A stretch of 64,000 nucleotides of DNA from Bacteroidaceae bacterium (GTDB lineage: Bacteria > Bacteroidota > Bacteroidia > Bacteroidales > Bacteroidaceae), in contig JAGCPY010000029.1 of the NCBI GenBank assembly GCA_017965425.1, positions 62,001-126,000 on the forward strand. Direction: 5' to 3'. Each line of letters opens with the position of its first letter. Position 1 is the stretch's first letter. The notes beneath the pieces are model-generated. The model saw only the letters and a list, made by a program, of their open reading frames with translations. It did not search any database and was not told the DNA's origin. Below are positions 1-64,000 of the stretch, piece after piece. The translations under genes and the position numbers were made by a program.

Positions 1-1384
1 AGATGTAGTCGGGATAGCCGCTGTCTGCTTTGACGGTGCAGCGTGCAGCAGTTTCGCCGTTGACAAAGAGACGGATAATGTAGTCGCCTGCTTCATCCAG
101 CTGGAGGTTAGCACCGTTCTGGGTAAGGTTCGATGATTCGCCGCCCCAGTTGATACCCCAGTCGTGGTTGGCACGGAACTTGAACTCGCCCGCATTAAGC
201 GACTCGTGAGCTTCCCAGCACTTGAGAATCTCGTTGTAGGTCATATCCACGTCGGTGTCCCAAGCTCCGCGGACAGAGCCAATAATGCTGATGGACGTGA
301 CAGGCGTGAGCTTGTAGGTCATCTCCTTCAGGTCAACCTGCACGAAGTAGAAGCCTTCTGCTACGGCATCCACGTTGGGACCGCCGTCAGCGGTAAGCGT
401 ACCGCCATTAGCGTCGCCGCTGGCCTTCTCCCAGTCGCCGTCCCAATTGTCCTTGTCCTTGTTAGGCTTGAACTTGAACTCGCCGTTCAGGAAGATAACA
501 GCTTCATACTGTCCCTGGCCGTTGCCGTGGAGGGGATGAGCCTCGCTCCAACCGCTCTCGTTGCCAATCTCATAGATGAACTCATTGAAGCCTACGGGCG
601 TGGCCTTCCACGTCTGGTCGAGCATATTGAAGACGATATCGTAAAAGAGAGCATCGGGATCGGCGGTAATGAGGAAGTTGCCACCAACATTATCATAGTT
701 GAACTTGCCTTCGTCGCCAGCTGCCAGGCAACCGCTCCAGTCGCCACCTATACCGCTCTCAGGCGTCATCTTGAATTCGATGTTGCTGCCATCCTCGGGA
801 GCGGGGATGCGAAGGGTGAACTTAGGATTCTCATAAGGGTCGCTGCCGTCGTTGGTCAGTTTATAGGTGGTGTCCTTGTTGTCCCAACCATTGATGGTGC
901 CCGTGAGGTAATAAGCAGCTTCGATAACAGGAGCCTGCGGGGTGGCCTTGATGACAAAGGGTGCCGAGGTAGCTCTCTTGACAGCCGTGGAACCGTTGTC
1001 GAGCCACATGCTGATGGTAGCCGTGAGTTCGCGTTCCACCGGCTTACGTCCGAATGCCTTGGCGATGATTCCTTGCAATTCAGCCACAGAAATCTGTCCG
1101 TCGGAATCAAGGGGGTAGCTCTCTTCTCCCAAGTCAAGCGTATAGACAGGGGTATAGGCTTGGTCTGTGCTGGTCGGTGCCACGATGGATGCCACCTTCA
1201 CGAGCGTTTGTCCCTCAGCAAGATTATTAAGGTCGATGGAAGCCACTTCCGTCACGCTGCCGTCGCCGAACGTTACCGTCGCGGGCTGGGTGGGTTGCTC
1301 TTGTTGCTTCCAGTCCTTATAGTCTTCGGTGCAGGCGGTCAGCCCAATGAGGGCTGCCGCTGCAATATACATGAACTTTTTCAT
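1..1384 (-). CDS. susF: SusF-like outer-membrane starch-binding lipoprotein (3' end beyond window)
   Basis: This reading frame starts with ATG at 1384 and stays open to the left edge, giving about 461 residues without a stop. It begins with a lipoprotein signal peptide (MKKFMYIAAAALIGLTAC, lipidated Cys at about residue 18). The rest is beta-rich, with repeated segments of the type YYLTGTINGWDN, WSGCLAAGDEGKF and FKFRANHDWGINWGG, typical of the SusE/SusF carbohydrate-binding domains. SusF is surface exposed, binds starch and does not hydrolyse it. It follows the SusE-like gene by only 5 bases and is the fourth gene of the susCDEF order. The C-terminus lies outside the window, so total length is unknown. 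Confidence 0.85.
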   Translation of the reverse strand, partial: MKKFMYIAAAALIGLTACTEDYKDWKQQEQPTQPATVTFGDGSVTEVASIDLNNLAEGQTLVKVASIVAPTSTDQAYTPVYTLDLGEESYPLDSDGQISVAELQGIIAKAFGRKPVERELTATISMWLDNGSTAVKRATSAPFVIKATPQAPVIEAAYYLTGTINGWDNKDTTYKLTNDGSDPYENPKFTLRIPAPEDGSNIEFKMTPESGIGGDWSGCLAAGDEGKFNYDNVGGNFLITADPDALFYDIVFNMLDQTWKATPVGFNEFIYEIGNESGWSEAHPLHGNGQGQYEAVIFLNGEFKFKPNKDKDNWDGDWEKASGDANGGTLTADGGPNVDAVAEGFYFVQVDLKEMTYKLTPVTSISIIGSVRGAWDTDVDMTYNEILKCWEAHESLNAGEFKFRANHDWGINWGGESSNLTQNGANLQLDEAGDYIIRLFVNGETAARCTVKADSGYPDYI

Positions 1385-1389
1385 AACAA

Positions 1390-2598
1390 TTATTCTTCTG
1401 TTTCTTCGTTAGCAATAAAGTAATACTGGCCAGTGATGTCGTTGAGGAAGACCGTGAAGGAGCCTGCTTCGAACGGGATGTTTGGACCGCCATTGGTGCC
1501 CGTGCCGAACGGGAAGGCTTCGGCACCCCAGTTGTCGTCCCAAGCGTTGTTGGCAGCAAACTTGACTTCACCACTTGCCGTGGGTTCGAACTTCGCCATC
1601 CAGACGTGATTATTGCCATCTCCGTTGAGGGTCTCGCAAGCGGTCATCTCATCCTTGGAGGTGTCCCAATCGTTCTGAGTGCCTGGCATCGCCATGCTGG
1701 AGAAGCTCTTCACTTCCTTCTCGTATGGCTTGATGACGATCTTCTTCGTGCTGGTGTAAACCTTGACGGTGTAGTAACCATCGTTATTGATGCCAATGTT
1801 GTGATCTTTTGTTTCGTCGTAAATGATGTTTGCATCGATACTGTCAACACTTTCAAAATTCAGCTGGTCGTCCCAATTGCCTGGTGTGAGCACGAACTTG
1901 AACTCAGTTCCTCCTTTGAAGAAACCTGTGTGGATGATGACGTTTTCTTCAGTACTGCTCGGCAGCAGAGGAATAAGGCCTTTACCTACCTGGTCCGGGG
2001 CATTGTTCCATGAAGCCGAACCGATGTTGTTACCTACCATGTACCAAATTGTCGGAGCGAGGTTGATGAAGTAAGGTATGACATTCAGGTTGACGGTATT
2101 GGAGGAGATGATGGAGCAGTAGTCGCGTAACGAGGCATCGCGTACGGAGGCGATGGCGCGCACGACCACAGAGAGATTTGCCGGCACATCTTCTTCACTT
2201 CCCCATCCGAAGAACTGTTGAAGTGCCAGGTCAAAGGTTTCTGAGTTCACCTTTCCGACAGCAGTGGTGAAGGTCTGGTCAACCTCGATATAGTCCGCCT
2301 CTTCGTAGTTCTTCTTCTTGCGGTCGAATGCCTTCGTGAACTTTCCCGTGGGAGAGACTTGAATGACGAAGTTGGGAACAATCGGAGCACCTAAATCGGT
2401 GAAAGCGGGCAGTGTCCAGGAGAGTTCGATATTCTTGGAACCCTTGAGGTCGATGGTGGCCGTGCCTACAGACGGCTGGAACATGCTGAACTCCGTGGGT
2501 TGGATAACCTTGGGGTTCGAGTCATTGTCGTCGCTGCAAGCGGTAAAAGCGAATGTGCCAGCAAGTAGCAACATCGCGTATGAAAATATCTTTTTCAT
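1390..2598 (-). CDS. susE: SusE-like outer-membrane starch-binding lipoprotein
   Basis: A lipoprotein of about 402 residues starting at MKKIFSYAMLLLAGTFAFTAC; the frame opens 12 bases further upstream, but this start gives a proper lipoprotein signal with Cys at about residue 21 followed by SDDND. The N-terminal part matches the SusE-type Ig-like domain and the C-terminal third repeats the SusE/F starch-binding fold (for example FKFVLTPGNWDDQL and VKFAANNAWDDNWGAEAFP). The B. thetaiotaomicron SusE is of similar size. It lies 21 bases after susD and 5 bases before susF on the same strand. Assignment as SusE rather than SusF rests mainly on gene order and length. Confidence 0.83.
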   Translation of the reverse strand: MKKIFSYAMLLLAGTFAFTACSDDNDSNPKVIQPTEFSMFQPSVGTATIDLKGSKNIELSWTLPAFTDLGAPIVPNFVIQVSPTGKFTKAFDRKKKNYEEADYIEVDQTFTTAVGKVNSETFDLALQQFFGWGSEEDVPANLSVVVRAIASVRDASLRDYCSIISSNTVNLNVIPYFINLAPTIWYMVGNNIGSASWNNAPDQVGKGLIPLLPSSTEENVIIHTGFFKGGTEFKFVLTPGNWDDQLNFESVDSIDANIIYDETKDHNIGINNDGYYTVKVYTSTKKIVIKPYEKEVKSFSSMAMPGTQNDWDTSKDEMTACETLNGDGNNHVWMAKFEPTASGEVKFAANNAWDDNWGAEAFPFGTGTNGGPNIPFEAGSFTVFLNDITGQYYFIANEETEE

Positions 2599-2619
2599 GT
2601 TCGTTAGCATCTTTAGAGA

Positions 2620-4224
2620 TTAGTAACCGGGGTTCTGCTTCAAGTTGGGATTGGCGTTGATGTCCTCGGAAGGGATGGCAAAGAGATTGCGGAATTCTTC
2701 AAAGCCCTGTCCGTTTTGGACGCCGCCTTTCCACTCCCAGAGGTTCTTGAGATCGCCACTTGTGAAATAACCGTAGCGAATGAGGTCGGTGCGACGGAAG
2801 CCTTCGTAGTAGAGCTCACGTGAGCGCTCATCAAGGATATAGTCGAGTGTGCACGCTTCCTTCGATACAGAGGATGCACCAGCACGGCTACGCAGAGCAT
2901 TGATGTAGCCTAAACCGGCATCGGACAAGTCGTTGTCTTCGCGCAGGTCAGCCTCGGCAGCAATGAGGTAAGCTTCAGCAGCACGCATCAGGAAGTAGTC
3001 GGTGTCGATGAATTGGGTGTTGTGGGGGCTGGCACCTGTGGAATAGGTGTTGCGGAACTTGCCCACACTGTAGCCGGAGGTGAACTCACTCGGTTTAGTC
3101 ACTTCCAATGTACGGCCTTTGCCATAGAAGAGGGCGCGGTTGTCGTTTGCCTTTTCTGCCATTTCGGCAATGGTGACCTGAGGAGCGTCGTTGCCAGGGA
3201 AGAACTTGGCGAGGAGTTGCTTGCGGGCGCGGTTGCCTGCCCAGAATTCCTTCGTACCATAGTCGCCACCCGTATCCATGTCGTCTTTCCAGCAGGAAGC
3301 CATCAGGAAGAGGCTGGTGCCCCATGAAGTCGTGGTGATACCGTCCTGCAACAATGCGAGGATGGCTTCTTGCGAAGCACCGCTCTCGCCATTGTCGCCC
3401 ATGAAGAGCATCTGGTAAGCACTCCAGCCGTTCTTGCCTGTCGTCCACAGCTTATGAGGACCGTTGATGACCTTCTCGGCATACGTCTTGGCATCTGCCC
3501 AGCGAGCAGAGCCTGTATAGACCTGTGCATTCAAGTACATGCGAGCCAACAAGAGGTTGACGGCATCTTGGTCGGCACGGCCATAGCCTTGGTCAGCACT
3601 GGTGCGGGCAGCGGGAGCCAGCATCTTATCGACAACGGCTTTCAACTCGCTCTCAATCCAAGCGAAGAGGTCGGCACGCAGAATCTGTTGAGGAGCCTCC
3701 AAGGATACTTGAGTAGCAAAGGGCACATTGCCGAAGCAATCCATGAGATAGTAGTAGTAGAGAGCACGCAGGAAGCGAACCTCGGCTTCACGTGTGGCAT
3801 CCATGCCTGCACATTTCTCAAGATAGAGGTTGCAGTAGGAAATGCTGGTCGTCAGACGGTAGTAGAAGCCTTGCAGCATCGGGTGGGAGGAATCCCACTG
3901 GTTGTAGTTGAACTGGGGGATGCCAGGGTCGCCCCAAGCACAAATGGCCTCATCGGTCGAGAGCTCATTGGCATTCCAAAGCTGGCGGACGAAACCTGTC
4001 GTACCACCATCGAGACCGTCAATGTCGCAGTCGCCGTTAGCACCCGTGTTGCCGGCCAAAGCCATCGTCGCATAGCACTTGGTGTAGAGACTTGCCTCGT
4101 CCACCTCCATCGTGGTGCTGGGATCGATGGGCGTGACATCCAAGTCTCCAACGCAAGAGCTCAATCCAGCAGACAGCACTACGGCTGTTGCGGGAAGAAT
4201 ATGTTTGAATAGTTTGAAGTTCAT
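2620..4224 (-). CDS. susD: SusD/RagB family outer-membrane nutrient-binding lipoprotein
   Basis: About 534 residues from ATG at 4224 (MNFKLFKHILPATAVV), with lipobox LSSC and Cys at about residue 24. The protein shows the alpha-helical TPR-like SusD architecture: YYRLTTSISYCNLYLEKC and EVRFLRALYYYYLMDCFGNV near the N-terminus, and the SusD C-terminal signature YILDERSRELYYEGFRRTDLIRYG near residues 480-510. SusD caps the SusC barrel and captures oligosaccharide at the cell surface. It lies 31 bases after susC. Partnership with GH97, GH77 and GH13 enzymes nearby indicates starch or maltooligosaccharide as the substrate. Confidence 0.95.
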   Translation of the reverse strand: MNFKLFKHILPATAVVLSAGLSSCVGDLDVTPIDPSTTMEVDEASLYTKCYATMALAGNTGANGDCDIDGLDGGTTGFVRQLWNANELSTDEAICAWGDPGIPQFNYNQWDSSHPMLQGFYYRLTTSISYCNLYLEKCAGMDATREAEVRFLRALYYYYLMDCFGNVPFATQVSLEAPQQILRADLFAWIESELKAVVDKMLAPAARTSADQGYGRADQDAVNLLLARMYLNAQVYTGSARWADAKTYAEKVINGPHKLWTTGKNGWSAYQMLFMGDNGESGASQEAILALLQDGITTTSWGTSLFLMASCWKDDMDTGGDYGTKEFWAGNRARKQLLAKFFPGNDAPQVTIAEMAEKANDNRALFYGKGRTLEVTKPSEFTSGYSVGKFRNTYSTGASPHNTQFIDTDYFLMRAAEAYLIAAEADLREDNDLSDAGLGYINALRSRAGASSVSKEACTLDYILDERSRELYYEGFRRTDLIRYGYFTSGDLKNLWEWKGGVQNGQGFEEFRNLFAIPSEDINANPNLKQNPGY

Positions 4225-4255
4225 AATACTTACTCTTTTATTAGGGGGTTGTCGT

Positions 4256-7200
4256 TTAGAAATCAAGTGTCACACCAGCCTGAACCGTGAAGGGACGCGG
4301 ATACATGTTGTTGTCGATACCACCGAAGACTTCGGGGTCGATGCCATCGTACTTCGTGATGGTGAAGACGTTGGTGGCACTGACGTAGGCACGGCCACTG
4401 AGGAAGTTGTCGCCGGTCTTGAAGGAGTAACCCAACGTGATGTTGTCCAACTTCAGGAACGTTGCATTGTGCACAAAGTAGTCGGAAAGGACGTAGTCGT
4501 AGGTTGACCAGTTGTTGTCACGTGCAGAAGGAATGGTGTTCTGCAAATAGTTGAACGAGCTGTCGTAGCGCTTGGCCGTGTTGGCATAGCCTGCCTGCTT
4601 GTCCCAATAAACATAGTTGTTGAAGTTGGCACGGAAGCCGAGGCCGAGATCCCAACCCTTGTACTGGAGGCGTGTGCTCAGACCTGCCGTGTAAGGAGCG
4701 TGGGGGCTCTTGTAGAAATAGCGGTCGTCTTCGCTGATCTTGCCGTCGCCATTGCGATCGACATAGACACCTTCGAGTGGCAAACCTTTCGGGCCATAGA
4801 CTTGCTGGAAGACATAGAAAGAGTTGGCGGGATGACCAACGGCTTGTGCCTGGACTTGGTTTCCCGTGCCGGAAGAGATACCGCCCGTCAGGACGATAGA
4901 GTTCTCACCTGTCAATTCAGTAATCTCGTTGTGGTTGTAGGTGAAGTTGCCTGTGATTTCCCACAGCCAATCCTTGGTCACAACAGGACGGACGGTCAGC
5001 ATGACTTCGACACCTTGATTGACCAGCGAACCGATGTTCGAGATCACTTGGTTGCGGAAGTTTGTGCCGGCAGCCACGAAGGAATAATTGATCAGGTCGG
5101 TGGTCTTACGATAATAGTAATCCACGCTACCGGAGAAGCGGTTCTTCCAGAAGCTGAAGTCAATACCAGCATTGTAGGTCGTGGTGGTTTCCCACTTCAG
5201 GTTCTCGTTGTAGGCATCGGGACGATAGAGCAGACCTGTTGGGTTCACACCCAGAATCGGGTAGCGGCCATCCACATTGTTGATATTGGTGTTGTAAGAG
5301 GCAAAGTAGTTGTAGTTGCCAATGCCATCCTGCTGACCTGTCTTACCCCAGCCGAGACGGAGCTTCAACTCGTCGAGGTTAGAGGCTTCTTTCAGGAACG
5401 GTTCCTCGCTGATTAACCAACCGAAGGCGGCAGAGGGGAAGAGTGCCCAGTGATCCTTGAAGCGGCTGGAACCGTCGTAACGGACAGTACCTGTGAGCAT
5501 GTAGCGGTTCAGAAGGCTGTAGTTGGCGCGTCCGTAGAAGCTGACGAGATAGCTCTCTTGTTCCCATTCACCCTTGGAGGGCTTGTAGAGCGTTCCTGCA
5601 AGTGCTTTTCCAGTAGCTTCATCAGTCAGCTGTGAGGTGGTCGGATAGAGACCGGAATAGTAGCTGTCGCCCCAGTATTTCTTGTGGCTCCATTCGTAAC
5701 CGCCCATGATGTCGAAGTGGTGGTTCTCGTTGAAGTCTTTGTAGTATTGGGCGTAAGCAGAGTAGATGAGGTTGTACTTGCTTTCCTTGGTAAAACCATT
5801 GTTGCCATAGTAGAAGTTCGACGGTCCCCAAGGTTGGAAGGTGGTGTTTTGCTTACCATTGCTCCAGTCACCCGAGAAGTTCATGTGGAGACGCAGGTCC
5901 TCGAATCCATGAATCTTATAATCAACTTCCACGTTGCCCATGTAGTCGAAGGAGCTTGCACGGTCGTTTTTCTCCTCCAGACGAGCCATAGGATTGGAAG
6001 CGGCATACGTATTCATGATGGTGGGGTAGGTTGGATCCTTGTAGTTTTTGCCATCGGAGGTCCATTCGAAATAGCCGTTGTAGTTGTCGTAGGCGGCATC
6101 AGAGCTTCTTATGGGCTGCGTAGGATCCATGCGCACAGCATCGCTGATAGCGTCGGTGTTAGCATAATGGTTCCAAGCATACATGAACTTACCATTGATA
6201 TTAAAGGTAAGGTGGTCGTCCAAGAACGAGGGATTGAGGTTGATGCTGGCCGTGGTGCGCTCGAATGAAGAAGTCTTCAAGATACCATCTTGGTTGGTGT
6301 AACCAATTCCGATGCGATAAGGCATGTTCTTCAGACCACCGCTTACGGTGAGGTTGTGGTCAACGCCAAAGGCGCCGCGATAAATCTCGTCCTGCCAGTC
6401 GGTTTCGGCTTTGCCCAGCAATTCTGCGGCTTTGGAACCAGCTCCATAGTAGCTATTCACGAAATCACGGTATTCGCTGGCATTGAGCACCTCGAGTGAC
6501 TTCTGGCGGGCAGAGTAGGTGACATTACCATTGTAGGTGACGTGTGCCTTCTGACCCTTGCGGCCTTTCTTGGTGGTGATGATGATGACACCGTTAGAAC
6601 CGCGGCTACCATAGATGGCGGTAGCAGAAGCGTCCTTCAAGACCGTGAAGCTCTCGATGTCTTGTGGATTCACCATCGAGAGGGGGTTGGCAAGACCTTT
6701 GACACCCTGATTGTCCATAGCGAGTCCATCGATGACAATCAACGGGTCATTGCTGGCATTCAGCGAAGAGCCTCCACGAATGCGAATGGTGGCACCTCCA
6801 CCAGGCATACCACCACCGTTTGTAACGGTCACACCGGCAATCTTGCCTTGAATCATGTCTTGGGCATTGGTAATCACACCGTGGTTTTTCTCGTCGGGCT
6901 TCAAAGTGCTGACAGAACCTGTCAAGTCGTGCTTCTTGACCGTACCGTAACCGATGACGACAACGTCTTCAAGGACTTTGGCGTCTTCCTGTAATGTGAC
7001 ATTCACCACGGGACGGGCAGCAACGGTGGCCGTCTGGAAGCCCATGAACGAGATGGTGAGTTGACTGCCGGCGGGGGCAGTAATCGCAAAATTACCGTCG
7101 AAGTCTGTCGTCGTGCCGCCTTCTTGTCCAATGACTCGGACAGTGGCTCCCATGACAGGTTCGCCGGTATCATCTTTGACATGGCCTTTCACAGAAATCT

Positions 7201-7285
7201 GTGCAAAGGCACCAAGGGAGATGAACGCCCCACAAAGGAGGGCAAGAATCCGTAGCGGGATTCTGATTTTTACCTGCTTCATCAT
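4256..7285 (-). CDS. susC: SusC/RagA family TonB-dependent outer-membrane transporter
   Basis: A 1009-residue TonB-linked transporter. Residues 1-29 are a signal peptide ending GAFAQ. Residues 30-115 form a carboxypeptidase-regulatory-like (CNA-B type) domain with the usual DFDGNFAI and ISFMGFQTATV strands. The plug follows (VVVIGYGTVKKHDLTGSV, RIRGGSSLNASNDPLIVIDG, SATAIYGSRGSNGVIIITTKKG), then a roughly 800-residue beta barrel ending in PRPFTVQAGVTLDF. It imports oligosaccharide delivered by SusD using TonB energy. It is the first gene of the susCDEF operon, with a promoter -7 box about 57 bases upstream and a divergent transporter operon on the other side. No N-terminal extension for an anti-sigma partner is visible. 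Confidence 0.96.
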   Translation of the reverse strand: MMKQVKIRIPLRILALLCGAFISLGAFAQISVKGHVKDDTGEPVMGATVRVIGQEGGTTTDFDGNFAITAPAGSQLTISFMGFQTATVAARPVVNVTLQEDAKVLEDVVVIGYGTVKKHDLTGSVSTLKPDEKNHGVITNAQDMIQGKIAGVTVTNGGGMPGGGATIRIRGGSSLNASNDPLIVIDGLAMDNQGVKGLANPLSMVNPQDIESFTVLKDASATAIYGSRGSNGVIIITTKKGRKGQKAHVTYNGNVTYSARQKSLEVLNASEYRDFVNSYYGAGSKAAELLGKAETDWQDEIYRGAFGVDHNLTVSGGLKNMPYRIGIGYTNQDGILKTSSFERTTASINLNPSFLDDHLTFNINGKFMYAWNHYANTDAISDAVRMDPTQPIRSSDAAYDNYNGYFEWTSDGKNYKDPTYPTIMNTYAASNPMARLEEKNDRASSFDYMGNVEVDYKIHGFEDLRLHMNFSGDWSNGKQNTTFQPWGPSNFYYGNNGFTKESKYNLIYSAYAQYYKDFNENHHFDIMGGYEWSHKKYWGDSYYSGLYPTTSQLTDEATGKALAGTLYKPSKGEWEQESYLVSFYGRANYSLLNRYMLTGTVRYDGSSRFKDHWALFPSAAFGWLISEEPFLKEASNLDELKLRLGWGKTGQQDGIGNYNYFASYNTNINNVDGRYPILGVNPTGLLYRPDAYNENLKWETTTTYNAGIDFSFWKNRFSGSVDYYYRKTTDLINYSFVAAGTNFRNQVISNIGSLVNQGVEVMLTVRPVVTKDWLWEITGNFTYNHNEITELTGENSIVLTGGISSGTGNQVQAQAVGHPANSFYVFQQVYGPKGLPLEGVYVDRNGDGKISEDDRYFYKSPHAPYTAGLSTRLQYKGWDLGLGFRANFNNYVYWDKQAGYANTAKRYDSSFNYLQNTIPSARDNNWSTYDYVLSDYFVHNATFLKLDNITLGYSFKTGDNFLSGRAYVSATNVFTITKYDGIDPEVFGGIDNNMYPRPFTVQAGVTLDF

Positions 7286-7341
7286 GCTTGTTGATTTAGT
7301 TAATTATGTTGGTTTGGGTTGTTTTTCCTTGTTAGACGTTG

Positions 7342-7349
7342 CAAAGATA
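7342..7349 (-). promoter_or_regulatory. Bacteroidetes promoter -7 box for susCDEF
   Basis: Read on the minus strand this is TATCTTTG followed by CAACG, a perfect fit to the Bacteroidetes TAnnTTTG -7 element. It lies about 57 bases upstream of the susC ATG. No convincing -33 TTTG is seen, which suits an activator-dependent promoter; a SusR-type regulator is not present in the window. Confidence 0.6.
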
Positions 7350-7464
7350 GTGAAAAGTTTGTTAGAGGTCTTCTTTGAGGCCCTTTTTTTTTGTTTTTTC
7401 TGTTAAAAAACGTTTCAAAACACGTTTCAAGGCAGAAAAAAGAGAATGAATAGAAACAATTCCC

Positions 7465-7472
7465 TATCTTTG
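7465..7472 (+). promoter_or_regulatory. Promoter -7 box for the transporter-malQ-susB unit
   Basis: TATCTTTG followed by CACATA, 30 bases before the transporter ATG. It faces away from the susC promoter, and about 115 bases separate the two -7 boxes, so one shared activator site could serve both directions. The stretch between is A/T-rich and includes a run of T at 7384-7392. Confidence 0.6.
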
Positions 7473-7501
7473 CACATAAAATAAACTTAATCACTCTCAT
7501 C

Positions 7502-8803
7502 ATGATGCAAAAGCCAGATCTTTCTTTTTGGAAACTATGGAACCTGAGCTTTGGGTTCTTCGGCGTGCAGATTGCCTACGCCTTGCAGAGCAGTAACATT
7601 TCCCGCATCTTCCGTACGCTCGGTGCTGACCCGCATTCGCTGAGCTATTTTTGGATCTTGCCTCCGTTAATGGGTATTCTTGTGCAGCCCATTGTCGGCA
7701 CGCTGAGTGACCGCACTTGGACGCGTTTCGGTCGTCGCATACCTTATTTATTTATAGGAGCTGCCGTGGCCGTGGCTGTGATGTGCCTTTTGCCCAACTC
7801 GGGCTCTCTCGGACTTAGCCTGTCGTCGGTGATGATCTTCGGTCTTGTGATGCTGATGCTGCTCGACACCAGCATCAATATGGCCATGCAGCCTTTTAAG
7901 ATGCTGGTGGGGGATATGGTCAACGAGAAGCAAAAGGCCAAAGCCTACAGTATCCAGTCGTTCCTTTGTAACGCTGGCTCTGTGATGGGTTTTGTCTTCC
8001 CCTTCTTCTTCACATGGATTGGATTGAAGAACGTAGCTCCTGAAGGGGTGGTTCCCGACTCGGTCATCTGGTCGTTCTACATCGGCGCTGCTATCCTTAT
8101 CCTTTGTGTCATCTACACTGTCATCAAAGTTCGAGAGTGGAATCCGCAGGAGTATCGTCAGTATAACCCCGTTGAGGCGACAAAAGAAGAGAGCGCCAAT
8201 TGGTTTACTCTCCTCAGAAAAGCTCCTTCAACCTTCTGGAAAGTAGGTCTTGTGCAGTTCTTCTGTTGGGCGGCTTTCCTGTATATGTGGACTTATGTGG
8301 TCGATGCTGTCAGTGAGACTGTCTGGGGAACAACGGATTCCGCAACAGAAGCTTATCAGACAGCTGGAAACTGGACGGGAATACTGTATGCCCTTCAGGC
8401 TATGAGCAGTGTCTGCTGGGCTCTTGTGCTTCCACGTTTCAATAACACGAAGGTGGCGTATGCCGTGAGTCTCTTGCTCGGCGGCATCGGCTTTGCTTTG
8501 ATACCCTTCTGCCCCGACCAGTACTTGCAGATTGTTCCCTTCTTGCTCATAGGTTGCGCCTGGGCAGCGATGCTGGCGATGCCGTTCACCTTTGTCACCA
8601 ACGCCCTTCAAGGCTATGGCCACATGGGCGCATATCTCGGCCTCTTCAACGGCACCATTTGCCTGCCTCAGATTGTCGCGGCTCTCTGTGGCGGTACCAT
8701 TCTCTCGCTCATCGGTCACCATCAGTCATCGATGATGATTGTTTCGGGCATCTTGCTGATTTGCGGCGCGTTGTGTGTCACTTTTATCAAGGAGAAGAAA
8801 TAA
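7502..8803 (+). CDS. Major facilitator sugar transporter (SLC45/GPH-like, probably maltose or maltooligosaccharide)
   Basis: A 433-residue polytopic protein with about 12 hydrophobic segments. The first loop carries SDRTWTRFGRRIPYLF (about residues 68-84), the loop 2-3 signature of the sucrose/maltose SLC45-like and GPH sugar transporters. The N-terminal segment LSFGFFGVQIAYALQSSNISRIF is also typical of this family. It sits in the inner membrane and would import sugars produced in the periplasm. It is first in a plus-strand unit, 37 bases before malQ, and divergent from susC, which points to maltose or short maltodextrins as substrate. Substrate is inferred from context only. Confidence 0.88.
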   Translation: MMQKPDLSFWKLWNLSFGFFGVQIAYALQSSNISRIFRTLGADPHSLSYFWILPPLMGILVQPIVGTLSDRTWTRFGRRIPYLFIGAAVAVAVMCLLPNSGSLGLSLSSVMIFGLVMLMLLDTSINMAMQPFKMLVGDMVNEKQKAKAYSIQSFLCNAGSVMGFVFPFFFTWIGLKNVAPEGVVPDSVIWSFYIGAAILILCVIYTVIKVREWNPQEYRQYNPVEATKEESANWFTLLRKAPSTFWKVGLVQFFCWAAFLYMWTYVVDAVSETVWGTTDSATEAYQTAGNWTGILYALQAMSSVCWALVLPRFNNTKVAYAVSLLLGGIGFALIPFCPDQYLQIVPFLLIGCAWAAMLAMPFTFVTNALQGYGHMGAYLGLFNGTICLPQIVAALCGGTILSLIGHHQSSMMIVSGILLICGALCVTFIKEKK

Positions 8804-8840
8804 CCGTAATAATGTGATAACGAAATAACGATAATCAATT

Positions 8841-13297
<4,457 letters not shown>

Positions 13298-13353
13298 GCG
13301 CTTTTTATCGTCTGAAGGCCAATAGTAATTGTTCTGGCGAGAGAATCATCAAG

Positions 13354-13605
13354 ATGGTTGCTCACCGTCATGGTTTCAGCATCACCATCGACGACACCCA
13401 ACAGAGCGAACGCATCGAAACCGCTCGTCGCTTCCTGCAAGAGAACTCTTTTCATGCGCGTTGCCGATTATGCCGCCATTACAGGTCTCTCGCGCTCCAG
13501 CACCCAGCGAGAGTTGCGCAACTCGACAATGACCAGAACTCCGGCTTCAAGGCTCGTGGCCGGGGTTCTCATCGTGTGTACGTGCTTGCGAACGATGGCG
13601 AATAA
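13354..13605 (+). pseudogene. Broken small winged-helix DNA-binding protein (two compensating frameshifts)
   Basis: One frame gives MVAHRHGFSITIDDTQQSER and RRFLQENSF, then turns to nonsense. Reading shifts at the TTTTC run near 13451 to give MRVADYAAITGLSRSSTQRE, a helix-turn-helix with the wHTH pattern YAxxTGLSRSxxxREL. Shifting back near 13521 gives DNDQNSGFKARGRGSHRVYV up to the TAA at 13603-13605. One extra base followed by one missing base restores a protein of about 83 residues. Either a real decayed gene or two sequencing errors would explain this. It stands alone in the 385-base gap between susB and the WYL regulator, at the boundary of the accessory island. Confidence 0.6.
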
Positions 13606-13655
13606 AATGTACAACTTTTATAAAATCTCTGCCACAGATTGGCGTACCCTTGCCG

Positions 13656-13663
13656 TACGTTTG
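13656..13663 (+). promoter_or_regulatory. Promoter -7 box for the WYL regulator
   Basis: TACGTTTG followed by CAGC matches TAnnTTTG. It is 20 bases before ATG 13683, which supports that start over the upstream in-frame ATG at 13650 (the latter would lie before the transcription start). Confidence 0.55.
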
Positions 13664-13682
13664 CAGCAAATTTCAAAGAATC

Positions 13683-14621
13683 ATGGACAACGATAGAGGA
13701 CAAAGTCTGATAACGAAATACGTCTGGGTGATAGAAACCATTCATCGCAGACGGAAGGTCTCATTCAAGGAACTGAACGAGCTATGGCTCCGCGACGATA
13801 TCAGCCGAGGGGTGGAGATTCCGAAACGCACCTTCGACAACTGGCGCTATGTCATCTGGGATATGTTCGGCATCAGCATCGTCAACGAGAACCGTGGCGA
13901 GTACCGCTACTATATCGAGAACGAGGAGGACATCTGCAAGAACGGACTCCGCTCGTGGCTCTACAACACGTTCTGCGTGAGCAATGCCCTGGCCAACAGC
14001 CAGAGCATCAAGGACCGCATTCTCCTGGAATACGTGCCGTCTGGACAGCAATACCTCCAGCCCATCATCGAAGCGATGAAGGAGAACCGCGTCCTGAACA
14101 TCACCTATCACAGCTACTGGAAGGATGAAGAGAACAACTTCGACGTGCAACCCTATTGCGTAAAACTGTTCCGCCAGCGTTGGTACTTGGTGGCTCGCAG
14201 CACCAATCCTTATTATTATGAGAAGGGACCACGCATCCATGCGCTCGACCGAATCCAATCGCTACACGTGAAGGACGAGACCTTCGTGATGCCGAAGGAC
14301 TGGTCGGCCAAAGACTTCTTTGAGGGTTGTTTCGGCATCATCGTTGACCAGAATGTGGACATTCAACCCGTCACGTTGAAAGTCTCTGCCGGTCAGGCCA
14401 ACTACATTCGTGACCTGAAGATGCACGAGTCGCAGAAAGAAACAGTCCGCGACGAAGAATACAGCATCTTCACCCTCAACCTCCGCCCCTCCTTCGACTT
14501 CCAGCAGGAACTCCTTTGGAACGGCGAGGACGTGGAAGTGCTCGAACCCGAATGGCTCCGCCAGGAGATTGCAGGAAAGATAAAGAGAATGTGGAATAAA
14601 TATAATAAGGAGAATCATTAA
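13683..14621 (+). CDS. WYL-domain transcriptional regulator
   Basis: About 312 residues from MDNDRGQSL. Residues 1-75 form a predicted winged helix (VIETIHRRRKVSFKELNELW, PKRTFDNWRYVIWDMFGI). Residues 130-210 are a WYL domain with the name-giving motif at W167-Y168-L169 in RQRWYLVARS, preceded by the strand LNITYHSYWKD. A WCX-like C-terminal domain follows. WYL regulators often sense nucleotide ligands and control phage-defence or DNA-repair genes. The stop is 4 bases before the next gene, so the two are probably translated together, and it opens a co-directional gene string of nuclease and restriction-like proteins. Confidence 0.88.
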   Translation: MDNDRGQSLITKYVWVIETIHRRRKVSFKELNELWLRDDISRGVEIPKRTFDNWRYVIWDMFGISIVNENRGEYRYYIENEEDICKNGLRSWLYNTFCVSNALANSQSIKDRILLEYVPSGQQYLQPIIEAMKENRVLNITYHSYWKDEENNFDVQPYCVKLFRQRWYLVARSTNPYYYEKGPRIHALDRIQSLHVKDETFVMPKDWSAKDFFEGCFGIIVDQNVDIQPVTLKVSAGQANYIRDLKMHESQKETVRDEEYSIFTLNLRPSFDFQQELLWNGEDVEVLEPEWLRQEIAGKIKRMWNKYNKENH

Positions 14622-14625
14622 TCCT

Positions 14626-15321
14626 ATGAGTATGACAATCAGTGACGCAACCCTGAAGTATCTTTGTCAGAAGTATCGCCGTGACATTGGTACAGGCACA
14701 AACAAGTTCTTGCCGGGCATAAAAGTACGCTATGTAGCTGCCAATAAGAAGTTCGGCTACGCCTATTTCGGCAATTTTTTCTTCTTTGGCGATGACTTCT
14801 ATGTCTGGGAGCAGGATGAGAAATATGCCGAAGACCATAACCAAGACATTGTTGAGGACGTGTTTAGCGATGAATGTAAAGGGCGTGGCTATGCCCACAG
14901 AGTTTTATTCGCAGGTGTACTTACAAACTTTTCCGACGACAATGGTGAAGGTATCTATACAGGCGATGTCATAAAACTGACGAAGGAAGATGAAATTATA
15001 GAATACTATGCAGTTGGAGCCTGGAGCAGAGAAGATGGGAAAGGCGAGTATTGTTTCATCCTTGACAACCACAACTGGTCGTTGGAAGAATGTCGTCACC
15101 AACACTATCACATGACACGTGTGGGGACAGTGTTCTTCCAGCTGGATGCCAGTGATTGCGACGGAGTCAATCAGCGCGTCATGAGCTTCAACGGATGGAG
15201 AGATACGAAAGAAGAAAGACTGCAAAAAGTCTTAATGGCAAAATACACTCCCAACTTCGACCAAGAACTATGGAAATATGAAGGGCTTGAGATACTGGGA
15301 GCAGAATATGATTGGAGATAA
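14626..15321 (+). CDS. YopX-like protein of unknown function
   Basis: A 231-residue soluble protein with no signal peptide. The segment EGIYTGDVIKLTKEDE (about residues 108-123) resembles the YopX signature (xIYxGDIV), and HMTRVGTVFFQLD resembles the YopX C-terminal strand. YopX proteins are mostly found in phages and prophages and have no established biochemical role. The N-terminal part (IKVRYVAANKKFGYAYFGNF, GDDFYVWEQDEKY) is not familiar. It follows the WYL gene after 4 bases and precedes a nuclease-like gene by 30 bases. The family assignment is by motif only and tentative. Confidence 0.5.
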   Translation: MSMTISDATLKYLCQKYRRDIGTGTNKFLPGIKVRYVAANKKFGYAYFGNFFFFGDDFYVWEQDEKYAEDHNQDIVEDVFSDECKGRGYAHRVLFAGVLTNFSDDNGEGIYTGDVIKLTKEDEIIEYYAVGAWSREDGKGEYCFILDNHNWSLEECRHQHYHMTRVGTVFFQLDASDCDGVNQRVMSFNGWRDTKEERLQKVLMAKYTPNFDQELWKYEGLEILGAEYDWR

Positions 15322-15351
15322 AATGATTACAAATATAACCATTGATTAATT

Positions 15352-15900
15352 ATGGAAATGGACAATAGTCAAAAAGGAATTCTGGGCGAGACCATTGTAG
15401 CCTTAGAGTTAATGAAGAAAGGATGGGATGTAATCAACATCAACACCGTCTATCGTAATTACAAAAATGCAGACTTGATTTGCATGAATGCCAATAACGG
15501 CAAGAGTGTCATGATTCAAGTGAAGACAGGAACAACGCATAACATATTGACTGGATTCACGTCAGAATTGGATGGGACAATACCCAATATCGAGTCCTCT
15601 GTTATCGGTCCATGGGTGTTTGTTTATATGCCTGATGACAAATTATCGAATATGGAGTTTTATATTCTGACAAGAGAAGAAGTGATAAAGTTGATTTCTT
15701 CAAGTAACAAGTGGTATGTAACAGAATGGAATCGAGAGTTAAAGAGCAAACCTATGGTGGGCGTCGAGGTGGATTGGCTAAAGGGAGAACCATCTGAAGC
15801 ATCGAAGCCTGATGCCAAGAAACAACATCCAGAGTATAAAAGTACGTTGTTAGAAACCTCTCAGGACAAATGGGAAAAGATAACAGATTTGTTATATTGA
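15352..15900 (+). CDS. Putative PD-(D/E)XK superfamily nuclease-like protein
   Basis: A 182-residue protein. Its first 60 residues match the minimal PD-(D/E)XK core: E13 in GILGETIVALELMKKGWDV, D41 in KNADLICMN, and Q56-x-K58 in MIQVKTG. This layout (E, D, then QxK) is shared with Holliday-resolvase-like and restriction-endonuclease-like folds. The remainder, including FVYMPDDKLSNMEFYILTRE, suits the C-terminal part of small DUF-type members. No DNA-recognition domain is visible. It lies 13 bases before the DEDDh exonuclease gene, so two nuclease-like proteins are adjacent. Activity is inferred from motifs. Confidence 0.6.
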   Translation: MEMDNSQKGILGETIVALELMKKGWDVININTVYRNYKNADLICMNANNGKSVMIQVKTGTTHNILTGFTSELDGTIPNIESSVIGPWVFVYMPDDKLSNMEFYILTREEVIKLISSSNKWYVTEWNRELKSKPMVGVEVDWLKGEPSEASKPDAKKQHPEYKSTLLETSQDKWEKITDLLY

Positions 15901-15913
15901 TGTTAATGGAGAT

Positions 15914-16405
15914 ATGCGAGACTTTGCAGCTATAGATTTTGAAACGGCTAATAACGAGCGCAGTAGCGTTTGCAGCGTTGGAGTGGTGATTGTCAGGGGT
16001 GGTGAGATAGTTGATTCGTTCTACTCGCTCATTCAGCCCGAGCCGAACTATTATAACTACTGGTGTTCGCAGGTACATGGCCTTTGTCACGAAGACACCG
16101 ACGAGGCTCCTGTGTTCCCAAAAGTATGGGCACAGATAGAACCTCTGATAGAAGGTCTGCCGCTTGTGGCTCACAACAAGCCTTTTGACGAGAGTTGCCT
16201 GAAGGCTGTCTTCCGCGTCTATCAGATGGACTACCCTGACTATGAGTTCTACGACACCCTCGCCGCCTCCCGCCGCAAGTTCCGCCATCTGCCTAACCAC
16301 CAGCTGCACACTGTAGCCGCTGAATGCGGCTACTGCTTAGAGAACCATCATCATGCGCTGGCCGATGCAGAGGCGTGTGCGGCCATCGCCTTGGAGATAT
16401 TGTGA
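15914..16405 (+). CDS. DnaQ-like 3'-5' exonuclease (DEDDh family)
   Basis: A 163-residue single-domain exonuclease. The four acidic residues and the histidine are visible: D8 and E10 in AAIDFETAN (ExoI), D92 in HNKPFDESCL (ExoII), H146 and D151 in HHALADAEA (ExoIIIepsilon). Stand-alone domains of this kind trim DNA or RNA 3' ends. It carries no BRCT or polymerase domain. It follows the PD-(D/E)XK-like gene closely and is followed by an 89-base gap holding a new promoter, so it probably ends the first transcription unit of the island. Confidence 0.87.
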   Translation: MRDFAAIDFETANNERSSVCSVGVVIVRGGEIVDSFYSLIQPEPNYYNYWCSQVHGLCHEDTDEAPVFPKVWAQIEPLIEGLPLVAHNKPFDESCLKAVFRVYQMDYPDYEFYDTLAASRRKFRHLPNHQLHTVAAECGYCLENHHHALADAEACAAIALEIL

Positions 16406-16466
16406 AAAAGGCGCCCAAAGATATGTCATTTTTGAGACTTGCAGACTATTTGTGAAAGAAAAAGAT

Positions 16467-16474
16467 TATCTTTG
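16467..16474 (+). promoter_or_regulatory. Promoter for the RhuM-Fic gene (-7 box, plausible -33)
   Basis: TATCTTTG followed by CGGACG, with TTTG at 16449-16452 about 18 bases upstream as a possible -33 element. It lies 21 bases before the ATG at 16495. Confidence 0.6.
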
Positions 16475-16494
16475 CGGACGAAATCACGAAAGAT

Positions 16495-17484
16495 ATGGAA
16501 GAGGACAAGATTATCATCTATCAGACGGAGGACGGACAGACGCAGATTGATGTCCGTCTTGAAAACGAAACGGTGTGGCTGACACAGGCTCAGATGGCTA
16601 TGTTATTTGAGAAGACGCCTCAGAACATCACCATGCATATTGGCAATGCATATAAAGAGGGCGAGTTGGATAGAGACTCAACCTGTAAGGAATACTTACA
16701 AGTTCAACAAGAGGGAAAGAGAAAGGTTTCCCGTATCATGAAATACTACGACCTTGATGTCATCATCTCCGTCGGCTATCGTGTCAAAAGCAAGCGCGGT
16801 ACAGCTTTCCGTATATGGGCTCGCAGGGTGTTGAAAGACTACCTCGTCAAAGGCTACGCTGTCAACGAGCGGCTTCGCCGTGAACAGATTGGCGAGCTTC
16901 GTCAGTTGGTGGGGATGCTTGGACGTACCATTCAGAACCAGCCGCTTCTTTCCACCGACGAGACGAATGCCCTCTTCGAAGTGGTGACGAATTACTCTTA
17001 CGCCCTCGACACGCTCGACAACTACGATTACGAACGACTGACAATCGACAAGACGACTAAAGAAGAGCCTTTCCATGCAACATACGAGAATGCGATGGAG
17101 GCTATCAATGGATTGCGCGAGAAATTCGGAGATTCCGTCTTGTTTGGCAACGAGAAGGACGATTCCTTCAAAAGCAGCATCGGACAAATCTACCAGACCT
17201 TCGGAGGTGAGGAACTCTATCCCAGCGTGGAGGAGAAAGCCGCCATGTTGCTCTACCTCGTCACCAAGAACCATTCCTTCAGTGATGGCAACAAGCGCAT
17301 TGCAGCCACCCTCTTCCTTTGGTTCCTCAACAACAACCACATCCTCTATCGCAAAGACGGCTCCAAGCGCCTGGCTGACAATACCCTCGTAGCCCTGACT
17401 CTAATGATTGCCGAGAGCAAGACCGAGGAAAAGGATGTGATGGTGAAGGTGGTGGTGAACTTGATTAACCAGAGGAATGAATAA
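16495..17484 (+). CDS. RhuM-family protein fused to a Fic/Doc domain
   Basis: A 329-residue protein in two parts. Residues 1-125 match the virulence-protein RhuM family (VWLTQAQMAMLFEKTPQNIT, HIGNAYKEGEL, YYDLDVIISVGYRVKSKRGT, FRIWARRVLKDYL). Residues 200-329 are a Fic/Doc fold with the catalytic loop HSFSDGNKR at 260-268. Fic proteins transfer AMP or other phosphate groups to target proteins; Doc-type members phosphorylate EF-Tu and act as toxins. The K in GNKR is the Doc-like version of the loop. No small antitoxin gene is adjacent, though the RhuM half could itself control activity. It is followed after 50 bases by the DUF262 pair. Confidence 0.85.
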   Translation: MEEDKIIIYQTEDGQTQIDVRLENETVWLTQAQMAMLFEKTPQNITMHIGNAYKEGELDRDSTCKEYLQVQQEGKRKVSRIMKYYDLDVIISVGYRVKSKRGTAFRIWARRVLKDYLVKGYAVNERLRREQIGELRQLVGMLGRTIQNQPLLSTDETNALFEVVTNYSYALDTLDNYDYERLTIDKTTKEEPFHATYENAMEAINGLREKFGDSVLFGNEKDDSFKSSIGQIYQTFGGEELYPSVEEKAAMLLYLVTKNHSFSDGNKRIAATLFLWFLNNNHILYRKDGSKRLADNTLVALTLMIAESKTEEKDVMVKVVVNLINQRNE

Positions 17485-17534
17485 CGCAGGAGCTATATTA
17501 TAAGATAATATCACAGTTTTGAAAATATATCAAG

Positions 17535-18944
17535 ATGGTAGAATTGCAGAAAAAGCAATTGGGCGAACTTCTGAACCCAATAAAACTTCATAAATTCACG
17601 GGGACATTAGCCATTCCCGAATATCAGCGTATTTATTGCTGGCCAGAGAAGAACGTGCGTCTTCTACTTGACGATTTACTAATGATTGATCATACGAACC
17701 ATCCGTATCATCTTGGAACCATTATTGTTCAGTTCGGCAAGAGAGGAGAGGACGGCAAATGGAATATCATTGACGGGCAACAAAGAATGGTGACTTTATC
17801 ACTTCTCTTACTTGAACTTGGAGACAAGACCTCTCCTTTGCTTTATGAACGTTTTTTGTCGAAAGAAGCCAATGACTTCATCGCATACAACAGATATCTC
17901 ATTCGGAGTTTTATTCAACAGCGAGGGTGGAGTTATAATAAAGGAGATAAAGAACAAACTGCCAAGCGAACTCAAATAGCCCAAAAATTGAGGAACAATA
18001 CTACATTTGACGTTTTATTTCTTACGAGTGAGTCTATAGATCTGGCATACACATTCTTTTCTGCTCAGAATGACAGAGGTAAGCCCCTTACAGATTACGA
18101 ATTATTAAAATCTCACCATTTACGGTTCATCCCATGGGAAGAACAGCAGATGCATTTGGCAAAGAAATGGGATTCTCTTTTACTTCGACATGAAAGTGAA
18201 CAGGGCGATCGTAGTGTTTCTATAGTTGTGGGTAATTATCTATATTGCTTAAGAAAATGGACGATGATGGAGGAATGTAATCCCCATGCTAACAAAGCCA
18301 TCAAGACCGAATTCGAGTCTGCGGCCGTGATCGATGCTGTTCCACCATTTGGTGAAGCATTCGAGTACAATGAAGCAATACAAGGAGGTAGCCACTTCTT
18401 TGCATTTGTAGAACATTTTGTTAGGAGATTCCATCTTTTTGTGCAAACAAAAGCCTATCAAGCATTATGGGATACTATATCGTGTTCAGGGCAGATCGTA
18501 AAGCCTAGTTTTAGTAATCAAGAGTTGCAAGAAGAGCGTAGGCCTGTTGAGAATAAGAAACGTACTCATTGGTGGTATGGAGATGTCATTGCTGCATTCC
18601 TTTTTGCTTATTATTTGAAGTTCGGAGAAGAATATATTGCCGAGGCCCTAACAAGCATAACCCGGATGATTTCAAAGATAAGATATGACAAGAGCAAGGC
18701 CAATCTTTCAACCTTATACCAGAAAGCAGGAGAAAGCAGAATAATACTTTTGTTAAACCGAGCTACGTCTCCAACCTTTTTCCTTGCTGAAATGAAGAGC
18801 AGGATATCTTATCTTCCTGTGATATATGACTTCAAAAAGAATGGTAATCGAACCATACGTGATGATTATATGTCATTGGAGAAACGATTATATACAATTA
18901 TTGAGGATGACTATCTTTTGCCGTTTCAATCACTTCAAATCTAA
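17535..18944 (+). CDS. DUF262 (GmrS/ParB-like) protein without an HNH domain
   Basis: A 469-residue protein. The DUF262 motifs are clear: IPEYQRIYCW at 27-36, GTIIVQFGKRGEDGKW and IDGQQRMVTLSL at 79-90, and FFSAQNDRGKPLTDYELLKSHHL. DUF262 folds like ParB/Srx and binds and hydrolyses nucleotides; it is the N-terminal domain of GmrSD type IV restriction enzymes that cut modified DNA. The C-terminal half is helical with YGDVIAAFLFAYYLKFGEEYI and ends without any recognisable DUF1524 HNH motif. It is 10 bases before a second DUF262 gene that does have the nuclease domain, so the two probably form a complex. Base composition here is visibly A/T-richer than in the flanking glycan genes. Confidence 0.82.
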   Translation: MVELQKKQLGELLNPIKLHKFTGTLAIPEYQRIYCWPEKNVRLLLDDLLMIDHTNHPYHLGTIIVQFGKRGEDGKWNIIDGQQRMVTLSLLLLELGDKTSPLLYERFLSKEANDFIAYNRYLIRSFIQQRGWSYNKGDKEQTAKRTQIAQKLRNNTTFDVLFLTSESIDLAYTFFSAQNDRGKPLTDYELLKSHHLRFIPWEEQQMHLAKKWDSLLLRHESEQGDRSVSIVVGNYLYCLRKWTMMEECNPHANKAIKTEFESAAVIDAVPPFGEAFEYNEAIQGGSHFFAFVEHFVRRFHLFVQTKAYQALWDTISCSGQIVKPSFSNQELQEERRPVENKKRTHWWYGDVIAAFLFAYYLKFGEEYIAEALTSITRMISKIRYDKSKANLSTLYQKAGESRIILLLNRATSPTFFLAEMKSRISYLPVIYDFKKNGNRTIRDDYMSLEKRLYTIIEDDYLLPFQSLQI

Positions 18945-18954
18945 ATAATAGACT

Positions 18955-20895
18955 ATGTCAGAGAATCAATATACCCCGTTATCAATTGCAGAAGACGCTT
19001 ATAAACAGCAATTGTTCAGCATCCCCCTTTATCAACGACTATTTGAATGGGGAAGCGAGCAAATAATGAGGCTGATGGAAGACCTGTGCCATGCTTATAT
19101 CTATCAACCAAATCATCCATATTATATCGGTATGCTCACCGCTATTCCCAGTAAAAACGGCATCCTTCAGTTAGTTGACGGGCAGCAACGTTTTACTGTG
19201 ATGATGTTGTTGGGCATAACATTCGGGTGGAGTGAATTCATCAGAGTTGAAGAATCTACCAGACTTAAGTTTGTAGCTCGTGAAACAGATGAAGAGTTCC
19301 TTTCTGTGCTTGTCGGGATTAAGAAGTGCGATGAAGAGCAGATTCACAGGATTGCAAATCTTAAGATGAACAATGCTCTTGAGATTATTGACAGATTCAT
19401 TCAAGACAAATCACTGGACAAGAAAGCGTTCGGTAATTTCATCTACAGACATCTGACGTTCTTCATCTCTAAACTTGAGGAGGAATACACAATGACCGAA
19501 CTCAATACATACTTTGAAAGGATGAATACTACAGGCAAGGCTCTCGAACCTCATGAGATTCTTAAGGTGAATTTACTCAGCAAATTAAGAACTGATCGAA
19601 AGAGCGAGTACACGCGGTTGTGGAACGCATGTTCCATGGATGACCAGATGCTTTTCAAGCCAACCAGATACAATCGCATCTTATCTGATGAAGAGGCTGA
19701 CAACAATTCCTATGAGCGTTGCCGTTGGAAATATCAGAATGCAATACTCAGGATTCTAGATAAAGATGCCATAACACCTGTTTTGGAGGTTGCGAGGGAT
19801 ATTTTACAAGATACTAAAGAAGACGTCCGCGGAAAAGAGATTATTAACGTGCGACCTATGGAAGATCCAATGAATAACAATCCTAACAACCGCCGGAGGC
19901 GAAGAAACAGCATCTTTACCTTGCTCACATTTCCCGAATACCTCCTGCAAATACTCTATATTACACTGGGATTTGCAGGAGACAACAGCAACGAAAGACT
20001 GGAAGAGATAACCACTACAGACTTTTTTAATGAACATAAACTCATAGAAACCTTCAATAGGTACATTCCAATGATCAATGTTGAAGTTTTCTTTAGGAAT
20101 CTGTTGTTATATAGACTTCTTACAGATTATTTTATGGTTCGCTATAGTGATAACGACGATGAACCATATCCTTTCCAACTTTACAAAGATTTTGGAAGGA
20201 AAGAAGAAATTCGTCAGTTTGAGACTATGTTGTATTCTGCTTCTTCGGCAATGACTTATTATTACTGGGTCGCACCTTTAATGGTATGGTTGGGTGAAGA
20301 AGTCAAGATCGCACGTGGGCTTTATATCAACGAAACTAACATCCTTAAAAAGATGGAGGAATTAGATAATATTTGGCATCCTAATCCATTTGCAGAAGAC
20401 GGTGATGTTGGAGAGGCGCTTAGATATGGAAGAATCGATAGGTACTATTTTTGGCGGATTGACTTCTTCTTATGGAAAAATCGTGCAAAATTCTTCCTTG
20501 AGCCCAAACAGCGTAATCTGGCTAATGACTATATCTTTCGCAGGAATCGCTCGATAGAACATATCGCCCCCCAACATTTTGGCGAAGACAAAACAAGATT
20601 CAACTGGAGTGTCTTACAAAAGACAAATCCAGATGACGCTGCTCTCAAAGATGATATAGGGAATCTATGTATGATTTCCTCTGGACAGAACAGTTCACTA
20701 CATGATTCTGCCTTTGAAGTTAAGCGCGGACATATAGAATCGTATCTTGCGAATTCCATAAGCGGGCACATCGAAAGTCTCAAGATGCTTTATGTTTATG
20801 CCCATTACCCAATATGGACACTCGACAATATACGCGCACATCATCAAGAAACTCTATCATGGCTTGAAGAATCATATCAGGTGGGATTAACATAA
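18955..20895 (+). CDS. DUF262-DUF1524 GmrSD-type nuclease
   Basis: A 646-residue protein with an N-terminal DUF262 domain (IPLYQRLFEW at 23-32, LVDGQQRFTVMM around 74-84, TYFERMNTTGKALEPHEILK near 183-202) and a C-terminal DUF1524 HNH-type domain: SIEHIAPQHFGED with catalytic His at about 536, and NLCMISSGQNSSLHDSAFEVKR further on. GmrSD enzymes restrict phage DNA carrying modified or glycosylated bases. The long middle region is helical and unfamiliar. It is the second of two adjacent DUF262 genes. Restriction activity is inferred from domains; target modification is unknown. Confidence 0.87.
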   Translation: MSENQYTPLSIAEDAYKQQLFSIPLYQRLFEWGSEQIMRLMEDLCHAYIYQPNHPYYIGMLTAIPSKNGILQLVDGQQRFTVMMLLGITFGWSEFIRVEESTRLKFVARETDEEFLSVLVGIKKCDEEQIHRIANLKMNNALEIIDRFIQDKSLDKKAFGNFIYRHLTFFISKLEEEYTMTELNTYFERMNTTGKALEPHEILKVNLLSKLRTDRKSEYTRLWNACSMDDQMLFKPTRYNRILSDEEADNNSYERCRWKYQNAILRILDKDAITPVLEVARDILQDTKEDVRGKEIINVRPMEDPMNNNPNNRRRRRNSIFTLLTFPEYLLQILYITLGFAGDNSNERLEEITTTDFFNEHKLIETFNRYIPMINVEVFFRNLLLYRLLTDYFMVRYSDNDDEPYPFQLYKDFGRKEEIRQFETMLYSASSAMTYYYWVAPLMVWLGEEVKIARGLYINETNILKKMEELDNIWHPNPFAEDGDVGEALRYGRIDRYYFWRIDFFLWKNRAKFFLEPKQRNLANDYIFRRNRSIEHIAPQHFGEDKTRFNWSVLQKTNPDDAALKDDIGNLCMISSGQNSSLHDSAFEVKRGHIESYLANSISGHIESLKMLYVYAHYPIWTLDNIRAHHQETLSWLEESYQVGLT

Positions 20896-20958
20896 CCACG
20901 AACTCTCCAAAAGCTTTCACTACAAAGAGACTTAAAAACTAAAAATAATCATTCTTAT

Positions 20959-21540
20959 ATGAATAAACTATCCACATTACTTTCTGAATTTGATGGTAGA
21001 GGACTGTGTGAAGGACAACTGACGGAAAAGTTTGAAGAGATTGCTCGGGCGGCTATCTATGGCGGCCACTTTTGCGTCAATGATGATTTCTGCATCTACA
21101 TACATGAAGTGGAGTTCTATTTCCATTCAGAAAATGAATCGGAGAGTACGATTCATGATTGGGCAATGTATCATATAGGCAAGAATCTTGATTACTTCCC
21201 TATTGGGTCATTACATCCCCATCGCTGTGGAATAGATGTCACATTCGAAAAGAAAGACTCATACCGTGCAAGTTTTCTCATTCGGAAATATCAAATTGGG
21301 AAAGAAGTAATCACTACACCATCCTATCTAAGAGAAGATCTGATAGGCTACACTGGTTGTATTTTGGATGACGGCCCTCGCATTTCATGGAGGGACAATG
21401 ACTATGATGAATCAATGGTTCTATTAAAGAGCCCTCGTATCAATGTGCGTGCATACGATGCTATAGGCAATCCTCTTTCTGACGAACACAAGAGGAATGT
21501 GTATGACTTACGCCCCTGGAGGTTTTCAAAACCAGAATGA
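20959..21540 (+). CDS. Conserved-looking protein of unknown function
   Basis: A 193-residue soluble protein I cannot assign. It has a compact run of motifs, IYIHEVEFYFHSE near 47-59 and FPIGSLHPHRCGIDVTFEKKDSYRASFLIRKYQI near 80-113, whose arrangement (ExE/Y, then a G/H-rich loop, then RxSxLIR) loosely recalls 3-methyladenine DNA glycosylases of the AAG type. That resemblance is weak and a structure comparison would be needed. The stop codon overlaps the start of the next frame as ATGA, so it is translationally coupled to the broken deiminase gene. Confidence 0.45.
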   Translation: MNKLSTLLSEFDGRGLCEGQLTEKFEEIARAAIYGGHFCVNDDFCIYIHEVEFYFHSENESESTIHDWAMYHIGKNLDYFPIGSLHPHRCGIDVTFEKKDSYRASFLIRKYQIGKEVITTPSYLREDLIGYTGCILDDGPRISWRDNDYDESMVLLKSPRINVRAYDAIGNPLSDEHKRNVYDLRPWRFSKPE

Positions 21541-22424
21541 TTATGAAGCAAGACATCTATATTTCTGAATGGTTGGAGAAGGATTACAAGGTTGTCTATG
21601 ACCAACTCATTGTGGCATTAGCAGACCTGCGGATTACGCCCAAGATACTATCATATTCCCTAGAAGTGTGGTGCAGGGATTATATGCCAATACATGTAGG
21701 AGAAGGCAAATACGTTGATTTCAATTTTCGACCAGATTATCTGTGGGATAAACCATCGCTTCACAAATACATTACCAAACAAGAGTTGGCTGTTGAAGAC
21801 TTGTCTATTAACTTCTCTGATAAGGTGGACTTGTTTCTTGACGGCGGTAATTATGTGCGTTGTGGTGATAAGGTTGTCATGACAGATAAAATCTTCTCGT
21901 AGAACCCTAATTGGCGCCCCTTGGCATTAATCAATCGGTTAGAAGAAGCTTTTCAGGCCGAGGTGATTCTATTGCCTTGGGATATGGAGGAGCCATACGG
22001 CCATTCTGATGGAATGGTGAATTACTTAGGAGATAATCGGGTCTTGCTTAACAACTTCCGACAGCTGGAGAAGGGGAAGGAAAAGCCATTCACGAAGAGG
22101 CTTATTAAAATCCTTGAATACCACTTTGATATTGTGGAACTCAAATATGAATGCAATCCCTCATCCGACAGTTGGTGTTATCTCAATTATCTGGAAACCG
22201 ACGATGCCATCATCCTCCCTGCCTTGTCAGAGAAGCATGTTTGTGAGAATGACCAGGCTGCTTTCTCCGTATTCCAACATTTGTTCAACAATAAGATTAT
22301 CAAACAAGTCTATACCTATCCGCTCATCAAACATGGAGGAGCGTTACATTGTGCAGCCTGGAATCATTATTATTCATTATTACCTACATTTCCAACTCCG
22401 CCCATTACAAAGAATGAAGCATAA
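21537..22424 (+). pseudogene. Agmatine/peptidyl-arginine deiminase family gene interrupted by an in-frame TAG
   Basis: The first 121 codons (ending KVVMTDKIFS) and the following frame beginning NPNWRPLALINRLEEAF are in the same reading frame, separated only by TAG at 21900-21902. Together they give about 295 residues with the guanidino-group-modifying fold: VWCRDYMPI near 44, LFLDGGNYVRCGDK near 104, PYGHSDGMVNYL, and KHGGALHCAAWN holding the catalytic Cys. All expected catalytic residues remain. A GAG or GAA to TAG change, or a sequencing error, would explain the stop; readthrough or initiation at TTG 21921 could make fragments. The intact enzyme would deiminate agmatine or protein arginine. 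Confidence 0.8.
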
Positions 22425-22490
22425 ACAAACTGGCAGAGGGTTGGACATGATAGCAGCGACAACCATATAGTCAACTATAATAACACCCTT

Positions 22491-23018
22491 ATGGAACGTA
22501 AATTCAATCCCGATTTTTCAGGCAAACGCATTTGGATGTATTGGCCTGGCGAAAAAGCTTGTTTGTTCAAGGAGAATGTGGAAGAAGGCTTCATGGCCTG
22601 CGAACTTCCCGGAAACAGAGAAGTTGGTGATTTAGATGAAGTCATGAAGGCAAAAGGTGGTCTGGAAGTCGCCTTGAAAGAGGCTTACGGCGCGGGACGG
22701 AGAATCGCAGACGGCAAAAAGCTCATGAATGAGTTTGCCAATGTGATGAGGCCTGATGACTTCGTGCTTGCCCGGCATGAGTTTGACCATATTATTGGGT
22801 TGGGCATCGTCACGAGCGACTATTACTATGATGAGACAAGGCCCCGTTTCAGGCATTGCCGTAAGGTAAGGTGGATTGATACCAACGTATGGCCTTTCGT
22901 TGACGAACTGAAAGTAAGTGGTAAATGGCATCGAGTGACTTTGATGGAGGAACGCTACCGCAAAATCGCAGAGCAAATCATCTCTTGGATCTGTGAAGGA
23001 AATGAATTGATTTATTAA
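22491..23018 (+). CDS. Stand-alone EVE/McrB-N-like modified-base reader domain protein
   Basis: A 175-residue protein that matches the N-terminal domain of Bacteroidetes McrB-like AAA proteins: RIWMYWPGEKACLFKE at 13-28, a short ELPGNREVGDLDE segment, DDFVLARHEFDHIIGLGIV near 89-107 with TSDYYYDETRPRFRHCRKV after it, and WIDTNVWPF. This is a PUA/EVE-like fold associated with recognition of modified bases. The AAA GTPase part of McrB is missing: the frame ends with TAA after NELIY and no ATPase follows. It is either a genuine stand-alone reader or a remnant of a larger restriction gene. It is the last gene of the island. Confidence 0.65.
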   Translation: MERKFNPDFSGKRIWMYWPGEKACLFKENVEEGFMACELPGNREVGDLDEVMKAKGGLEVALKEAYGAGRRIADGKKLMNEFANVMRPDDFVLARHEFDHIIGLGIVTSDYYYDETRPRFRHCRKVRWIDTNVWPFVDELKVSGKWHRVTLMEERYRKIAEQIISWICEGNELIY

Positions 23019-23331
23019 AATGGGCTCTGAATTATCACGTAGTCACTTGTTGAATGTTCAGGGAACGTGAAGTCGCCCAGAGATATTTGTGGCTGGAGCT
23101 GCAGAATGCGTGAACATGAATAGTTGGATAGCTTGGAATCATTGCAGGCATGAGCGATGATTGCTTAAATAAGGTGGAATAGTTGGTATTTTGTAGCCTT
23201 TGACGGCCTTTTGTGTGAATGATAAGGTGCTTTTCAGCAATAAATGTGGTTTTTTGGTCAATTATTACGGGTCGGAGTGTTCAAAAAATGCTTTCTTTGC
23301 ACCCAAATAATCAATCAAACAAACTTTAACT
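23019..23331. other. 313-base gap with the rhamnosidase promoter
   Basis: No gene is seen. A possible -7 box TTTCTTTG at 23292-23299 followed by CACCC lies 32 bases before the rhamnosidase ATG; its first position departs from TAnnTTTG. The rest is A/T-rich with no repeat that I could recognise, and it marks the right end of the accessory island. Confidence 0.45.
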
Positions 23332-26300
23332 ATGCAGAAGAAAACCTTCCTTTGCGCGTTGCTCACCGTTGTATCATACGTAGGAGCCTTTGCGCTGACC
23401 GTGGACAACTTGCGTGTGCAAGCTCTACGCAACCCCAGTGGCATTGACCAATCCTCGTTGCAGTTTACTTGGCAGCTGCAATCTGCCGAGCGTGGTGTGG
23501 TGCAGACGTCTTATCACCTTGTGCTTACCACAGATGCCGCAGGCGAAGACGTCATCTTTGATTCAGGTGTCGTGCAGAGCTCACAGTCCGTTGGTGTCGA
23601 GGTCAGAAGCCTGTCATTGCAACCCGCACGGCGCTACTTCTGGCACGTAACGGTGCAGGACAACAAAGGGCAGACGGCCACGTCAAAGGAGACTGCCTAT
23701 TTCGAGACGGGACTGATGGGAACAGGATGGAGCGGTGCCAAGTGGATCAAGGCCAGCGAAGTACTGGCTGGGCAGGCCACAGACGAGGTCACGGATTATA
23801 TTGTGGAAGGTAAGGTGCGTATCGAGCACACCGCGGCAGGTCTCTGTTTTGCCATGCAGGACAACTCGAATTTCTATTTTTGGCAGTTGAACACCGAAGG
23901 CGACTACCCCCGTCTGCGCCCTCATGTGTGGAAGAACGGCAACCCCGCTTGCTTGGACAACATCAACCTCACTGGCAAGGTGGCGTTGAACAATACCGAC
24001 GAATTCACCTTGCGCATAGAGGTAACAGGAGCCGCGCGTGCGCGTACCTATATCAATGATGTGCTCGTGGACGATCGCACGGGCGACTTCAAGTTTGGAC
24101 GTGTGGGAATGCGCGAGGATCACGGTGAACGCGATGGACAACCAGAGATAGGTGTCTATGATGATATCCGGGTGACGACGACTAACGGCAATGTGCTTCT
24201 TTCGGAAGACTTTGAGCAGGGTAACGGCTTCACGGGCGGCACGGTGACGGGCGGTAAGCTTCGCATCGTGGGTTCTACCAACGGCCATGTTCTCGTCTGG
24301 CAAAAGCAGAGTGGCGACAAACATGTGCACTATGCCCTGGACTGGGATATGTATCTTGTCAAGGCCAGTGCTGCCGTCATCTTCGCCGCCACCTCATCGA
24401 ACACCTACCACATGTGGCAAATCAACGCCTACGACAATGCCAACCCTGCTGTACGCCACCACACCTACATCAACGGCAACCTGAGTTGGGACGATGCTCA
24501 GTTCACATTGTTAAAGAAGAGCGACATTCTGAGCCACAAGCGTCACTACCGCGTAGAAGTAGAGGGAGCTGTCATCTACACCTTCGTGGATGGTCTGCTC
24601 GTGGACACCTACACGGATAACACTGGCACAGCCGTCTTGGGCGACATCGGGATGCGTGTCGATAACAACGCGGGTGAGGAAGCCTACTACGACAACCTCA
24701 TCCTGACTGAGTATGACCCTGACGGCACTTCGCACGTGCGTCTCTCGGAAGACTTCGAGGGACTCTCGTCGGAATTCTTCTACGATGCTGTCATCGAAGA
24801 CTTTGACGGCTCGCGTATGTGCCACGTGAAGTCGGCTTCCGGCGAGAAGAAAGTGATGCAGGCCACCACAGACGGTATGCCGCAGTTCCGCAAGACCTTT
24901 ATGGTCAGTAAACAGGTGGCCTCCGCCACACTCTTCACCAGCGGGCTGGGTGTTTACGACCTGTTCATGAACGGGCAGCGCGTGGGTCATGTGCAGCCCG
25001 ACGGCACCATCCTCTACGAGGAACTGAAACCCGGATGGACAGACTTCCGCTACCGTGTCTTCTACAGCACTCACGACGTAACCTCCTTGATTGCCGAAGG
25101 CAAGAATGCCATTGGTGCTGTGGTCACTCCAGGCTGGTGGGCAGGGGCTGTCATGCACGGAGCATACGGTTCTCCCAGCCTGGGATTCCTGGCCAAGCTA
25201 CTCATTCGCTACTCCGACGGCACAGAGGATGTCATCGTCAGCGACCTCAGCTGGCTTTCTTCGAAAGGTGGGGCACTGAAACTGGGCGACATCTACGACG
25301 GCGAGATCTATGACGCGCGGCTGGCCAGTAACTGGACTGCTGCCGAGTACGACGATAGTCGTTGGAACGCCGTGCGTGAGAACGTAGAGTTCAAGGGACA
25401 GATTGATGCCTTCACAGGAGGCTACGTCCGCACTCTGCCCGATAAGGTGCAACAAGTGCACACGGCCACCATCCATGAAGGCGTCAAGAGCACTGGTACA
25501 GATTTCGGCATGGCCAATGCCGTCAGCACCACGGAAGGTCCTGCTGCCGTCTTGGTCAAGAAAGGCCAGTCCGTGGTCTTCGACTTCGGACAGAACGTGG
25601 TCGGATGGGTGAACTTTAAAGTGAAGGGACGCGCCGGCAACCGGCTGAAGATGCGCTTCGTGGAAATGCTGAACGACACGGGTTCGCGTAGCCGCGGCAA
25701 CGATGGTCCTGGCGGTACACCTTATCTGGCCAACCTGCGTTCGGCCAAGGCTTCGCTCTACTACACCCTCTGCGGCACTGCCGAGGGCGAGAGCTACCAT
25801 TCCTCCACCACCTTCTTCGGATTCCGCTATTGCGAGGTAACGCCCTCCGACGATGTTGAAATCCTGGCTATCGAGGCTCAACCCGTCAGTTCCTCCACCG
25901 AAGACCGAGGCAGCGTGGAGACCAGCAATGCGTTGGTCAACCAACTCTTCTCCAACATCACCTGGGGACAGCGAGGCAACCTGCTCAGCGTGCCTACAGA
26001 CTGCCCGCAGCGCGACGAACGGCTGGGATGGATGGCCGACACACAGGTGTTCACCTGTACGGGCTTGTACAACGCCTACATGGAATCCTTCTACCGTAAA
26101 TGGATGCAGGATGTGCGCGACGGTCAGAACTCACAAGGCGCCTACCCCGGTGTGGCACCTGAGTGTTGGGGAACTCCCTTCGGGCAGACCGTATGGGCCG
26201 ATGCCGGCATTGTCGTTCCTTGGACGCTTTATGTCATGACAGGCAACAAAGATGTCATCCGCGAGAGCTACGAGTCCATGGAACGCTACATGACCTTCCT

Positions 26301-27450
26301 TTCCAGGCAAGTCTTCGACGGCTACCAGTACAATGGCGGCGGTCTGGAATGGGGCGACTGGCTCTCCTTTGTCACGACGGATACGCGCTACATCGCCGTG
26401 GCCTACTATGCTTACGTCACCCAGCTCATGGCCAAGATGAGCCGTGCTCTGAGCGAGAGCGATGCCGATGCTTACGCTCAGAAAGCGGCTCAGTACGACG
26501 AACTCTTCCTGAACATCAAGGACGAGTTCCGCCTTCGCTACATCACCCCCACCGTGCGCCAGAACACACAGACAGCCTTGCTCATGGCCTTGCAATTCAA
26601 TCTGCTGGAGGGAGAGACGGAAATAGAGAACTTCAAGACACGCCTTACCCGCTCCATCCGCAGCAACGGCTACAAACTTAACACCGGCTTTGCAGGAACG
26701 CCCCTCCTCGGTCCGACTCTCTCACGTTACGGGCTAAATGACTATGCCTACGACCTGCTGCTGCAACGTAAGTGCCCCTCCTGGCTCTACAGTGTCGATC
26801 AGGGAGCCACCACCATCTGGGAACGTTGGAACAGTTACACCAAGGAAAGCGGCTTCGGCGACCCTGGCATGAACAGCTTCAACCACTACGCTTATGGTGC
26901 CGTGGGTGAATGGATGTACCGCTACATGTGTGGCATCCAGTACGATGAACAACAGCCTGGTTTCAAGCACATCATCCTCCAGCCGCAACCTGATTGCCGT
27001 GAGGCCTTGCCCGAAGGTCAAGAACTCATCACTTCCGCCAGCGCTCACCACCAGAGCTACTATGGTGATATCCGTTCTGCCTGGCAGACAGCCAATCTGA
27101 ATGAATTCACCTACGACTGCACCGTTCCAGCCAACACCACCGCCACGCTCTTCCTGCCCGTGGGCAGCAAGCAGACTGCCGTGTACGAGAGTGAACGCCC
27201 GGCAGCAGAGGCTGAGGGCGTGGAGTACGTGGGCTTTGAGGAGGGATGCCAAGTCTATCGCCTCGGCTCTGGTGCTTACCACTTCACGACGAGCCTCAAG
27301 GATGCCATCACCGACATCAAGGCCGATGGCACCGCCACCCCTGTCTATGATCTGGGGGGCCGGCTGATAAGCAGCGACTGCACGTCCGTCCAAGGAATGA
27401 GAGACGGCATCTATGTCACCGCAGGCAAGAAGGTCATGACACATCGTTGA
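23332..27450 (+). CDS. Alpha-L-rhamnosidase (GH78) with two extra jelly-roll-like domains and a T9SS-type C-terminus
   Basis: A 1372-residue secreted enzyme releasing terminal L-rhamnose. After a signal peptide (about 1-21) comes the rhamnosidase Ig-like domain (about 22-130). Residues 150-480 hold two related LamG/3-keto-disaccharide-hydrolase-like modules, each with an F/W-rich strand (SNFYFWQLN, NTYHMWQIN) and an ending of the type GRVGMRED or GDIGMRVD then YDD/YDN. The GH78 core follows: FRKTFMVSKQVASATLF, then DCPQRDERLGWMAD with E896 as likely acid and GAVGEWMYRYM with E1193 as likely base. The end, PVYDLGGRLISS and GIYVTAGKKVMTHR, looks like a T9SS C-terminal sorting domain. It is near no SusCD pair of its own. 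Confidence 0.9.
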   Translation: MQKKTFLCALLTVVSYVGAFALTVDNLRVQALRNPSGIDQSSLQFTWQLQSAERGVVQTSYHLVLTTDAAGEDVIFDSGVVQSSQSVGVEVRSLSLQPARRYFWHVTVQDNKGQTATSKETAYFETGLMGTGWSGAKWIKASEVLAGQATDEVTDYIVEGKVRIEHTAAGLCFAMQDNSNFYFWQLNTEGDYPRLRPHVWKNGNPACLDNINLTGKVALNNTDEFTLRIEVTGAARARTYINDVLVDDRTGDFKFGRVGMREDHGERDGQPEIGVYDDIRVTTTNGNVLLSEDFEQGNGFTGGTVTGGKLRIVGSTNGHVLVWQKQSGDKHVHYALDWDMYLVKASAAVIFAATSSNTYHMWQINAYDNANPAVRHHTYINGNLSWDDAQFTLLKKSDILSHKRHYRVEVEGAVIYTFVDGLLVDTYTDNTGTAVLGDIGMRVDNNAGEEAYYDNLILTEYDPDGTSHVRLSEDFEGLSSEFFYDAVIEDFDGSRMCHVKSASGEKKVMQATTDGMPQFRKTFMVSKQVASATLFTSGLGVYDLFMNGQRVGHVQPDGTILYEELKPGWTDFRYRVFYSTHDVTSLIAEGKNAIGAVVTPGWWAGAVMHGAYGSPSLGFLAKLLIRYSDGTEDVIVSDLSWLSSKGGALKLGDIYDGEIYDARLASNWTAAEYDDSRWNAVRENVEFKGQIDAFTGGYVRTLPDKVQQVHTATIHEGVKSTGTDFGMANAVSTTEGPAAVLVKKGQSVVFDFGQNVVGWVNFKVKGRAGNRLKMRFVEMLNDTGSRSRGNDGPGGTPYLANLRSAKASLYYTLCGTAEGESYHSSTTFFGFRYCEVTPSDDVEILAIEAQPVSSSTEDRGSVETSNALVNQLFSNITWGQRGNLLSVPTDCPQRDERLGWMADTQVFTCTGLYNAYMESFYRKWMQDVRDGQNSQGAYPGVAPECWGTPFGQTVWADAGIVVPWTLYVMTGNKDVIRESYESMERYMTFLSRQVFDGYQYNGGGLEWGDWLSFVTTDTRYIAVAYYAYVTQLMAKMSRALSESDADAYAQKAAQYDELFLNIKDEFRLRYITPTVRQNTQTALLMALQFNLLEGETEIENFKTRLTRSIRSNGYKLNTGFAGTPLLGPTLSRYGLNDYAYDLLLQRKCPSWLYSVDQGATTIWERWNSYTKESGFGDPGMNSFNHYAYGAVGEWMYRYMCGIQYDEQQPGFKHIILQPQPDCREALPEGQELITSASAHHQSYYGDIRSAWQTANLNEFTYDCTVPANTTATLFLPVGSKQTAVYESERPAAEAEGVEYVGFEEGCQVYRLGSGAYHFTTSLKDAITDIKADGTATPVYDLGGRLISSDCTSVQGMRDGIYVTAGKKVMTHR

Positions 27451-27600
27451 GGAGATTAAACTATCCCGAGGCATGATTTCATTCCTTATATTGGGCGAAA
27501 AGAAGTGTTCTTGACCACGCATCAGTGAAAAAGAATGTCTAATAAAGCATATTCGCCAAAAAAAGATTGCAGAAGAAGACATGGATAGGAAGAAAAGATG

Positions 27601-27608
27601 TACCTTTG
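27601..27608 (+). promoter_or_regulatory. Promoter -7 box for the SusA-like gene
   Basis: TACCTTTG followed by CGCC matches TAnnTTTG, 33 bases before the ATG at 27641. No clear -33 TTTG is seen. The gene therefore has its own promoter, separate from the rhamnosidase gene 190 bases upstream. Confidence 0.6.
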
Positions 27609-27640
27609 CGCCAAAGAAACCATTTGAAAATTAACTTACG

Positions 27641-29545
27641 ATGAAACAACACTTCCTGTTTTCCCTGTTTTGCATGGGCGCATTGTTCACTTCATGCAAC
27701 CAACGGCCAGATGCTTTCCGCACAGAGGGCAATGGTGCCGTTCAGATTTCACGAATAGATCCTACAGATTGGTATGTGGGATTGAAAGACCCTTCGCTGC
27801 AACTCATGGTCTATGGAAACGGCATCCGCGACGCTGAAGTCTATGTAGATGGAGCGAAAATCGATTCCATCGTTCGCCTCGACTCCCCCAACTATTTGCT
27901 CGTCTATCTCAACCTTCATGGCGTGAAGGCGGGTGAGCTGCCCATTGCGTTCTGCCGTCCTGGCACAGACGACAAGACCATCGTGAAGTACCAGCTGAAA
28001 GAACGCGAGATGAAGGGCGAAGACCGACAAGGTTTCACCAATGCCGATGTCCTCTACATGCTCATGCCAGACCGCTTTGCCCAAGGGCCTGCACATCCCT
28101 CGCACATCGATGGCATGAACACCTATGTCGAAGACCGCACAGAACCCAGCTTGCGTCATGGCGGAGACCTCGAAGGCATACGCCAACACCTCGACTACTT
28201 CAACGAGCTCGGCGTTACCGCTCTCTGGTTCACACCCGTCTTGGAAAATAACTCGCCCGACCACGACCTCTTTTCCACCTACCACGGCTATGCCACCACA
28301 GACTATTACCGAGTCGATCCACGCTTCGGTACGAATCAGCAGTACCGACAGCTGATTGACGAGGCACACCAGAAGGGTTTGAAAGTCGTGATGGACATGA
28401 TTTTCAACCATTGCGGCTATGAACATCCTTGGGTGGCAGACCTTCCCAGCAACGACTGGCTCAACAAGGAACCTCAAACCTCTTATAAGCTCACACCCGT
28501 TCTCGACCCCTATGCTTCGGACGTGGACCTCCGCGAAACTGTGGACGGATGGTTTGTTTCCACCATGCCCGACCTCAACCATCGCAATCCGCACGTCATG
28601 ACCTATCTCATCCAGAACTCTATCTGGTGGATTGAGACCGTAGGCATCGACGGCATCCGCATGGACACCTATCCTTACGCCGATGCAAGCGGCATGGCAC
28701 GATGGATGAAGGCACTCGACACCGAGTATCCCAATTTCAATGTCGTCGGTGAAACATGGGTGACTGAGCCTGCCTACACTGCCACCTGGCAGAAAGATTC
28801 TCGAATTGCCAAGGATAACAGCTATCTCAAAACCGTCATGGACTTCAGCTTCTTCGACAAGCTGGCCAAGGCCAAGAACGAACAGACCGATGGCTGGTGG
28901 GACGGTTACAACCGCATCTATAACAGCCTCGTCTATGACTACCTCTATGAAGACCCCACACACGTCATGGCCTTCGTCGATAACCACGACACCGACCGCT
29001 TCCTCGGCACCGCACAAGGTCCTTACAAGGTAGCCAAACTCAAACAGGCTTTGGCCCTCTTGCTAACCATGCCCCGCATCCCGCAGATCTACTACGGCAC
29101 TGAAATCCTTATGGACGGCACCAAGGAAGTGACCGACGGCAATGTTCGTTGCGATTTCCCCGGAGGCTTCCCCGGCGACCAACGCGATGCCTTCACCGCC
29201 CAAGGACGCACAGAAGAGGAACAAGCCATGTTCCAATGGCTCAGCCGCCTCCTTCATTGGCGAAATGGCAACGAGACCATCGTCCAAGGCTACACCACGC
29301 AATTCACGCCTTGGAAAGGAGTCTATGTCGTTGCGCGCCGTTGGCATCGCAACACCGTCATCACCGTGCTCAACGGCACCGACCAGCCTGCCTCTTTCGA
29401 GGTAGCCCGCTTCGCCGAACTCCTCGACACTCAGTCCACTGCCACCAGCCTCCAAGCCATCGACATTCCAACCCAGCGCCCCTTCGATCTCTCGCAAGAC
29501 ATCTCCCTGGCTCCCCGCGAAGCACTCGTGCTGGAATTGCAATAG
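27641..29545 (+). CDS. susA: Neopullulanase/cyclomaltodextrinase-type alpha-amylase (GH13, SusA-like)
   Basis: A 634-residue enzyme. The first 19 residues end in LFTSC, a lipobox, so it may be a lipoprotein. Residues 30-125 match the cyclomaltodextrinase N-domain (VQISRIDPTDWYVGLKDPSL, LQLMVYGNGI). The GH13 barrel has DMIFNHCGYEHPW, nucleophile D342 in GIRMDTYPY, acid/base E371 in VVGETW and D450 in VDNHDTDRF. A beta C-domain ends the protein. It cleaves starch, pullulan or cyclodextrins into short maltooligosaccharides, probably in the periplasm. In the classical sus locus susA is next to susB; here about 14 kb of other genes lie between them. Confidence 0.9.
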   Translation: MKQHFLFSLFCMGALFTSCNQRPDAFRTEGNGAVQISRIDPTDWYVGLKDPSLQLMVYGNGIRDAEVYVDGAKIDSIVRLDSPNYLLVYLNLHGVKAGELPIAFCRPGTDDKTIVKYQLKEREMKGEDRQGFTNADVLYMLMPDRFAQGPAHPSHIDGMNTYVEDRTEPSLRHGGDLEGIRQHLDYFNELGVTALWFTPVLENNSPDHDLFSTYHGYATTDYYRVDPRFGTNQQYRQLIDEAHQKGLKVVMDMIFNHCGYEHPWVADLPSNDWLNKEPQTSYKLTPVLDPYASDVDLRETVDGWFVSTMPDLNHRNPHVMTYLIQNSIWWIETVGIDGIRMDTYPYADASGMARWMKALDTEYPNFNVVGETWVTEPAYTATWQKDSRIAKDNSYLKTVMDFSFFDKLAKAKNEQTDGWWDGYNRIYNSLVYDYLYEDPTHVMAFVDNHDTDRFLGTAQGPYKVAKLKQALALLLTMPRIPQIYYGTEILMDGTKEVTDGNVRCDFPGGFPGDQRDAFTAQGRTEEEQAMFQWLSRLLHWRNGNETIVQGYTTQFTPWKGVYVVARRWHRNTVITVLNGTDQPASFEVARFAELLDTQSTATSLQAIDIPTQRPFDLSQDISLAPREALVLELQ

Positions 29546-29622
29546 ACACGCTCATCTTGTCTGCCATCCGATGAGAATGCAGCGAAGGAATGAGGACGGC
29601 AAAACAAATGGCGAACTTGTCT

Positions 29623-29662
29623 GGAACGTGTAAACCTTCTGCATGTAAGGTGTACACGTTCC
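29623..29662. repeat. 22-bp-period palindrome array A (2 units)
   Basis: Two 8-mers GTGTAAAC (29628-29635) and GTGTACAC (29650-29657) are exactly 22 bp apart. The flanking bases make a 16-bp inverted repeat (GGAACGTGTAAACCTT against AAGGTGTACACGTTCC, one mismatch, 8-base loop), so this shortest array could also act as a hairpin downstream of the SusA-like gene. Confidence 0.75.
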
Positions 29663-29720
29663 ATGCAAATTGCCAAGACGCGGCCTGATTCACCTTCTAT
29701 ACACATGTTTTTTGCCAAAA

Positions 29721-29946
29721 ATCCCTCAATCCCTCACCTTTTGAGATATTGTATTGTCGTTCAGTGTTTTATAGGTGAGGGATTGGTGAGGGATAGGTGA
29801 GGGATGGTGAGGGATTCGTTTTTTCAGCGTTTTTGGGGCTTTCTGCGAGCTATTCCTCACCATCCCTCACCTATTCCTCACCTATCCCTCACCTGTAGTA
29901 GGCTCTCTTTCAGTTGGTTATCGCGTAAGGTGAGGGATTGAGGGAT
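29721..29946. repeat. Large inverted-repeat element of GGTGAGGGAT units, copy 1
   Basis: The outer arms are a perfect 20-bp inverted repeat: 29721-29740 against 29927-29946. The inner arms are about 43 bp each: 29773-29815, four tandem units of 10-11 bp with consensus GGTGAGGGATA, against 29852-29894, with a few mismatches and a 36-base loop. It lies between the convergent SusA-like and ispF genes and has no coding potential. Together with array A it accounts for most of the 535-base gap at 29546-30080; nothing else was recognised there. Confidence 0.85.
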
Positions 29947-30080
29947 GATGATGGAAAATCGGGGTGTAGGCAGAGAACGCAGGGAGCAAATGCCTGTCCC
30001 CTGCGTTCTTTATCGAAACTGAGCGTGTGCGAATTTGTTTGAATATCAGTGGATTACCGCAGTTGTCGAGTGTACTGAAA

Positions 30081-30551
30081 TCACTTTTGTATGAGGCATA
30101 CGGCGTAGGCGCTGATGCCTTCTTCGCGTCCCGTGAAGCCGAGATGCTCGGTGGTAGTGGCCTTGATGCTGACGTCTTCCACGTCGATACCCATCACTTG
30201 TGAAAGGCATTCCTGCATGGCTGGAATATGTGGATTCAGTTTGGGCCGTTCTGCACAGACGGTGGCGTCGATGTTCACGACATGGTAGCCTTTTTGTGCG
30301 ATGAGGTTGATGGTGCGCCGCAGTAGGATCTTGCTGTCGATGCCGTCGGTTTCTGCTGCCGTGTCGGGGAAATGATAGCCGATGTCGCGCATGTTGGCTG
30401 CGCCTAACAGCGCATCGCAAATAGCGTGGATGAGTACGTCGGCATCGCTGTGACCCAGAAGGCCCAGGGTGTGCTCAATCTGAATGCCGCCCAACCACAG
30501 GGCGCGGTCAGGAACAAGCTGGTGGACATCAAAACCAAAACCGATTCGCAT
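30081..30551 (-). CDS. ispF: 2-C-methyl-D-erythritol 2,4-cyclodiphosphate synthase
   Basis: A 156-residue protein of the usual IspF length. It begins MRIGFGFDVHQLVPDR with metal ligands D8 and H10 in FDVH, continues with GLLGHSDADVLIHAICDALLGA (metal-binding His) and ends with the family motif ATTTEHLGFTGREEGISAYAV. It makes the cyclic diphosphate of the non-mevalonate isoprenoid pathway in the cytoplasm. It lies 64 bases after porV on the same strand and is probably the last gene of the FAH-porU-porV-ispF unit. Confidence 0.97.
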   Translation of the reverse strand: MRIGFGFDVHQLVPDRALWLGGIQIEHTLGLLGHSDADVLIHAICDALLGAANMRDIGYHFPDTAAETDGIDSKILLRRTINLIAQKGYHVVNIDATVCAERPKLNPHIPAMQECLSQVMGIDVEDVSIKATTTEHLGFTGREEGISAYAVCLIQK

Positions 30552-30615
30552 GATGATAATCTTTTTAATCCCTAAAATGCTTAATACTTAAACACATAAA
30601 CTTTTCAACTCCTGT

Positions 30616-31815
30616 CTATCGTCTTTTCTTGCCAAACAGGTCGCGCATTCCGTCGAGGTCGAATCCGAGCGTGAAGCGCATCGTCTGGTCAAGGGGATTG
30701 GTTTGAGCGGTGGAGAAGACATAGGAGGCATCGAGCGAGAAAACGCTCATGTGGAAACCAGCACCGGCAGTGATATACTTTCGGTTACCTTTGTTCTCGT
30801 GCTCGTCGTGATAACCCAGACGCAGGAAGAAACGGTCGTTGTAGCTATATTCGGCACCGACGCTCCATTGTATTTCCTGCATTTCCTCCTTGAACCCGTT
30901 CGGGGCGTCGTGGAAGCTCTTGAAGATACCTGCGATGGGCGAGATGTCGTAATATTCGCGCTGCACGCGTTCCGAGAAATCCTCTTCGGCCTCTTCGGCT
31001 TCTTTCTTGGGGTAGGTGGGGACGAGCATCTTGTTGGCATCTGCTGCAATGGAGAAGCGGTTGTACTCGTCGAAGGGGATGGTCAGGTTCAGGCCCAGGC
31101 GCAGATTGGTGGGGATAAACTCGGCGTTGTCGTTGCCTCCATAGCTGATCTTGGAACCGATATTGGACACATTCAGGCCCACGGCGAGTGCACATTCTCG
31201 TTTGCCTAACATGATGTAGTTGTTGTAGTACATGGCGATGTCGGCGGCGAAGGCTTTACCCGGCGAGCTCTCTGCGCTGTAGTCGTAGGTGATGTCCGAG
31301 AAGATGAAGCGCAGGCCTACGGCCATGGAGAAATAATCTGAAAGCATTCGGGAGTAGGCGGCATCAATGGCCAACTCATAGGGGTTGATGGTCATGCCGT
31401 CGGTGGCACCCGATTCGATGCTCTCCCATCCGCCGAGCGACACTTCGCCGAGCGAGAAGTAGCGGAGTGAGGCACTGATGGCGCTGTAGTCGCCAATTCG
31501 GTAGAAACCTGCAAGGTTGGCCAGGTTGATGTCGTTGACAAGCTTGCGCAGCCAAGGGGTGTAGCTGAGTGCGGCACCGGCCCTGCCTACACAGAAAGGG
31601 TATTTGGCGGGGTTCCAGTATTGTGAGTTGACATCGGCCTCGGTGGCTGCACCGACGTCGCCCATGCCGCCTCCGCGGGCATCGGGAGCGATGGACATAG
31701 AGGTCACGCTGGTCGTGACGGGGTTGAACATGTTCTGCTTGTCCTGGGCTACGGCGGCACTCGCCAGAGCGAAGCTGGTCACGAGGACGGCCACGTATCG
31801 ATAGATGTTATTCAT
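30616..31815 (-). CDS. porV: Type IX secretion outer-membrane shuttle protein PorV
   Basis: A 399-residue outer-membrane barrel with a signal peptide ending AVAQ. The mature N-terminus, TTSVTSMSIAPDARGGGMGD followed by VGAATEADVNSQYWNPAK, is the PorV/LptO signature of the FadL-like family. It ends in barrel strands (FTLGFDLDGM). PorV carries folded cargo from the translocon to the attachment complex and works with the sortase PorU, whose gene lies directly upstream with a 70-base gap. It shows that the organism uses T9SS, consistent with the sorting-like C-termini of two other proteins in the window. Confidence 0.93.
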   Translation of the reverse strand: MNNIYRYVAVLVTSFALASAAVAQDKQNMFNPVTTSVTSMSIAPDARGGGMGDVGAATEADVNSQYWNPAKYPFCVGRAGAALSYTPWLRKLVNDINLANLAGFYRIGDYSAISASLRYFSLGEVSLGGWESIESGATDGMTINPYELAIDAAYSRMLSDYFSMAVGLRFIFSDITYDYSAESSPGKAFAADIAMYYNNYIMLGKRECALAVGLNVSNIGSKISYGGNDNAEFIPTNLRLGLNLTIPFDEYNRFSIAADANKMLVPTYPKKEAEEAEEDFSERVQREYYDISPIAGIFKSFHDAPNGFKEEMQEIQWSVGAEYSYNDRFFLRLGYHDEHENKGNRKYITAGAGFHMSVFSLDASYVFSTAQTNPLDQTMRFTLGFDLDGMRDLFGKKRR

Positions 31816-31885
31816 TGTTCCGATGTATCTTTCTTCGATGTTCTTTTATCATGACTTCCTATATAAGAACGGAAGAAAGTGCATT

Positions 31886-34800
31886 TTATTGTTTGTTTCG
31901 CTTAATGATGATTTTCTGTGTCTTCGACACCTCTTCACTTTCGCCTGAACGGACGCGCGCGCGATAGAGGTAAACGCCGCTGCCCAAGGGGAATCCGGTT
32001 CCCGTCGAGAGGTTCCATGTCACGGTGTAGATGCCGCTGGCGTTGGCGCCGTTGGCGCTGTGGTTCCAGAGCAGACGTCCGGAGAAATCGAAGACCTCGA
32101 AGGTGAAGTCGCACGTGCTGCCTGGGCGGTCGTAGCGCAGGACGAAGGTGGTTTGTGTGGTGGCTGGCGACTGGGTGGCGGAGAGGCTGAGGATGTTCAT
32201 GTCCAAAGCGGCATCCACGCGGAAGTGGAGGGTCACGGAGCTTGGGTTGTTGAGCGTGTCCCAGGCACGGAAGCAGAGCGTGTGTTCGCCGTCGGATAAT
32301 GCCGGCAGGGAGAAAGCCACCGTGCCTCGGCTGAAGTCGCCGAACTCGCCCACGAAGTAGCTGTTGAGGTTATAGGTCTGCGACGGGTCGTTGTCAACGA
32401 TGAGCTCCAGATCGTGTCCTATGCTGGTGCCGGACGTGCTGATGCCGCTCTCGTCCTCGATTTGTGCTACGAAGTAAGGCGTGGAACAGACGGTGCTACC
32501 GTCTGTGAACGATTCGCTGCCCAGGTATGCCGTCAGCTTCGGTCCCTTGTTGTCGCTGAGGTCAGGCGCCGTCCCTCCGAGGAGGAAGTCGTGGCTGTAT
32601 CCGTTGGCCTCGTTGAGCCTGTCGTTGGAAATGGCATAGAAGAGGAGCCTGCCGGCAGCATCGCTGTATTGGATGTCGAGGGGGATGGGGCAGGTGAGCG
32701 TGAAGCGTCCGGCGCTGACGCTGTCCTGTCCGTTGTAGAGGATGCGGTCGTAGGCGGTGTAGGTGAAAGGCGTGTCCTTGCCGTCGTTATTGAGACAGGT
32801 GATGGTGTTCTGGCTGTCATAGAGGCGCAGGCTGAGCGTTCCGTTGAAGCCGTTCAAAGCTTGTCCGTCTGCGTTCTGGACGTGACCGGAGAAGCGGGCA
32901 CGGGCTCCGGCGTTGAGCGTGAAGTCTTCGTCCAACTCTTCAACAGCCTTCCCGTTGATGCTGTCGAGGACGACCTTGGCATCGGCACTCCCGATGCGCA
33001 GTGCGGGATCGCCGAGCAGGGCATAGTGCAGGCGGTTCTCGACGTGTCCTGTGACCGTCCCCTTGGAAACGCGCACGGCATCGCCCAGGCGGTTTGGCCG
33101 TCCCTGTTCGTCCTTGTCGAAGAGCGTGCGGCAGAATATTTTGTTGGTTGTCAGGTTGTCTCCCGCATACACCGTTCGCGTCGTGCCGTAGAAGGCAACA
33201 GCGGAACCCGTCGGGTGAAGGATGGCTGTCTCGCCGATGTTTTCCTTCTGGGTGTCGAAGGGCATGATGTCACAGGCGGCGGTCACCCAGAGTGGCAGCC
33301 GAGGCGATGAGAAGCTGGCGAAGTCCTCGGTGCGGAGAACCATTTCGTGAGAGATGCAGTAGGTGGAACCGTGGCCGGTGTAGTTCATCATGAGTGCTCC
33401 CTCTTCCATTTGCTCCTTGATGAGCTGGGCGATTTGCGGGTAGCGGGCGCCGGAGGCGGTGTTCTCCACCTGATAGGCATCCCACATGACCTTGCGCACT
33501 TCGAGTTCAGGATGACTCGTCACCACCACTTCGGCCACGTCGTCGGCCTTGATGAGATGGTCGTCATGGTCTCCGTCGTCGCCCATGAAGACCACCACGT
33601 TTTTCCATGCGCCGGCCTGTTCAGACCGCATGTAACCGATGGTCTTGTCCACCAGGTGCTGAGCTTCGGCCTGTGTGCGCACGGGGAAACGTCCGATGCC
33701 GAGGTCGGTCTTGTCGCGCGTCAGGTAGCGGCCTTCGCCGTCGTCGAGGAGGCCGAAATAGTCTTCCATCACATAGCATTGCGTGTCGCTGAGCGAGTTC
33801 ACACTTTCAAAGCAGAGCAGGAAGTCCTTGGGGTCGTACGCACGCCACGTGGAGGTCAGCATGCGGTTGTCCCAGGCGCAGTCGCCAAAGAGCAGGAGGT
33901 AGCGGGGTGCCGTGCCACGGTCGCGACCACGGTCGTAGAGCATCTTGAGAAAACGCCGGTAGGCGGTCGCGTCTGGCGTTCCGCTGGAAAACTCGTTATA
34001 GATCTGGTCGGCACGGAAAATGCCGACGCGCATTCCGTCCAGCGCATGATGAGCTTCGGCCAGACGTTCGGCCTGGGTGTCGAAGATGCCGCTGGCGGGC
34101 GTGATGATGATCATGTCTAAAGAGTCTGTGGCGTGGAGGTTTTGGTTTTCAACCGAGCCGGCCGACGTGGGTTCGGGGAGGGCGGAAAGGATTCCGGCGT
34201 CGAAAGCCACGTAGCGATGTGCGGTGCCATCGTCAAGGAGGGGAACACGGTAGATGTGCTGTCCTTCCTCCTGACCATCAGTGCCTTTTAGCTCCACGGC
34301 AGGTTGTCCGGGTTCTCCCAGACGCCAGAGTCGGGGCTGCTGGCTGGCGTCGTGGCGGAGCAGGAGCCAGCCTCCCGTGCCAGTCGTCTGCCCGGTGGAG
34401 GAAATCTCGAAATGGATGACGGGGTGCTGGGCACTGATGCGGAGGTCGCCCGTGTAGGTCAGTTCGAGGTAGTTCAAACGCGCGTTATGTCCGTTGGTTG
34501 CCGACAGGCGTACGGTCGTCGAGGCTGTTGGCGTGTCGAGTCCACTAAACTTTTTTGTTTCCTGCATGGCCGCGTTGTATTCGGCAATGGAAGAAATGGT
34601 GAAGGGTGTGAGCGCCGAGCCGTTGTAGGTGGGCGTGACGGTCGTCTCGTCTGCCGAAAGTGCCGAGAAGCAGACGGCGAGGCTGGCTTTCTGGCCATCG
34701 GCGGGGTGGGAGGGGAGCGTCAGCGTGTAGTTGCGGCTGTTGCCGTTGATGTAGTCGTAGTTTTCGTAGAGCTGGCTGCCGCCTTGGAACCAGGCGTATT

Positions 34801-35689
34801 CCTGCGGGTCGTAGGAGGCGTGGGCCGTGAAGTTGGTGATGGTCTTGGCCGCACTTCCGAGGGCCGCGACTTCAGCCGCGTTGTCCAAGGTCTTCATGGT
34901 TTCGGTGGCTTCGTCGCTCTCTGTGACGAAATAGGCGGCGGCGCGGGCGTAGTGGTTCAGGACGCGGGTGCCGTTGCGCCACGTCTCGAGGCCGTTGGCG
35001 AAGAACACGTAGCCGTCGCCGACAGGCAGCAAGGCCACGGGCTCCAAATCGTCCCAGTCGGCATCGGCATCGATGGCTTCATCCTGGCGATGGCCTCCAT
35101 AGCCATAGACCTTCACGTTCTGCGTCCGCGTGAAGCCCATCGAGCGCAGGGTGCTGGCTGTGAGGCGGTAGAGTCCATCTTCAGTGACTGTCACCTTTGC
35201 CCATTTTCCTGTAGCCAGCACACTCTTCGAAGCCCATCGTTGTTCGCGGGTGGCGGCACGTGCAGGTGCCAAGGCCCGTCGTGGGGCTGTCGCCGTGTTC
35301 TTCGGCGTTGGAACAATCTCCACCTTGCCGCTCAGGAGCTTCAGGAACTTGCCGTCGCGGCAGATGACGGGAATGAATCGGAGGTCGAGCATCCCTTGTC
35401 CACGACTCGCGCCGACAAAGGTCTCTATTTGCAGGCTATCAGCCAATTGGCCGAGGAAACGTCGCGCGACGGCTGTCTCGGTTGTCGTCAGGGGTTGCCA
35501 CTCTGGATAGAGAACCCGAACGCTGTAGTCGTAGAGCCGGTAATCTGTTTCCAATGGCACCGTTTCCACGTAAGTTGGCAGCACGCTGTCAATGCGCAAC
35601 CGATGCCAGTCGAGTTGCGTGAAGTCCTGCCCCTTTCCCGACAGGGAGAGGAGGCAGAAAAGCCACAGGATGAGCGTATGTTTCTTCAC
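31886..35689 (-). CDS. porU: Type IX secretion sortase PorU (C25 cysteine peptidase family)
   Basis: About 1267 residues, starting at GTG 35689 (VKKHTLILWLFCLLSLSGKG, a signal peptide); the longer upstream frame belongs to the preceding gene region. The central gingipain-like C25 domain carries H773 in MMNYTGHGSTYC and C806 in WVTAACDIMPF; the spacing of 33 equals that of the catalytic pair in P. gingivalis PorU. The C-terminal part is an FlgD-like/Ig domain (FTFEVFDFSGRLLW, LGSGVYLYRARV). PorU removes the C-terminal signal of T9SS cargo and attaches it to A-LPS. The start overlaps the stop of the FAH gene as GTGA, so the two are translationally coupled. Confidence 0.92.
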   Translation of the reverse strand: MKKHTLILWLFCLLSLSGKGQDFTQLDWHRLRIDSVLPTYVETVPLETDYRLYDYSVRVLYPEWQPLTTTETAVARRFLGQLADSLQIETFVGASRGQGMLDLRFIPVICRDGKFLKLLSGKVEIVPTPKNTATAPRRALAPARAATREQRWASKSVLATGKWAKVTVTEDGLYRLTASTLRSMGFTRTQNVKVYGYGGHRQDEAIDADADWDDLEPVALLPVGDGYVFFANGLETWRNGTRVLNHYARAAAYFVTESDEATETMKTLDNAAEVAALGSAAKTITNFTAHASYDPQEYAWFQGGSQLYENYDYINGNSRNYTLTLPSHPADGQKASLAVCFSALSADETTVTPTYNGSALTPFTISSIAEYNAAMQETKKFSGLDTPTASTTVRLSATNGHNARLNYLELTYTGDLRISAQHPVIHFEISSTGQTTGTGGWLLLRHDASQQPRLWRLGEPGQPAVELKGTDGQEEGQHIYRVPLLDDGTAHRYVAFDAGILSALPEPTSAGSVENQNLHATDSLDMIIITPASGIFDTQAERLAEAHHALDGMRVGIFRADQIYNEFSSGTPDATAYRRFLKMLYDRGRDRGTAPRYLLLFGDCAWDNRMLTSTWRAYDPKDFLLCFESVNSLSDTQCYVMEDYFGLLDDGEGRYLTRDKTDLGIGRFPVRTQAEAQHLVDKTIGYMRSEQAGAWKNVVVFMGDDGDHDDHLIKADDVAEVVVTSHPELEVRKVMWDAYQVENTASGARYPQIAQLIKEQMEEGALMMNYTGHGSTYCISHEMVLRTEDFASFSSPRLPLWVTAACDIMPFDTQKENIGETAILHPTGSAVAFYGTTRTVYAGDNLTTNKIFCRTLFDKDEQGRPNRLGDAVRVSKGTVTGHVENRLHYALLGDPALRIGSADAKVVLDSINGKAVEELDEDFTLNAGARARFSGHVQNADGQALNGFNGTLSLRLYDSQNTITCLNNDGKDTPFTYTAYDRILYNGQDSVSAGRFTLTCPIPLDIQYSDAAGRLLFYAISNDRLNEANGYSHDFLLGGTAPDLSDNKGPKLTAYLGSESFTDGSTVCSTPYFVAQIEDESGISTSGTSIGHDLELIVDNDPSQTYNLNSYFVGEFGDFSRGTVAFSLPALSDGEHTLCFRAWDTLNNPSSVTLHFRVDAALDMNILSLSATQSPATTQTTFVLRYDRPGSTCDFTFEVFDFSGRLLWNHSANGANASGIYTVTWNLSTGTGFPLGSGVYLYRARVRSGESEEVSKTQKIIIKRNKQ

Positions 35690-36306
35690 TTCACGTTGAA
35701 TTCCAATAAAGGTTCGTCTTCGAGCCAGCCACAGAGGTGGTCGTCGATGTGTACAGGTCCCACGCCTGCGGGAGTGCCCGTGTAGAGCAGGTCGCCCGTC
35801 TTCAGGGTGAAGAACTGACTGATGTAGGCAATGAGCTCGTCCACCGTGCGGAGCATGTCTGCCGTGTGTCCTGCTTGCACCGTCTGCCCGTTGATGTCGA
35901 GGTGGAAGTGCAGATCCTGAATACCTCGGCCCAAAGAGGTCAACGGCACGAAGCGACCCACTACGGCGCTGCCGTCGAAGCCCTTGCATAATTCCCACGG
36001 ATGGCCTTCGGCGCGTAGCTGCTGCTGCAAGTCGCGAGCCGTGAAATCGATGCCCACGGTGACTGCGTCGTAATAGCGATGGGCGAAGCGCGGCGAGATG
36101 CTGCGGCCCAGGCGGCAGATGCGCACGACCAGCTCGGTCTCATAATCACACCGACTCGTGAAGTCGGGAATGAAGAACGGACGGCCATTGGTCAGCAGGG
36201 CTGAATCCGCCTTCGTGAAAATGACAGGTGCTTCTGTCTTATATAACGTACCATGGAGCTCTTTATTGTGCTCAGCATAGTTCATTCCTACTGCAAAAAT
36301 CTTCAT
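35686..36306 (-). CDS. Fumarylacetoacetate hydrolase family protein
   Basis: About 206 residues from ATG 36306 (MKIFAVGMNYAEHNKEL). The frame is open for a further 99 codons upstream, but that part is made of the 22-bp repeat array and lies partly before the promoter, so it is not coding. Family motifs are present: EAPVIFTKADSALL, CDYETELVVRI (metal-binding Glu), GIDFTARDLQ, KGFDGSAVVG and LLYTGTPAGVGPV. Members hydrolyse or decarboxylate beta-keto or acylpyruvate substrates such as oxaloacetate. The last codon overlaps the porU GTG. Substrate cannot be told from sequence. Confidence 0.9.
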   Translation of the reverse strand: MKIFAVGMNYAEHNKELHGTLYKTEAPVIFTKADSALLTNGRPFFIPDFTSRCDYETELVVRICRLGRSISPRFAHRYYDAVTVGIDFTARDLQQQLRAEGHPWELCKGFDGSAVVGRFVPLTSLGRGIQDLHFHLDINGQTVQAGHTADMLRTVDELIAYISQFFTLKTGDLLYTGTPAGVGPVHIDDHLCGWLEDEPLLEFNVK

Positions 36307-36375
36307 AGCGTATGCGCCTTGCCTGTCGGGCGGCTTTGTTGGGAGAACGTCGGATGTGGACGTCTTTTCGGGTTG

Positions 36376-36383
36376 CAAAGATA
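36376..36383 (-). promoter_or_regulatory. Promoter -7 box for FAH-porU-porV-ispF
   Basis: Minus-strand TATCTTTG followed by CAACCCG matches TAnnTTTG, 70 bases upstream of ATG 36306. It supports the short start of the FAH gene. Confidence 0.6.
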
Positions 36384-36436
36384 GAGGTTTCCTGTTTACC
36401 CACCAAGGAAAACCCGAAGATTTTTGGGAGTCGGGC

Positions 36437-36562
36437 GGAACGTGAATACGTTTCTGGCAGAAGGTATATACGTTCTGGGCAGAAGGTATAGACGTTCCAG
36501 GCAACTCGTATATACGTTGCGGGCTTCTCGTATATACGTGTCCGCCGATGCGTATATACGTG
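36437..36562. repeat. 22-bp-period palindrome array B (6 units)
   Basis: Six 8-mers start at 36442, 36464, 36486, 36508, 36530 and 36552, each exactly 22 bp from the next: GTGAATAC, GTATATAC, GTATAGAC, GTATATAC, GTATATAC, GTATATAC. Between them run spacers such as GTTCTGGGCAGAAG. It lies in the 424-base divergent gap between the FAH gene and the Gfo-type oxidoreductase, upstream of the FAH promoter. The rest of that gap holds no other feature I can support. Confidence 0.88.
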
Positions 36563-36730
36563 TCGTGAACCCTCGAAAAACGTGCCAAATGCGCCTCGGA
36601 CACGTCTGGAAGGGCGCGTAAATGTGAAATAGATTAAAAAACACACGTGAAATGATTCACTTTTTCAAATTCTGCCGTAACTTTATGGCGTGAAACCGAA
36701 CAATCTTTAAAAAAAGAGCCTTTTATAGCC

Positions 36731-38011
36731 ATGAACAGAAGACATTTCATGAAAACGTTGGGGGCAGCAGGGCTGTTCACCATCGTCCCCAGGAGAGTAT
36801 TAGGCGGCAATGGATTCATTGCGCCGAGTGACCAACTGACAAAGGCCATCATCGGCGTGGGCGGCATCGGACGCTCTGCCAGCCACTTCTCCAGCTCCGA
36901 GGCGTGCCGCTTGCTGGCTGTCTGTGATGTCGATAAGAAGCATTTGTCCAGTGCTGTCGAGGCAGCCAAAAGCCAGCTGAAGGAAGACGTGAAGAGCTAT
37001 GAGGACTTCCGCGAACTCATTCACCAGTCGGGGGCAGACATCATCCACATTGCGACTCCGCCCCACTGGCACGGCCTCATGGCGGTGGAGGCGGCAAAGG
37101 CGGGCAAGGACATCTGGCTCGAAAAGCCCATGACCCGCACGATTGGAGAAGGGCAGGCTGTCGTGAAGGCCGTGGAGCGTTACGGACGCATCTTGCGACT
37201 GAACACGTGGTTCCGTTTCACCGATACATTCTATGGTCTTGGCACACCCGTGAAGCCCTTGAAGAAACTCATACAGAGCGGGATGCTCGGATGGCCGCTG
37301 AAAGTGACGGTGTCGGGTGCCACCGGCTTCACTTGGAAATTCTTCTGGGTGGGTAAAGATAACCTCACACCGCAACCCGTGCCTGCAGAACTGAACTACG
37401 ACCTCTGGCTCGGACCGGCTCCCTTTAAGCCCTATAATGTGCATCGTACACACCAGACCTTCCGTGGCTATTGGGATTACGACGGCGGCGGCTTGACAGA
37501 CATGGGGCAGCATTATCTCGATCCCGTCCAATATATGTTGGGAAAGGACAACGAGTTCCCCGTCAAAGTGGAGATTGACGCGCCGCAACAACACTATGAT
37601 GCAGTCGGCATCTGGCATAAGATTACCTATACCTACGAAGACGGTTGCCAGATCGTCCTCGAAGGTGAAGGCTTTGAGAGCAAAGGCAAACTCGCCTACA
37701 TAGAAGGCCCTAAAGGTAAGGTCTTCAAGGGATTCGAGTGCACCATCCCGGATGTGATGAACAAGCTCAACGAACTGCCCGATCCCGAGCCGCAGCGAAC
37801 AGATTTCCTCGACTGCGTGCGCACGCGACAGAAGTTTGCCCTGAACGAACAGAACGGACACCACAGCTGTACGCTCGTCAACCTCGGTGCCGTAGGTCTC
37901 CGACTTGGAAGGAAAGTGCTACACTTTGACCCGGCCACCCAGCGATTCCTTGGAGATGACGCGGCCAACGCGCTCATCGATCAGCCGATGCGCGGAGAGT
38001 GGAAGATATAG
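36731..38011 (+). CDS. Gfo/Idh/MocA family oxidoreductase with twin-arginine-like signal
   Basis: A 426-residue NAD(P)-dependent oxidoreductase. The N-terminus NRRHFMKTLGAAGLFTIVP has a twin-arginine motif and hydrophobic stretch, so export by Tat is likely. The Rossmann domain begins AIIGVGGIGRSASHF, and EKPMTRT near residue 131 carries the conserved Lys of the EKP motif. The C-terminal domain has DYDGGGLTDMGQHYLDPVQ. Exported relatives oxidise sugars, including C3 oxidation of glycosides. It is 98 bases before a 3-keto-disaccharide hydrolase gene on the same strand, which suggests that the two work together. Confidence 0.9.
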   Translation: MNRRHFMKTLGAAGLFTIVPRRVLGGNGFIAPSDQLTKAIIGVGGIGRSASHFSSSEACRLLAVCDVDKKHLSSAVEAAKSQLKEDVKSYEDFRELIHQSGADIIHIATPPHWHGLMAVEAAKAGKDIWLEKPMTRTIGEGQAVVKAVERYGRILRLNTWFRFTDTFYGLGTPVKPLKKLIQSGMLGWPLKVTVSGATGFTWKFFWVGKDNLTPQPVPAELNYDLWLGPAPFKPYNVHRTHQTFRGYWDYDGGGLTDMGQHYLDPVQYMLGKDNEFPVKVEIDAPQQHYDAVGIWHKITYTYEDGCQIVLEGEGFESKGKLAYIEGPKGKVFKGFECTIPDVMNKLNELPDPEPQRTDFLDCVRTRQKFALNEQNGHHSCTLVNLGAVGLRLGRKVLHFDPATQRFLGDDAANALIDQPMRGEWKI

Positions 38012-38016
38012 ACGGC

Positions 38017-38060
38017 CTCACCCCTCGAAGCCTCTCGAAAGTGAGTGGGAGAGGGGGCGG
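38017..38060. repeat. GC-rich palindrome-like repeat, divergent copy
   Basis: CTCACCCCTCGAAGCCTCTC is followed by GTGAGTGGGAGAGGGGG. It resembles the pyrimidine/purine block structure of the GC-rich repeats at 10924 and 61467 but is less symmetrical. It lies in the gap between the oxidoreductase and the HEAT-repeat hydrolase. Confidence 0.35.
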
Positions 38061-38109
38061 CATTGAGAAGCGAATACACATCATTACTAATATAGTTTGC
38101 CATTAAATC

Positions 38110-40572
38110 ATGAATACAATATCTCAAACTAAGAGCCGCAGGATTGCACTCGCCTCCAGTAAAAGGCTTCTGTTCCTGTTCTTATTCCTCTTTTCTTCTT
38201 GCCTCTTTTCTTCCTTATCTTCTTGGATTGGAAGCGGTGGTGAACTCTTAGCTCAGGACAGTCGCAACCGCGTGACTTCCACGATCATTGCCGACGGATT
38301 GGCTCAGCTGCCTGCACCGAATCTTCAGACGTTGGAGCAGGTCATGAGCGAGATTGCCGGAACAGGGGCAGAGGGCGTCGAGGCCTTGGCTGCCCTGCTC
38401 TCTCCATCGGGACAGGGCAAGAATGCACCTTTTGAATACGCCATCGACGGATTGACCAGCTATGTGACTGTCAAGGGGCGTGAAGCACAATGCGCAGCGG
38501 TGAAGAAAGGACTCGAAGCGGCCATCGCCAAATGTACTGACGAAGGGAATAAGACGTTCTTACAGACTCAGTTGCAGAAGCTGACACCTGGAAGCGTAGA
38601 GGTGAAACATCCTGTCGAGGATCTCAAAGCTATCGCGCCCAATGCGCGTGCCATTGCTGAATTTTACGACAAGGTCAATGCCACAGCTGACAAGAAGAAA
38701 AGCGCCTTGTTGCTGAAGGCTTTGAAAGGGCAAGACCGCCAACTGCGTAATACGGCCTTGGAAATGGGTGCCGCATTGCCGACGGCTGAATCTGGCAAAT
38801 CGTTCGCAGACCTTGTCTGCAATGCGGCTCCTAAGCTGAAGGCTGACGCTCAGACGGATGTCATCAGATGGTTAGGCAACCACCACTTGGGCGAAAAGGC
38901 CGATGCTACTGGAGCGGCTGCCAAGGCTTTCATCTTGCAAAGTTTCGGGTCAAAAGACCCGCAGATGGTGGCTGCTGCTATTGAAGCCGCTGGAAAAGTG
39001 GGCGGAAGCGACATGCTCGGTGCCATTATCGGACAGCTCGATGGCGAAAACGCAGAAGCCGCCAAGGCGGCACTCAATACTTTCAATGGTGATATCAAGG
39101 AAGGCGTACTCACCACACTGAAGAGCAAAGGGGGCAACGCGAGCATTCCGCTCGTACAGCTCACAGGCGAGAGACACATGACCGAAGCCTACGACTTGCT
39201 TGTGCAACGCCTCGGAAACCAAAAGCTACACACGGCTGTGGCCACAAGCCTCATGCAGATTGTCTCCCCCGATAAGGTCAATAACCTGTTGGCCCGTTTC
39301 CAGCCTTATCCAGACCTGCTGTTCAGCTTGATGGCACAACGAGCCAATCCCGAAGACATCCGGCAGATTGTTTCGGCAAGCAATGGAACCGCAAAGGACG
39401 TTTCGCCGGCTGCCATCAAAGCCGCTCAGCAGGCTCTCCTGAAAGCCGATAAGCCGGAGTTTGTGGAGCCGTTGTTGAGTATCGCCAAGGATGACGCTGC
39501 TTCCCGGGATGCCATGCTCAATCGGGCGCTGGCTCTCACGAAGAAAGCCGGTTGGCCAAGCATCCAAAACTATCAGCTCTTCAAGCGTGCCTTGGACATG
39601 AAACCTTCGGCAGGGGTGGTCAACAGTTACCTCACTGCTCTTGGAACGCTGAACAATGAACCGGCATTGAACCTCGCAGCTCAATATATGGATGTGAAGG
39701 AGAATGACCTCGCTGCCGCTCACGCGGTGGCCGATCTGATTGAAAAGAATGAGCCTTTCCAGCGTGGAACTCACGTCCGTGAGATGCTTGTCAAGGCACA
39801 GAACGTCTTCCGTTCACACACCGAGGATGCCGACGCTGGCTATGCCGTGGATCAGGTCAACACAATCCTTCCGAAAATCGTTGATGACCCGAAAGCCGCT
39901 ACCGCCAAAGTCACCAAACTCTCACAAGAGGAAAAGAAAGCTGGTTTTGAGTTGCTCTTCGATGGCACCAACCTTGACAAATGGACGGGTAACAAGACTG
40001 ACTACGTGCCTATTGACGGTGCCATTTACGTCAGTGCACACTATGGTGCGGAGGGTAATCTTTACACGACCAAGAAATACTCCGACTTTGTGTTCAGGTT
40101 TGAATTCTGTTTCGTCCGCCCGGGTATCAATAATGGTGTAGGCATACGTACGCGCGAGGGTGTCGATGCAGCCTATGAGGGAATGGAAATACAAATCCTC
40201 GACCACGACGACCCCATCTATAAGGGACTTAGGGACTATCAGCAGCACGGTTCTGTCTATGGTATCATTGTGCCTGAACATGTCAAGTTCGGCCCACTCG
40301 GGACTTGGAATACAGAAGAAATCCGTGCCGTGGGAGACCGCATTACTGTCACCGTGAACGGAAAGGTTATCTTAGATGGAGATATTCGCAAAGCTTGCCA
40401 GGGGCATAACATGGCACCTGAAGAGGGTAAACCTAATCCTTATACCGTGGACCACCAAAGCCATCCAGGGCTTTTCAACAAGGACGGACTCATTTGCTTC
40501 TGCGGTCATGGCGAAGGCTTGAAACTCCGCAACATACGCGTCCTCGACCTCTCCAAACAAAAGAAACGCTGA
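38110..40572 (+). CDS. HEAT-repeat protein fused to a 3-keto-disaccharide hydrolase (DUF1080) domain
   Basis: An 820-residue protein. A hydrophobic segment at 17-45 is probably a signal or anchor. Residues 60-600 are regular helices of HEAT/ARM type (for example KDPQMVAAAIEAAGKVGG, AEAAKAALNTFNGDIKEG, LVQRLGNQKLHTAVATSLM). Residues 612-818 are a DUF1080 jelly roll: GFELLFDGTNLDKWTG, YSDFVFRFEFCF, NNGVGIRTREG, EGMEIQILDHDD, and GLICFCGHGEGLKLRNIRV near the end. DUF1080 members act on 3-keto-glycosides made by Gfo/Idh/MocA oxidoreductases, and such a gene lies just upstream. The long helical fusion is probably a binding scaffold; its partner is unknown. Confidence 0.85.
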   Translation: MNTISQTKSRRIALASSKRLLFLFLFLFSSCLFSSLSSWIGSGGELLAQDSRNRVTSTIIADGLAQLPAPNLQTLEQVMSEIAGTGAEGVEALAALLSPSGQGKNAPFEYAIDGLTSYVTVKGREAQCAAVKKGLEAAIAKCTDEGNKTFLQTQLQKLTPGSVEVKHPVEDLKAIAPNARAIAEFYDKVNATADKKKSALLLKALKGQDRQLRNTALEMGAALPTAESGKSFADLVCNAAPKLKADAQTDVIRWLGNHHLGEKADATGAAAKAFILQSFGSKDPQMVAAAIEAAGKVGGSDMLGAIIGQLDGENAEAAKAALNTFNGDIKEGVLTTLKSKGGNASIPLVQLTGERHMTEAYDLLVQRLGNQKLHTAVATSLMQIVSPDKVNNLLARFQPYPDLLFSLMAQRANPEDIRQIVSASNGTAKDVSPAAIKAAQQALLKADKPEFVEPLLSIAKDDAASRDAMLNRALALTKKAGWPSIQNYQLFKRALDMKPSAGVVNSYLTALGTLNNEPALNLAAQYMDVKENDLAAAHAVADLIEKNEPFQRGTHVREMLVKAQNVFRSHTEDADAGYAVDQVNTILPKIVDDPKAATAKVTKLSQEEKKAGFELLFDGTNLDKWTGNKTDYVPIDGAIYVSAHYGAEGNLYTTKKYSDFVFRFEFCFVRPGINNGVGIRTREGVDAAYEGMEIQILDHDDPIYKGLRDYQQHGSVYGIIVPEHVKFGPLGTWNTEEIRAVGDRITVTVNGKVILDGDIRKACQGHNMAPEEGKPNPYTVDHQSHPGLFNKDGLICFCGHGEGLKLRNIRVLDLSKQKKR

Positions 40573-40648
40573 ATCACGTATTTGCGCTGTACCTCCATTG
40601 TGTACACTACGGTCGTCAAGCCGATTGAGCTTGAGCGTCAATCCTAAA

Positions 40649-40691
40649 AAGAATGGTTGCATCACGTCTTAATGATGATGCAACCATTCTT
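40649..40691. terminator. Perfect 16-bp hairpin after the DUF1080 gene
   Basis: AAGAATGGTTGCATCA at 40649-40664 pairs perfectly with TGATGCAACCATTCTT at 40676-40691, with an 11-base loop. On the minus strand it is followed by a short T run. It lies between convergent genes and could stop transcription in both directions. Confidence 0.6.
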
Positions 40692-40720
40692 GTTGGTAAA
40701 GGGGATAACGACAATTCATC

Positions 40721-40757
40721 AAAAAGCCTGCCAACTGCGATGAGCAAGTTGGCAGGC
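40721..40757 (-). terminator. Rho-independent terminator of the rplM-rpsI-rpsB-tsf operon
   Basis: On the minus strand, the stem GCCTGCCAACT/AGTTGGCAGGC (40726-40736 and 40747-40757) has a 10-base loop and is followed by TTTTT. It starts about 40 bases beyond the tsf stop codon. Confidence 0.8.
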
Positions 40758-40796
40758 AGACTTGTGATATATAATCACCAGAACAAAGTCCTGATG

Positions 40797-41792
40797 TTAT
40801 TCAGCACGGAGGGTGAAACGTTTGAACGCGGTGACGGTGAGCTCTTTATCTATGCTCTGAAGATACTGAGCAACAGTCATATTCTTGTCCCAGATATACT
40901 CCTGCTCCAGCAGACAGTTTTCCTTGAAGAACTTCTTCAGACGGCCTTGAGCGATGTTCTGAATCATCTGTTCGGGCAGATTTGCAGCCTTTTCGGCAGC
41001 TACCTTCACCTTGATTTCGCGAACCATGTCAGCCTGTTCCTGTGTAATCCAGCCCTTGGCCATGTTGCTTTCGATGTGGTCATCGCTGTCCACGTGGGCG
41101 GGATTGACTCCAGCCTTGCGAATAGCGGCCTCCACAGCCTTGGCAATCTGTTCTTCCTTGGTCTTCTCGACGGCAACACGAAGCTCGCTGTCAATAGTTT
41201 CCTGAGGAACGGCACTCTGGTCAACGGCCACGGGATTGGCACTTGCTACCTGCATAGCGACGTTCTTGCCAACGATAGCATCTTCGACGCACTTGTTCAG
41301 AGCGACCATCGTGCAAAGTGTGTGCTTGTTTTGGTGGTCGTAGGTAGCGATGCACTCGCCCTCGATGACGCTATAGCCATCCAGTTCCATCTTCTCGCCA
41401 GTGATACCACTGCGTGCAACGACAGCATCTTGAACGGTAGCCTCACCCATTGGCAGCGCCTTCACCTCGTCGAGCGTCTTGCAACGGGCGGCGACAGCAG
41501 CGTCAATAATATCTTGGGTCAGCTTCACAAAGTCAGCGTTGTTAGCTACAAAGTCGGTCTCGCACTTGAGCGCAAGAATTGCGGCGAAGTTGCCGTCCAC
41601 TTTCACGAGGACGCAACCCTCGGAAGCCTCGCGGTCGCTGCGCTTAGCAGCTACGGCCTGTCCCTTCTTGCGGATAATCTCGATGGCGGGATCGATTTCG
41701 CCATTGCTCTCTTCCAAAGCCTTTTTGCAGTCAGCAAGACCTGCGCCAGTCATCTCGCGCAGTTTCTGAATATCTTTGATTGATACAGCCAT
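40797..41792 (-). CDS. tsf: Translation elongation factor Ts
   Basis: A 331-residue EF-Ts, the nucleotide exchange factor for EF-Tu. The N-terminal UBA-like domain begins MAVSIKDIQKLREMTGAGLAD with CKKALEES after it, and the conserved TDFVANN (CETDFVANNADF near residue 78) contacts EF-Tu. The C-terminal KFFKENCLLEQEYI and MTVAQYL are also typical. It is the last gene of the ribosomal operon, 35 bases after rpsB, and is followed by a terminator. Confidence 0.98.
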   Translation of the reverse strand: MAVSIKDIQKLREMTGAGLADCKKALEESNGEIDPAIEIIRKKGQAVAAKRSDREASEGCVLVKVDGNFAAILALKCETDFVANNADFVKLTQDIIDAAVAARCKTLDEVKALPMGEATVQDAVVARSGITGEKMELDGYSVIEGECIATYDHQNKHTLCTMVALNKCVEDAIVGKNVAMQVASANPVAVDQSAVPQETIDSELRVAVEKTKEEQIAKAVEAAIRKAGVNPAHVDSDDHIESNMAKGWITQEQADMVREIKVKVAAEKAANLPEQMIQNIAQGRLKKFFKENCLLEQEYIWDKNMTVAQYLQSIDKELTVTAFKRFTLRAE

Positions 41793-41827
41793 TTCAATTT
41801 TAAATTATATGGTTTACAATTAACGAT

Positions 41828-42628
41828 TTATGCCTCTGCATTAGCCTCTTCTTCTTCAGCCTCTTCCTCTTCTTCGACGCGAGCGCTGACAGCCTTCTCA
41901 GCCTTTTCTTCACCAGCTGCTTCTGCATCTACACGCTCAGCCTTACGCTCTTCGAGACCTTCGGCAATAGCTTCGCAGCAAGCATCCAAGATGACTTCGA
42001 TGGATTTGTTGGCATCGTCATTGGCAGGAATCACAAAGTCAACATTGTCTGGATTGGAGTTCGTGTCAACAATAGCGAACACGGGAATGCCCAGACGGTT
42101 GGCTTCGCGCACAGCAATCTGCTCCTTCAGCACGTCCACGACGAAGAGAGCAGCGGGCAGGCGTGTGAGATCAGCCACAGAACCGAGGTTCTTTTCCAAC
42201 TTGGCGCGCTGGCGGCTGATTTGCAGGGCTTCACGCTTGCTGAGGTTGGCGTATGTGCCATCAGCGGTAAGCTTGTCGATGTTAGCCATCTTTTTAACAG
42301 CCTTGCGGATGGTGGCGAAGTTGGTGAGCATACCGCCCGGCCAACGTTCAATGACATAAGGCATGTTGATGGACGTGGCTTTCTCGGCGATAACGGGTTT
42401 GGCCTGTTTCTTAGTAGCAACAAAGAGGATTTTGCGACCGCTCTTGGCAATGTTCTTGAGAGCCTCGGCGGCTTCGTCAATCTTCACGACGGTTTTGTGA
42501 AGGTCGATGATATGAATGCCATTCTTCTCCATAAAGATATAAGGAGCCATGGCAGGATTCCACTTGCGCTTGAGGTGTCCGAAATGGCAACCAGCCTCAA
42601 GAAGTGTATCAAAGTTTGTTCTTGACAT
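41828..42628 (-). CDS. rpsB: 30S ribosomal protein S2
   Basis: A 266-residue S2. It begins MSRTNFDTLLEAGCHFGHLK with RKWNPAMAPYIF and carries FVATKKQAKPVIAEKA, RWPGGMLTNFATIRK and the late VIPANDDANKSIEVIL. The C-terminal 35 residues are an acidic, Ala/Glu-rich tail, which is common in Bacteroidetes S2. It is separated from rpsI by 137 bases containing a possible hairpin (minus strand, around 42683-42720) that may belong to its leader. Confidence 0.98.
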   Translation of the reverse strand: MSRTNFDTLLEAGCHFGHLKRKWNPAMAPYIFMEKNGIHIIDLHKTVVKIDEAAEALKNIAKSGRKILFVATKKQAKPVIAEKATSINMPYVIERWPGGMLTNFATIRKAVKKMANIDKLTADGTYANLSKREALQISRQRAKLEKNLGSVADLTRLPAALFVVDVLKEQIAVREANRLGIPVFAIVDTNSNPDNVDFVIPANDDANKSIEVILDACCEAIAEGLEERKAERVDAEAAGEEKAEKAVSARVEEEEEAEEEEANAEA

Positions 42629-42765
42629 AATGTTTAAATGTTGTTGGTTTGGTTTACTTTCTTTTAGGTCAATTGTTTTTTAACCAACCGCAGAGTAACT
42701 GTTGACAGGTCTCTGTGGTTTAGATACTAAACGCAATCTATGCAGCCCAGCAAAGGGATTGCCGA

Positions 42766-43152
42766 TTAACGTTTGCTGAACTGGAAGCGACGACGAGCCT
42801 TGGGCTGACCGGGCTTTTTGCGCTCGACAGCACGCGGGTCACGGGTCATGAAACCTTCTGAGCGCAGTGCTTTCTTGTCCTCAGCATTGATTTTCACGAG
42901 GGCACGTGCGATGGCAAGACGCAAAGCCTGGCTCTGTCCAGTGAAGCCGCCACCGAAAACGTTCACTTTGATGTCATATTTCTCTGCCACGTCAAGCAAA
43001 TTCAGGGGTTGCTTGACGACAAACTGCAGGATGCTGCTGGGGAAATATTCCGTAAGGTCCTTCTTGTTGATGGTAATCTTACCATTGCCCTCTGTTACAT
43101 AAACTCGGGCCACGGCGCTCTTGCGGCGCCCTAATGCATTAACTACTGCCAT
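42766..43152 (-). CDS. rpsI: 30S ribosomal protein S9
   Basis: A 128-residue S9 of normal length. It starts MAVVNALGRRKSAVARVYVT and ends with the universal RDPRAVERKKPGQPKARRRF and QFSKR; the C-terminal Arg reaches the P-site tRNA. GGGFTGQSQALRLAIARAL is the central signature. It lies 6 bases after rplM. Confidence 0.98.
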   Translation of the reverse strand: MAVVNALGRRKSAVARVYVTEGNGKITINKKDLTEYFPSSILQFVVKQPLNLLDVAEKYDIKVNVFGGGFTGQSQALRLAIARALVKINAEDKKALRSEGFMTRDPRAVERKKPGQPKARRRFQFSKR

Positions 43153-43158
43153 TTCTGT

Positions 43159-43620
43159 TTATTTGTAGAGGTTAATATCAATGGTTTTTGGGCTTTGAGC
43201 TTGGTGCTTGTGCTCAGGGCCTTCATAAATATAAAGGTTTGAGAGCAGTTGGGCAGCCAGCTTGTTCTTGGGCAACATGCCCTTCACCACGCGGCGAAGC
43301 AACTTCTCTGATCCATTGGGCTTAGCCAGAATCTCAGCGGGAGTTGATTTCTTCTGACCACCAGGATAGCCGCTATAGCGGAGATAAACTCGGTCTGTCA
43401 GTTTGTTGCCTGTAAGCTGAACTTTTTCGGCGTTGACAATAATAACGTTGTCGCCGCAATCGACGTGCGGAGTAAAGCTGGGCTTATACTTGCCGCGGAG
43501 CAATTTTGCCACCCTTGTGGCGAGGCGACCAAGCACCTGGTCCGTAGCATCCACTACTACCCATTCTTTCTGTGCTGTCACCTTGTTGACAGAAATGGTC
43601 TTGTAACTTAAAGTGTCCAT
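43159..43620 (-). CDS. rplM: 50S ribosomal protein L13
   Basis: A 153-residue L13 with VDATDQVLGRLATRVAKLLRG, FTPHVDCGDNVIIVNAEKV and the signature AVKGMLPKNKLAAQ in the form RRVVKGMLPKNKLAAQLL. It is first in the rplM-rpsI-rpsB-tsf operon and is preceded by a leader of about 160 bases with strong secondary structure, suggesting feedback control. Confidence 0.98.
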   Translation of the reverse strand: MDTLSYKTISVNKVTAQKEWVVVDATDQVLGRLATRVAKLLRGKYKPSFTPHVDCGDNVIIVNAEKVQLTGNKLTDRVYLRYSGYPGGQKKSTPAEILAKPNGSEKLLRRVVKGMLPKNKLAAQLLSNLYIYEGPEHKHQAQSPKTIDINLYK

Positions 43621-43780
43621 TCTTTGTTGTTAATAATTATTGTTCTACTAAAGTTCGTTGCTGGACTCTCACCAGCCCGTTTTTGTACATCTGCGATTCA
43701 CTAACCACCTTTTCAGGCCAATGAAAAAGGCTATTAACACGCAGATAGTTAGCCCTTTATAGGCTTCTTTGATAATAATC
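43621..43780 (-). promoter_or_regulatory. Structured leader of rplM, probably an L13-Bacteroidia-type ribosomal-protein leader
   Basis: The transcript from the promoter at 43787-43794 has an untranslated leader of about 160 bases. Visible pairings: GCTGG/CCAGC hairpin (43660-43676), ATCTGCG at 43689-43695 with CGCAGAT at 43740-43746, and inside it CCTTTT with AAAAGG around 43708-43730. A leader class for L13 is known in Bacteroidia; I assign it from position and structure, not from a covariance model match. Confidence 0.5.
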
Positions 43781-43786
43781 GGCCTG

Positions 43787-43794
43787 CAAAGGTA
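43787..43794 (-). promoter_or_regulatory. Promoter -7 box for the rplM operon
   Basis: Minus-strand TACCTTTG followed by CAGGCC matches TAnnTTTG. It lies 167 bases upstream of the rplM start, consistent with the long structured leader. Confidence 0.6.
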
Positions 43795-43899
43795 CTGCTT
43801 TTCTGTGAATTGGCAAGCGATTACGGCTATTTTTTTTATGATTTTCTTCATCAGATGAATATTTCCTAAATAATTCTTGTGTGTGCAAAAGATTCAACC

Positions 43900-43907
43900 T
43901 ACTTTTG
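43900..43907 (+). promoter_or_regulatory. Promoter -7 box for the CapD-like gene
   Basis: TACTTTTG followed by CACC matches TAnnTTTG. CTTGTG around 43875-43880 may serve as a -33 element. It lies 47 bases before ATG 43954 and after the upstream in-frame ATG at 43879, which rules that start out. Confidence 0.6.
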
Positions 43908-43953
43908 CACCACTTTCAAATTGGATAATTCTGTACTAACGAAAATCTGGACA

Positions 43954-45870
43954 ATGAATACTTTTTATAAAGTCTTTAATTGGTATTTTACCAAGAATGC
44001 ACTGCCCTATTGGTGCCTTTTGATTATAGATTGTTCGATCGTTCTCTTTTCTGGAATCTTTGCTTACGCCGTGGATCATGGCATCTATACGACCAGCCTC
44101 GTGTTCTGGAGCCTCATAAAGACTTTATTGTTCTATCTCATCTTTTTCCTCATAGGCTTTCGGATTACCCGCACTTATTCAGGTGTTCTTCGTTATTCTT
44201 CCTTTTCGGATTTATACCGAGTGTGCTTCGCCAATGTCATCGGTGTCGGTTGTGCAGCCTTTATGCGTTTGTACTTAGGCTCTGATTCATGGTTGCTGCC
44301 TGTCCGGCTGAAAGAACTGTTTTTGATGTTCTTGCTTTCCACAGCCATCATGGGTGCCATGCGTCTGTTGGTGAAGTACATGTTTGATAAGGTTCGTCAA
44401 GGGAAGATGGTGAAGAATGTCTTCATCTATGGTGTCAAGACGGGTGGTATGGCCATCGCCAAGAGCATTCGCAGTAGCCAGCCCGTCCATTATCTGCTTC
44501 GTGGCTTTGTCAGCGATGCCGACGATATGGCAGGTCACATGTTGCAGGGCGTGAAAGTTTATAGGAATGACGAGAGACTCGTCTATGAGATGCGGAACCA
44601 AGGGGCAAACATCCTGCTTGTCTCGCCGTTAAAGCGCGATCGTCTCATCCAAAATCATCAGATGGCGAACCGCCTGTTGGATGCCGGCATTGGTATTTAC
44701 GTGATTGACCAGGCTCACAAGTGGGATGGCAAGAGTGATATTAACGATCTCCATTTGCGTGAAGTGGAAATTGAAGACCTGTTGCCACGTGATGAGATTC
44801 AGGTGGACCTCGAAGCTGTGGAACATCTTCTCAAGGGCAAGCGCATCCTTATCACAGGTTCTGCGGGCAGTATTGGCAGCGAGATGGTTCGTCAAGTTGC
44901 CAAGTTCGATCCTGCGCAGATGACCCTCGTTGATCAGGCAGAAACTCCACAGCATTCCATTCGCTTGATGATGTCGCGCGAATTTCCCGAAATCGAGGCG
45001 GAGACGATCGTTACCAGCATCACCAATGCTCAACGAATGGAGAACATCTTCAAGACCTACAAGCCAGATTATGTCTTCCACGCTGCCGCCTACAAACATG
45101 TCCCGATGATGGAAGACAATCCTTCAGAGGCAGTAATAAATAATATTTATGGTACGCGCGTGATAGCAGACCTTGCGGTGAAGTACGGTGTGAAGAAGTT
45201 TGTGATGATTTCCACGGACAAGGCTGTCAATCCCACCAATGTCATGGGGTGCTCCAAGCGTATCTGCGAAATCTACTGCCAGTCTCTCAACAAAGCGGTG
45301 GCAGAGGGAAAGGTGAAGGGCGAGACGCAGTTCGTCACGACTCGCTTTGGCAATGTCTTGGGGTCCAATGGGTCTGTTATTCCCCTTTTCCGCGAACAAA
45401 TTAAGCAGGGCGGTCCCGTCACTGTCACCCATCCCGAAATCATCCGTTTCTTCATGTTGATACCCGAGGCGTGTAAGCTTGTGCTCGAAGCCGGCACGAT
45501 GGGTAAGGGCGGTGAAATCTTTGTCTTCGACATGGGACAACCCGTCAAGATTGTTGACCTTGCTCGTCGGATGATTCAACTTTCGGGTGCCAGGAACGTG
45601 GAAATCAAATACACAGGACTGCGCGATGGCGAGAAGCTGTATGAAGAAGTGCTCAATGATCAGGAAATCACCAAGCCGACGTTCAATAAGAAGATTAAGA
45701 TTGCGCAAGTGCGTGAGTATGACTATGCCGAGGTGTGCAAAGACCTCGAGCAGCTTATTGAGCAGAGCCGCCGTTTTGACGACATGCAGACCGTCCGTCA
45801 GATGAAGGTGATTGTGCCAGAATACAAGAGTCAACACTCCAAGTATGAATCGTTGGACGTGAAGAGTTGA
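43954..45870 (+). CDS. Membrane-bound nucleoside-diphosphate-sugar 4,6-dehydratase (CapD/WbpM/PglF family)
   Basis: About 638 residues from MNTFYKVFNWYF. Four transmembrane helices lie in the first 150 residues, followed by a CoA-binding-like nucleotide domain (VFIYGVKTGGMAIA), then the SDR domain with GSAGSIGSE near 300-308, HAAAYKHVPMMEDNPSEA, and the catalytic segment STDKAVNPTNVMGCSKR. The usual catalytic Tyr is Met, as in WbpM and PglF. It makes a UDP-4-keto-6-deoxy-hexosamine for capsule, O-antigen or protein glycans. The stop is one base before the DUF4827 gene. Its own sugar-biosynthesis neighbours are not present here. Confidence 0.92.
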   Translation: MNTFYKVFNWYFTKNALPYWCLLIIDCSIVLFSGIFAYAVDHGIYTTSLVFWSLIKTLLFYLIFFLIGFRITRTYSGVLRYSSFSDLYRVCFANVIGVGCAAFMRLYLGSDSWLLPVRLKELFLMFLLSTAIMGAMRLLVKYMFDKVRQGKMVKNVFIYGVKTGGMAIAKSIRSSQPVHYLLRGFVSDADDMAGHMLQGVKVYRNDERLVYEMRNQGANILLVSPLKRDRLIQNHQMANRLLDAGIGIYVIDQAHKWDGKSDINDLHLREVEIEDLLPRDEIQVDLEAVEHLLKGKRILITGSAGSIGSEMVRQVAKFDPAQMTLVDQAETPQHSIRLMMSREFPEIEAETIVTSITNAQRMENIFKTYKPDYVFHAAAYKHVPMMEDNPSEAVINNIYGTRVIADLAVKYGVKKFVMISTDKAVNPTNVMGCSKRICEIYCQSLNKAVAEGKVKGETQFVTTRFGNVLGSNGSVIPLFREQIKQGGPVTVTHPEIIRFFMLIPEACKLVLEAGTMGKGGEIFVFDMGQPVKIVDLARRMIQLSGARNVEIKYTGLRDGEKLYEEVLNDQEITKPTFNKKIKIAQVREYDYAEVCKDLEQLIEQSRRFDDMQTVRQMKVIVPEYKSQHSKYESLDVKS

Positions 45871-45871
45871 A

Positions 45872-46588
45872 ATGTTGAAGAATCATTGTTTTAGAGGTTT
45901 AGGCGTGGCGGTAAGCTTCGTTGCTTGCCTTGCTGTCCTGTGTACAGTATCATGCAGCAAGGACGAGACCTACGCCGAGCAGAAAGAGAAGGAACGCAAC
46001 GCCATCAAGGGCTTTATTAGTCAGGGCATCAATGTCGTCAGCGATGGCGACACCATCCTCCGCGTCTTGCCCATTACCGTTATCAGCGAAGAACAGTTTC
46101 ATGCACAGGACAGCACGACCGACCTTAGTCGCAACGAATATGTCCTCTTCAACGGTACTGGCGTTTATATGCAGATTGTCCGAAAGGGCGTCGGCCCTAA
46201 GTTGGAATCCGGTCAATCCAAGCAGGTCATAGCCCGCTATACCGAGTTCAACATCATGCTCGATTCCATCCAGTCGAGTAATGAAGTGCTCTATTTCTCT
46301 GCAACCCCCGACATCATCAACATCTCCAATTCCTACGGGACTTTTACGGCTTCGTTCAACACGACGGATTACCGTCCTGGAGCGATGTATAGTTTCTATA
46401 AGTCAACGGAAGTACCTGCCGGGTGGCTGGTGCCTTTCACCTATATCCATATCGGACGTCAGGGGAAGCAGGACGACGAAATCGCCAAGGTGCGCTTGAT
46501 AGTGCCTCATACCCAAGGGACTTCCAGCGCCCGAGAGAGTGTCTATCCTTGTTTCTACGAGCTTACTTTCCAGCAGACCAGAGAGTGA
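45872..46588 (+). CDS. DUF4827 lipoprotein (FKBP-like)
   Basis: A 238-residue lipoprotein with signal VACLAVLCTVSC and lipidated Cys at about residue 28, followed by SKDETYAEQKEKERNAIKGF. The rest, including VYMQIVRKGVGPKLESGQ and PAGWLVPFTYIHIG, matches the Bacteroidetes DUF4827 family, which resembles FKBP peptidyl-prolyl isomerases. Isomerase activity is not established. It begins one base after the CapD-like gene and is co-transcribed with it. Confidence 0.8.
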   Translation: MLKNHCFRGLGVAVSFVACLAVLCTVSCSKDETYAEQKEKERNAIKGFISQGINVVSDGDTILRVLPITVISEEQFHAQDSTTDLSRNEYVLFNGTGVYMQIVRKGVGPKLESGQSKQVIARYTEFNIMLDSIQSSNEVLYFSATPDIINISNSYGTFTASFNTTDYRPGAMYSFYKSTEVPAGWLVPFTYIHIGRQGKQDDEIAKVRLIVPHTQGTSSARESVYPCFYELTFQQTRE

Positions 46589-46662
46589 ACACGTTCTGTC
46601 TGGAACGTATATACCTTCCATGCCGAAGGTGTACACTTGATGCATGGAAGGTATATACCTTA
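46583..46662. repeat. 22-bp-period palindrome array C (4 units)
   Basis: 8-mers start at 46585 (GTGAACAC), 46607 (GTATATAC), 46629 (GTGTACAC) and 46651 (GTATATAC), each exactly 22 bp apart. The first unit overlaps the stop codon of the DUF4827 gene, and the last ends about 35 bases before the peptidase ATG. It fills almost the whole intergenic space. Confidence 0.85.
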
Positions 46663-46693
46663 AATCATCAACACTAACCGATTCCCAACGTAT

Positions 46694-48901
46694 ATGAATA
46701 CACGGATTCTTTCTGGCTTTATCGTGCTGGCCGTTATGTTTACCGCTCTACCCGCGAGGGCGGAAAAATTGTCATTGGACGAGATTTCCCGTGGCGCATT
46801 TGCCGCCAAGGGAGTTCATGGCGTGCGCCCGCTCATGGATGGCGAACGTTATGCACAAATGGACGGCAAGCAGATAACCGCTCACTCCTTCCGTACGGGT
46901 GAACAGACCGACGTGCTTTTCGATGTGGCCTCCACGAAAGGCGACCATCGCATCGAGCGTTTTACGGACTACATCCTCAGCCCCGATGAGAAGACCATTC
47001 TCATCCAGACCGAACGCCAACCCATCTATCGCCATTCCGCCACTGCCGTCTATTATATTTATAATGTACGTAACCGCACGCTGGAGCCCTTGTCTGACGG
47101 CGGCCCGCAGGAGGTACCGGCCTTCTCAAAGGATGGTACGATGGTGGCCTTTGTGCGGGACAATAACCTGTTTCTCGTCAAGTTGCTGTTTGGTAACTCG
47201 GAACTGCAAGTGACGAAGGACGGGGCTTTCAACAAGGTCATCAATGGCAAGCCCGATTGGGTGAACGAGGAAGAGTTCAGTTTTGCCCGTGCCTTCGATT
47301 TCAATGCCGACGGGTCTATGTTGGCATGGATTCGTTATGACGAGACAGCCGTGCCGCAGTTCTCTTTCCCGCTTTACAAAGGAGGCTTCCCGTCGCGTGA
47401 CGAGTTCGCCGAATACCCTGGGCAGTACACCTATAAATATCCAATAGCAGGCGCGCAGAACAGCACGGTCAGCGTCCACAGCTACGACATCAAGAGCCAT
47501 CGCATCCAGCAGATGAAGCTGCCGTTGGATGCCGATGGCTACGTGCCCCGCATCCAGTTTACCAGCGACCCGGAGAAACTGCTCATCCTGACGCAGAACC
47601 GCCATCAGGATCGCCTCGACATCTATGCCGCCAACCCACGTTCGACAGAGTGCAAGCTCATTGTCCGCGACCAGGTCGAGAAATACATTACCGAGGAACC
47701 CTACAAGAATCTGCATCTTTTCGACGGCGGCTTTGTACTGATGAGCGAACGCTCGGGCTTCAACCACCTCTATCTCTATGACCTCAACGGCACTTTGAAA
47801 AGGCCACTCACGTCCGGCCAGTTTGTCGTCACCAGTTTCTACGGATACGATTCCAAGACCGGCGAGACCTATTTCGCCAGTGACGAGCAGGGACCTCAGT
47901 ACCGTGCCGTCTATCGTGCCGATGCCAAGGGCAAGGTGACAAGCCTCAGTCAACAACGTGGCACCAACAATGCCGTTTTCTCCAAAAACTTCAAGTATTT
48001 CATGAACACCTATAGCAGTGTGACCACGCCGCCTGTCACGACACTTTGCGACGCAAAGAGTGGCAAGCCGCTGAAGACACTTGAAGCTAACGAGGGCTTG
48101 AAAACGAAGGTCGAAGCGGCGCAACTGCCTGTGCCCGAATTCTTCTCGTTCAAGACGGGGGAGGGCGTTCAACTGAACGGCTACATGGTGAAACCTACGG
48201 ATTTCTCCGAGTCGAAGCGCTATCCTGTTGTCATGTATCAGTACAGCGGTCCTGGTTCACAGCAGGTGCTTGACCAATGGAACGTCGGCAATATGGGAGG
48301 CTGCATGTTGGAGCGCTACCTGGCTCAGCAAGGCTTCATCTGCGTTTGTGTGGATGGCCGGGGTACAGGAGGCCGCGGCGCAGCTTTCGAGAAACAGACC
48401 TACTTGAGCCTCGGCGTGTTGGAAGCCAAGGATCAGGTTGAAACCGCTCTCTACTTGGGCTCACTTCCTTATGTGGACAAGCAACATATCGGCATCTGGG
48501 GGTGGAGCTATGGCGGCTTCATGACCTTGATGTCCATGACCGAAGGCCGTGGCGTTTTTGCTGCCGGCGTGGCCGTTGCTCCCGTGACGAATTACCGTTT
48601 CTATGACAGTGTTTACACCGAACGCTACATGCGTACACCCAAGGAGAACGCCAAGGGCTATGACGAGAATCCGATGTCGCGTGCCGCTCAGCTCCACGGT
48701 GCCTTGCTGCTCTGTCATGGCACTGCCGACGACAACGTCCACTACCGCAATACAGCAGAGCTGACCGAAGCCCTTGTGCAGGCAGACAAGCCTTTCATGC
48801 AACTCATCTATCCAAACCGCAACCACAGCATCTACGGCGGCAACACCCGCCTCCACCTCTATCGCAGCCTCGTCCGTTGGTTCGAGGAACATCTGAAGTA
48901 A
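46694..48901 (+). CDS. S9 family dipeptidyl peptidase IV-like serine peptidase
   Basis: A 735-residue exported peptidase with signal peptide ending LPARA. Residues 40-480 form the DPP-IV-type beta propeller (DYILSPDEKTILIQTE, FSFARAFDFNADGSMLAWIR). The alpha/beta hydrolase domain carries S605 in GWSYGGFM, D679 in HGTADDNVHYRN and H711 in NRNHSIYGG; the spacing resembles that of human DPP-IV. It removes X-Pro or X-Ala dipeptides and probably acts in the periplasm. RYDETAVPQFSFPLY is typical of the Bacteroidetes DPP-IV group. The gene follows array C. Confidence 0.94.
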   Translation: MNTRILSGFIVLAVMFTALPARAEKLSLDEISRGAFAAKGVHGVRPLMDGERYAQMDGKQITAHSFRTGEQTDVLFDVASTKGDHRIERFTDYILSPDEKTILIQTERQPIYRHSATAVYYIYNVRNRTLEPLSDGGPQEVPAFSKDGTMVAFVRDNNLFLVKLLFGNSELQVTKDGAFNKVINGKPDWVNEEEFSFARAFDFNADGSMLAWIRYDETAVPQFSFPLYKGGFPSRDEFAEYPGQYTYKYPIAGAQNSTVSVHSYDIKSHRIQQMKLPLDADGYVPRIQFTSDPEKLLILTQNRHQDRLDIYAANPRSTECKLIVRDQVEKYITEEPYKNLHLFDGGFVLMSERSGFNHLYLYDLNGTLKRPLTSGQFVVTSFYGYDSKTGETYFASDEQGPQYRAVYRADAKGKVTSLSQQRGTNNAVFSKNFKYFMNTYSSVTTPPVTTLCDAKSGKPLKTLEANEGLKTKVEAAQLPVPEFFSFKTGEGVQLNGYMVKPTDFSESKRYPVVMYQYSGPGSQQVLDQWNVGNMGGCMLERYLAQQGFICVCVDGRGTGGRGAAFEKQTYLSLGVLEAKDQVETALYLGSLPYVDKQHIGIWGWSYGGFMTLMSMTEGRGVFAAGVAVAPVTNYRFYDSVYTERYMRTPKENAKGYDENPMSRAAQLHGALLLCHGTADDNVHYRNTAELTEALVQADKPFMQLIYPNRNHSIYGGNTRLHLYRSLVRWFEEHLK

Positions 48902-48988
48902 AAAGCCTGTTGGACGCATCTTTGCGTGGACATGCGACAGAGAGAACATACCTTTGTCTCTCCAGACAGTTCTACCATAGAAATCTGC

Positions 48989-49333
48989 AAAAAAGCCTCA
49001 ATCCCTCACCTTTTCATTTAGCCGCCTGACTTTGAACAGCTTGCGGGTGAGGGATAGGTGAGGAATAGGTGAGGGATGGTGAGGAATTTGTGATGAACAG
49101 GGCTTCATCGGAATTTTTCTTGATAAGTTTCATTGTTCTTGTAGCTGTAATTGTTTGTAAATCAGCTCTCTCGACGGCACCCTCAAGTCCGTCTGGTTTT
49201 TCACATTCCCCTCACTGGGTGTTGTTCTGAACACCAATCCCTCACCATCCCTCACCTATTCCTCACCTATCCCTCACCCGCAAGTTGTTTATAGTCAGGC
49301 GGCTAAATGAAAAGGTGAGGGATTGAGGCTTTT
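48989..49333. repeat. Large inverted-repeat element of GGTGAGGGAT units, copy 2 (97-bp arms)
   Basis: The arms 48989-49086 and 49236-49333 are complementary over about 97 bp with only about five mismatches, separated by about 150 bases. From the outside in, each arm has GCCTCAATCCCTCACCTTTT, then GCCGCCTGAC with a variable stretch, then four GGTGAGGRATA-type units. It sits between the convergent peptidase and Omp28-like genes. The loop region 49087-49235 shows no gene. Together with array D it fills most of the 660-base gap at 48902-49561. Confidence 0.9.
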
Positions 49334-49380
49334 TCTGCGTAAAAGCTTGGTAAGGGGTGGATGAGAGCGCGCAACGGAAG

Positions 49381-49455
49381 ATGAATACCTTCGAGGGTAA
49401 GGTGAATACCTTCGTGCAGGAACGTGTTTACCTTCTTGCATGAACGTATTAACCT
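49381..49455. repeat. 22-bp-period palindrome array D (4 units)
   Basis: 8-mers start at 49381 (ATGAATAC), 49402 (GTGAATAC), 49424 (GTGTTTAC) and 49446 (GTATTAAC), spaced 21, 22 and 22 bp. It lies directly beside the large inverted repeat, just as arrays A and F lie beside copies 1 and 3. Confidence 0.8.
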
Positions 49456-49561
49456 TTCAATGCCTTTTGCTTCAGGACGTATGCCGATAGGCCATAGGTC
49501 AAATAAAAGCGGCATAGTCCTTCTGGACCACGCCGCCACAGTTGACAGGGGAAAGCAGTTC

Positions 49562-52500
49562 CTATTTCACGATGACCTTGTAGATGTTGCCGTCTCGCGT
49601 GCGGACGAGGTTGATGCCGCGCATAGGTCGTAGGATGCGTTTGCCGTCGATGGAATAGCGAGCGGCCTCCTGCCCGGCAGCTTCGGTAATGTCATCTACG
49701 GCATCAGGTTCAGCGGTGATGACCTTCTTCTCATCAGCATTGATGAAACGCTTCAGTGTCTTGTCGTAGAGAAGGGCAATGACACGCAGCTCAGTCGCCA
49801 TCTTTGCGAGTTTGTTGCTCTTGATGGTGAACTTGGAACTGTGACTCTGTGTCTGTCCTTCTTCCACAGTGGTCTTGAGGCTTCCGGTGACGCCCGTATT
49901 GATGCCGTTGGCGGCGACGGCCACGTCGTTAAAGGTTACGTCGGCACTGATTTCCCAAATATTGCAGATCTCGTTCATGTAAGGATCGTCTTGATAAGCG
50001 CCTGGATAGTAGGCCGGGTATGCGTTGAGCTGTTTCCAGTCTTCGCCTTCACCGTGAAGTCCGTCGGCCACGAGGACATAGCTCAGCAGATAGGGAGCTG
50101 ACTTGCGGTTGAGTTGGAAGGTGACGTCGGTCGTGAAATTGATGACGCCAGTGGCTTCGTTCAAGGTCGGTTGGTGAAGCTCGATGGAGGCTTCGGCCAG
50201 TTTGCTCTGCTCATCTTCGATGACCGCACCAAGCCCCCATCCTTCAGACCCTTCACCCAGATATGGATCGACCGTGCGGTATCGGTTCACGTTGGCAGAG
50301 GGATAGCCGCTAACGCTATTAAGGAGAGAGCTGAAGGCGCTGACCAGCATGGGCTCGTTGTCGCGACCGCCGTGGATGGAGATCAGCACAGCGTCGTCGG
50401 GATATTCGGCACGTGCACGTTTCATGCCTGCCAAACCGCGCGGACACCACATGCACCAGGTGCCCGTGAACTCTTCAATCACGGTCTTGCGGGGTGATGC
50501 CTTGGCAACCACGGTGATGCTTCCGGAGGAGGACTTGCCGGTGGTGGCCTCGTTCGTCTGACCGTTCACGGCTGTGATGGCGATGATGTAGTTGGCAAAG
50601 CCCGTTTCTGTTGGCGTGGGAATGGGGAAATCTACGGGCATGTAGATGCCATAATTGGTGATGGGACGGGGCAGGTCAAGGTGCAACGTGTCGCTGGTTA
50701 GTCCGTTGGTCTTTATCGTGTAGTCGAGGCTCTTGATGCCTTCACGGCCGAAGTTGGCCACGGGAACAGACACCTTTGCCGTTGAATTCTTGAGGACGGT
50801 CGCCGGTGCGAAGTCATTGAGCTGTGCTTTGTTGGCGATGAAGTCCTCAGCGATGGTCACGGGATGGATGTCGGCATTGACGATCTCGCCGGTGGCTTTG
50901 TTGAAGAGAACGGCAACGACACTCAGCTGGTCGAAGTTCTGCAAGACGGGATTGCCCGAGAGCGGGAAGGAGGTAGAGAATGTGCGTGTATCTCCGTCAA
51001 CGATGGGCGCTTTGAGGACGGTGCCGTCTGCATTCATGCCTTTACTGGCGATTGCCACGTGGTCGTAGGTCATCGGCATGTAGGCGTTGCCTTCTGTCCA
51101 GCGGAGCAGGTTGGGGTCATTGCCATAGTCGTCCTTGTTTTCCTCTCGGCAGTAGTAGTTGGCTTGCATCCATTCGCGACCTGTGCCGATCAGCCCGTCA
51201 GCCAGCAGAGCATAGCCCATGCAGTAGTGAGACTCGTTGTTGTTGTAGTTGAACGTGACTTGGGTCTTGAACGTCACATTACCGGCTTTGGATAGCACGG
51301 GCTGTTGTAGCTCCACAGACGCTTCTGTCAACATCTTGTTTTTCTCGCCGACGAGGGATAAGATGCCAGCCGGTTGGCCTGAAAGACCAAAATAAGGATG
51401 TACGGCGGTGCTGCGGTCCAACAGCGCGTAAGGGTAGGAGGGGGCCGTGACGCCATAGTCGATGGTCATGGGGTCGTCGCCATGAACGATGATTGTGATG
51501 GCCTTGTCGGGGTACTGCTCGTTGACCATCTGCATTCCGGTGATGCCCGTCGGACACCATCCGCACCAGGTTCCCGTGAATTCCTCAATGACGGTTCGTC
51601 TGGGCACTTCTTTGGAAAGGGTGGCCACGTAACCTTGTGAGCTGGCATCCTCAACGGCATTTTCTACGCCGTTGACCTTCGTGACGGTCAGGTAGCGGAT
51701 GGTGCGCCCGGGTACTTCATCCGCTTTCATGGGGATGTGCACGGTGGTTTCTGCGTCCATGCCTTCGAAAGGCTCAAATTCCAGATGCTGTTCGTCTTGG
51801 TCGGCATTGGCATCGCCTACGATGTAGTCAATGCTTTGGACTTTTCCCAGTCCCTTGGAGGTGAGGGTGACAGCCGCCTCAGCAAAGCCGTTGGGCAGGG
51901 CAAAGGCATCGTGGAAGGAGCTGGCGACTTGCACGGCGTTGTGCGGGAAATCGCCGTCGAGCAGCACTTGTATGGCCAGGGGACCGTATTCTTGAGAATC
52001 ATTGTTCCATGCGCTCTGCGTTTTCGAGGTGCGCACCCATAGAGAGTTGTAGATGTTTGCGCCGTTGTAGCGAAGCAGCATTGGATAGTTCGACTCAGCG
52101 TTCGATTCCGTAATCTCGAAAGTGTAGCCCACATAAACGGTTTGGTCGGTCATGGCGTAGGCGGTGGGCAGTTCCACCTCGGTGAACGCCTGATTGTTGA
52201 TGCTTCCCATGTCAACAGGAATGTCCAGTTCAACGTCGTCGAGACTGTTTGGCAGTTTGTTTGCAATCCAGACGTGGAAGTCCTTCATCACGCTGGCTCC
52301 GGCAATGCCGAAACGCACGGCTTTGATGGTTTTTCCTTTGGGCAAAGCCTCGGAAGGGGCAATGCCAATGGCTCCCCAGTAAACTTCTGCCGCACTGGCG
52401 CCGAAGCCGATAGCATTAGATACGTCGTTGCCAGTAAAATAGCCCCACCACATTTGGCGTTCCTTGTCCACTTCAATGGCGGCACGGCGTGGAACGAAAT

Positions 52501-52648
52501 GGGGCAACGACTCGAAACGCATGAGCGAAGTGCGTTGTGATGCTGGGATTTCGGGCAATAAGCGTGGACCGTTCTTCCGAAGGCCCTGTGTGTTGGCGGC
52601 TCCTGCGATGAACAAGAGGATGAACAGGAAATGTAATCGTTTAGACAT
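49562..52648 (-). CDS. Omp28-related protein with two thioredoxin-like domains and a T9SS-like C-terminus
   Basis: A 1028-residue secreted protein with a signal peptide ending GAANTQ. It contains a duplicated module: VIEEFTGTWCGWCPTGITGM (about residue 355) and VIEEFTGTWCMWCPRGLAGM (about residue 725), each opening a thioredoxin/Omp28-like fold with a CxxC pair, each followed by a beta domain beginning SVELQQPVLSKAGNVTFKTQ or SIELHQPTLNEATG. The end, YSIDGKRILRPMRGINLVRT, resembles a T9SS C-terminal sorting domain. It may be a surface thiol-disulfide protein. A single-gene unit with its own promoter. Confidence 0.82.
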   Translation of the reverse strand: MSKRLHFLFILLFIAGAANTQGLRKNGPRLLPEIPASQRTSLMRFESLPHFVPRRAAIEVDKERQMWWGYFTGNDVSNAIGFGASAAEVYWGAIGIAPSEALPKGKTIKAVRFGIAGASVMKDFHVWIANKLPNSLDDVELDIPVDMGSINNQAFTEVELPTAYAMTDQTVYVGYTFEITESNAESNYPMLLRYNGANIYNSLWVRTSKTQSAWNNDSQEYGPLAIQVLLDGDFPHNAVQVASSFHDAFALPNGFAEAAVTLTSKGLGKVQSIDYIVGDANADQDEQHLEFEPFEGMDAETTVHIPMKADEVPGRTIRYLTVTKVNGVENAVEDASSQGYVATLSKEVPRRTVIEEFTGTWCGWCPTGITGMQMVNEQYPDKAITIIVHGDDPMTIDYGVTAPSYPYALLDRSTAVHPYFGLSGQPAGILSLVGEKNKMLTEASVELQQPVLSKAGNVTFKTQVTFNYNNNESHYCMGYALLADGLIGTGREWMQANYYCREENKDDYGNDPNLLRWTEGNAYMPMTYDHVAIASKGMNADGTVLKAPIVDGDTRTFSTSFPLSGNPVLQNFDQLSVVAVLFNKATGEIVNADIHPVTIAEDFIANKAQLNDFAPATVLKNSTAKVSVPVANFGREGIKSLDYTIKTNGLTSDTLHLDLPRPITNYGIYMPVDFPIPTPTETGFANYIIAITAVNGQTNEATTGKSSSGSITVVAKASPRKTVIEEFTGTWCMWCPRGLAGMKRARAEYPDDAVLISIHGGRDNEPMLVSAFSSLLNSVSGYPSANVNRYRTVDPYLGEGSEGWGLGAVIEDEQSKLAEASIELHQPTLNEATGVINFTTDVTFQLNRKSAPYLLSYVLVADGLHGEGEDWKQLNAYPAYYPGAYQDDPYMNEICNIWEISADVTFNDVAVAANGINTGVTGSLKTTVEEGQTQSHSSKFTIKSNKLAKMATELRVIALLYDKTLKRFINADEKKVITAEPDAVDDITEAAGQEAARYSIDGKRILRPMRGINLVRTRDGNIYKVIVK

Positions 52649-52716
52649 AGGCTATAGTCTGATGAATAATGGATAATAAGTTTTCAATCAAAGGGGCGTT
52701 GAGATGTAAACCGCTG

Positions 52717-52724
52717 CAAAGATA
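52717..52724 (-). promoter_or_regulatory. Promoter -7 box for the Omp28-like gene
   Basis: Minus-strand TATCTTTG followed by CAGCGG matches TAnnTTTG and lies 69 bases upstream of the ATG at 52648. Confidence 0.55.
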
Positions 52725-52796
52725 GAACGAAATCCGAGAACGACCAAATATTTGTTGGGCATTTTGTCATTCCGTGGTGGCCTTTCTTCTTTCTCC

Positions 52797-53888
52797 TCAC
52801 GCCATTAGGTCGCTCATGATGTCATCGGAAATCATAATCGCCTGTTCGGTCAGTCGCAAACGGTTGTCGGTGAGTACCAGACGCCCCGTCCGCAAGTGTG
52901 GCTCTGCCATGTGCAGGAGATAAGCCCTTTGCGTGTCTCCGAAACGGACGGCCAACTGCTTGATGTCAATGCCTCTGCGGGTACGCAACCCGCACATGAC
53001 GGCCTCGTCGTAGAGCTCGGTTGTGGACAGCCTTTCAAAAGAACCTTTCAGGGGATTGTTGAAATATGCATCCAGGTCTGCTTCGTTCACCCTCCGTGTC
53101 CGCTGTCCGTCGTAGCTGTGAGCTCCCGGTCCGAAGCCGAGATAAGGTTCGCCCGTCCAATAGCTGCTGTTGTGTCGGGAATGAAAACCTGGCAGGGCGA
53201 AGTTCGATAGCTCATAGTGTTCAAAGCCTGCTTCCCGAGCGCGCTGGCAGAGACGTTGGTACATGGCAACGGAAATCTCTTCATCGGTTTCGGCAACACG
53301 TCCTTCGTCACGCCATCGAGTCAGCAACGTGCCCGTCTCATAGCTCAGCGCATAAGCCGAAAGGTGCTGGATGCCAAGCGAGAAGGCTGTGTCGAGGTCA
53401 TGCTCCCACTGTGCCATTGTCTGCCCTGGCAACCCGTAGATAAGGTCGATGCTGATGTTTCGGATGCCCGCTTCCTGCAATCGTTTTACGGCACAAACGG
53501 CTGTCTGTGAATCGTGACGACGGCGGATCAAACGCAGCAGGTCATCGTCGAACGTCTGAATGCCGAGGGAGATCCTGTTGACGTGAGGCAGAAACCTGTC
53601 GTCTGGATTCATTTCCACCGTCACTTCTGCCTCTTCTTCTACAGCGTAGTTGGCTGAAATGCAATCGAGAATCCTTTGAAGCTGTGTTGCCGACAACAGT
53701 GACGGCGTACCGCCACCGATGTAGATTGTTCGCACGCGCGTGTCTGCAAATTCATCACGTCGTTCCTTCATTTCACGGCAGAGGATTTCGACGTAATGCG
53801 GCAGTTCCCCCTCGCGTGTCGTGGAGAAGAAGTCGCAATAGGCGCATCGCGACCGACAGAAAGGAATATGGACATAGATGCCTGCCAT
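52797..53888 (-). CDS. hemW: Radical SAM heme chaperone / coproporphyrinogen III oxidase-like protein HemW
   Basis: About 363 residues from MAGIYVHIPFCRSRCAYCDF at 53888. The open frame extends a further 112 codons upstream, but that part contains array E and the promoter, so the short start is right. The cluster-binding cysteines are C11, C15 and C18 (CRSRCAYC). TIYIGGGTPSLL and GLPGQTMAQWEHDL are HemW signatures. HemW inserts heme into target proteins; the exact HemN oxidase Cys pattern (CxxxCxxCxC) is not complete because D-F follow C18. The promoter is 27 bases upstream. Confidence 0.92.
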   Translation of the reverse strand: MAGIYVHIPFCRSRCAYCDFFSTTREGELPHYVEILCREMKERRDEFADTRVRTIYIGGGTPSLLSATQLQRILDCISANYAVEEEAEVTVEMNPDDRFLPHVNRISLGIQTFDDDLLRLIRRRHDSQTAVCAVKRLQEAGIRNISIDLIYGLPGQTMAQWEHDLDTAFSLGIQHLSAYALSYETGTLLTRWRDEGRVAETDEEISVAMYQRLCQRAREAGFEHYELSNFALPGFHSRHNSSYWTGEPYLGFGPGAHSYDGQRTRRVNEADLDAYFNNPLKGSFERLSTTELYDEAVMCGLRTRRGIDIKQLAVRFGDTQRAYLLHMAEPHLRTGRLVLTDNRLRLTEQAIMISDDIMSDLMA

Positions 53889-53914
53889 GTATCGGTGGTT
53901 TCGCTTGACGGCGA

Positions 53915-53922
53915 CAAAGGTA
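53915..53922 (-). promoter_or_regulatory. Promoter -7 box for hemW
   Basis: Minus-strand TACCTTTG followed by TCGCC matches TAnnTTTG. Its position between the long-frame ATG and 53888 decides the start of hemW. Confidence 0.6.
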
Positions 53923-53983
53923 CGTCTTTTTCCTGAAAAAATGTGTGTTTGGCATAGGTTTTCGACCTCTATGCCTGATCTCA

Positions 53984-54066
53984 GCAACGTAAATCCCTTC
54001 TGCCAGGAACGTGTACACCTTCTCTTAGGAACGCGTACACCTTCTGTCTGGAACGCGTACACCCGC
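53984..54066. repeat. 22-bp-period palindrome array E (4 units)
   Basis: 8-mers start at 53989 (GTAAATCC, degenerate), 54011 (GTGTACAC), 54033 (GCGTACAC) and 54055 (GCGTACAC), each exactly 22 bp apart. Spacers read CTTCTGTCTGGAAC or similar. It lies in the divergent gap between hemW and the EF-G2 gene. Confidence 0.85.
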
Positions 54067-54243
54067 TCATGCTCTCCTTCACTCATTCTCGCGTGTACAT
54101 GTGAACATTTTAAGGTTTGAGGATGCTTTCGGCGACAAAGATGTCTAAAGGTTCCGCCCATTCCCCATAAAAAAAGATAATTCTGTGCCTGTCCGCCAAA
54201 AAAAAAGCGGAAGATGAGGGCCATGTCGATTATTTTTCATAAC

Positions 54244-54294
54244 TTGCGCACGATTTCGCGCAAAAACGCGATTTAGCCCCCGAAAAACGGGGCT
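54244..54294 (+). promoter_or_regulatory. Two consecutive hairpins in the EF-G2 gene leader
   Basis: TTGCGC (54244-54249) pairs with GCGCAA (54258-54263), and AGCCCC (54275-54280) pairs with GGGGCT (54289-54294). They lie 50-100 bases before the fusA2 ATG. No T run follows, so a regulatory or stability role is more likely than termination. I see no perfect TAnnTTTG box upstream; EF-G2 transcription is activator-controlled in Bacteroides. Confidence 0.4.
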
Positions 54295-54344
54295 CGGCAA
54301 CTCAAAAATTCATCAATTTAAATACTTATAAACTTACAGACTTT

Positions 54345-56501
54345 ATGAAAAACTATCAGACAAAAGAGATCAAGAACATTGCCTTGCTTGGTAGTGACGG
54401 GGCTGGTAAGACCACCCTCACCGAAGCGCTGCTCTTCGAGAGCGGCATCATCAACCGTCGCGGACGCATCACCCAGAAGAACACCGTCTCGGATTATCTG
54501 CCTGTGGAGCAGGAATACGGTTATTCGGTCTTTGCCACCCCTTTCCATGTGGAATGGAATGAAAAGAAACTGAACATCATCGACTGCCCGGGCTCGGACG
54601 ACTTCGCCGGAGCTGCCATCACGGCTATGGGCGTGACGGACACCTCCGTCATCCTCATCAACGCACAGAACGGCCTCGAAGTGGCTACGCAGAACCACTT
54701 CCGCCTGACAGAGAAGATGCAGAAGCCTGTCATCTTCTTGATTAACCGCTTGGATGACGAGTGCGACTTCGACCATCTTCTTGAGCAACTGAAGAGCGTC
54801 TATGGTTCCAAAGTGGTGCCCGTGCAGTATCCCATCAAGACTGGTGCAGACTTCAACGCCGTCATCGACGTGCTGCTGATGAAGAAATACAGCTGGAAGC
54901 CCGAAGGAGGTGCTCCCATCATCGAGGATATTCCTGCCGATCAGCTCGACAAGGCCACCGAGATGCATCACGCTCTTGTTGAGGCGGCTGCAGAACACGA
55001 CGAAGGACTCATGGAGAAGTTCTTCGAGACAGAAGAGCTCACAGAGGACGAGATGCGTGACGGCATCCGCGCTGGTCTGGCCAGCCGCGGCATGTTCCCC
55101 GTCTTCTGCGTTTGCGCTGGCAAGGACATGGGCGTTCGTCGCCTCATGGAGTTCTTGGGCAACGTCGTGCCTTTCGTAGATCAAATGCCTGCCGTGAAGA
55201 ATACACGCGGCGAAGAGGTCAAGTGCGACCCCGCAGGTCCCACAAGCCTTTACTTCTTCAAGACCGCCGTTGAGCCCCATATCGGTGAAGTGCAGTACTT
55301 CAAGGTGATGAGCGGAACCGTGCATGAGGGTGACGACCTGACGAATGCCGACCGCGGCTCGAAGGAGCGCATTGCTCAGCTTTTTGTCTGTGCGGGTGCC
55401 AATCGTACGAAAGTCACTGAGCTCGCAGCCGGTGACATAGGATGCACCGTGAAGCTGAAGGATGTCAAGACCGGCAATACCCTCAATGGTAAGGACTGCG
55501 ACAACCAGTTCGCATTCATCAAGTATCCAGAGCCCAAGTACATACGTGCCATCCGTGCCGCCAATGAGGCAGACACCGAGAAGATGATGAATATCTTGGC
55601 CCGCATGTCACAGGAAGATCCCACTTGGGTCGTCGAGCAATCCAAGGAATTGCGTCAGATTCTCGTGAAGAGCCAGGGTGAATTCCACCTCCGCACCCTC
55701 AAGTGGCGTATGGAGAACAACGACAAGATGAACATTATCTTCGATGAACCCCGTATTCCTTACCGCGAGACCATCACGAAGGCTGCCCGTGCCGACTATC
55801 GTCATAAGAAACAGTCCGGTGGTGCCGGTCAGTTTGGCGAGGTACACCTCATCGTGGAACCATACGTCGAGGGCGAACCTCTCAAGGAGGTCTATCGCTT
55901 TGGCAATCAGGAATACCGCATCACAGCCAAGAGCGAGGATGTTACCGAACTGGAATGGGGCGGCAAACTCGTCTTCATCAACTCCGTCGTCGGCGGTGCC
56001 ATCGATGCACGCTTCATGCCTGCCATCCTTAAAGGCATCATGTCCAAGATGGAACAGGGACCGCTCACTGGTTCCTACGCCCGCGACGTGCGTGTGATTG
56101 TCTATGACGGTAAGATGCACCCCGTTGACTCCAATGAACTTTCCTTCATGCTGGCCGGACGCAATGCCTTCGTGCAGGCTTTCCGTGAGGCTGCTCCCAA
56201 ACTGCTCGAACCCATCTATGATGTGGAAATCTTCGTGCCCTCCGACAAGATGGGCGATGTGATGTCCGACATTCAGGGCCGTCGCGGCATGATCATGGGC
56301 ATGACCTCCGAGAGCGGTTACGAGAAGCTCACCGCCAAAGTGCCCTTGAAGGAAATGTCTTCTTACTCTACCGCTCTCAGCAGCATCACCGGTGGACGTG
56401 CCAGCTTCGTCATGAAGTTCTCCAGCTACGAACTCGTGCCTGCTGACGTGCAGCAGAAACTTCAGAAGGAGTTCGAAGAGAGCCAGAAGGATCAGGACTA
56501 A
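54345..56501 (+). CDS. fusA2: EF-G paralogue of the EF-G2 type, lacking the catalytic GTPase histidine
   Basis: A 718-residue EF-G-like protein with all five domains. The P-loop is GSDGAGKTTL (residues 16-25). The switch II segment reads IIDCPGSDDF: the usual DTPGH is changed so that S84 stands where the catalytic His should be. The switch I motif RGI is replaced by EYGYSV, and the G4 motif NKxD is NRLD. These changes match the known Bacteroides EF-G2, reported to translocate without GTP hydrolysis and to be needed for gut colonisation. It is a single-gene unit with a structured leader and a terminator. Confidence 0.92.
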   Translation: MKNYQTKEIKNIALLGSDGAGKTTLTEALLFESGIINRRGRITQKNTVSDYLPVEQEYGYSVFATPFHVEWNEKKLNIIDCPGSDDFAGAAITAMGVTDTSVILINAQNGLEVATQNHFRLTEKMQKPVIFLINRLDDECDFDHLLEQLKSVYGSKVVPVQYPIKTGADFNAVIDVLLMKKYSWKPEGGAPIIEDIPADQLDKATEMHHALVEAAAEHDEGLMEKFFETEELTEDEMRDGIRAGLASRGMFPVFCVCAGKDMGVRRLMEFLGNVVPFVDQMPAVKNTRGEEVKCDPAGPTSLYFFKTAVEPHIGEVQYFKVMSGTVHEGDDLTNADRGSKERIAQLFVCAGANRTKVTELAAGDIGCTVKLKDVKTGNTLNGKDCDNQFAFIKYPEPKYIRAIRAANEADTEKMMNILARMSQEDPTWVVEQSKELRQILVKSQGEFHLRTLKWRMENNDKMNIIFDEPRIPYRETITKAARADYRHKKQSGGAGQFGEVHLIVEPYVEGEPLKEVYRFGNQEYRITAKSEDVTELEWGGKLVFINSVVGGAIDARFMPAILKGIMSKMEQGPLTGSYARDVRVIVYDGKMHPVDSNELSFMLAGRNAFVQAFREAAPKLLEPIYDVEIFVPSDKMGDVMSDIQGRRGMIMGMTSESGYEKLTAKVPLKEMSSYSTALSSITGGRASFVMKFSSYELVPADVQQKLQKEFEESQKDQD

Positions 56502-56523
56502 GTCCATCCAACCCTCTTGCAAA

Positions 56524-56584
56524 AGGTGTGTACCACCCCACGGAAGGATACTTTTCCGGCAGGTGGTACACACCTCTTCTTTTG
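56524..56584 (+). terminator. Terminator after fusA2
   Basis: AGGTGTGTACCACC (56524-56537) pairs perfectly with GGTGGTACACACCT (56562-56575), with a smaller CGGAA/TTCCG hairpin between them, followed by a T-rich stretch CTTCTTTT. It begins 22 bases after the fusA2 stop codon. Confidence 0.8.
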
Positions 56585-56598
56585 ATCCAACTCATGTC

Positions 56599-56700
56599 AG
56601 GTATTGACATCCTTCAAAAAAGGTGTTGACGTTCCTTGTAGAAGATGTTGACCCTCCACGAAGAAGGTGTACGCCTTCCACGGGAAAGGTGTAAACATTG
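56599..56700. repeat. 22-bp-period palindrome array F (5 units)
   Basis: 8-mers start at 56601 (GTATTGAC), 56623 (GTGTTGAC), 56645 (ATGTTGAC), 56667 (GTGTACGC) and 56689 (GTGTAAAC), each exactly 22 bp apart. The units are more degenerate than in array B, but the spacing is perfect. It lies between fusA2 and gdhA, which converge. Confidence 0.82.
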
Positions 56701-56848
56701 CAACTACAAGATATATCGTTCGACTTTTGCAAATATGTTGACACCAGTATATCGCGTCCCTTTGAGCCGAGCGCAGGGCGATAAGACAGCTTGCGGAAGT
56801 TGAGTAAATCGTCTCCGTTTTTATAGAGGATGGCCAAGAAAAAACAAT

Positions 56849-56957
56849 ATTCCTCACCATCCCTCACCTATCTCTCACCAATCCCTCACCTGTAACCTGT
56901 TGCCTGATAGGGAATTGGGTTAAAAGGTGAGGGATTGAGAGATTTCTTGGCAAAATG
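56849..56957. repeat. Half of a GGTGAGGGAT inverted-repeat element, copy 3
   Basis: Only one arm is present: ATTCCTCACCATCCCTCACC and two further units, a 33-base spacer, then AAAAGGTGAGGGATTGAG and the end GATTTCTTGGCAAAA. The outer end matches the left end of copy 1 (29711-29742) in inverse orientation, including GGCAAAA and a following GTATAGAAG. The other arm is missing. It lies between the convergent fusA2 and gdhA genes; the remainder of the 479-base gap is terminator and array F. Confidence 0.75.
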
Positions 56958-56980
56958 TATAGAAGAGGATGAGTCTTTTT

Positions 56981-58318
56981 TTACACGATGCCTTGTGCCA
57001 TCATAGCCTTGGCCACCTTCATGAAGCCCGCGATGTTCGCCCCCTTCACATAATTGACGTAGCCGTCGGGCTCGGTGCCGTACTTGACACACTGTGCGTG
57101 GATGGCGTGCATAATCTGGTGCAGACGCTGATCGACTTCCTCTGCACGCCAGCTGATGTGCATGGCATTTTGGCTCATCTCTAAACCGGAAGTGGCTACG
57201 CCGCCGGCATTGACCGCCTTGCCTGGAGCGAAGATCATCTTGGCCTCGATGAAGGCATCAATGGCTTCGGGCGTGCAGCCCATATTGGAAATTTCGCCGA
57301 CACACTGCACGCCGTTTGCGATGAGTTGTTTGGCATCCTCGCCGTTGAGCTCGTTCTGGGTAGCACACGGCAGTGCGATGTCACACTTGACTTCCCACGG
57401 TTTCTTGCCCGCCACGAACTTGGCCTCTGGAAACTCTTCGGCGTATGGCTCGCAAATGTCGTTGCCGCTGGCACGGAGTTCTAGCAGATAATCGATTTTC
57501 TCTCCACTGATGCCTGTTGGATCGTAGATGTAGCCGTCGGGGCCGCTGATTGTGACCACCTTGGCACCGAGCTGGGTGGCTTTGGTGGCTGCACCCCAGG
57601 CCACATTGCCGAAGCCGCTGATGGCTACTGTCTTGCCCTTAATGTCTTTCCCGTGGGTGTTCAGCATCTCGTTGACGAAGTAAAGGCCGCCGAAGCCTGT
57701 AGCTTCCGGGCGGATGAGCGAACCTCCGTATTCCAGTCCCTTGCCTGTGAGCACGCCACTCCAGTCGCGCGTCAATTTCTTATATTGTCCGAAGAGGTAG
57801 CCGATTTCGCGTGCACCCACACCGATGTCCCCGGCTGGCACATCAATTTCTGGCCCGATGTAGCGGTAGAGTTCGTTCATAAACGCTTGACAGAAACGCA
57901 TGACTTCGGCATCGCTTTTACCACGGATGCTGAAGTCGGAACCGCCCTTGCCGCCACCCATAGGCAGGGTGGTGAGAGCGTTCTTGAAAGTCTGCTCGAA
58001 GCCGAGGAATTTCAGGATGCTCAGGTTCACGCTGGCGTGGAAGCGCAGTCCGCCCTTGTAAGGGCCGATGGCAGAGTTGAACTGAACGCGGTAGCCAAGG
58101 TTCACCTGCACCTCGCCCTTGTCATCGACCCAAGGCACACGGAAGGTGATGATGCGTTCGGGTTCCACCAAGCGTTCGATGAGTTTGGCACGCTCGAACT
58201 CAGGATGTTGATTATAGACTTCTTCGATGGACATGAGCACTTCACGGACGGCCTGCAAGTACTCTTTCTCTCCTGGATGTTTGGCCTCCAGGTTGGCCAT
58301 GATGGTTTCAATCTTCAT
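56981..58318 (-). CDS. gdhA: NADP-type glutamate dehydrogenase
   Basis: A 445-residue hexameric-type glutamate dehydrogenase, which makes glutamate from 2-oxoglutarate and ammonia. Typical segments: PYKGGLRFHASVNLSILKFL, TLPMGGGKGGSDFSIRGKS (catalytic Lys region), VPAGDIGVGAREIGYLFGQY, and the nucleotide-binding GFGNVAWGAATKA. The length equals that of the bacterial 50-kDa subfamily. It is a single-gene unit with a -7 box at 58376-58383, 58 bases upstream of the start. Confidence 0.97.
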   Translation of the reverse strand: MKIETIMANLEAKHPGEKEYLQAVREVLMSIEEVYNQHPEFERAKLIERLVEPERIITFRVPWVDDKGEVQVNLGYRVQFNSAIGPYKGGLRFHASVNLSILKFLGFEQTFKNALTTLPMGGGKGGSDFSIRGKSDAEVMRFCQAFMNELYRYIGPEIDVPAGDIGVGAREIGYLFGQYKKLTRDWSGVLTGKGLEYGGSLIRPEATGFGGLYFVNEMLNTHGKDIKGKTVAISGFGNVAWGAATKATQLGAKVVTISGPDGYIYDPTGISGEKIDYLLELRASGNDICEPYAEEFPEAKFVAGKKPWEVKCDIALPCATQNELNGEDAKQLIANGVQCVGEISNMGCTPEAIDAFIEAKMIFAPGKAVNAGGVATSGLEMSQNAMHISWRAEEVDQRLHQIMHAIHAQCVKYGTEPDGYVNYVKGANIAGFMKVAKAMMAQGIV

Positions 58319-58375
58319 GGTTACGTAAGTTTATAGGTTTAAGATGTCTTCTGTCTAATATCGGTTTTTCGATGG

Positions 58376-58383
58376 CAAAGATA
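58376..58383 (-). promoter_or_regulatory. Promoter -7 box for gdhA
   Basis: Minus-strand TATCTTTG followed by CCATCG matches TAnnTTTG. Confidence 0.6.
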
Positions 58384-58488
58384 AAGAAAAGGGAGGAAAG
58401 AGAAGAATGAATGGTGGAAAAAAAGCATGAAAAGATGCAAGTCAAGAAAAAAACTCGGAATATCGTTCCCCGTTCCTTATGAAATGAT

Positions 58489-58496
58489 TATCTTTG
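58489..58496 (+). promoter_or_regulatory. Promoter -7 box for the mmd operon
   Basis: TATCTTTG followed by CACCGC matches TAnnTTTG, 45 bases before the mmdA ATG. The in-frame ATG at 58494 lies inside the box and is excluded as a start. Confidence 0.6.
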
Positions 58497-58541
58497 CACC
58501 GCAAATCACATATACAAAACCATATCAATAACACTTTTGCA

Positions 58542-60113
58542 ATGAGCAAACAAACAGAAAAGATTCAGGAGCTGATTGAGCTCCGCGCCAAAGCCCGTCT
58601 GGGTGGCGGCGAAAAAGCCATTGAGAAGCAGCACGAGCGTGGCAAATACACCGCTCGTGAGCGCATCGCCATGTTGCTGGACGAAGGCAGTTTCGAGGAA
58701 ATGGATATGTTCGTCACCCATCGCTGCCACAACTTCGGCATGGAGAAGAAACAGTACATGGGTGATGGCGTCGTTACTGGCTATGGCACCATCAACGGTC
58801 GCCTTGTCTATGTCTTCGCACAGGACTTCACGGTGAATGCCGGTTCCCTCTCTGAGACCATGGCACAGAAGATCTGCAAGGTGATGGACACCGCCATGAA
58901 GGTGGGTGCACCTGTCATTGGCCTTAACGATTCAGGCGGTGCCCGCATTCAGGAAGGCATCAACGCTTTGGCCGGTTACTCTGAAATCTTCCAGCGCAAC
59001 ATCATGGCCAGCGGTGTCATTCCACAAATCAGCGGCATCTTTGGCCCCTGTGCAGGTGGTGCTGTCTATAGCCCTGCTTTGACCGACTTCACCTTGATGA
59101 TGGAAGGTACTTCCTATATGTTCCTCACTGGTCCTGCCGTCGTGAAGACAGTGCTGGGTGAGGTGGTGACACAGGAGGAGCTCGGCGGTGCCAGCGTACA
59201 CAGCACCAAGAGCGGTGTCACACATTTCACTGCCGCCACCGAAGAAGAGGCCATGTCCATGATCAAGCAACTTCTCAGCTACATCCCCCAGAACAACTTG
59301 GAGAAGACTCCCCGTGTGGAGTGCACGGACCCCATTGACCGCAAGGATGACTACCTTAACGAAATCATTCCTGACAATCCCAACATGCCCTACGACATGT
59401 ATGAGGTCATCGCCAGTATTGTTGACGGTGGCGAGTTCTTCGAGGTACAGCCTAACTTCGCCAAGAACATCATTGTCGGTTTCGCTCGTTTCAACGGCGA
59501 GAGCGTCGGCATCGTGGCCAACCAGCCGAAACAGCTGGCAGGCGTGCTCGACTGCAATGCCAGCCGCAAGGGTGCACGCTTCGTGCGCTTCTGCGATGCA
59601 TTCAATATTCCCATCGTTACCCTCGTCGATGTCCCAGGCTTCCTTCCAGGCACAGGTCAGGAGTACAACGCTGTCATCCTGCATGGTGCCAAACTGCTCT
59701 ACGCATACGGCGAGTGCACAGTGCCCAAGGTGACAGTAACGCTGCGTAAGTCATACGGCGGTTCACACATCGTGATGAGCTGTAAGCAGTTGCGAGGTGA
59801 CATGAACTATGCTTGGCCCTCTGCCGAGATTGCCGTGATGGGTGCTGCCGGCGCTGCTGCTGTCCTCTATGCCAAGGAGGCCAAGGCCATCAAGGAAGAG
59901 AAAGGTCCCGAAGCTGCCAAGGAATTCATCGCCGAAAAGGAAGCTGAATATACCAAACTCTTCGCCAATCCTTACAATGCCGCCAAGTATGGCTATATCG
60001 ACGATGTCATTGAGCCGCGTAACACCCGCTTCCGCATCATCCGTGCTTTGGCACAGCTGGAGGACAAGCGCCTGCAAAACCCTGCCAAGAAGCACGGGAA
60101 TATTCCACTCTAA
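58542..60113 (+). CDS. mmdA: Methylmalonyl-CoA decarboxylase alpha subunit (carboxyltransferase)
   Basis: About 523 residues from [20 protein letters not shown]. It is a crotonase-fold acyl-CoA carboxyltransferase: [48 protein letters not shown] and [16 protein letters not shown] in the first half; [16 protein letters not shown] and [15 protein letters not shown] in the second. It moves CO2 from methylmalonyl-CoA to biotin on the carrier subunit. It is followed by the gamma, biotin-carrier and beta genes, so the Na+ pump assignment is preferred over propionyl-CoA carboxylase, which would need a biotin carboxylase subunit. Confidence 0.93.
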
Positions 60114-60251
60114 GAAGATTCGCGCTGCGCGCGGAGTTTCATGTTTAAGGTTTAATGCATTTCCTTAGACAAAGAACATCGCAAACAGCAAGAGACTCCT
60201 CATTAATCATTAAATATTAAACTTTAAACTACGGCCAAAGGCCGTGAGAAT
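60114..60251 (+). repeat. Duplicated mmd leader, copy 1, with start-proximal hairpin
   Basis: The gap contains GCGCTGCGCGCGGAGTTTC, a TTAAGGTTTA-type stretch, ATTAAACTTTAAACT, and the hairpin ACGGCC-AAA-GGCCGT at 60231-60245, six bases before the ATG. The same order occurs before the biotin-carrier gene at 60582-60716. Confidence 0.75.
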
Positions 60252-60581
60252 ATGACTATATTATCAACCAACTGGTCCACTGTGTGGCTGATGACAGGCT
60301 TGGGCATTGGAACGGTCTTCGTGATTCTGATCGTCCTTTTCTTTGTCCTCTCCATCTTCAGCAAGGTAACGCGCAAGACACGTGACAAGGTCCTGACTGG
60401 CGTGGAGGCTGTGAAGAGCGTGGTGGAGAAAGAGGAGATTGCCGAGAATCTGCGCAATGCAGCCATCGCCACAGCTGTCTTTCTCTACATGCAAGGCCGT
60501 CACGACGAAGAAAGCGGCGTCATCACTATTCATCATCCCGACCATCCGCTCTGGCATGCCGAGTTGAATGAGCACCTGTAA
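60252..60581 (+). CDS. Na+-pump decarboxylase gamma subunit (OadG family)
   Basis: A 109-residue protein with a single transmembrane helix at about 10-36 (GLGIGTVFVILIVLFFVLSIF) and a charged cytosolic tail. This is the layout of OadG/MmdD gamma subunits, which link the carboxyltransferase to the membrane beta subunit. The C-terminal segment AAIATAVFLYMQGRHDEESG is typical of the Bacteroidetes version. It lies between mmdA and the biotin carrier. Confidence 0.85.
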   Translation: MTILSTNWSTVWLMTGLGIGTVFVILIVLFFVLSIFSKVTRKTRDKVLTGVEAVKSVVEKEEIAENLRNAAIATAVFLYMQGRHDEESGVITIHHPDHPLWHAELNEHL

Positions 60582-60716
60582 GGGTCGCATTGCGCGAAGT
60601 TTATAGCTTAAGGTTTATAGAATACCACCTTGAACCATAGACTTCGAAAGCAGCAAAGACTCCACATTAAACTTTAAACATTAAACTTTAAACTACGGTC
60701 GAAGACCGTGAATAAG
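60582..60716 (+). repeat. Duplicated mmd leader, copy 2, with compensatory hairpin
   Basis: It resembles copy 1 (GCGCGAAGTTTATAGC, TTAAGGTTTATAG, ATTAAACTTTAAACT) and ends in ACGGTC-GAA-GACCGT at 60695-60709, seven bases before ATG 60717. Compared with copy 1 the fifth pair of the stem changed from C-G to T-A on both sides, so base pairing is kept. Confidence 0.75.
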
Positions 60717-61454
60717 ATGAAACAATTCAAATTCAATATCGACGGCAAGGAATTTAAAGCTACCGTAGATCCTCAGGAGGATGGTAAGCTGGCCGTCACT
60801 GTCAACGATTCCACCTACACGGTGGAGGTGCCCGAACTTGCTAAACAGGCACCGCGTCCCGTTGTGAACCACGCTGCTGCGCCTGCACCCGTGGCCACCA
60901 AACCCGTTGCTGCAGCTCCCGTGGCTGCTAATGTCGTTGCAGCTCCGTTGCCAGGCACCATCACCAAGGTGCTTGTCAATGAAGGCGATAAAGTGAAGAA
61001 GGGTGACACCCTCGTCACGATGGAAGCCATGAAGATGGAGAACAGCATCACCGCTGAGGCTGACGGCATCATTCGCAAAATCCATGTGGCCGTGGGTGCC
61101 AGTGTCAATCAAGGTGATGCCCTTGTTGACTTCGAGGGACTTGGCGTTCCTCAAACGGTTCCTGCCAATGCCCCCGCACCAAAGCCTGCTGCCCCAGCCG
61201 CTCCAGCAGCAGCTGCTGCCGTTGCCCCCGCCCCTGCTGGTGCTCACACCGTGGATGCACCGCTGCCTGGCACCATCAAGCAAGTGCTTGTCAAGGTAGG
61301 TCAGGACATCGCAGCCGGCGACACTGTTGTTGTCATGGAGGCTATGAAGATGGAGAACAACATCACAGCCGAGTTCGGAGGCAAGGTCACTGCTGTCAAA
61401 GTGGCTGTCGGCGACCAGGTACAGAGCGGTCAGGCGCTGGTGGAGACGGCATAA
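60717..61454 (+). CDS. mmdC: Biotin carrier subunit with two tandem biotinyl domains
   Basis: About 245 residues from [18 protein letters not shown]; the frame opens at GTG 60708, inside the hairpin, so ATG 60717 is preferred. An N-terminal beta domain (1-45) is followed by an Ala/Pro linker, a biotinyl domain with [10 protein letters not shown] near 104-113, a second Ala/Pro linker, and a second biotinyl domain with [10 protein letters not shown] near 206-215. Both have the AMKM biotinylation site. Most carrier subunits have one such domain and about 140 residues. It ferries CO2 between mmdA and mmdB. Confidence 0.93.
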
Positions 61455-61466
61455 GGACCCTTCCCG

Positions 61467-61498
61467 CCCTCCCTCGGGAGGGGGTGGACACCTTTCAA
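61467..61498. repeat. GC-rich palindromic repeat, copy 3
   Basis: CCCTCCCTCGGGAGGGGGTGG followed by GGACACCTTTCAA, the same tail as copy 1 at 10947-10959. It lies just after the biotin-carrier stop codon and could form a hairpin between mmdC and mmdB. Confidence 0.65.
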
Positions 61499-61539
61499 GA
61501 ATTGACACTATTACAACAATTCCAAAAGATAAGTCAAAT

Positions 61540-62868
61540 ATGTTCTCAAAATCTTCAATGCTGCATAAGTATATACTCCCCTCCTTGCAAGGGAGGGGCA
61601 GGGGGGTGGCTCTTCTGTTGATCCTCCTCTTTCTTCCGCTGACTCTTTGTGCCCAAGACTTCGATTTCGCTTCGGCGATGACCAAGTTCTGGGATGACAT
61701 GGCCATCACGTCGTTCTTCGTGGGCGACGGTTGGAAGAATGCGGTGATGATCTGCATCGCCTGCCTGCTGCTTTATCTTGCCATCAAGAAAGAGTATGAG
61801 CCGTTGCTGCTGCTGCCCATCGCCTTCGGTATGTTGCTCAGTAACATCCCCTCTGCCGGACTCTTCCATACCGAGATGTGGAACAATGAGTTCCTGAACC
61901 ATGCCAGCCCCTATTATCATAGCTACCGTCACATCGTGGCTGAAGGCGGCTTGCTCGACATCCTGTACATCGGTGTGAAGATGGGTGTCTATCCCTGCCT
62001 CATCTTCCTGGGAGTTGGTGCCATGACTGACTTTGGCCCCCTGATTGCCAATCCTAAGAGCTTGCTGCTTGGCGCTGCTGCTCAGTTAGGCATCTTCGCC
62101 ACTTTCCTGTTCATGCAGCTCGATTTCATGGGTTTCGACATGAAAGAGGCCGCTTCCATTGGCATCATCGGTGGTGCCGACGGTCCCACCGCCATCTTCC
62201 TCACCTCTAAACTGGCTCCTCATCTCCTTGGTCCTATCGCTGTGGCGGCTTACAGCTACATGGCTCTCGTGCCCGTCATCCAGCCGCCTATTATGCGCGC
62301 CTTGACAACCGAGAAAGAACGCAAGATTCAGATGAAGCAATTGCGCGAGGTCAGTAAGCGCGAGAAGATTCTCTTCCCCATCATTGTGGCCATCATCGTC
62401 AGTCTCATCCTCCCCTCTGCAGCAACCCTCATCGGATGTCTCATGTTGGGTAACCTGATGAAGGAGAGCGGTGTGGTGGAACGTCTGAGCAAGGCTGCCC
62501 AGAACGAGCTGAACAACATCGTGGTCATCTTCCTTGGCACCACCGTGGGTGCCACGGCCACTGCTGAGGCTTTCCTGAACATCCAGACCATCAAGATTCT
62601 GGTCTTTGGCATTATCGCCTTTGGCGTTGGCACCGCTGGTGGTGTGCTTCTGGCCAAGTTCATGAACCTCTTTGTGAAGGAGAAAATCAACCCGCTCATC
62701 GGCTCTGCTGGTGTCAGCGCCGTGCCTATGGCTGCTCGTGTTTCACAAGCCGAAGGTGCCAAGGCCAACCCGCGTAACTTCCTGCTCATGCACGCTATGG
62801 GTCCGAATGTAGCAGGAGTTATTGGTTCTGCCGTGGCAGCCGGTATCCTTCTCAGCTTCCTCGGTTAA
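61540..62868 (+). CDS. mmdB: Na+-translocating decarboxylase beta subunit
   Basis: A 442-residue polytopic membrane protein. The core runs from [13 protein letters not shown] through ten or more hydrophobic segments, with the Na+-site motif [20 protein letters not shown] (Asp 214) and [20 protein letters not shown]. It decarboxylates the carboxybiotin and exports Na+. The N-terminus includes [12 protein letters not shown], coded by a GC-rich repeat, before a hydrophobic stretch [15 protein letters not shown]; the true start could be ATG 61540 or 61558. It is the last gene of the mmd operon. Confidence 0.93.
61576..61609. repeat. GC-rich palindromic repeat inside the mmdB coding region, copy 4
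   Basis: CCCCTCCTTGCAAGGGAGGGG is a near-perfect palindrome, followed by CAGGGGGGTGG. It is read in frame as [11 protein letters not shown] before the first hydrophobic segment of MmdB. Confidence 0.7.
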
Positions 62869-62887
62869 ACGAAGGAATCTCATAGCT

Positions 62888-62936
62888 TTGAAACGTTGAA
62901 AGAACATCCTTTTGAAGGTGTCTTTCAACGTTTCAA
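62888..62936. terminator. Bidirectional terminator between mmdB and the lipoprotein gene
   Basis: TTGAAACGTTGAAAGA (62888-62903) pairs perfectly with TCTTTCAACGTTTCAA (62921-62936), with a further CCTT/AAGG pairing in the loop, followed by TATTTTTA. It lies between convergent genes and can serve both. Confidence 0.8.
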
Positions 62937-62954
62937 TATTTTTATGTTCAACAC

Positions 62955-63407
62955 TTAGAACTCCTGCTGGTCAATGTCTATCTTTCGGAGATAGAACTTC
63001 ACTTTGGCGCATAGCTCGTCGAAGTGCTGTTCCATTTGCATGACACGCCGTTGCTGTAGGTAGTACGCATCGTTCGTGTGTCCGTTGATGCGAGGCTGCA
63101 TTTGTCTGAATCCCAATCGGGCTGCATTCAAACGTTCCTCGAAAAAGAGGATGCTGTCTCGTGTTTCCATGAGTTCCACACTGTCCAGCGTGACGATGGC
63201 CGCTCGCCGAACCTCCAACGCTGTTGGATGTTGGCGACGCAGGCTGAAGATGGTGTCGCGAGCTGCTATATATTGTTTCTGTGCTAATAGCTCACGTGCC
63301 TCATCAAGCATGAGTGATGCCGATTCCTCTGCCATGTCCTTTTCGGTCTTGCAACTCCAGACGATAGCAGACGCAAGAAGTATGACGATGTAGTGATAGA
63401 TTCTCAT
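62955..63407 (-). CDS. Small lipoprotein of unknown function with coiled-coil-like C-terminus
   Basis: About 150 residues from MRIYHYIVILLASAIVWSC at 63407; the longer frame starts upstream of the promoter-like box at 63415-63422 and is not used. Lipidated Cys is at about residue 19. The rest is helical and charged (EESASLMLDEARELLAQKQY, AARDTIFSLRRQHPTALEVR, YYLQQRRVMQMEQHFDELCA), with TPR-like character at 35-70. Such lipoproteins occur across Bacteroidales without an assigned role. It is divergent from the CCA-adding enzyme gene. Confidence 0.75.
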   Translation of the reverse strand: MRIYHYIVILLASAIVWSCKTEKDMAEESASLMLDEARELLAQKQYIAARDTIFSLRRQHPTALEVRRAAIVTLDSVELMETRDSILFFEERLNAARLGFRQMQPRINGHTNDAYYLQQRRVMQMEQHFDELCAKVKFYLRKIDIDQQEF

Positions 63408-63476
63408 TTCGACTGCAAAAATAAGGCTTTCTGCAATTCTCTCCGCTTCTGTGACCTTACTCTCAACTTTTTTTAT

Positions 63477-63484
63477 TACTTTTG
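63477..63484 (+). promoter_or_regulatory. Promoter -7 box for the CCA-adding enzyme gene
   Basis: TACTTTTG followed by TCACC matches TAnnTTTG, 27 bases before the ATG at 63512. Confidence 0.55.
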
Positions 63485-63511
63485 TCACCGTTTTTAGCAT
63501 TGATTAGCATA

Positions 63512-64000
63512 ATGAGACATCTGAACCGTGAACAATTGACCCAACTTCTTGCATCACCAATCTTTCATATTATTGGTGAAGTGGCCGACAAGATGAATGT
63601 TGAAGCCTATATCGTAGGTGGCTATGTCCGTGACCTGTTTTTGGAGCGTCCGTCAAAGGACATCGACGTGGTGGTCGTGGGCAGTGGCATCGAAGTTGCC
63701 AAGGCTGTGGCGAAACGTTTTGGTCGTGGTGCCTTCGTGAGTGTATTCAAGAATTTCGGAACAGCTCAAGTGAAGGTTCACCATTCTTCGTTCATCGACC
63801 ACAGCTTGGAAATAGAGTTCGTCGGTGCTCGTCGCGAGAGCTACAGCCACGATTCCCGTAAGCCACACGTGGAAGATGGAACCCTCGAAGACGACCAGCT
63901 GCGTCGTGACTTCACCATCAATGCACTTGCCGTCTGTCTCAACGCCGACCGATTTGGAGAATTAGTCGATCCCTTCGACGGTGTTTGGGATCTCGAAGAC
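63512..64000 (+). CDS. cca: CCA tRNA nucleotidyltransferase / poly(A) polymerase family protein (3' end beyond window)
   Basis: 163 codons are present, open to the right edge, beginning MRHLNREQLTQLLASPIFHI. The class II nucleotidyltransferase head is clear: YIVGGYVRDLFLERPSKDID with the catalytic DxD (DIDVVV), then FKNFGTAQVKVHH, EFVGARRESYSHDSRKP and the motif LEDDQLRRDFTINALAVCLN. It adds or repairs the CCA end of tRNA. The C-terminal part, including any HD domain, lies outside the window. Confidence 0.93.
   Translation, partial: MRHLNREQLTQLLASPIFHIIGEVADKMNVEAYIVGGYVRDLFLERPSKDIDVVVVGSGIEVAKAVAKRFGRGAFVSVFKNFGTAQVKVHHSSFIDHSLEIEFVGARRESYSHDSRKPHVEDGTLEDDQLRRDFTINALAVCLNADRFGELVDPFDGVWDLED

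What the first reader, a model, noticed from the sequence alone, without database searches (positions are those of the whole stretch)
36437..36562. Arrays of GTRTAYAC-type palindromes with an almost invariant 22-bp period at six intergenic sites
At 29628, 36442, 46585, 49381, 53989 and 56601 there are runs of 2, 6, 4, 4, 4 and 5 units. Each unit is centred on an 8-mer close to GTRTAYAC, itself palindromic, and the starts are exactly 22 bp apart in all but one interval (21 bp in the array at 49381). In the array given here the six starts are 36442, 36464, 36486, 36508, 36530 and 36552. Period and centre are conserved while the spacer sequence varies, which suggests selection on helical phase: 22 bp is about two turns, so every site faces the same side. 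A phased binding array for a dimeric DNA-binding protein, or a nucleoid or chromosome-organising site, is a possible explanation. The arrays also create spurious N-terminal extensions of annotated genes (FAH, hemW).
Basis: partly seen in the sequence, partly recalled or inferred. Interest (0 to 1): 0.8.

Follow-up and report, generated by a model that had tools for sequence, protein, structure and literature searches.

The report
Phased palindrome arrays of HU-related proteins
Gut and rumen Bacteroides-type bacteria carry short DNA arrays in which a palindrome recurs every 22 bases (two turns of the helix), scattered between genes and often sitting just in front of genes for a little-studied family of HU-like DNA-binding proteins, which suggests that these proteins read array codes of their own.

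Summary
All six arrays are present; core pairs at exactly 22 bp number 14 against 0.01 expected. In the parts of the window's genome (G000) that I read, I scored 83 such arrays with 303 units. Linkers are nearly random while cores are conserved, so core and spacing look selected.

Intergenic arrays of exactly 22 bp recur in about half of the stretches sampled in the family and in Parabacteroides. Unit sequences differ between species and array types; many look like an 18-bp palindrome plus a 4-bp linker.

They lead to a protein family. HU-HIG genes (PF18291, HU-related) have a 22-bp array upstream in 23 of 58 cases, against 34 of 479 control genes (P 3e-10). Six of six further HU-HIG genes from two named species have a 21- or 22-bp array, as does one found unsought. 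Paralogues mostly carry unlike units. Of 26 scattered arrays, 9 match a HU-HIG promoter array of the same genome, 0 one of another genome.

Best reading: cooperative HU-HIG binding platforms, autoregulatory at promoters and scattered elsewhere. No binding has been measured.

The parts
36438..36563 (.). Six-unit array, period 22 bp, units GTGAATAC GTATATAC GTATAGAC GTATATAC GTATATAC GTATATAC, in a divergent intergenic gap
   Evidence: R1 match G000:C21:98439-98496
29624..29661 (.). Two-unit array (GTGTAAAC, GTGTACAC), convergent gap
46581..46662 (.). Four-unit array, alternating GTG- and GTA-type cores, overlapping the stop of the BamK-family gene 45872-46588
49377..49457 (.). Four-unit array with one 21-bp interval, convergent gap between genes 46694-48901 and 49562-52648 (weak, below-cut-off matches to Dpp5 and Omp28); the orthologous gap of G003 (L224 about 1460-1570) also has a 22-bp array with a different unit
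53985..54066 (.). Four-unit array upstream of the elongation factor G2 gene (54345-56501), divergent gap
56597..56700 (.). Five-unit array, convergent gap between EF-G2 and glutamate dehydrogenase genes
40578..40607 (.). Candidate two-unit array (GTATTTGC, GTGTACAC), weak

Best explanation
The arrays are binding platforms for HU-HIG proteins: HU-superfamily DNA-binding proteins, several paralogues per genome, some with a C-terminal extension. A unit is typically an 18-bp palindrome followed by a 4-bp linker. The 22-bp period puts successive dimers two turns apart on one face of the helix, so they can fill the array cooperatively. At its own promoter (array mostly 50-300 bp before the estimated start) this lets a paralogue control its own level. 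The same unit type, scattered between genes, marks further sites, where bound protein would shape local DNA or influence transcription at gene borders. In the window's genome the only one of 7 HU-HIG genes with this array type upstream is L279 (G000:C37:24233-24604, minus strand). SHOWN: arrays, period, palindromic covariation, intergenic position, association with HU-HIG promoters, unlike units at different paralogues, same-genome twins. INFERRED: physical binding, dimer per unit, cooperativity, autoregulation, role of the scattered copies, and the pairing of L279 with the window arrays.
For: (1) In the 450 bp upstream of HU-HIG genes the best significant three-unit period is 22 in 23 of 58 (also 21 in 4, 20 in 2). 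Controls: 34 of 479 other genes with an upstream gap of 100 bp or more (Fisher odds ratio 8.6, P 3e-10); 1 of 38 HU-HIG downstream regions; 0 of 5 canonical HU genes. (2) Survey without sequence assumption around 40 PF18291 matches (6 of them canonical HU): 19 arrays at period 22 in 129.6 kb against 6.35 expected, P 4e-5; P 0.002 at the highest background rate. (3) 11 of 11 relatives of L442 read from named records have a 22-bp (8) or 21-bp (3) array upstream, 0 of 11 downstream; 5 of the 11 repeat genes of G143 (same species), so 6 of 6 are new, and all six pass the PF18291 cut-off. (4) An HU-HIG gene (115 bits) that happened to lie in a control stretch has a 22-bp array 97 bp upstream. (5) In G000 five paralogues have five unlike promoter arrays (by eye); only L279 has the window's type. 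In G062 the M type precedes L441 and E-like units precede L454 and (by eye) L435; in G143 scattered types match L442 and L418. (6) 9 of 26 scattered arrays have a same-genome HU-HIG promoter twin, 0 of 26 an other-genome twin; label permutation P 2e-4. (7) Spacing kept although linkers are near random. (8) Palindromic partner columns covary.
Against: No binding has been measured. 26 of 58 HU-HIG upstream regions show no significant array of any period and 35 of 58 none at 22. The similarity of L279's array to the window array is only moderate (0.64, just under the 0.65 cut-off), and a Phocaeicola array scored the same against L279. I saw no HU-HIG partner for the GTGTACAC half of G000's units, nor for G131's arrays in the regions read. 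17 of 26 scattered arrays have no HU-HIG twin (15 if L440 and L441 are included); not all HU-HIG upstream regions were read. Same-genome similarity could partly reflect that the arrays of a genome belong to a few families. Paralogue specificity is not strict: L435 and L454 both carry E-like units. Test (1) includes L440 and L441, fetched because an array was already seen there; without both it is 22 of 56. Control genes come from other genomes of the family and from a simple ORF caller; no other regulator family was tested as a control. Two canonical HU genes of G000 also have an array of the window's type within 1.2 kb (L282 downstream, L283 about 1.1 kb upstream).
Confidence: 0.72

Rival explanations
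1. Minisatellite or MITE-like dispersed repeats that spread by copying and have no binding function; the period is a by-product of how they arise.
For: Several genomes have families copied as whole elements: G062 has matches to the three-unit M block at 40 places, G143 has elements with a recurring unit order and shared flanks. BrickBuilt of Porphyromonas gingivalis is a published intergenic 23-nt minisatellite MITE (PMC4596501; abstract and passages seen).
Against: In G000 adjacent units share cores (0.80) but hardly linkers (0.37 against 0.30 between arrays), yet spacing is 22 in 173 of 178 pairs (loci found with 22-bp-spaced queries); neutral decay would bring indels. A neutral repeat does not predict enrichment upstream of one gene family nor palindromic covariation.
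Confidence: 0.12
2. Sites of another dimeric regulator or nucleoid protein (for example ribbon-helix-helix or winged-helix); HU-HIG promoters are merely one class of its targets.
For: A viral contig has an array of about ten units beside an ORF that I judged by eye to be ribbon-helix-helix (L271); some HU-HIG proteins have a C-terminal extension that looks like a winged helix to me. No HU-HIG match was found for part of the array types.
Against: HU-HIG paralogues of one genome mostly carry unlike array types, which a single other regulator would not explain.
Confidence: 0.12
3. REP/BIME elements spread by REP-associated tyrosine transposases.
For: Short palindromes, intergenic, many copies, often next to stop codons in convergent gaps.
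Against: Y1_Tnp domains are absent from 5 of 10 genomes searched, including G062 with matches at 40 places, and number 1-3 in the others. The strict 22-bp register is not a REP feature (recalled).
Confidence: 0.02
4. RNA-level hairpins (terminators, mRNA stabilisers).
For: Arrays often follow stop codons; 28 of 78 classified arrays lie in convergent gaps.
Against: 14 of 78 lie in divergent gaps. Core covariation tolerates A-G and C-T combinations (54) more than G-T and A-C ones (35), unlike RNA pairing. At one conserved spot the array precedes a separate terminator-like hairpin (by eye).
Confidence: 0.02

Closest known systems
HU-HIG / HU_rel proteins (PF18291, TIGR01201)
   Same: The proteins beside the arrays are members by profile: L279 scores 68 bits against the PF18291 cut-off of 26.2
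   Different: My searches of the held library showed no paper on DNA targets of this family; L279 is below the TIGR01201 cut-off (44 against 68.6 bits)
Phased operator and iteron arrays (plasmid initiators with iterons near 22 bp; tandem phage operators) - recalled
   Same: Tandem sites about two helical turns apart, next to the gene of the binding protein
   Different: Chromosomal, dozens per genome, unit sequence differs between paralogues and species
Dispersed nucleoid-protein sites (matS/MatP, SBS/SlmA, NBS/Noc) - recalled
   Same: Tens of palindromic sites scattered over the chromosome
   Different: Single sites, not arrays; arrays in G143 show neither ter confinement nor ter exclusion (low power)
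BrickBuilt MITE of Porphyromonas gingivalis (PMC4596501, abstract and passages)
   Same: Intergenic tandem repeats in the same order, 19 copies in one strain
   Different: 23-nt unit, leader and tail with terminal inverted repeats; no protein partner in what I saw
REP/BIME (recalled)
   Same: Intergenic palindromes in many copies
   Different: No strict period; transposase link absent here

Membership tests
Cognate array of an HU-HIG protein | 22-bp (or 21-bp) array in the promoter region of the HU-HIG gene, above the rate for other genes | tested here: met
   23 of 58 against 34 of 479 at 22 bp; 6 of 6 new genes at 21 or 22 bp
Cognate array of an HU-HIG protein | The window's array type upstream of an HU-HIG gene of the same genome | tested here: inconclusive
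   Only L279 of 7 HU-HIG genes has it upstream; profile similarity 0.64, just under the 0.65 cut-off
Cognate array of an HU-HIG protein | Physical binding of the protein to the array | not testable with these tools
   needs footprinting or ChIP
HU-HIG (PF18291), protein L279 | Profile score above curated cut-off | tested here: met
   68 bits against 26.2
HU_rel (TIGR01201), protein L279 | Profile score above curated cut-off | tested here: not met
   44 bits against 68.6; 5 of 10 HU-HIG proteins tested are above
REP/BIME with RAYT | Y1 transposase in genomes rich in the elements | tested here: not met
   0 in G062, G125, G061, G012, G019; 1-3 in the other five of 10 genomes
MITE (BrickBuilt type) | Terminal inverted repeats and target duplications | tested here: inconclusive
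   Some G143 arrays start near ATTATTACG and end near CGTAATAAT (by eye); G000 arrays show no outer in-register units; target duplications not tested
Known structured RNA (Rfam) | Match above gathering score at the arrays | tested here: not met
   Only an L13 leader elsewhere in the window
Ter-excluded (SlmA/Noc) or ter-confined (MatP) sites | Uneven position relative to the terminus | tested here: not met
   15 array places on G143 contig C1 lie on both sides of the skew switch near 1.3-1.4 Mb, from about 0.05 to 1.75 Mb away; skew sampled in 20 stretches and noisy; low power
Plasmid iterons | Array next to a replication initiator gene | tested here: inconclusive
   Suggested by eye for viral contig L273 (its 513-aa ORF has no Pfam match); none among the ten window genes named; other chromosomal neighbours not tested

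The most novel reading that the evidence does not exclude
Bacteroidales run a chromatin-like addressing system: several fast-evolving HU-HIG paralogues each read their own palindrome, written as 22-bp-phased arrays at their own promoters and at dozens of chromosomal sites. Protein and arrays change together so quickly that sister species use different codes, with composite elements in which inner and outer units belong to different paralogues (the M and E units of G062).
Probability: 0.35. Interest if true: 0.95.

Novelty: new variant of a known kind. Interest (0 to 1): 0.85.

Why it matters
HU-HIG proteins come in several copies per genome here, and my searches of the held library showed no DNA target for them. 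If the arrays are their sites, one rule (a palindrome every 21-22 bp) gives candidate targets for many paralogues across these gut and rumen bacteria. It would turn an open question, what the expanded HU relatives do, into ordinary footprinting and ChIP experiments in species with named records such as Phocaeicola massiliensis and Bacteroides finegoldii. It would also give a bacterial case of fast co-evolution between architectural proteins and tandem DNA arrays, recalling satellite DNA and its binding proteins in eukaryotes. In practice, the arrays can also mislead gene-start calls.

Tried and rejected
RNA families: only an L13 leader in the window. REP/RAYT: rejected on Y1 transposase counts. 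Macrodomain or nucleoid-occlusion sites: 15 array places on a 3.1-Mb contig show no exclusion from or confinement to the terminus. Outer in-register units, seen in G062 and G131, were looked for in G000 and not found. Unlike arrays at one spot 2.35 kb behind EF-G2: 8 of 50 gaps tested have best period 22 (38 none; 8, 9, 24 and 42 one each), mostly within one clade, so I read it as descent with turnover, not repeated origin. Palindromy of period-22 consensus units is only partial: 19 of 71 at P 0.05 or less; period-21 arrays do as well (5 of 18), arrays of period 18, 24 and 33 do not (3 of 72). Viral contigs: the window type in three copies is in 4 contigs; three other types gave 0, 0 and 1. 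Orthologous positions between G000 and G003: 4 of 24 G003 array loci adjoin a gene that is orthologous by eye to one beside a G000 array, and one of these is the same gap. PDB sequence search for L279 and L418: no hit at E 0.01. Gene contexts used a simple ORF caller, so the classes (36 tandem, 28 convergent, 14 divergent of 78 classified among 83) are approximate.

Literature: I saw listings only and noticed no paper on 22-bp arrays of this kind or on DNA targets of HU-HIG; some searches found more papers than they listed. From PMC4596501 I saw the abstract and 12 passages. That HU-HIG is expanded in Bacteroidetes at large (a 2017 paper) is recalled; its DOI was not held.

Full report
Observation. 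All six arrays are present at the stated positions. In the 64-kb window, GTRTAYAC with up to one mismatch gives 14 pairs at exactly 22 bp, 7 at 44 and 4 at 66, against a mean of 0.01 (largest 1) at 22 bp in 100 dinucleotide shuffles. The single 8-mer is only modestly enriched (58 against 42); the spacing is the signal. Flanking genes over their NCBIfam cut-offs include EF-G2, glutamate dehydrogenase, BamK and IspF.

The genome. A DNA search of the window's own genome (G000, 3.73 Mb in 96 contigs) with the six-unit array gave 64 matches, and a sequence model built from 22 three-unit stretches gave 173 matches at E up to 1 over both strands. In the loci read I scored 83 arrays with 303 units; gaps are 217 times 22 and 3 times 21. 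That scan favoured 22. Repeated without a period assumption, neighbouring strong sites 12-60 bp apart in the same loci are at 22 bp in 173 of 178 cases, at 44 in 3, at 21 in 1 and at 14 in 1. The loci themselves were found with 22-bp-spaced queries, so this number is partly selected. In the window, which no such query chose, the distances between strong sites are also almost only 22 and its multiples.

Unit anatomy. The dominant cores are GTGTACAC (81), GTATATAC (51) and GTCTATAC/GTATAGAC (25) of 303. The partner columns of the core covary: G-C 116, A-T 65, A-G or C-T 54, G-T or A-C 35. Palindromic matching peaks at the unit centre (5.7 of 9 pairs) and 11 bp away (4.3-4.5), against 1.6-3.1 at other offsets. 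Adjacent units share cores (identity 0.80) and arms (0.68) but hardly linkers (0.37, against 0.30 between arrays and 0.25 by composition), n = 220 pairs. Linkers near saturation with spacing unchanged argue for selection on core and spacing. Of 78 classified arrays (of 83), 36 lie in tandem, 28 in convergent and 14 in divergent gaps; no array was called inside a gene.

Beyond the species. The model finds matches at E 0.001 in 7 of 61 genomes (G000 and six others of its genus) and in 10 of 201 genomes of the family. The genomes hit mostly have their own unit sequence; the period in these hits is not independent, since the model contains it. A survey that assumes no sequence (three units, best period) in 80 loci fetched with EF-G2 gave 18 arrays at period 22 in 393 kb of the same genus (13 of 25 loci) and 53 in 1,066 kb of other genera (28 of 55 loci), with 0 and 0 at 20, 1 and 2 at 23, 0 and 2 at 19. 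The rates elsewhere: 8 in 120 kb (six genomes of the same genus) and 9 in 261 kb (nine genomes of other genera of the family, five with arrays); 9 in 400 kb of G143 (8 after runs of N were excluded); 6 in 150 kb of Bacteroides finegoldii and Parabacteroides distasonis; 1 in 273 kb of other families of the order; 0 in 100 kb of E. coli and 2 in 1,459 kb of shuffled sequence. Parabacteroides belongs to another family, so the feature is not limited to one family.

Elements. Some genomes show composite elements in one 22-bp register. In G062 matches to a three-unit block (M: ATACATACATGTATGTAT plus a 4-bp linker) lie at 40 places (40 of 46 first-look candidates were scored). The 12 read have three M-like units each, by eye mostly with degenerate E units on both sides; in L246 a gene adjoins one side. 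In G131, 12 of 16 elements have four inner AAAAGGTGTACACCTTTT units by strict pattern, one has 3 and three have 2 (these show four by eye); outer units around CACGAGCGCTC lie on both sides in inverted orientation. In G143 a recurring order of unlike units and shared flanks are seen. The L133 array, by contrast, is nearly unique in its genome: two further weak matches of 20-22 bases. So arrays are dispersed by copying in some lineages.

The lead to HU-HIG. One viral contig has an array just before an ORF that weakly matches HU-HIG (20.8 bits, below the cut-off of 26.2). I therefore searched PF18291. G000 has 10 matches and eight further genomes have 81; these include canonical HU. Around 40 matches (129.6 kb, six of them canonical HU) the survey finds 19 arrays at period 22 against 6.35 expected at 4.9 per 100 kb (P 4e-5; P 0.002 at 6.7 per 100 kb), while 20 has 2 and 23 none. 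Two of the 19 lie beside canonical HU genes (L282, L283), which match PF00216 better.

The test. Of 58 HU-HIG genes read (7 of the 10 in G000, 51 of the 81; five canonical HU genes were set apart as a control, L282 was left out, and the rest were not read), the best significant period in the 450 bp upstream is 22 in 23, 21 in 4, 20 in 2, other in 3, none in 26. Controls: 34 of 479 genes of the EF-G2 loci with an upstream gap of at least 100 bp (odds ratio 8.6, P 3e-10), 1 of 38 HU-HIG downstream regions, 0 of 5 canonical HU genes. Two of the 58 (L440, L441) were fetched knowing of an array; without them 22 of 56.

Further genes. A tblastn with L442 in the plasmid collection found 12 records. 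I read 11: all have a 21- or 22-bp array upstream and none downstream. Five are from Phocaeicola massiliensis, whose L462 is 99.4% identical to L442 of G143, so they repeat genes already counted. The other six, five of B. finegoldii and one of P. distasonis, are new: five at 22 and one at 21, with unlike units; all six pass the PF18291 cut-off (67.5 to 141.4 bits). An HU-HIG gene of 203 aa (115.3 bits) that happened to lie in a control stretch of B. finegoldii has a 22-bp array (log10 P -9.9) 97 bp upstream.

Codes. In G000 the five HU-HIG promoter arrays at period 22 (L275, L277, L278, L279, L281) are of five types by eye, and only L279 carries the window's type upstream. Of 26 scattered arrays taken without regard to HU-HIG in seven genomes, 9 have a twin (profile similarity 0.65 or more) upstream of a HU-HIG of the same genome and 0 upstream of one of another genome (label permutation P 2e-4; 11 and 0 if L440 and L441 are included); the best pairs are in G143, G063 and G068, and G062 when L441 is included. 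The window array at 36505 against L279 scores 0.64, just under the cut-off, so this pairing is likely but not proven.

Mechanism. I infer that a HU-HIG dimer binds each palindrome, that dimers two turns apart on one face assemble cooperatively, that the promoter array gives autoregulation, and that scattered arrays bring the same protein to gene borders, where it could bend DNA, act as a boundary or affect transcription. Only the genomic associations are shown. HU-HIG proteins come in at least two forms here: short ones such as L279 and longer ones with a C-terminal extension that looks like a winged helix (my reading). The latter could supply sequence specificity.

Novelty. Phased operators, iterons and dispersed nucleoid-protein sites are known kinds (recalled). 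New here, as far as my searches of the held library show, are the 21-22-bp rule across several genera of Bacteroidales, the link to HU-HIG proteins, and a code that changes with paralogue and species.

Noticed in passing
window 29771-29946, 49001-49335, 56840-56940: Second repeat: 11-bp GGTGAGGGATA units and their inverted copies (TATCCCTCACC), next to three of the six 22-bp arrays; 11 bp is half the 22-bp period.
   Followed up: no
window 43695-43766: L13-Bacteroidia ribosomal leader (RF03127), 62.7 bits, minus strand.
   Followed up: no
L273 (viral contig, 12,957 bp, array at both ends): Small phage-like element with ParA, a DnaB-like helicase domain, packaging-type ORFs (by eye) and a 22-bp array next to a 513-aa ORF without Pfam match that may be a replication initiator.
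   Followed up: partly
L271, about 2714-2930: Array of about ten TTTGTATATACAAA units at 21-22 bp directly before an ORF that looks ribbon-helix-helix to me, in a 60% GC viral contig.
   Followed up: partly
G143 arrays, e.g. L330, L334, L343: Several arrays are followed by another repeat built of AAGACCTTGATGTTTTT-like stretches.
   Followed up: no
L084-L163: Period-7 tandem arrays are also frequent (21 and 26 in the two groups of loci).
   Followed up: no
L280, L424, L444, L446, L464, L470, L472: Some HU-HIG promoters have arrays of period 21 instead of 22, so the spacing may be a property of the paralogue.
   Followed up: partly
G000:C21:58693-59031: A Y1 transposase-domain gene lies about 3 kb before the window; no link to the arrays seen.
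   Followed up: no
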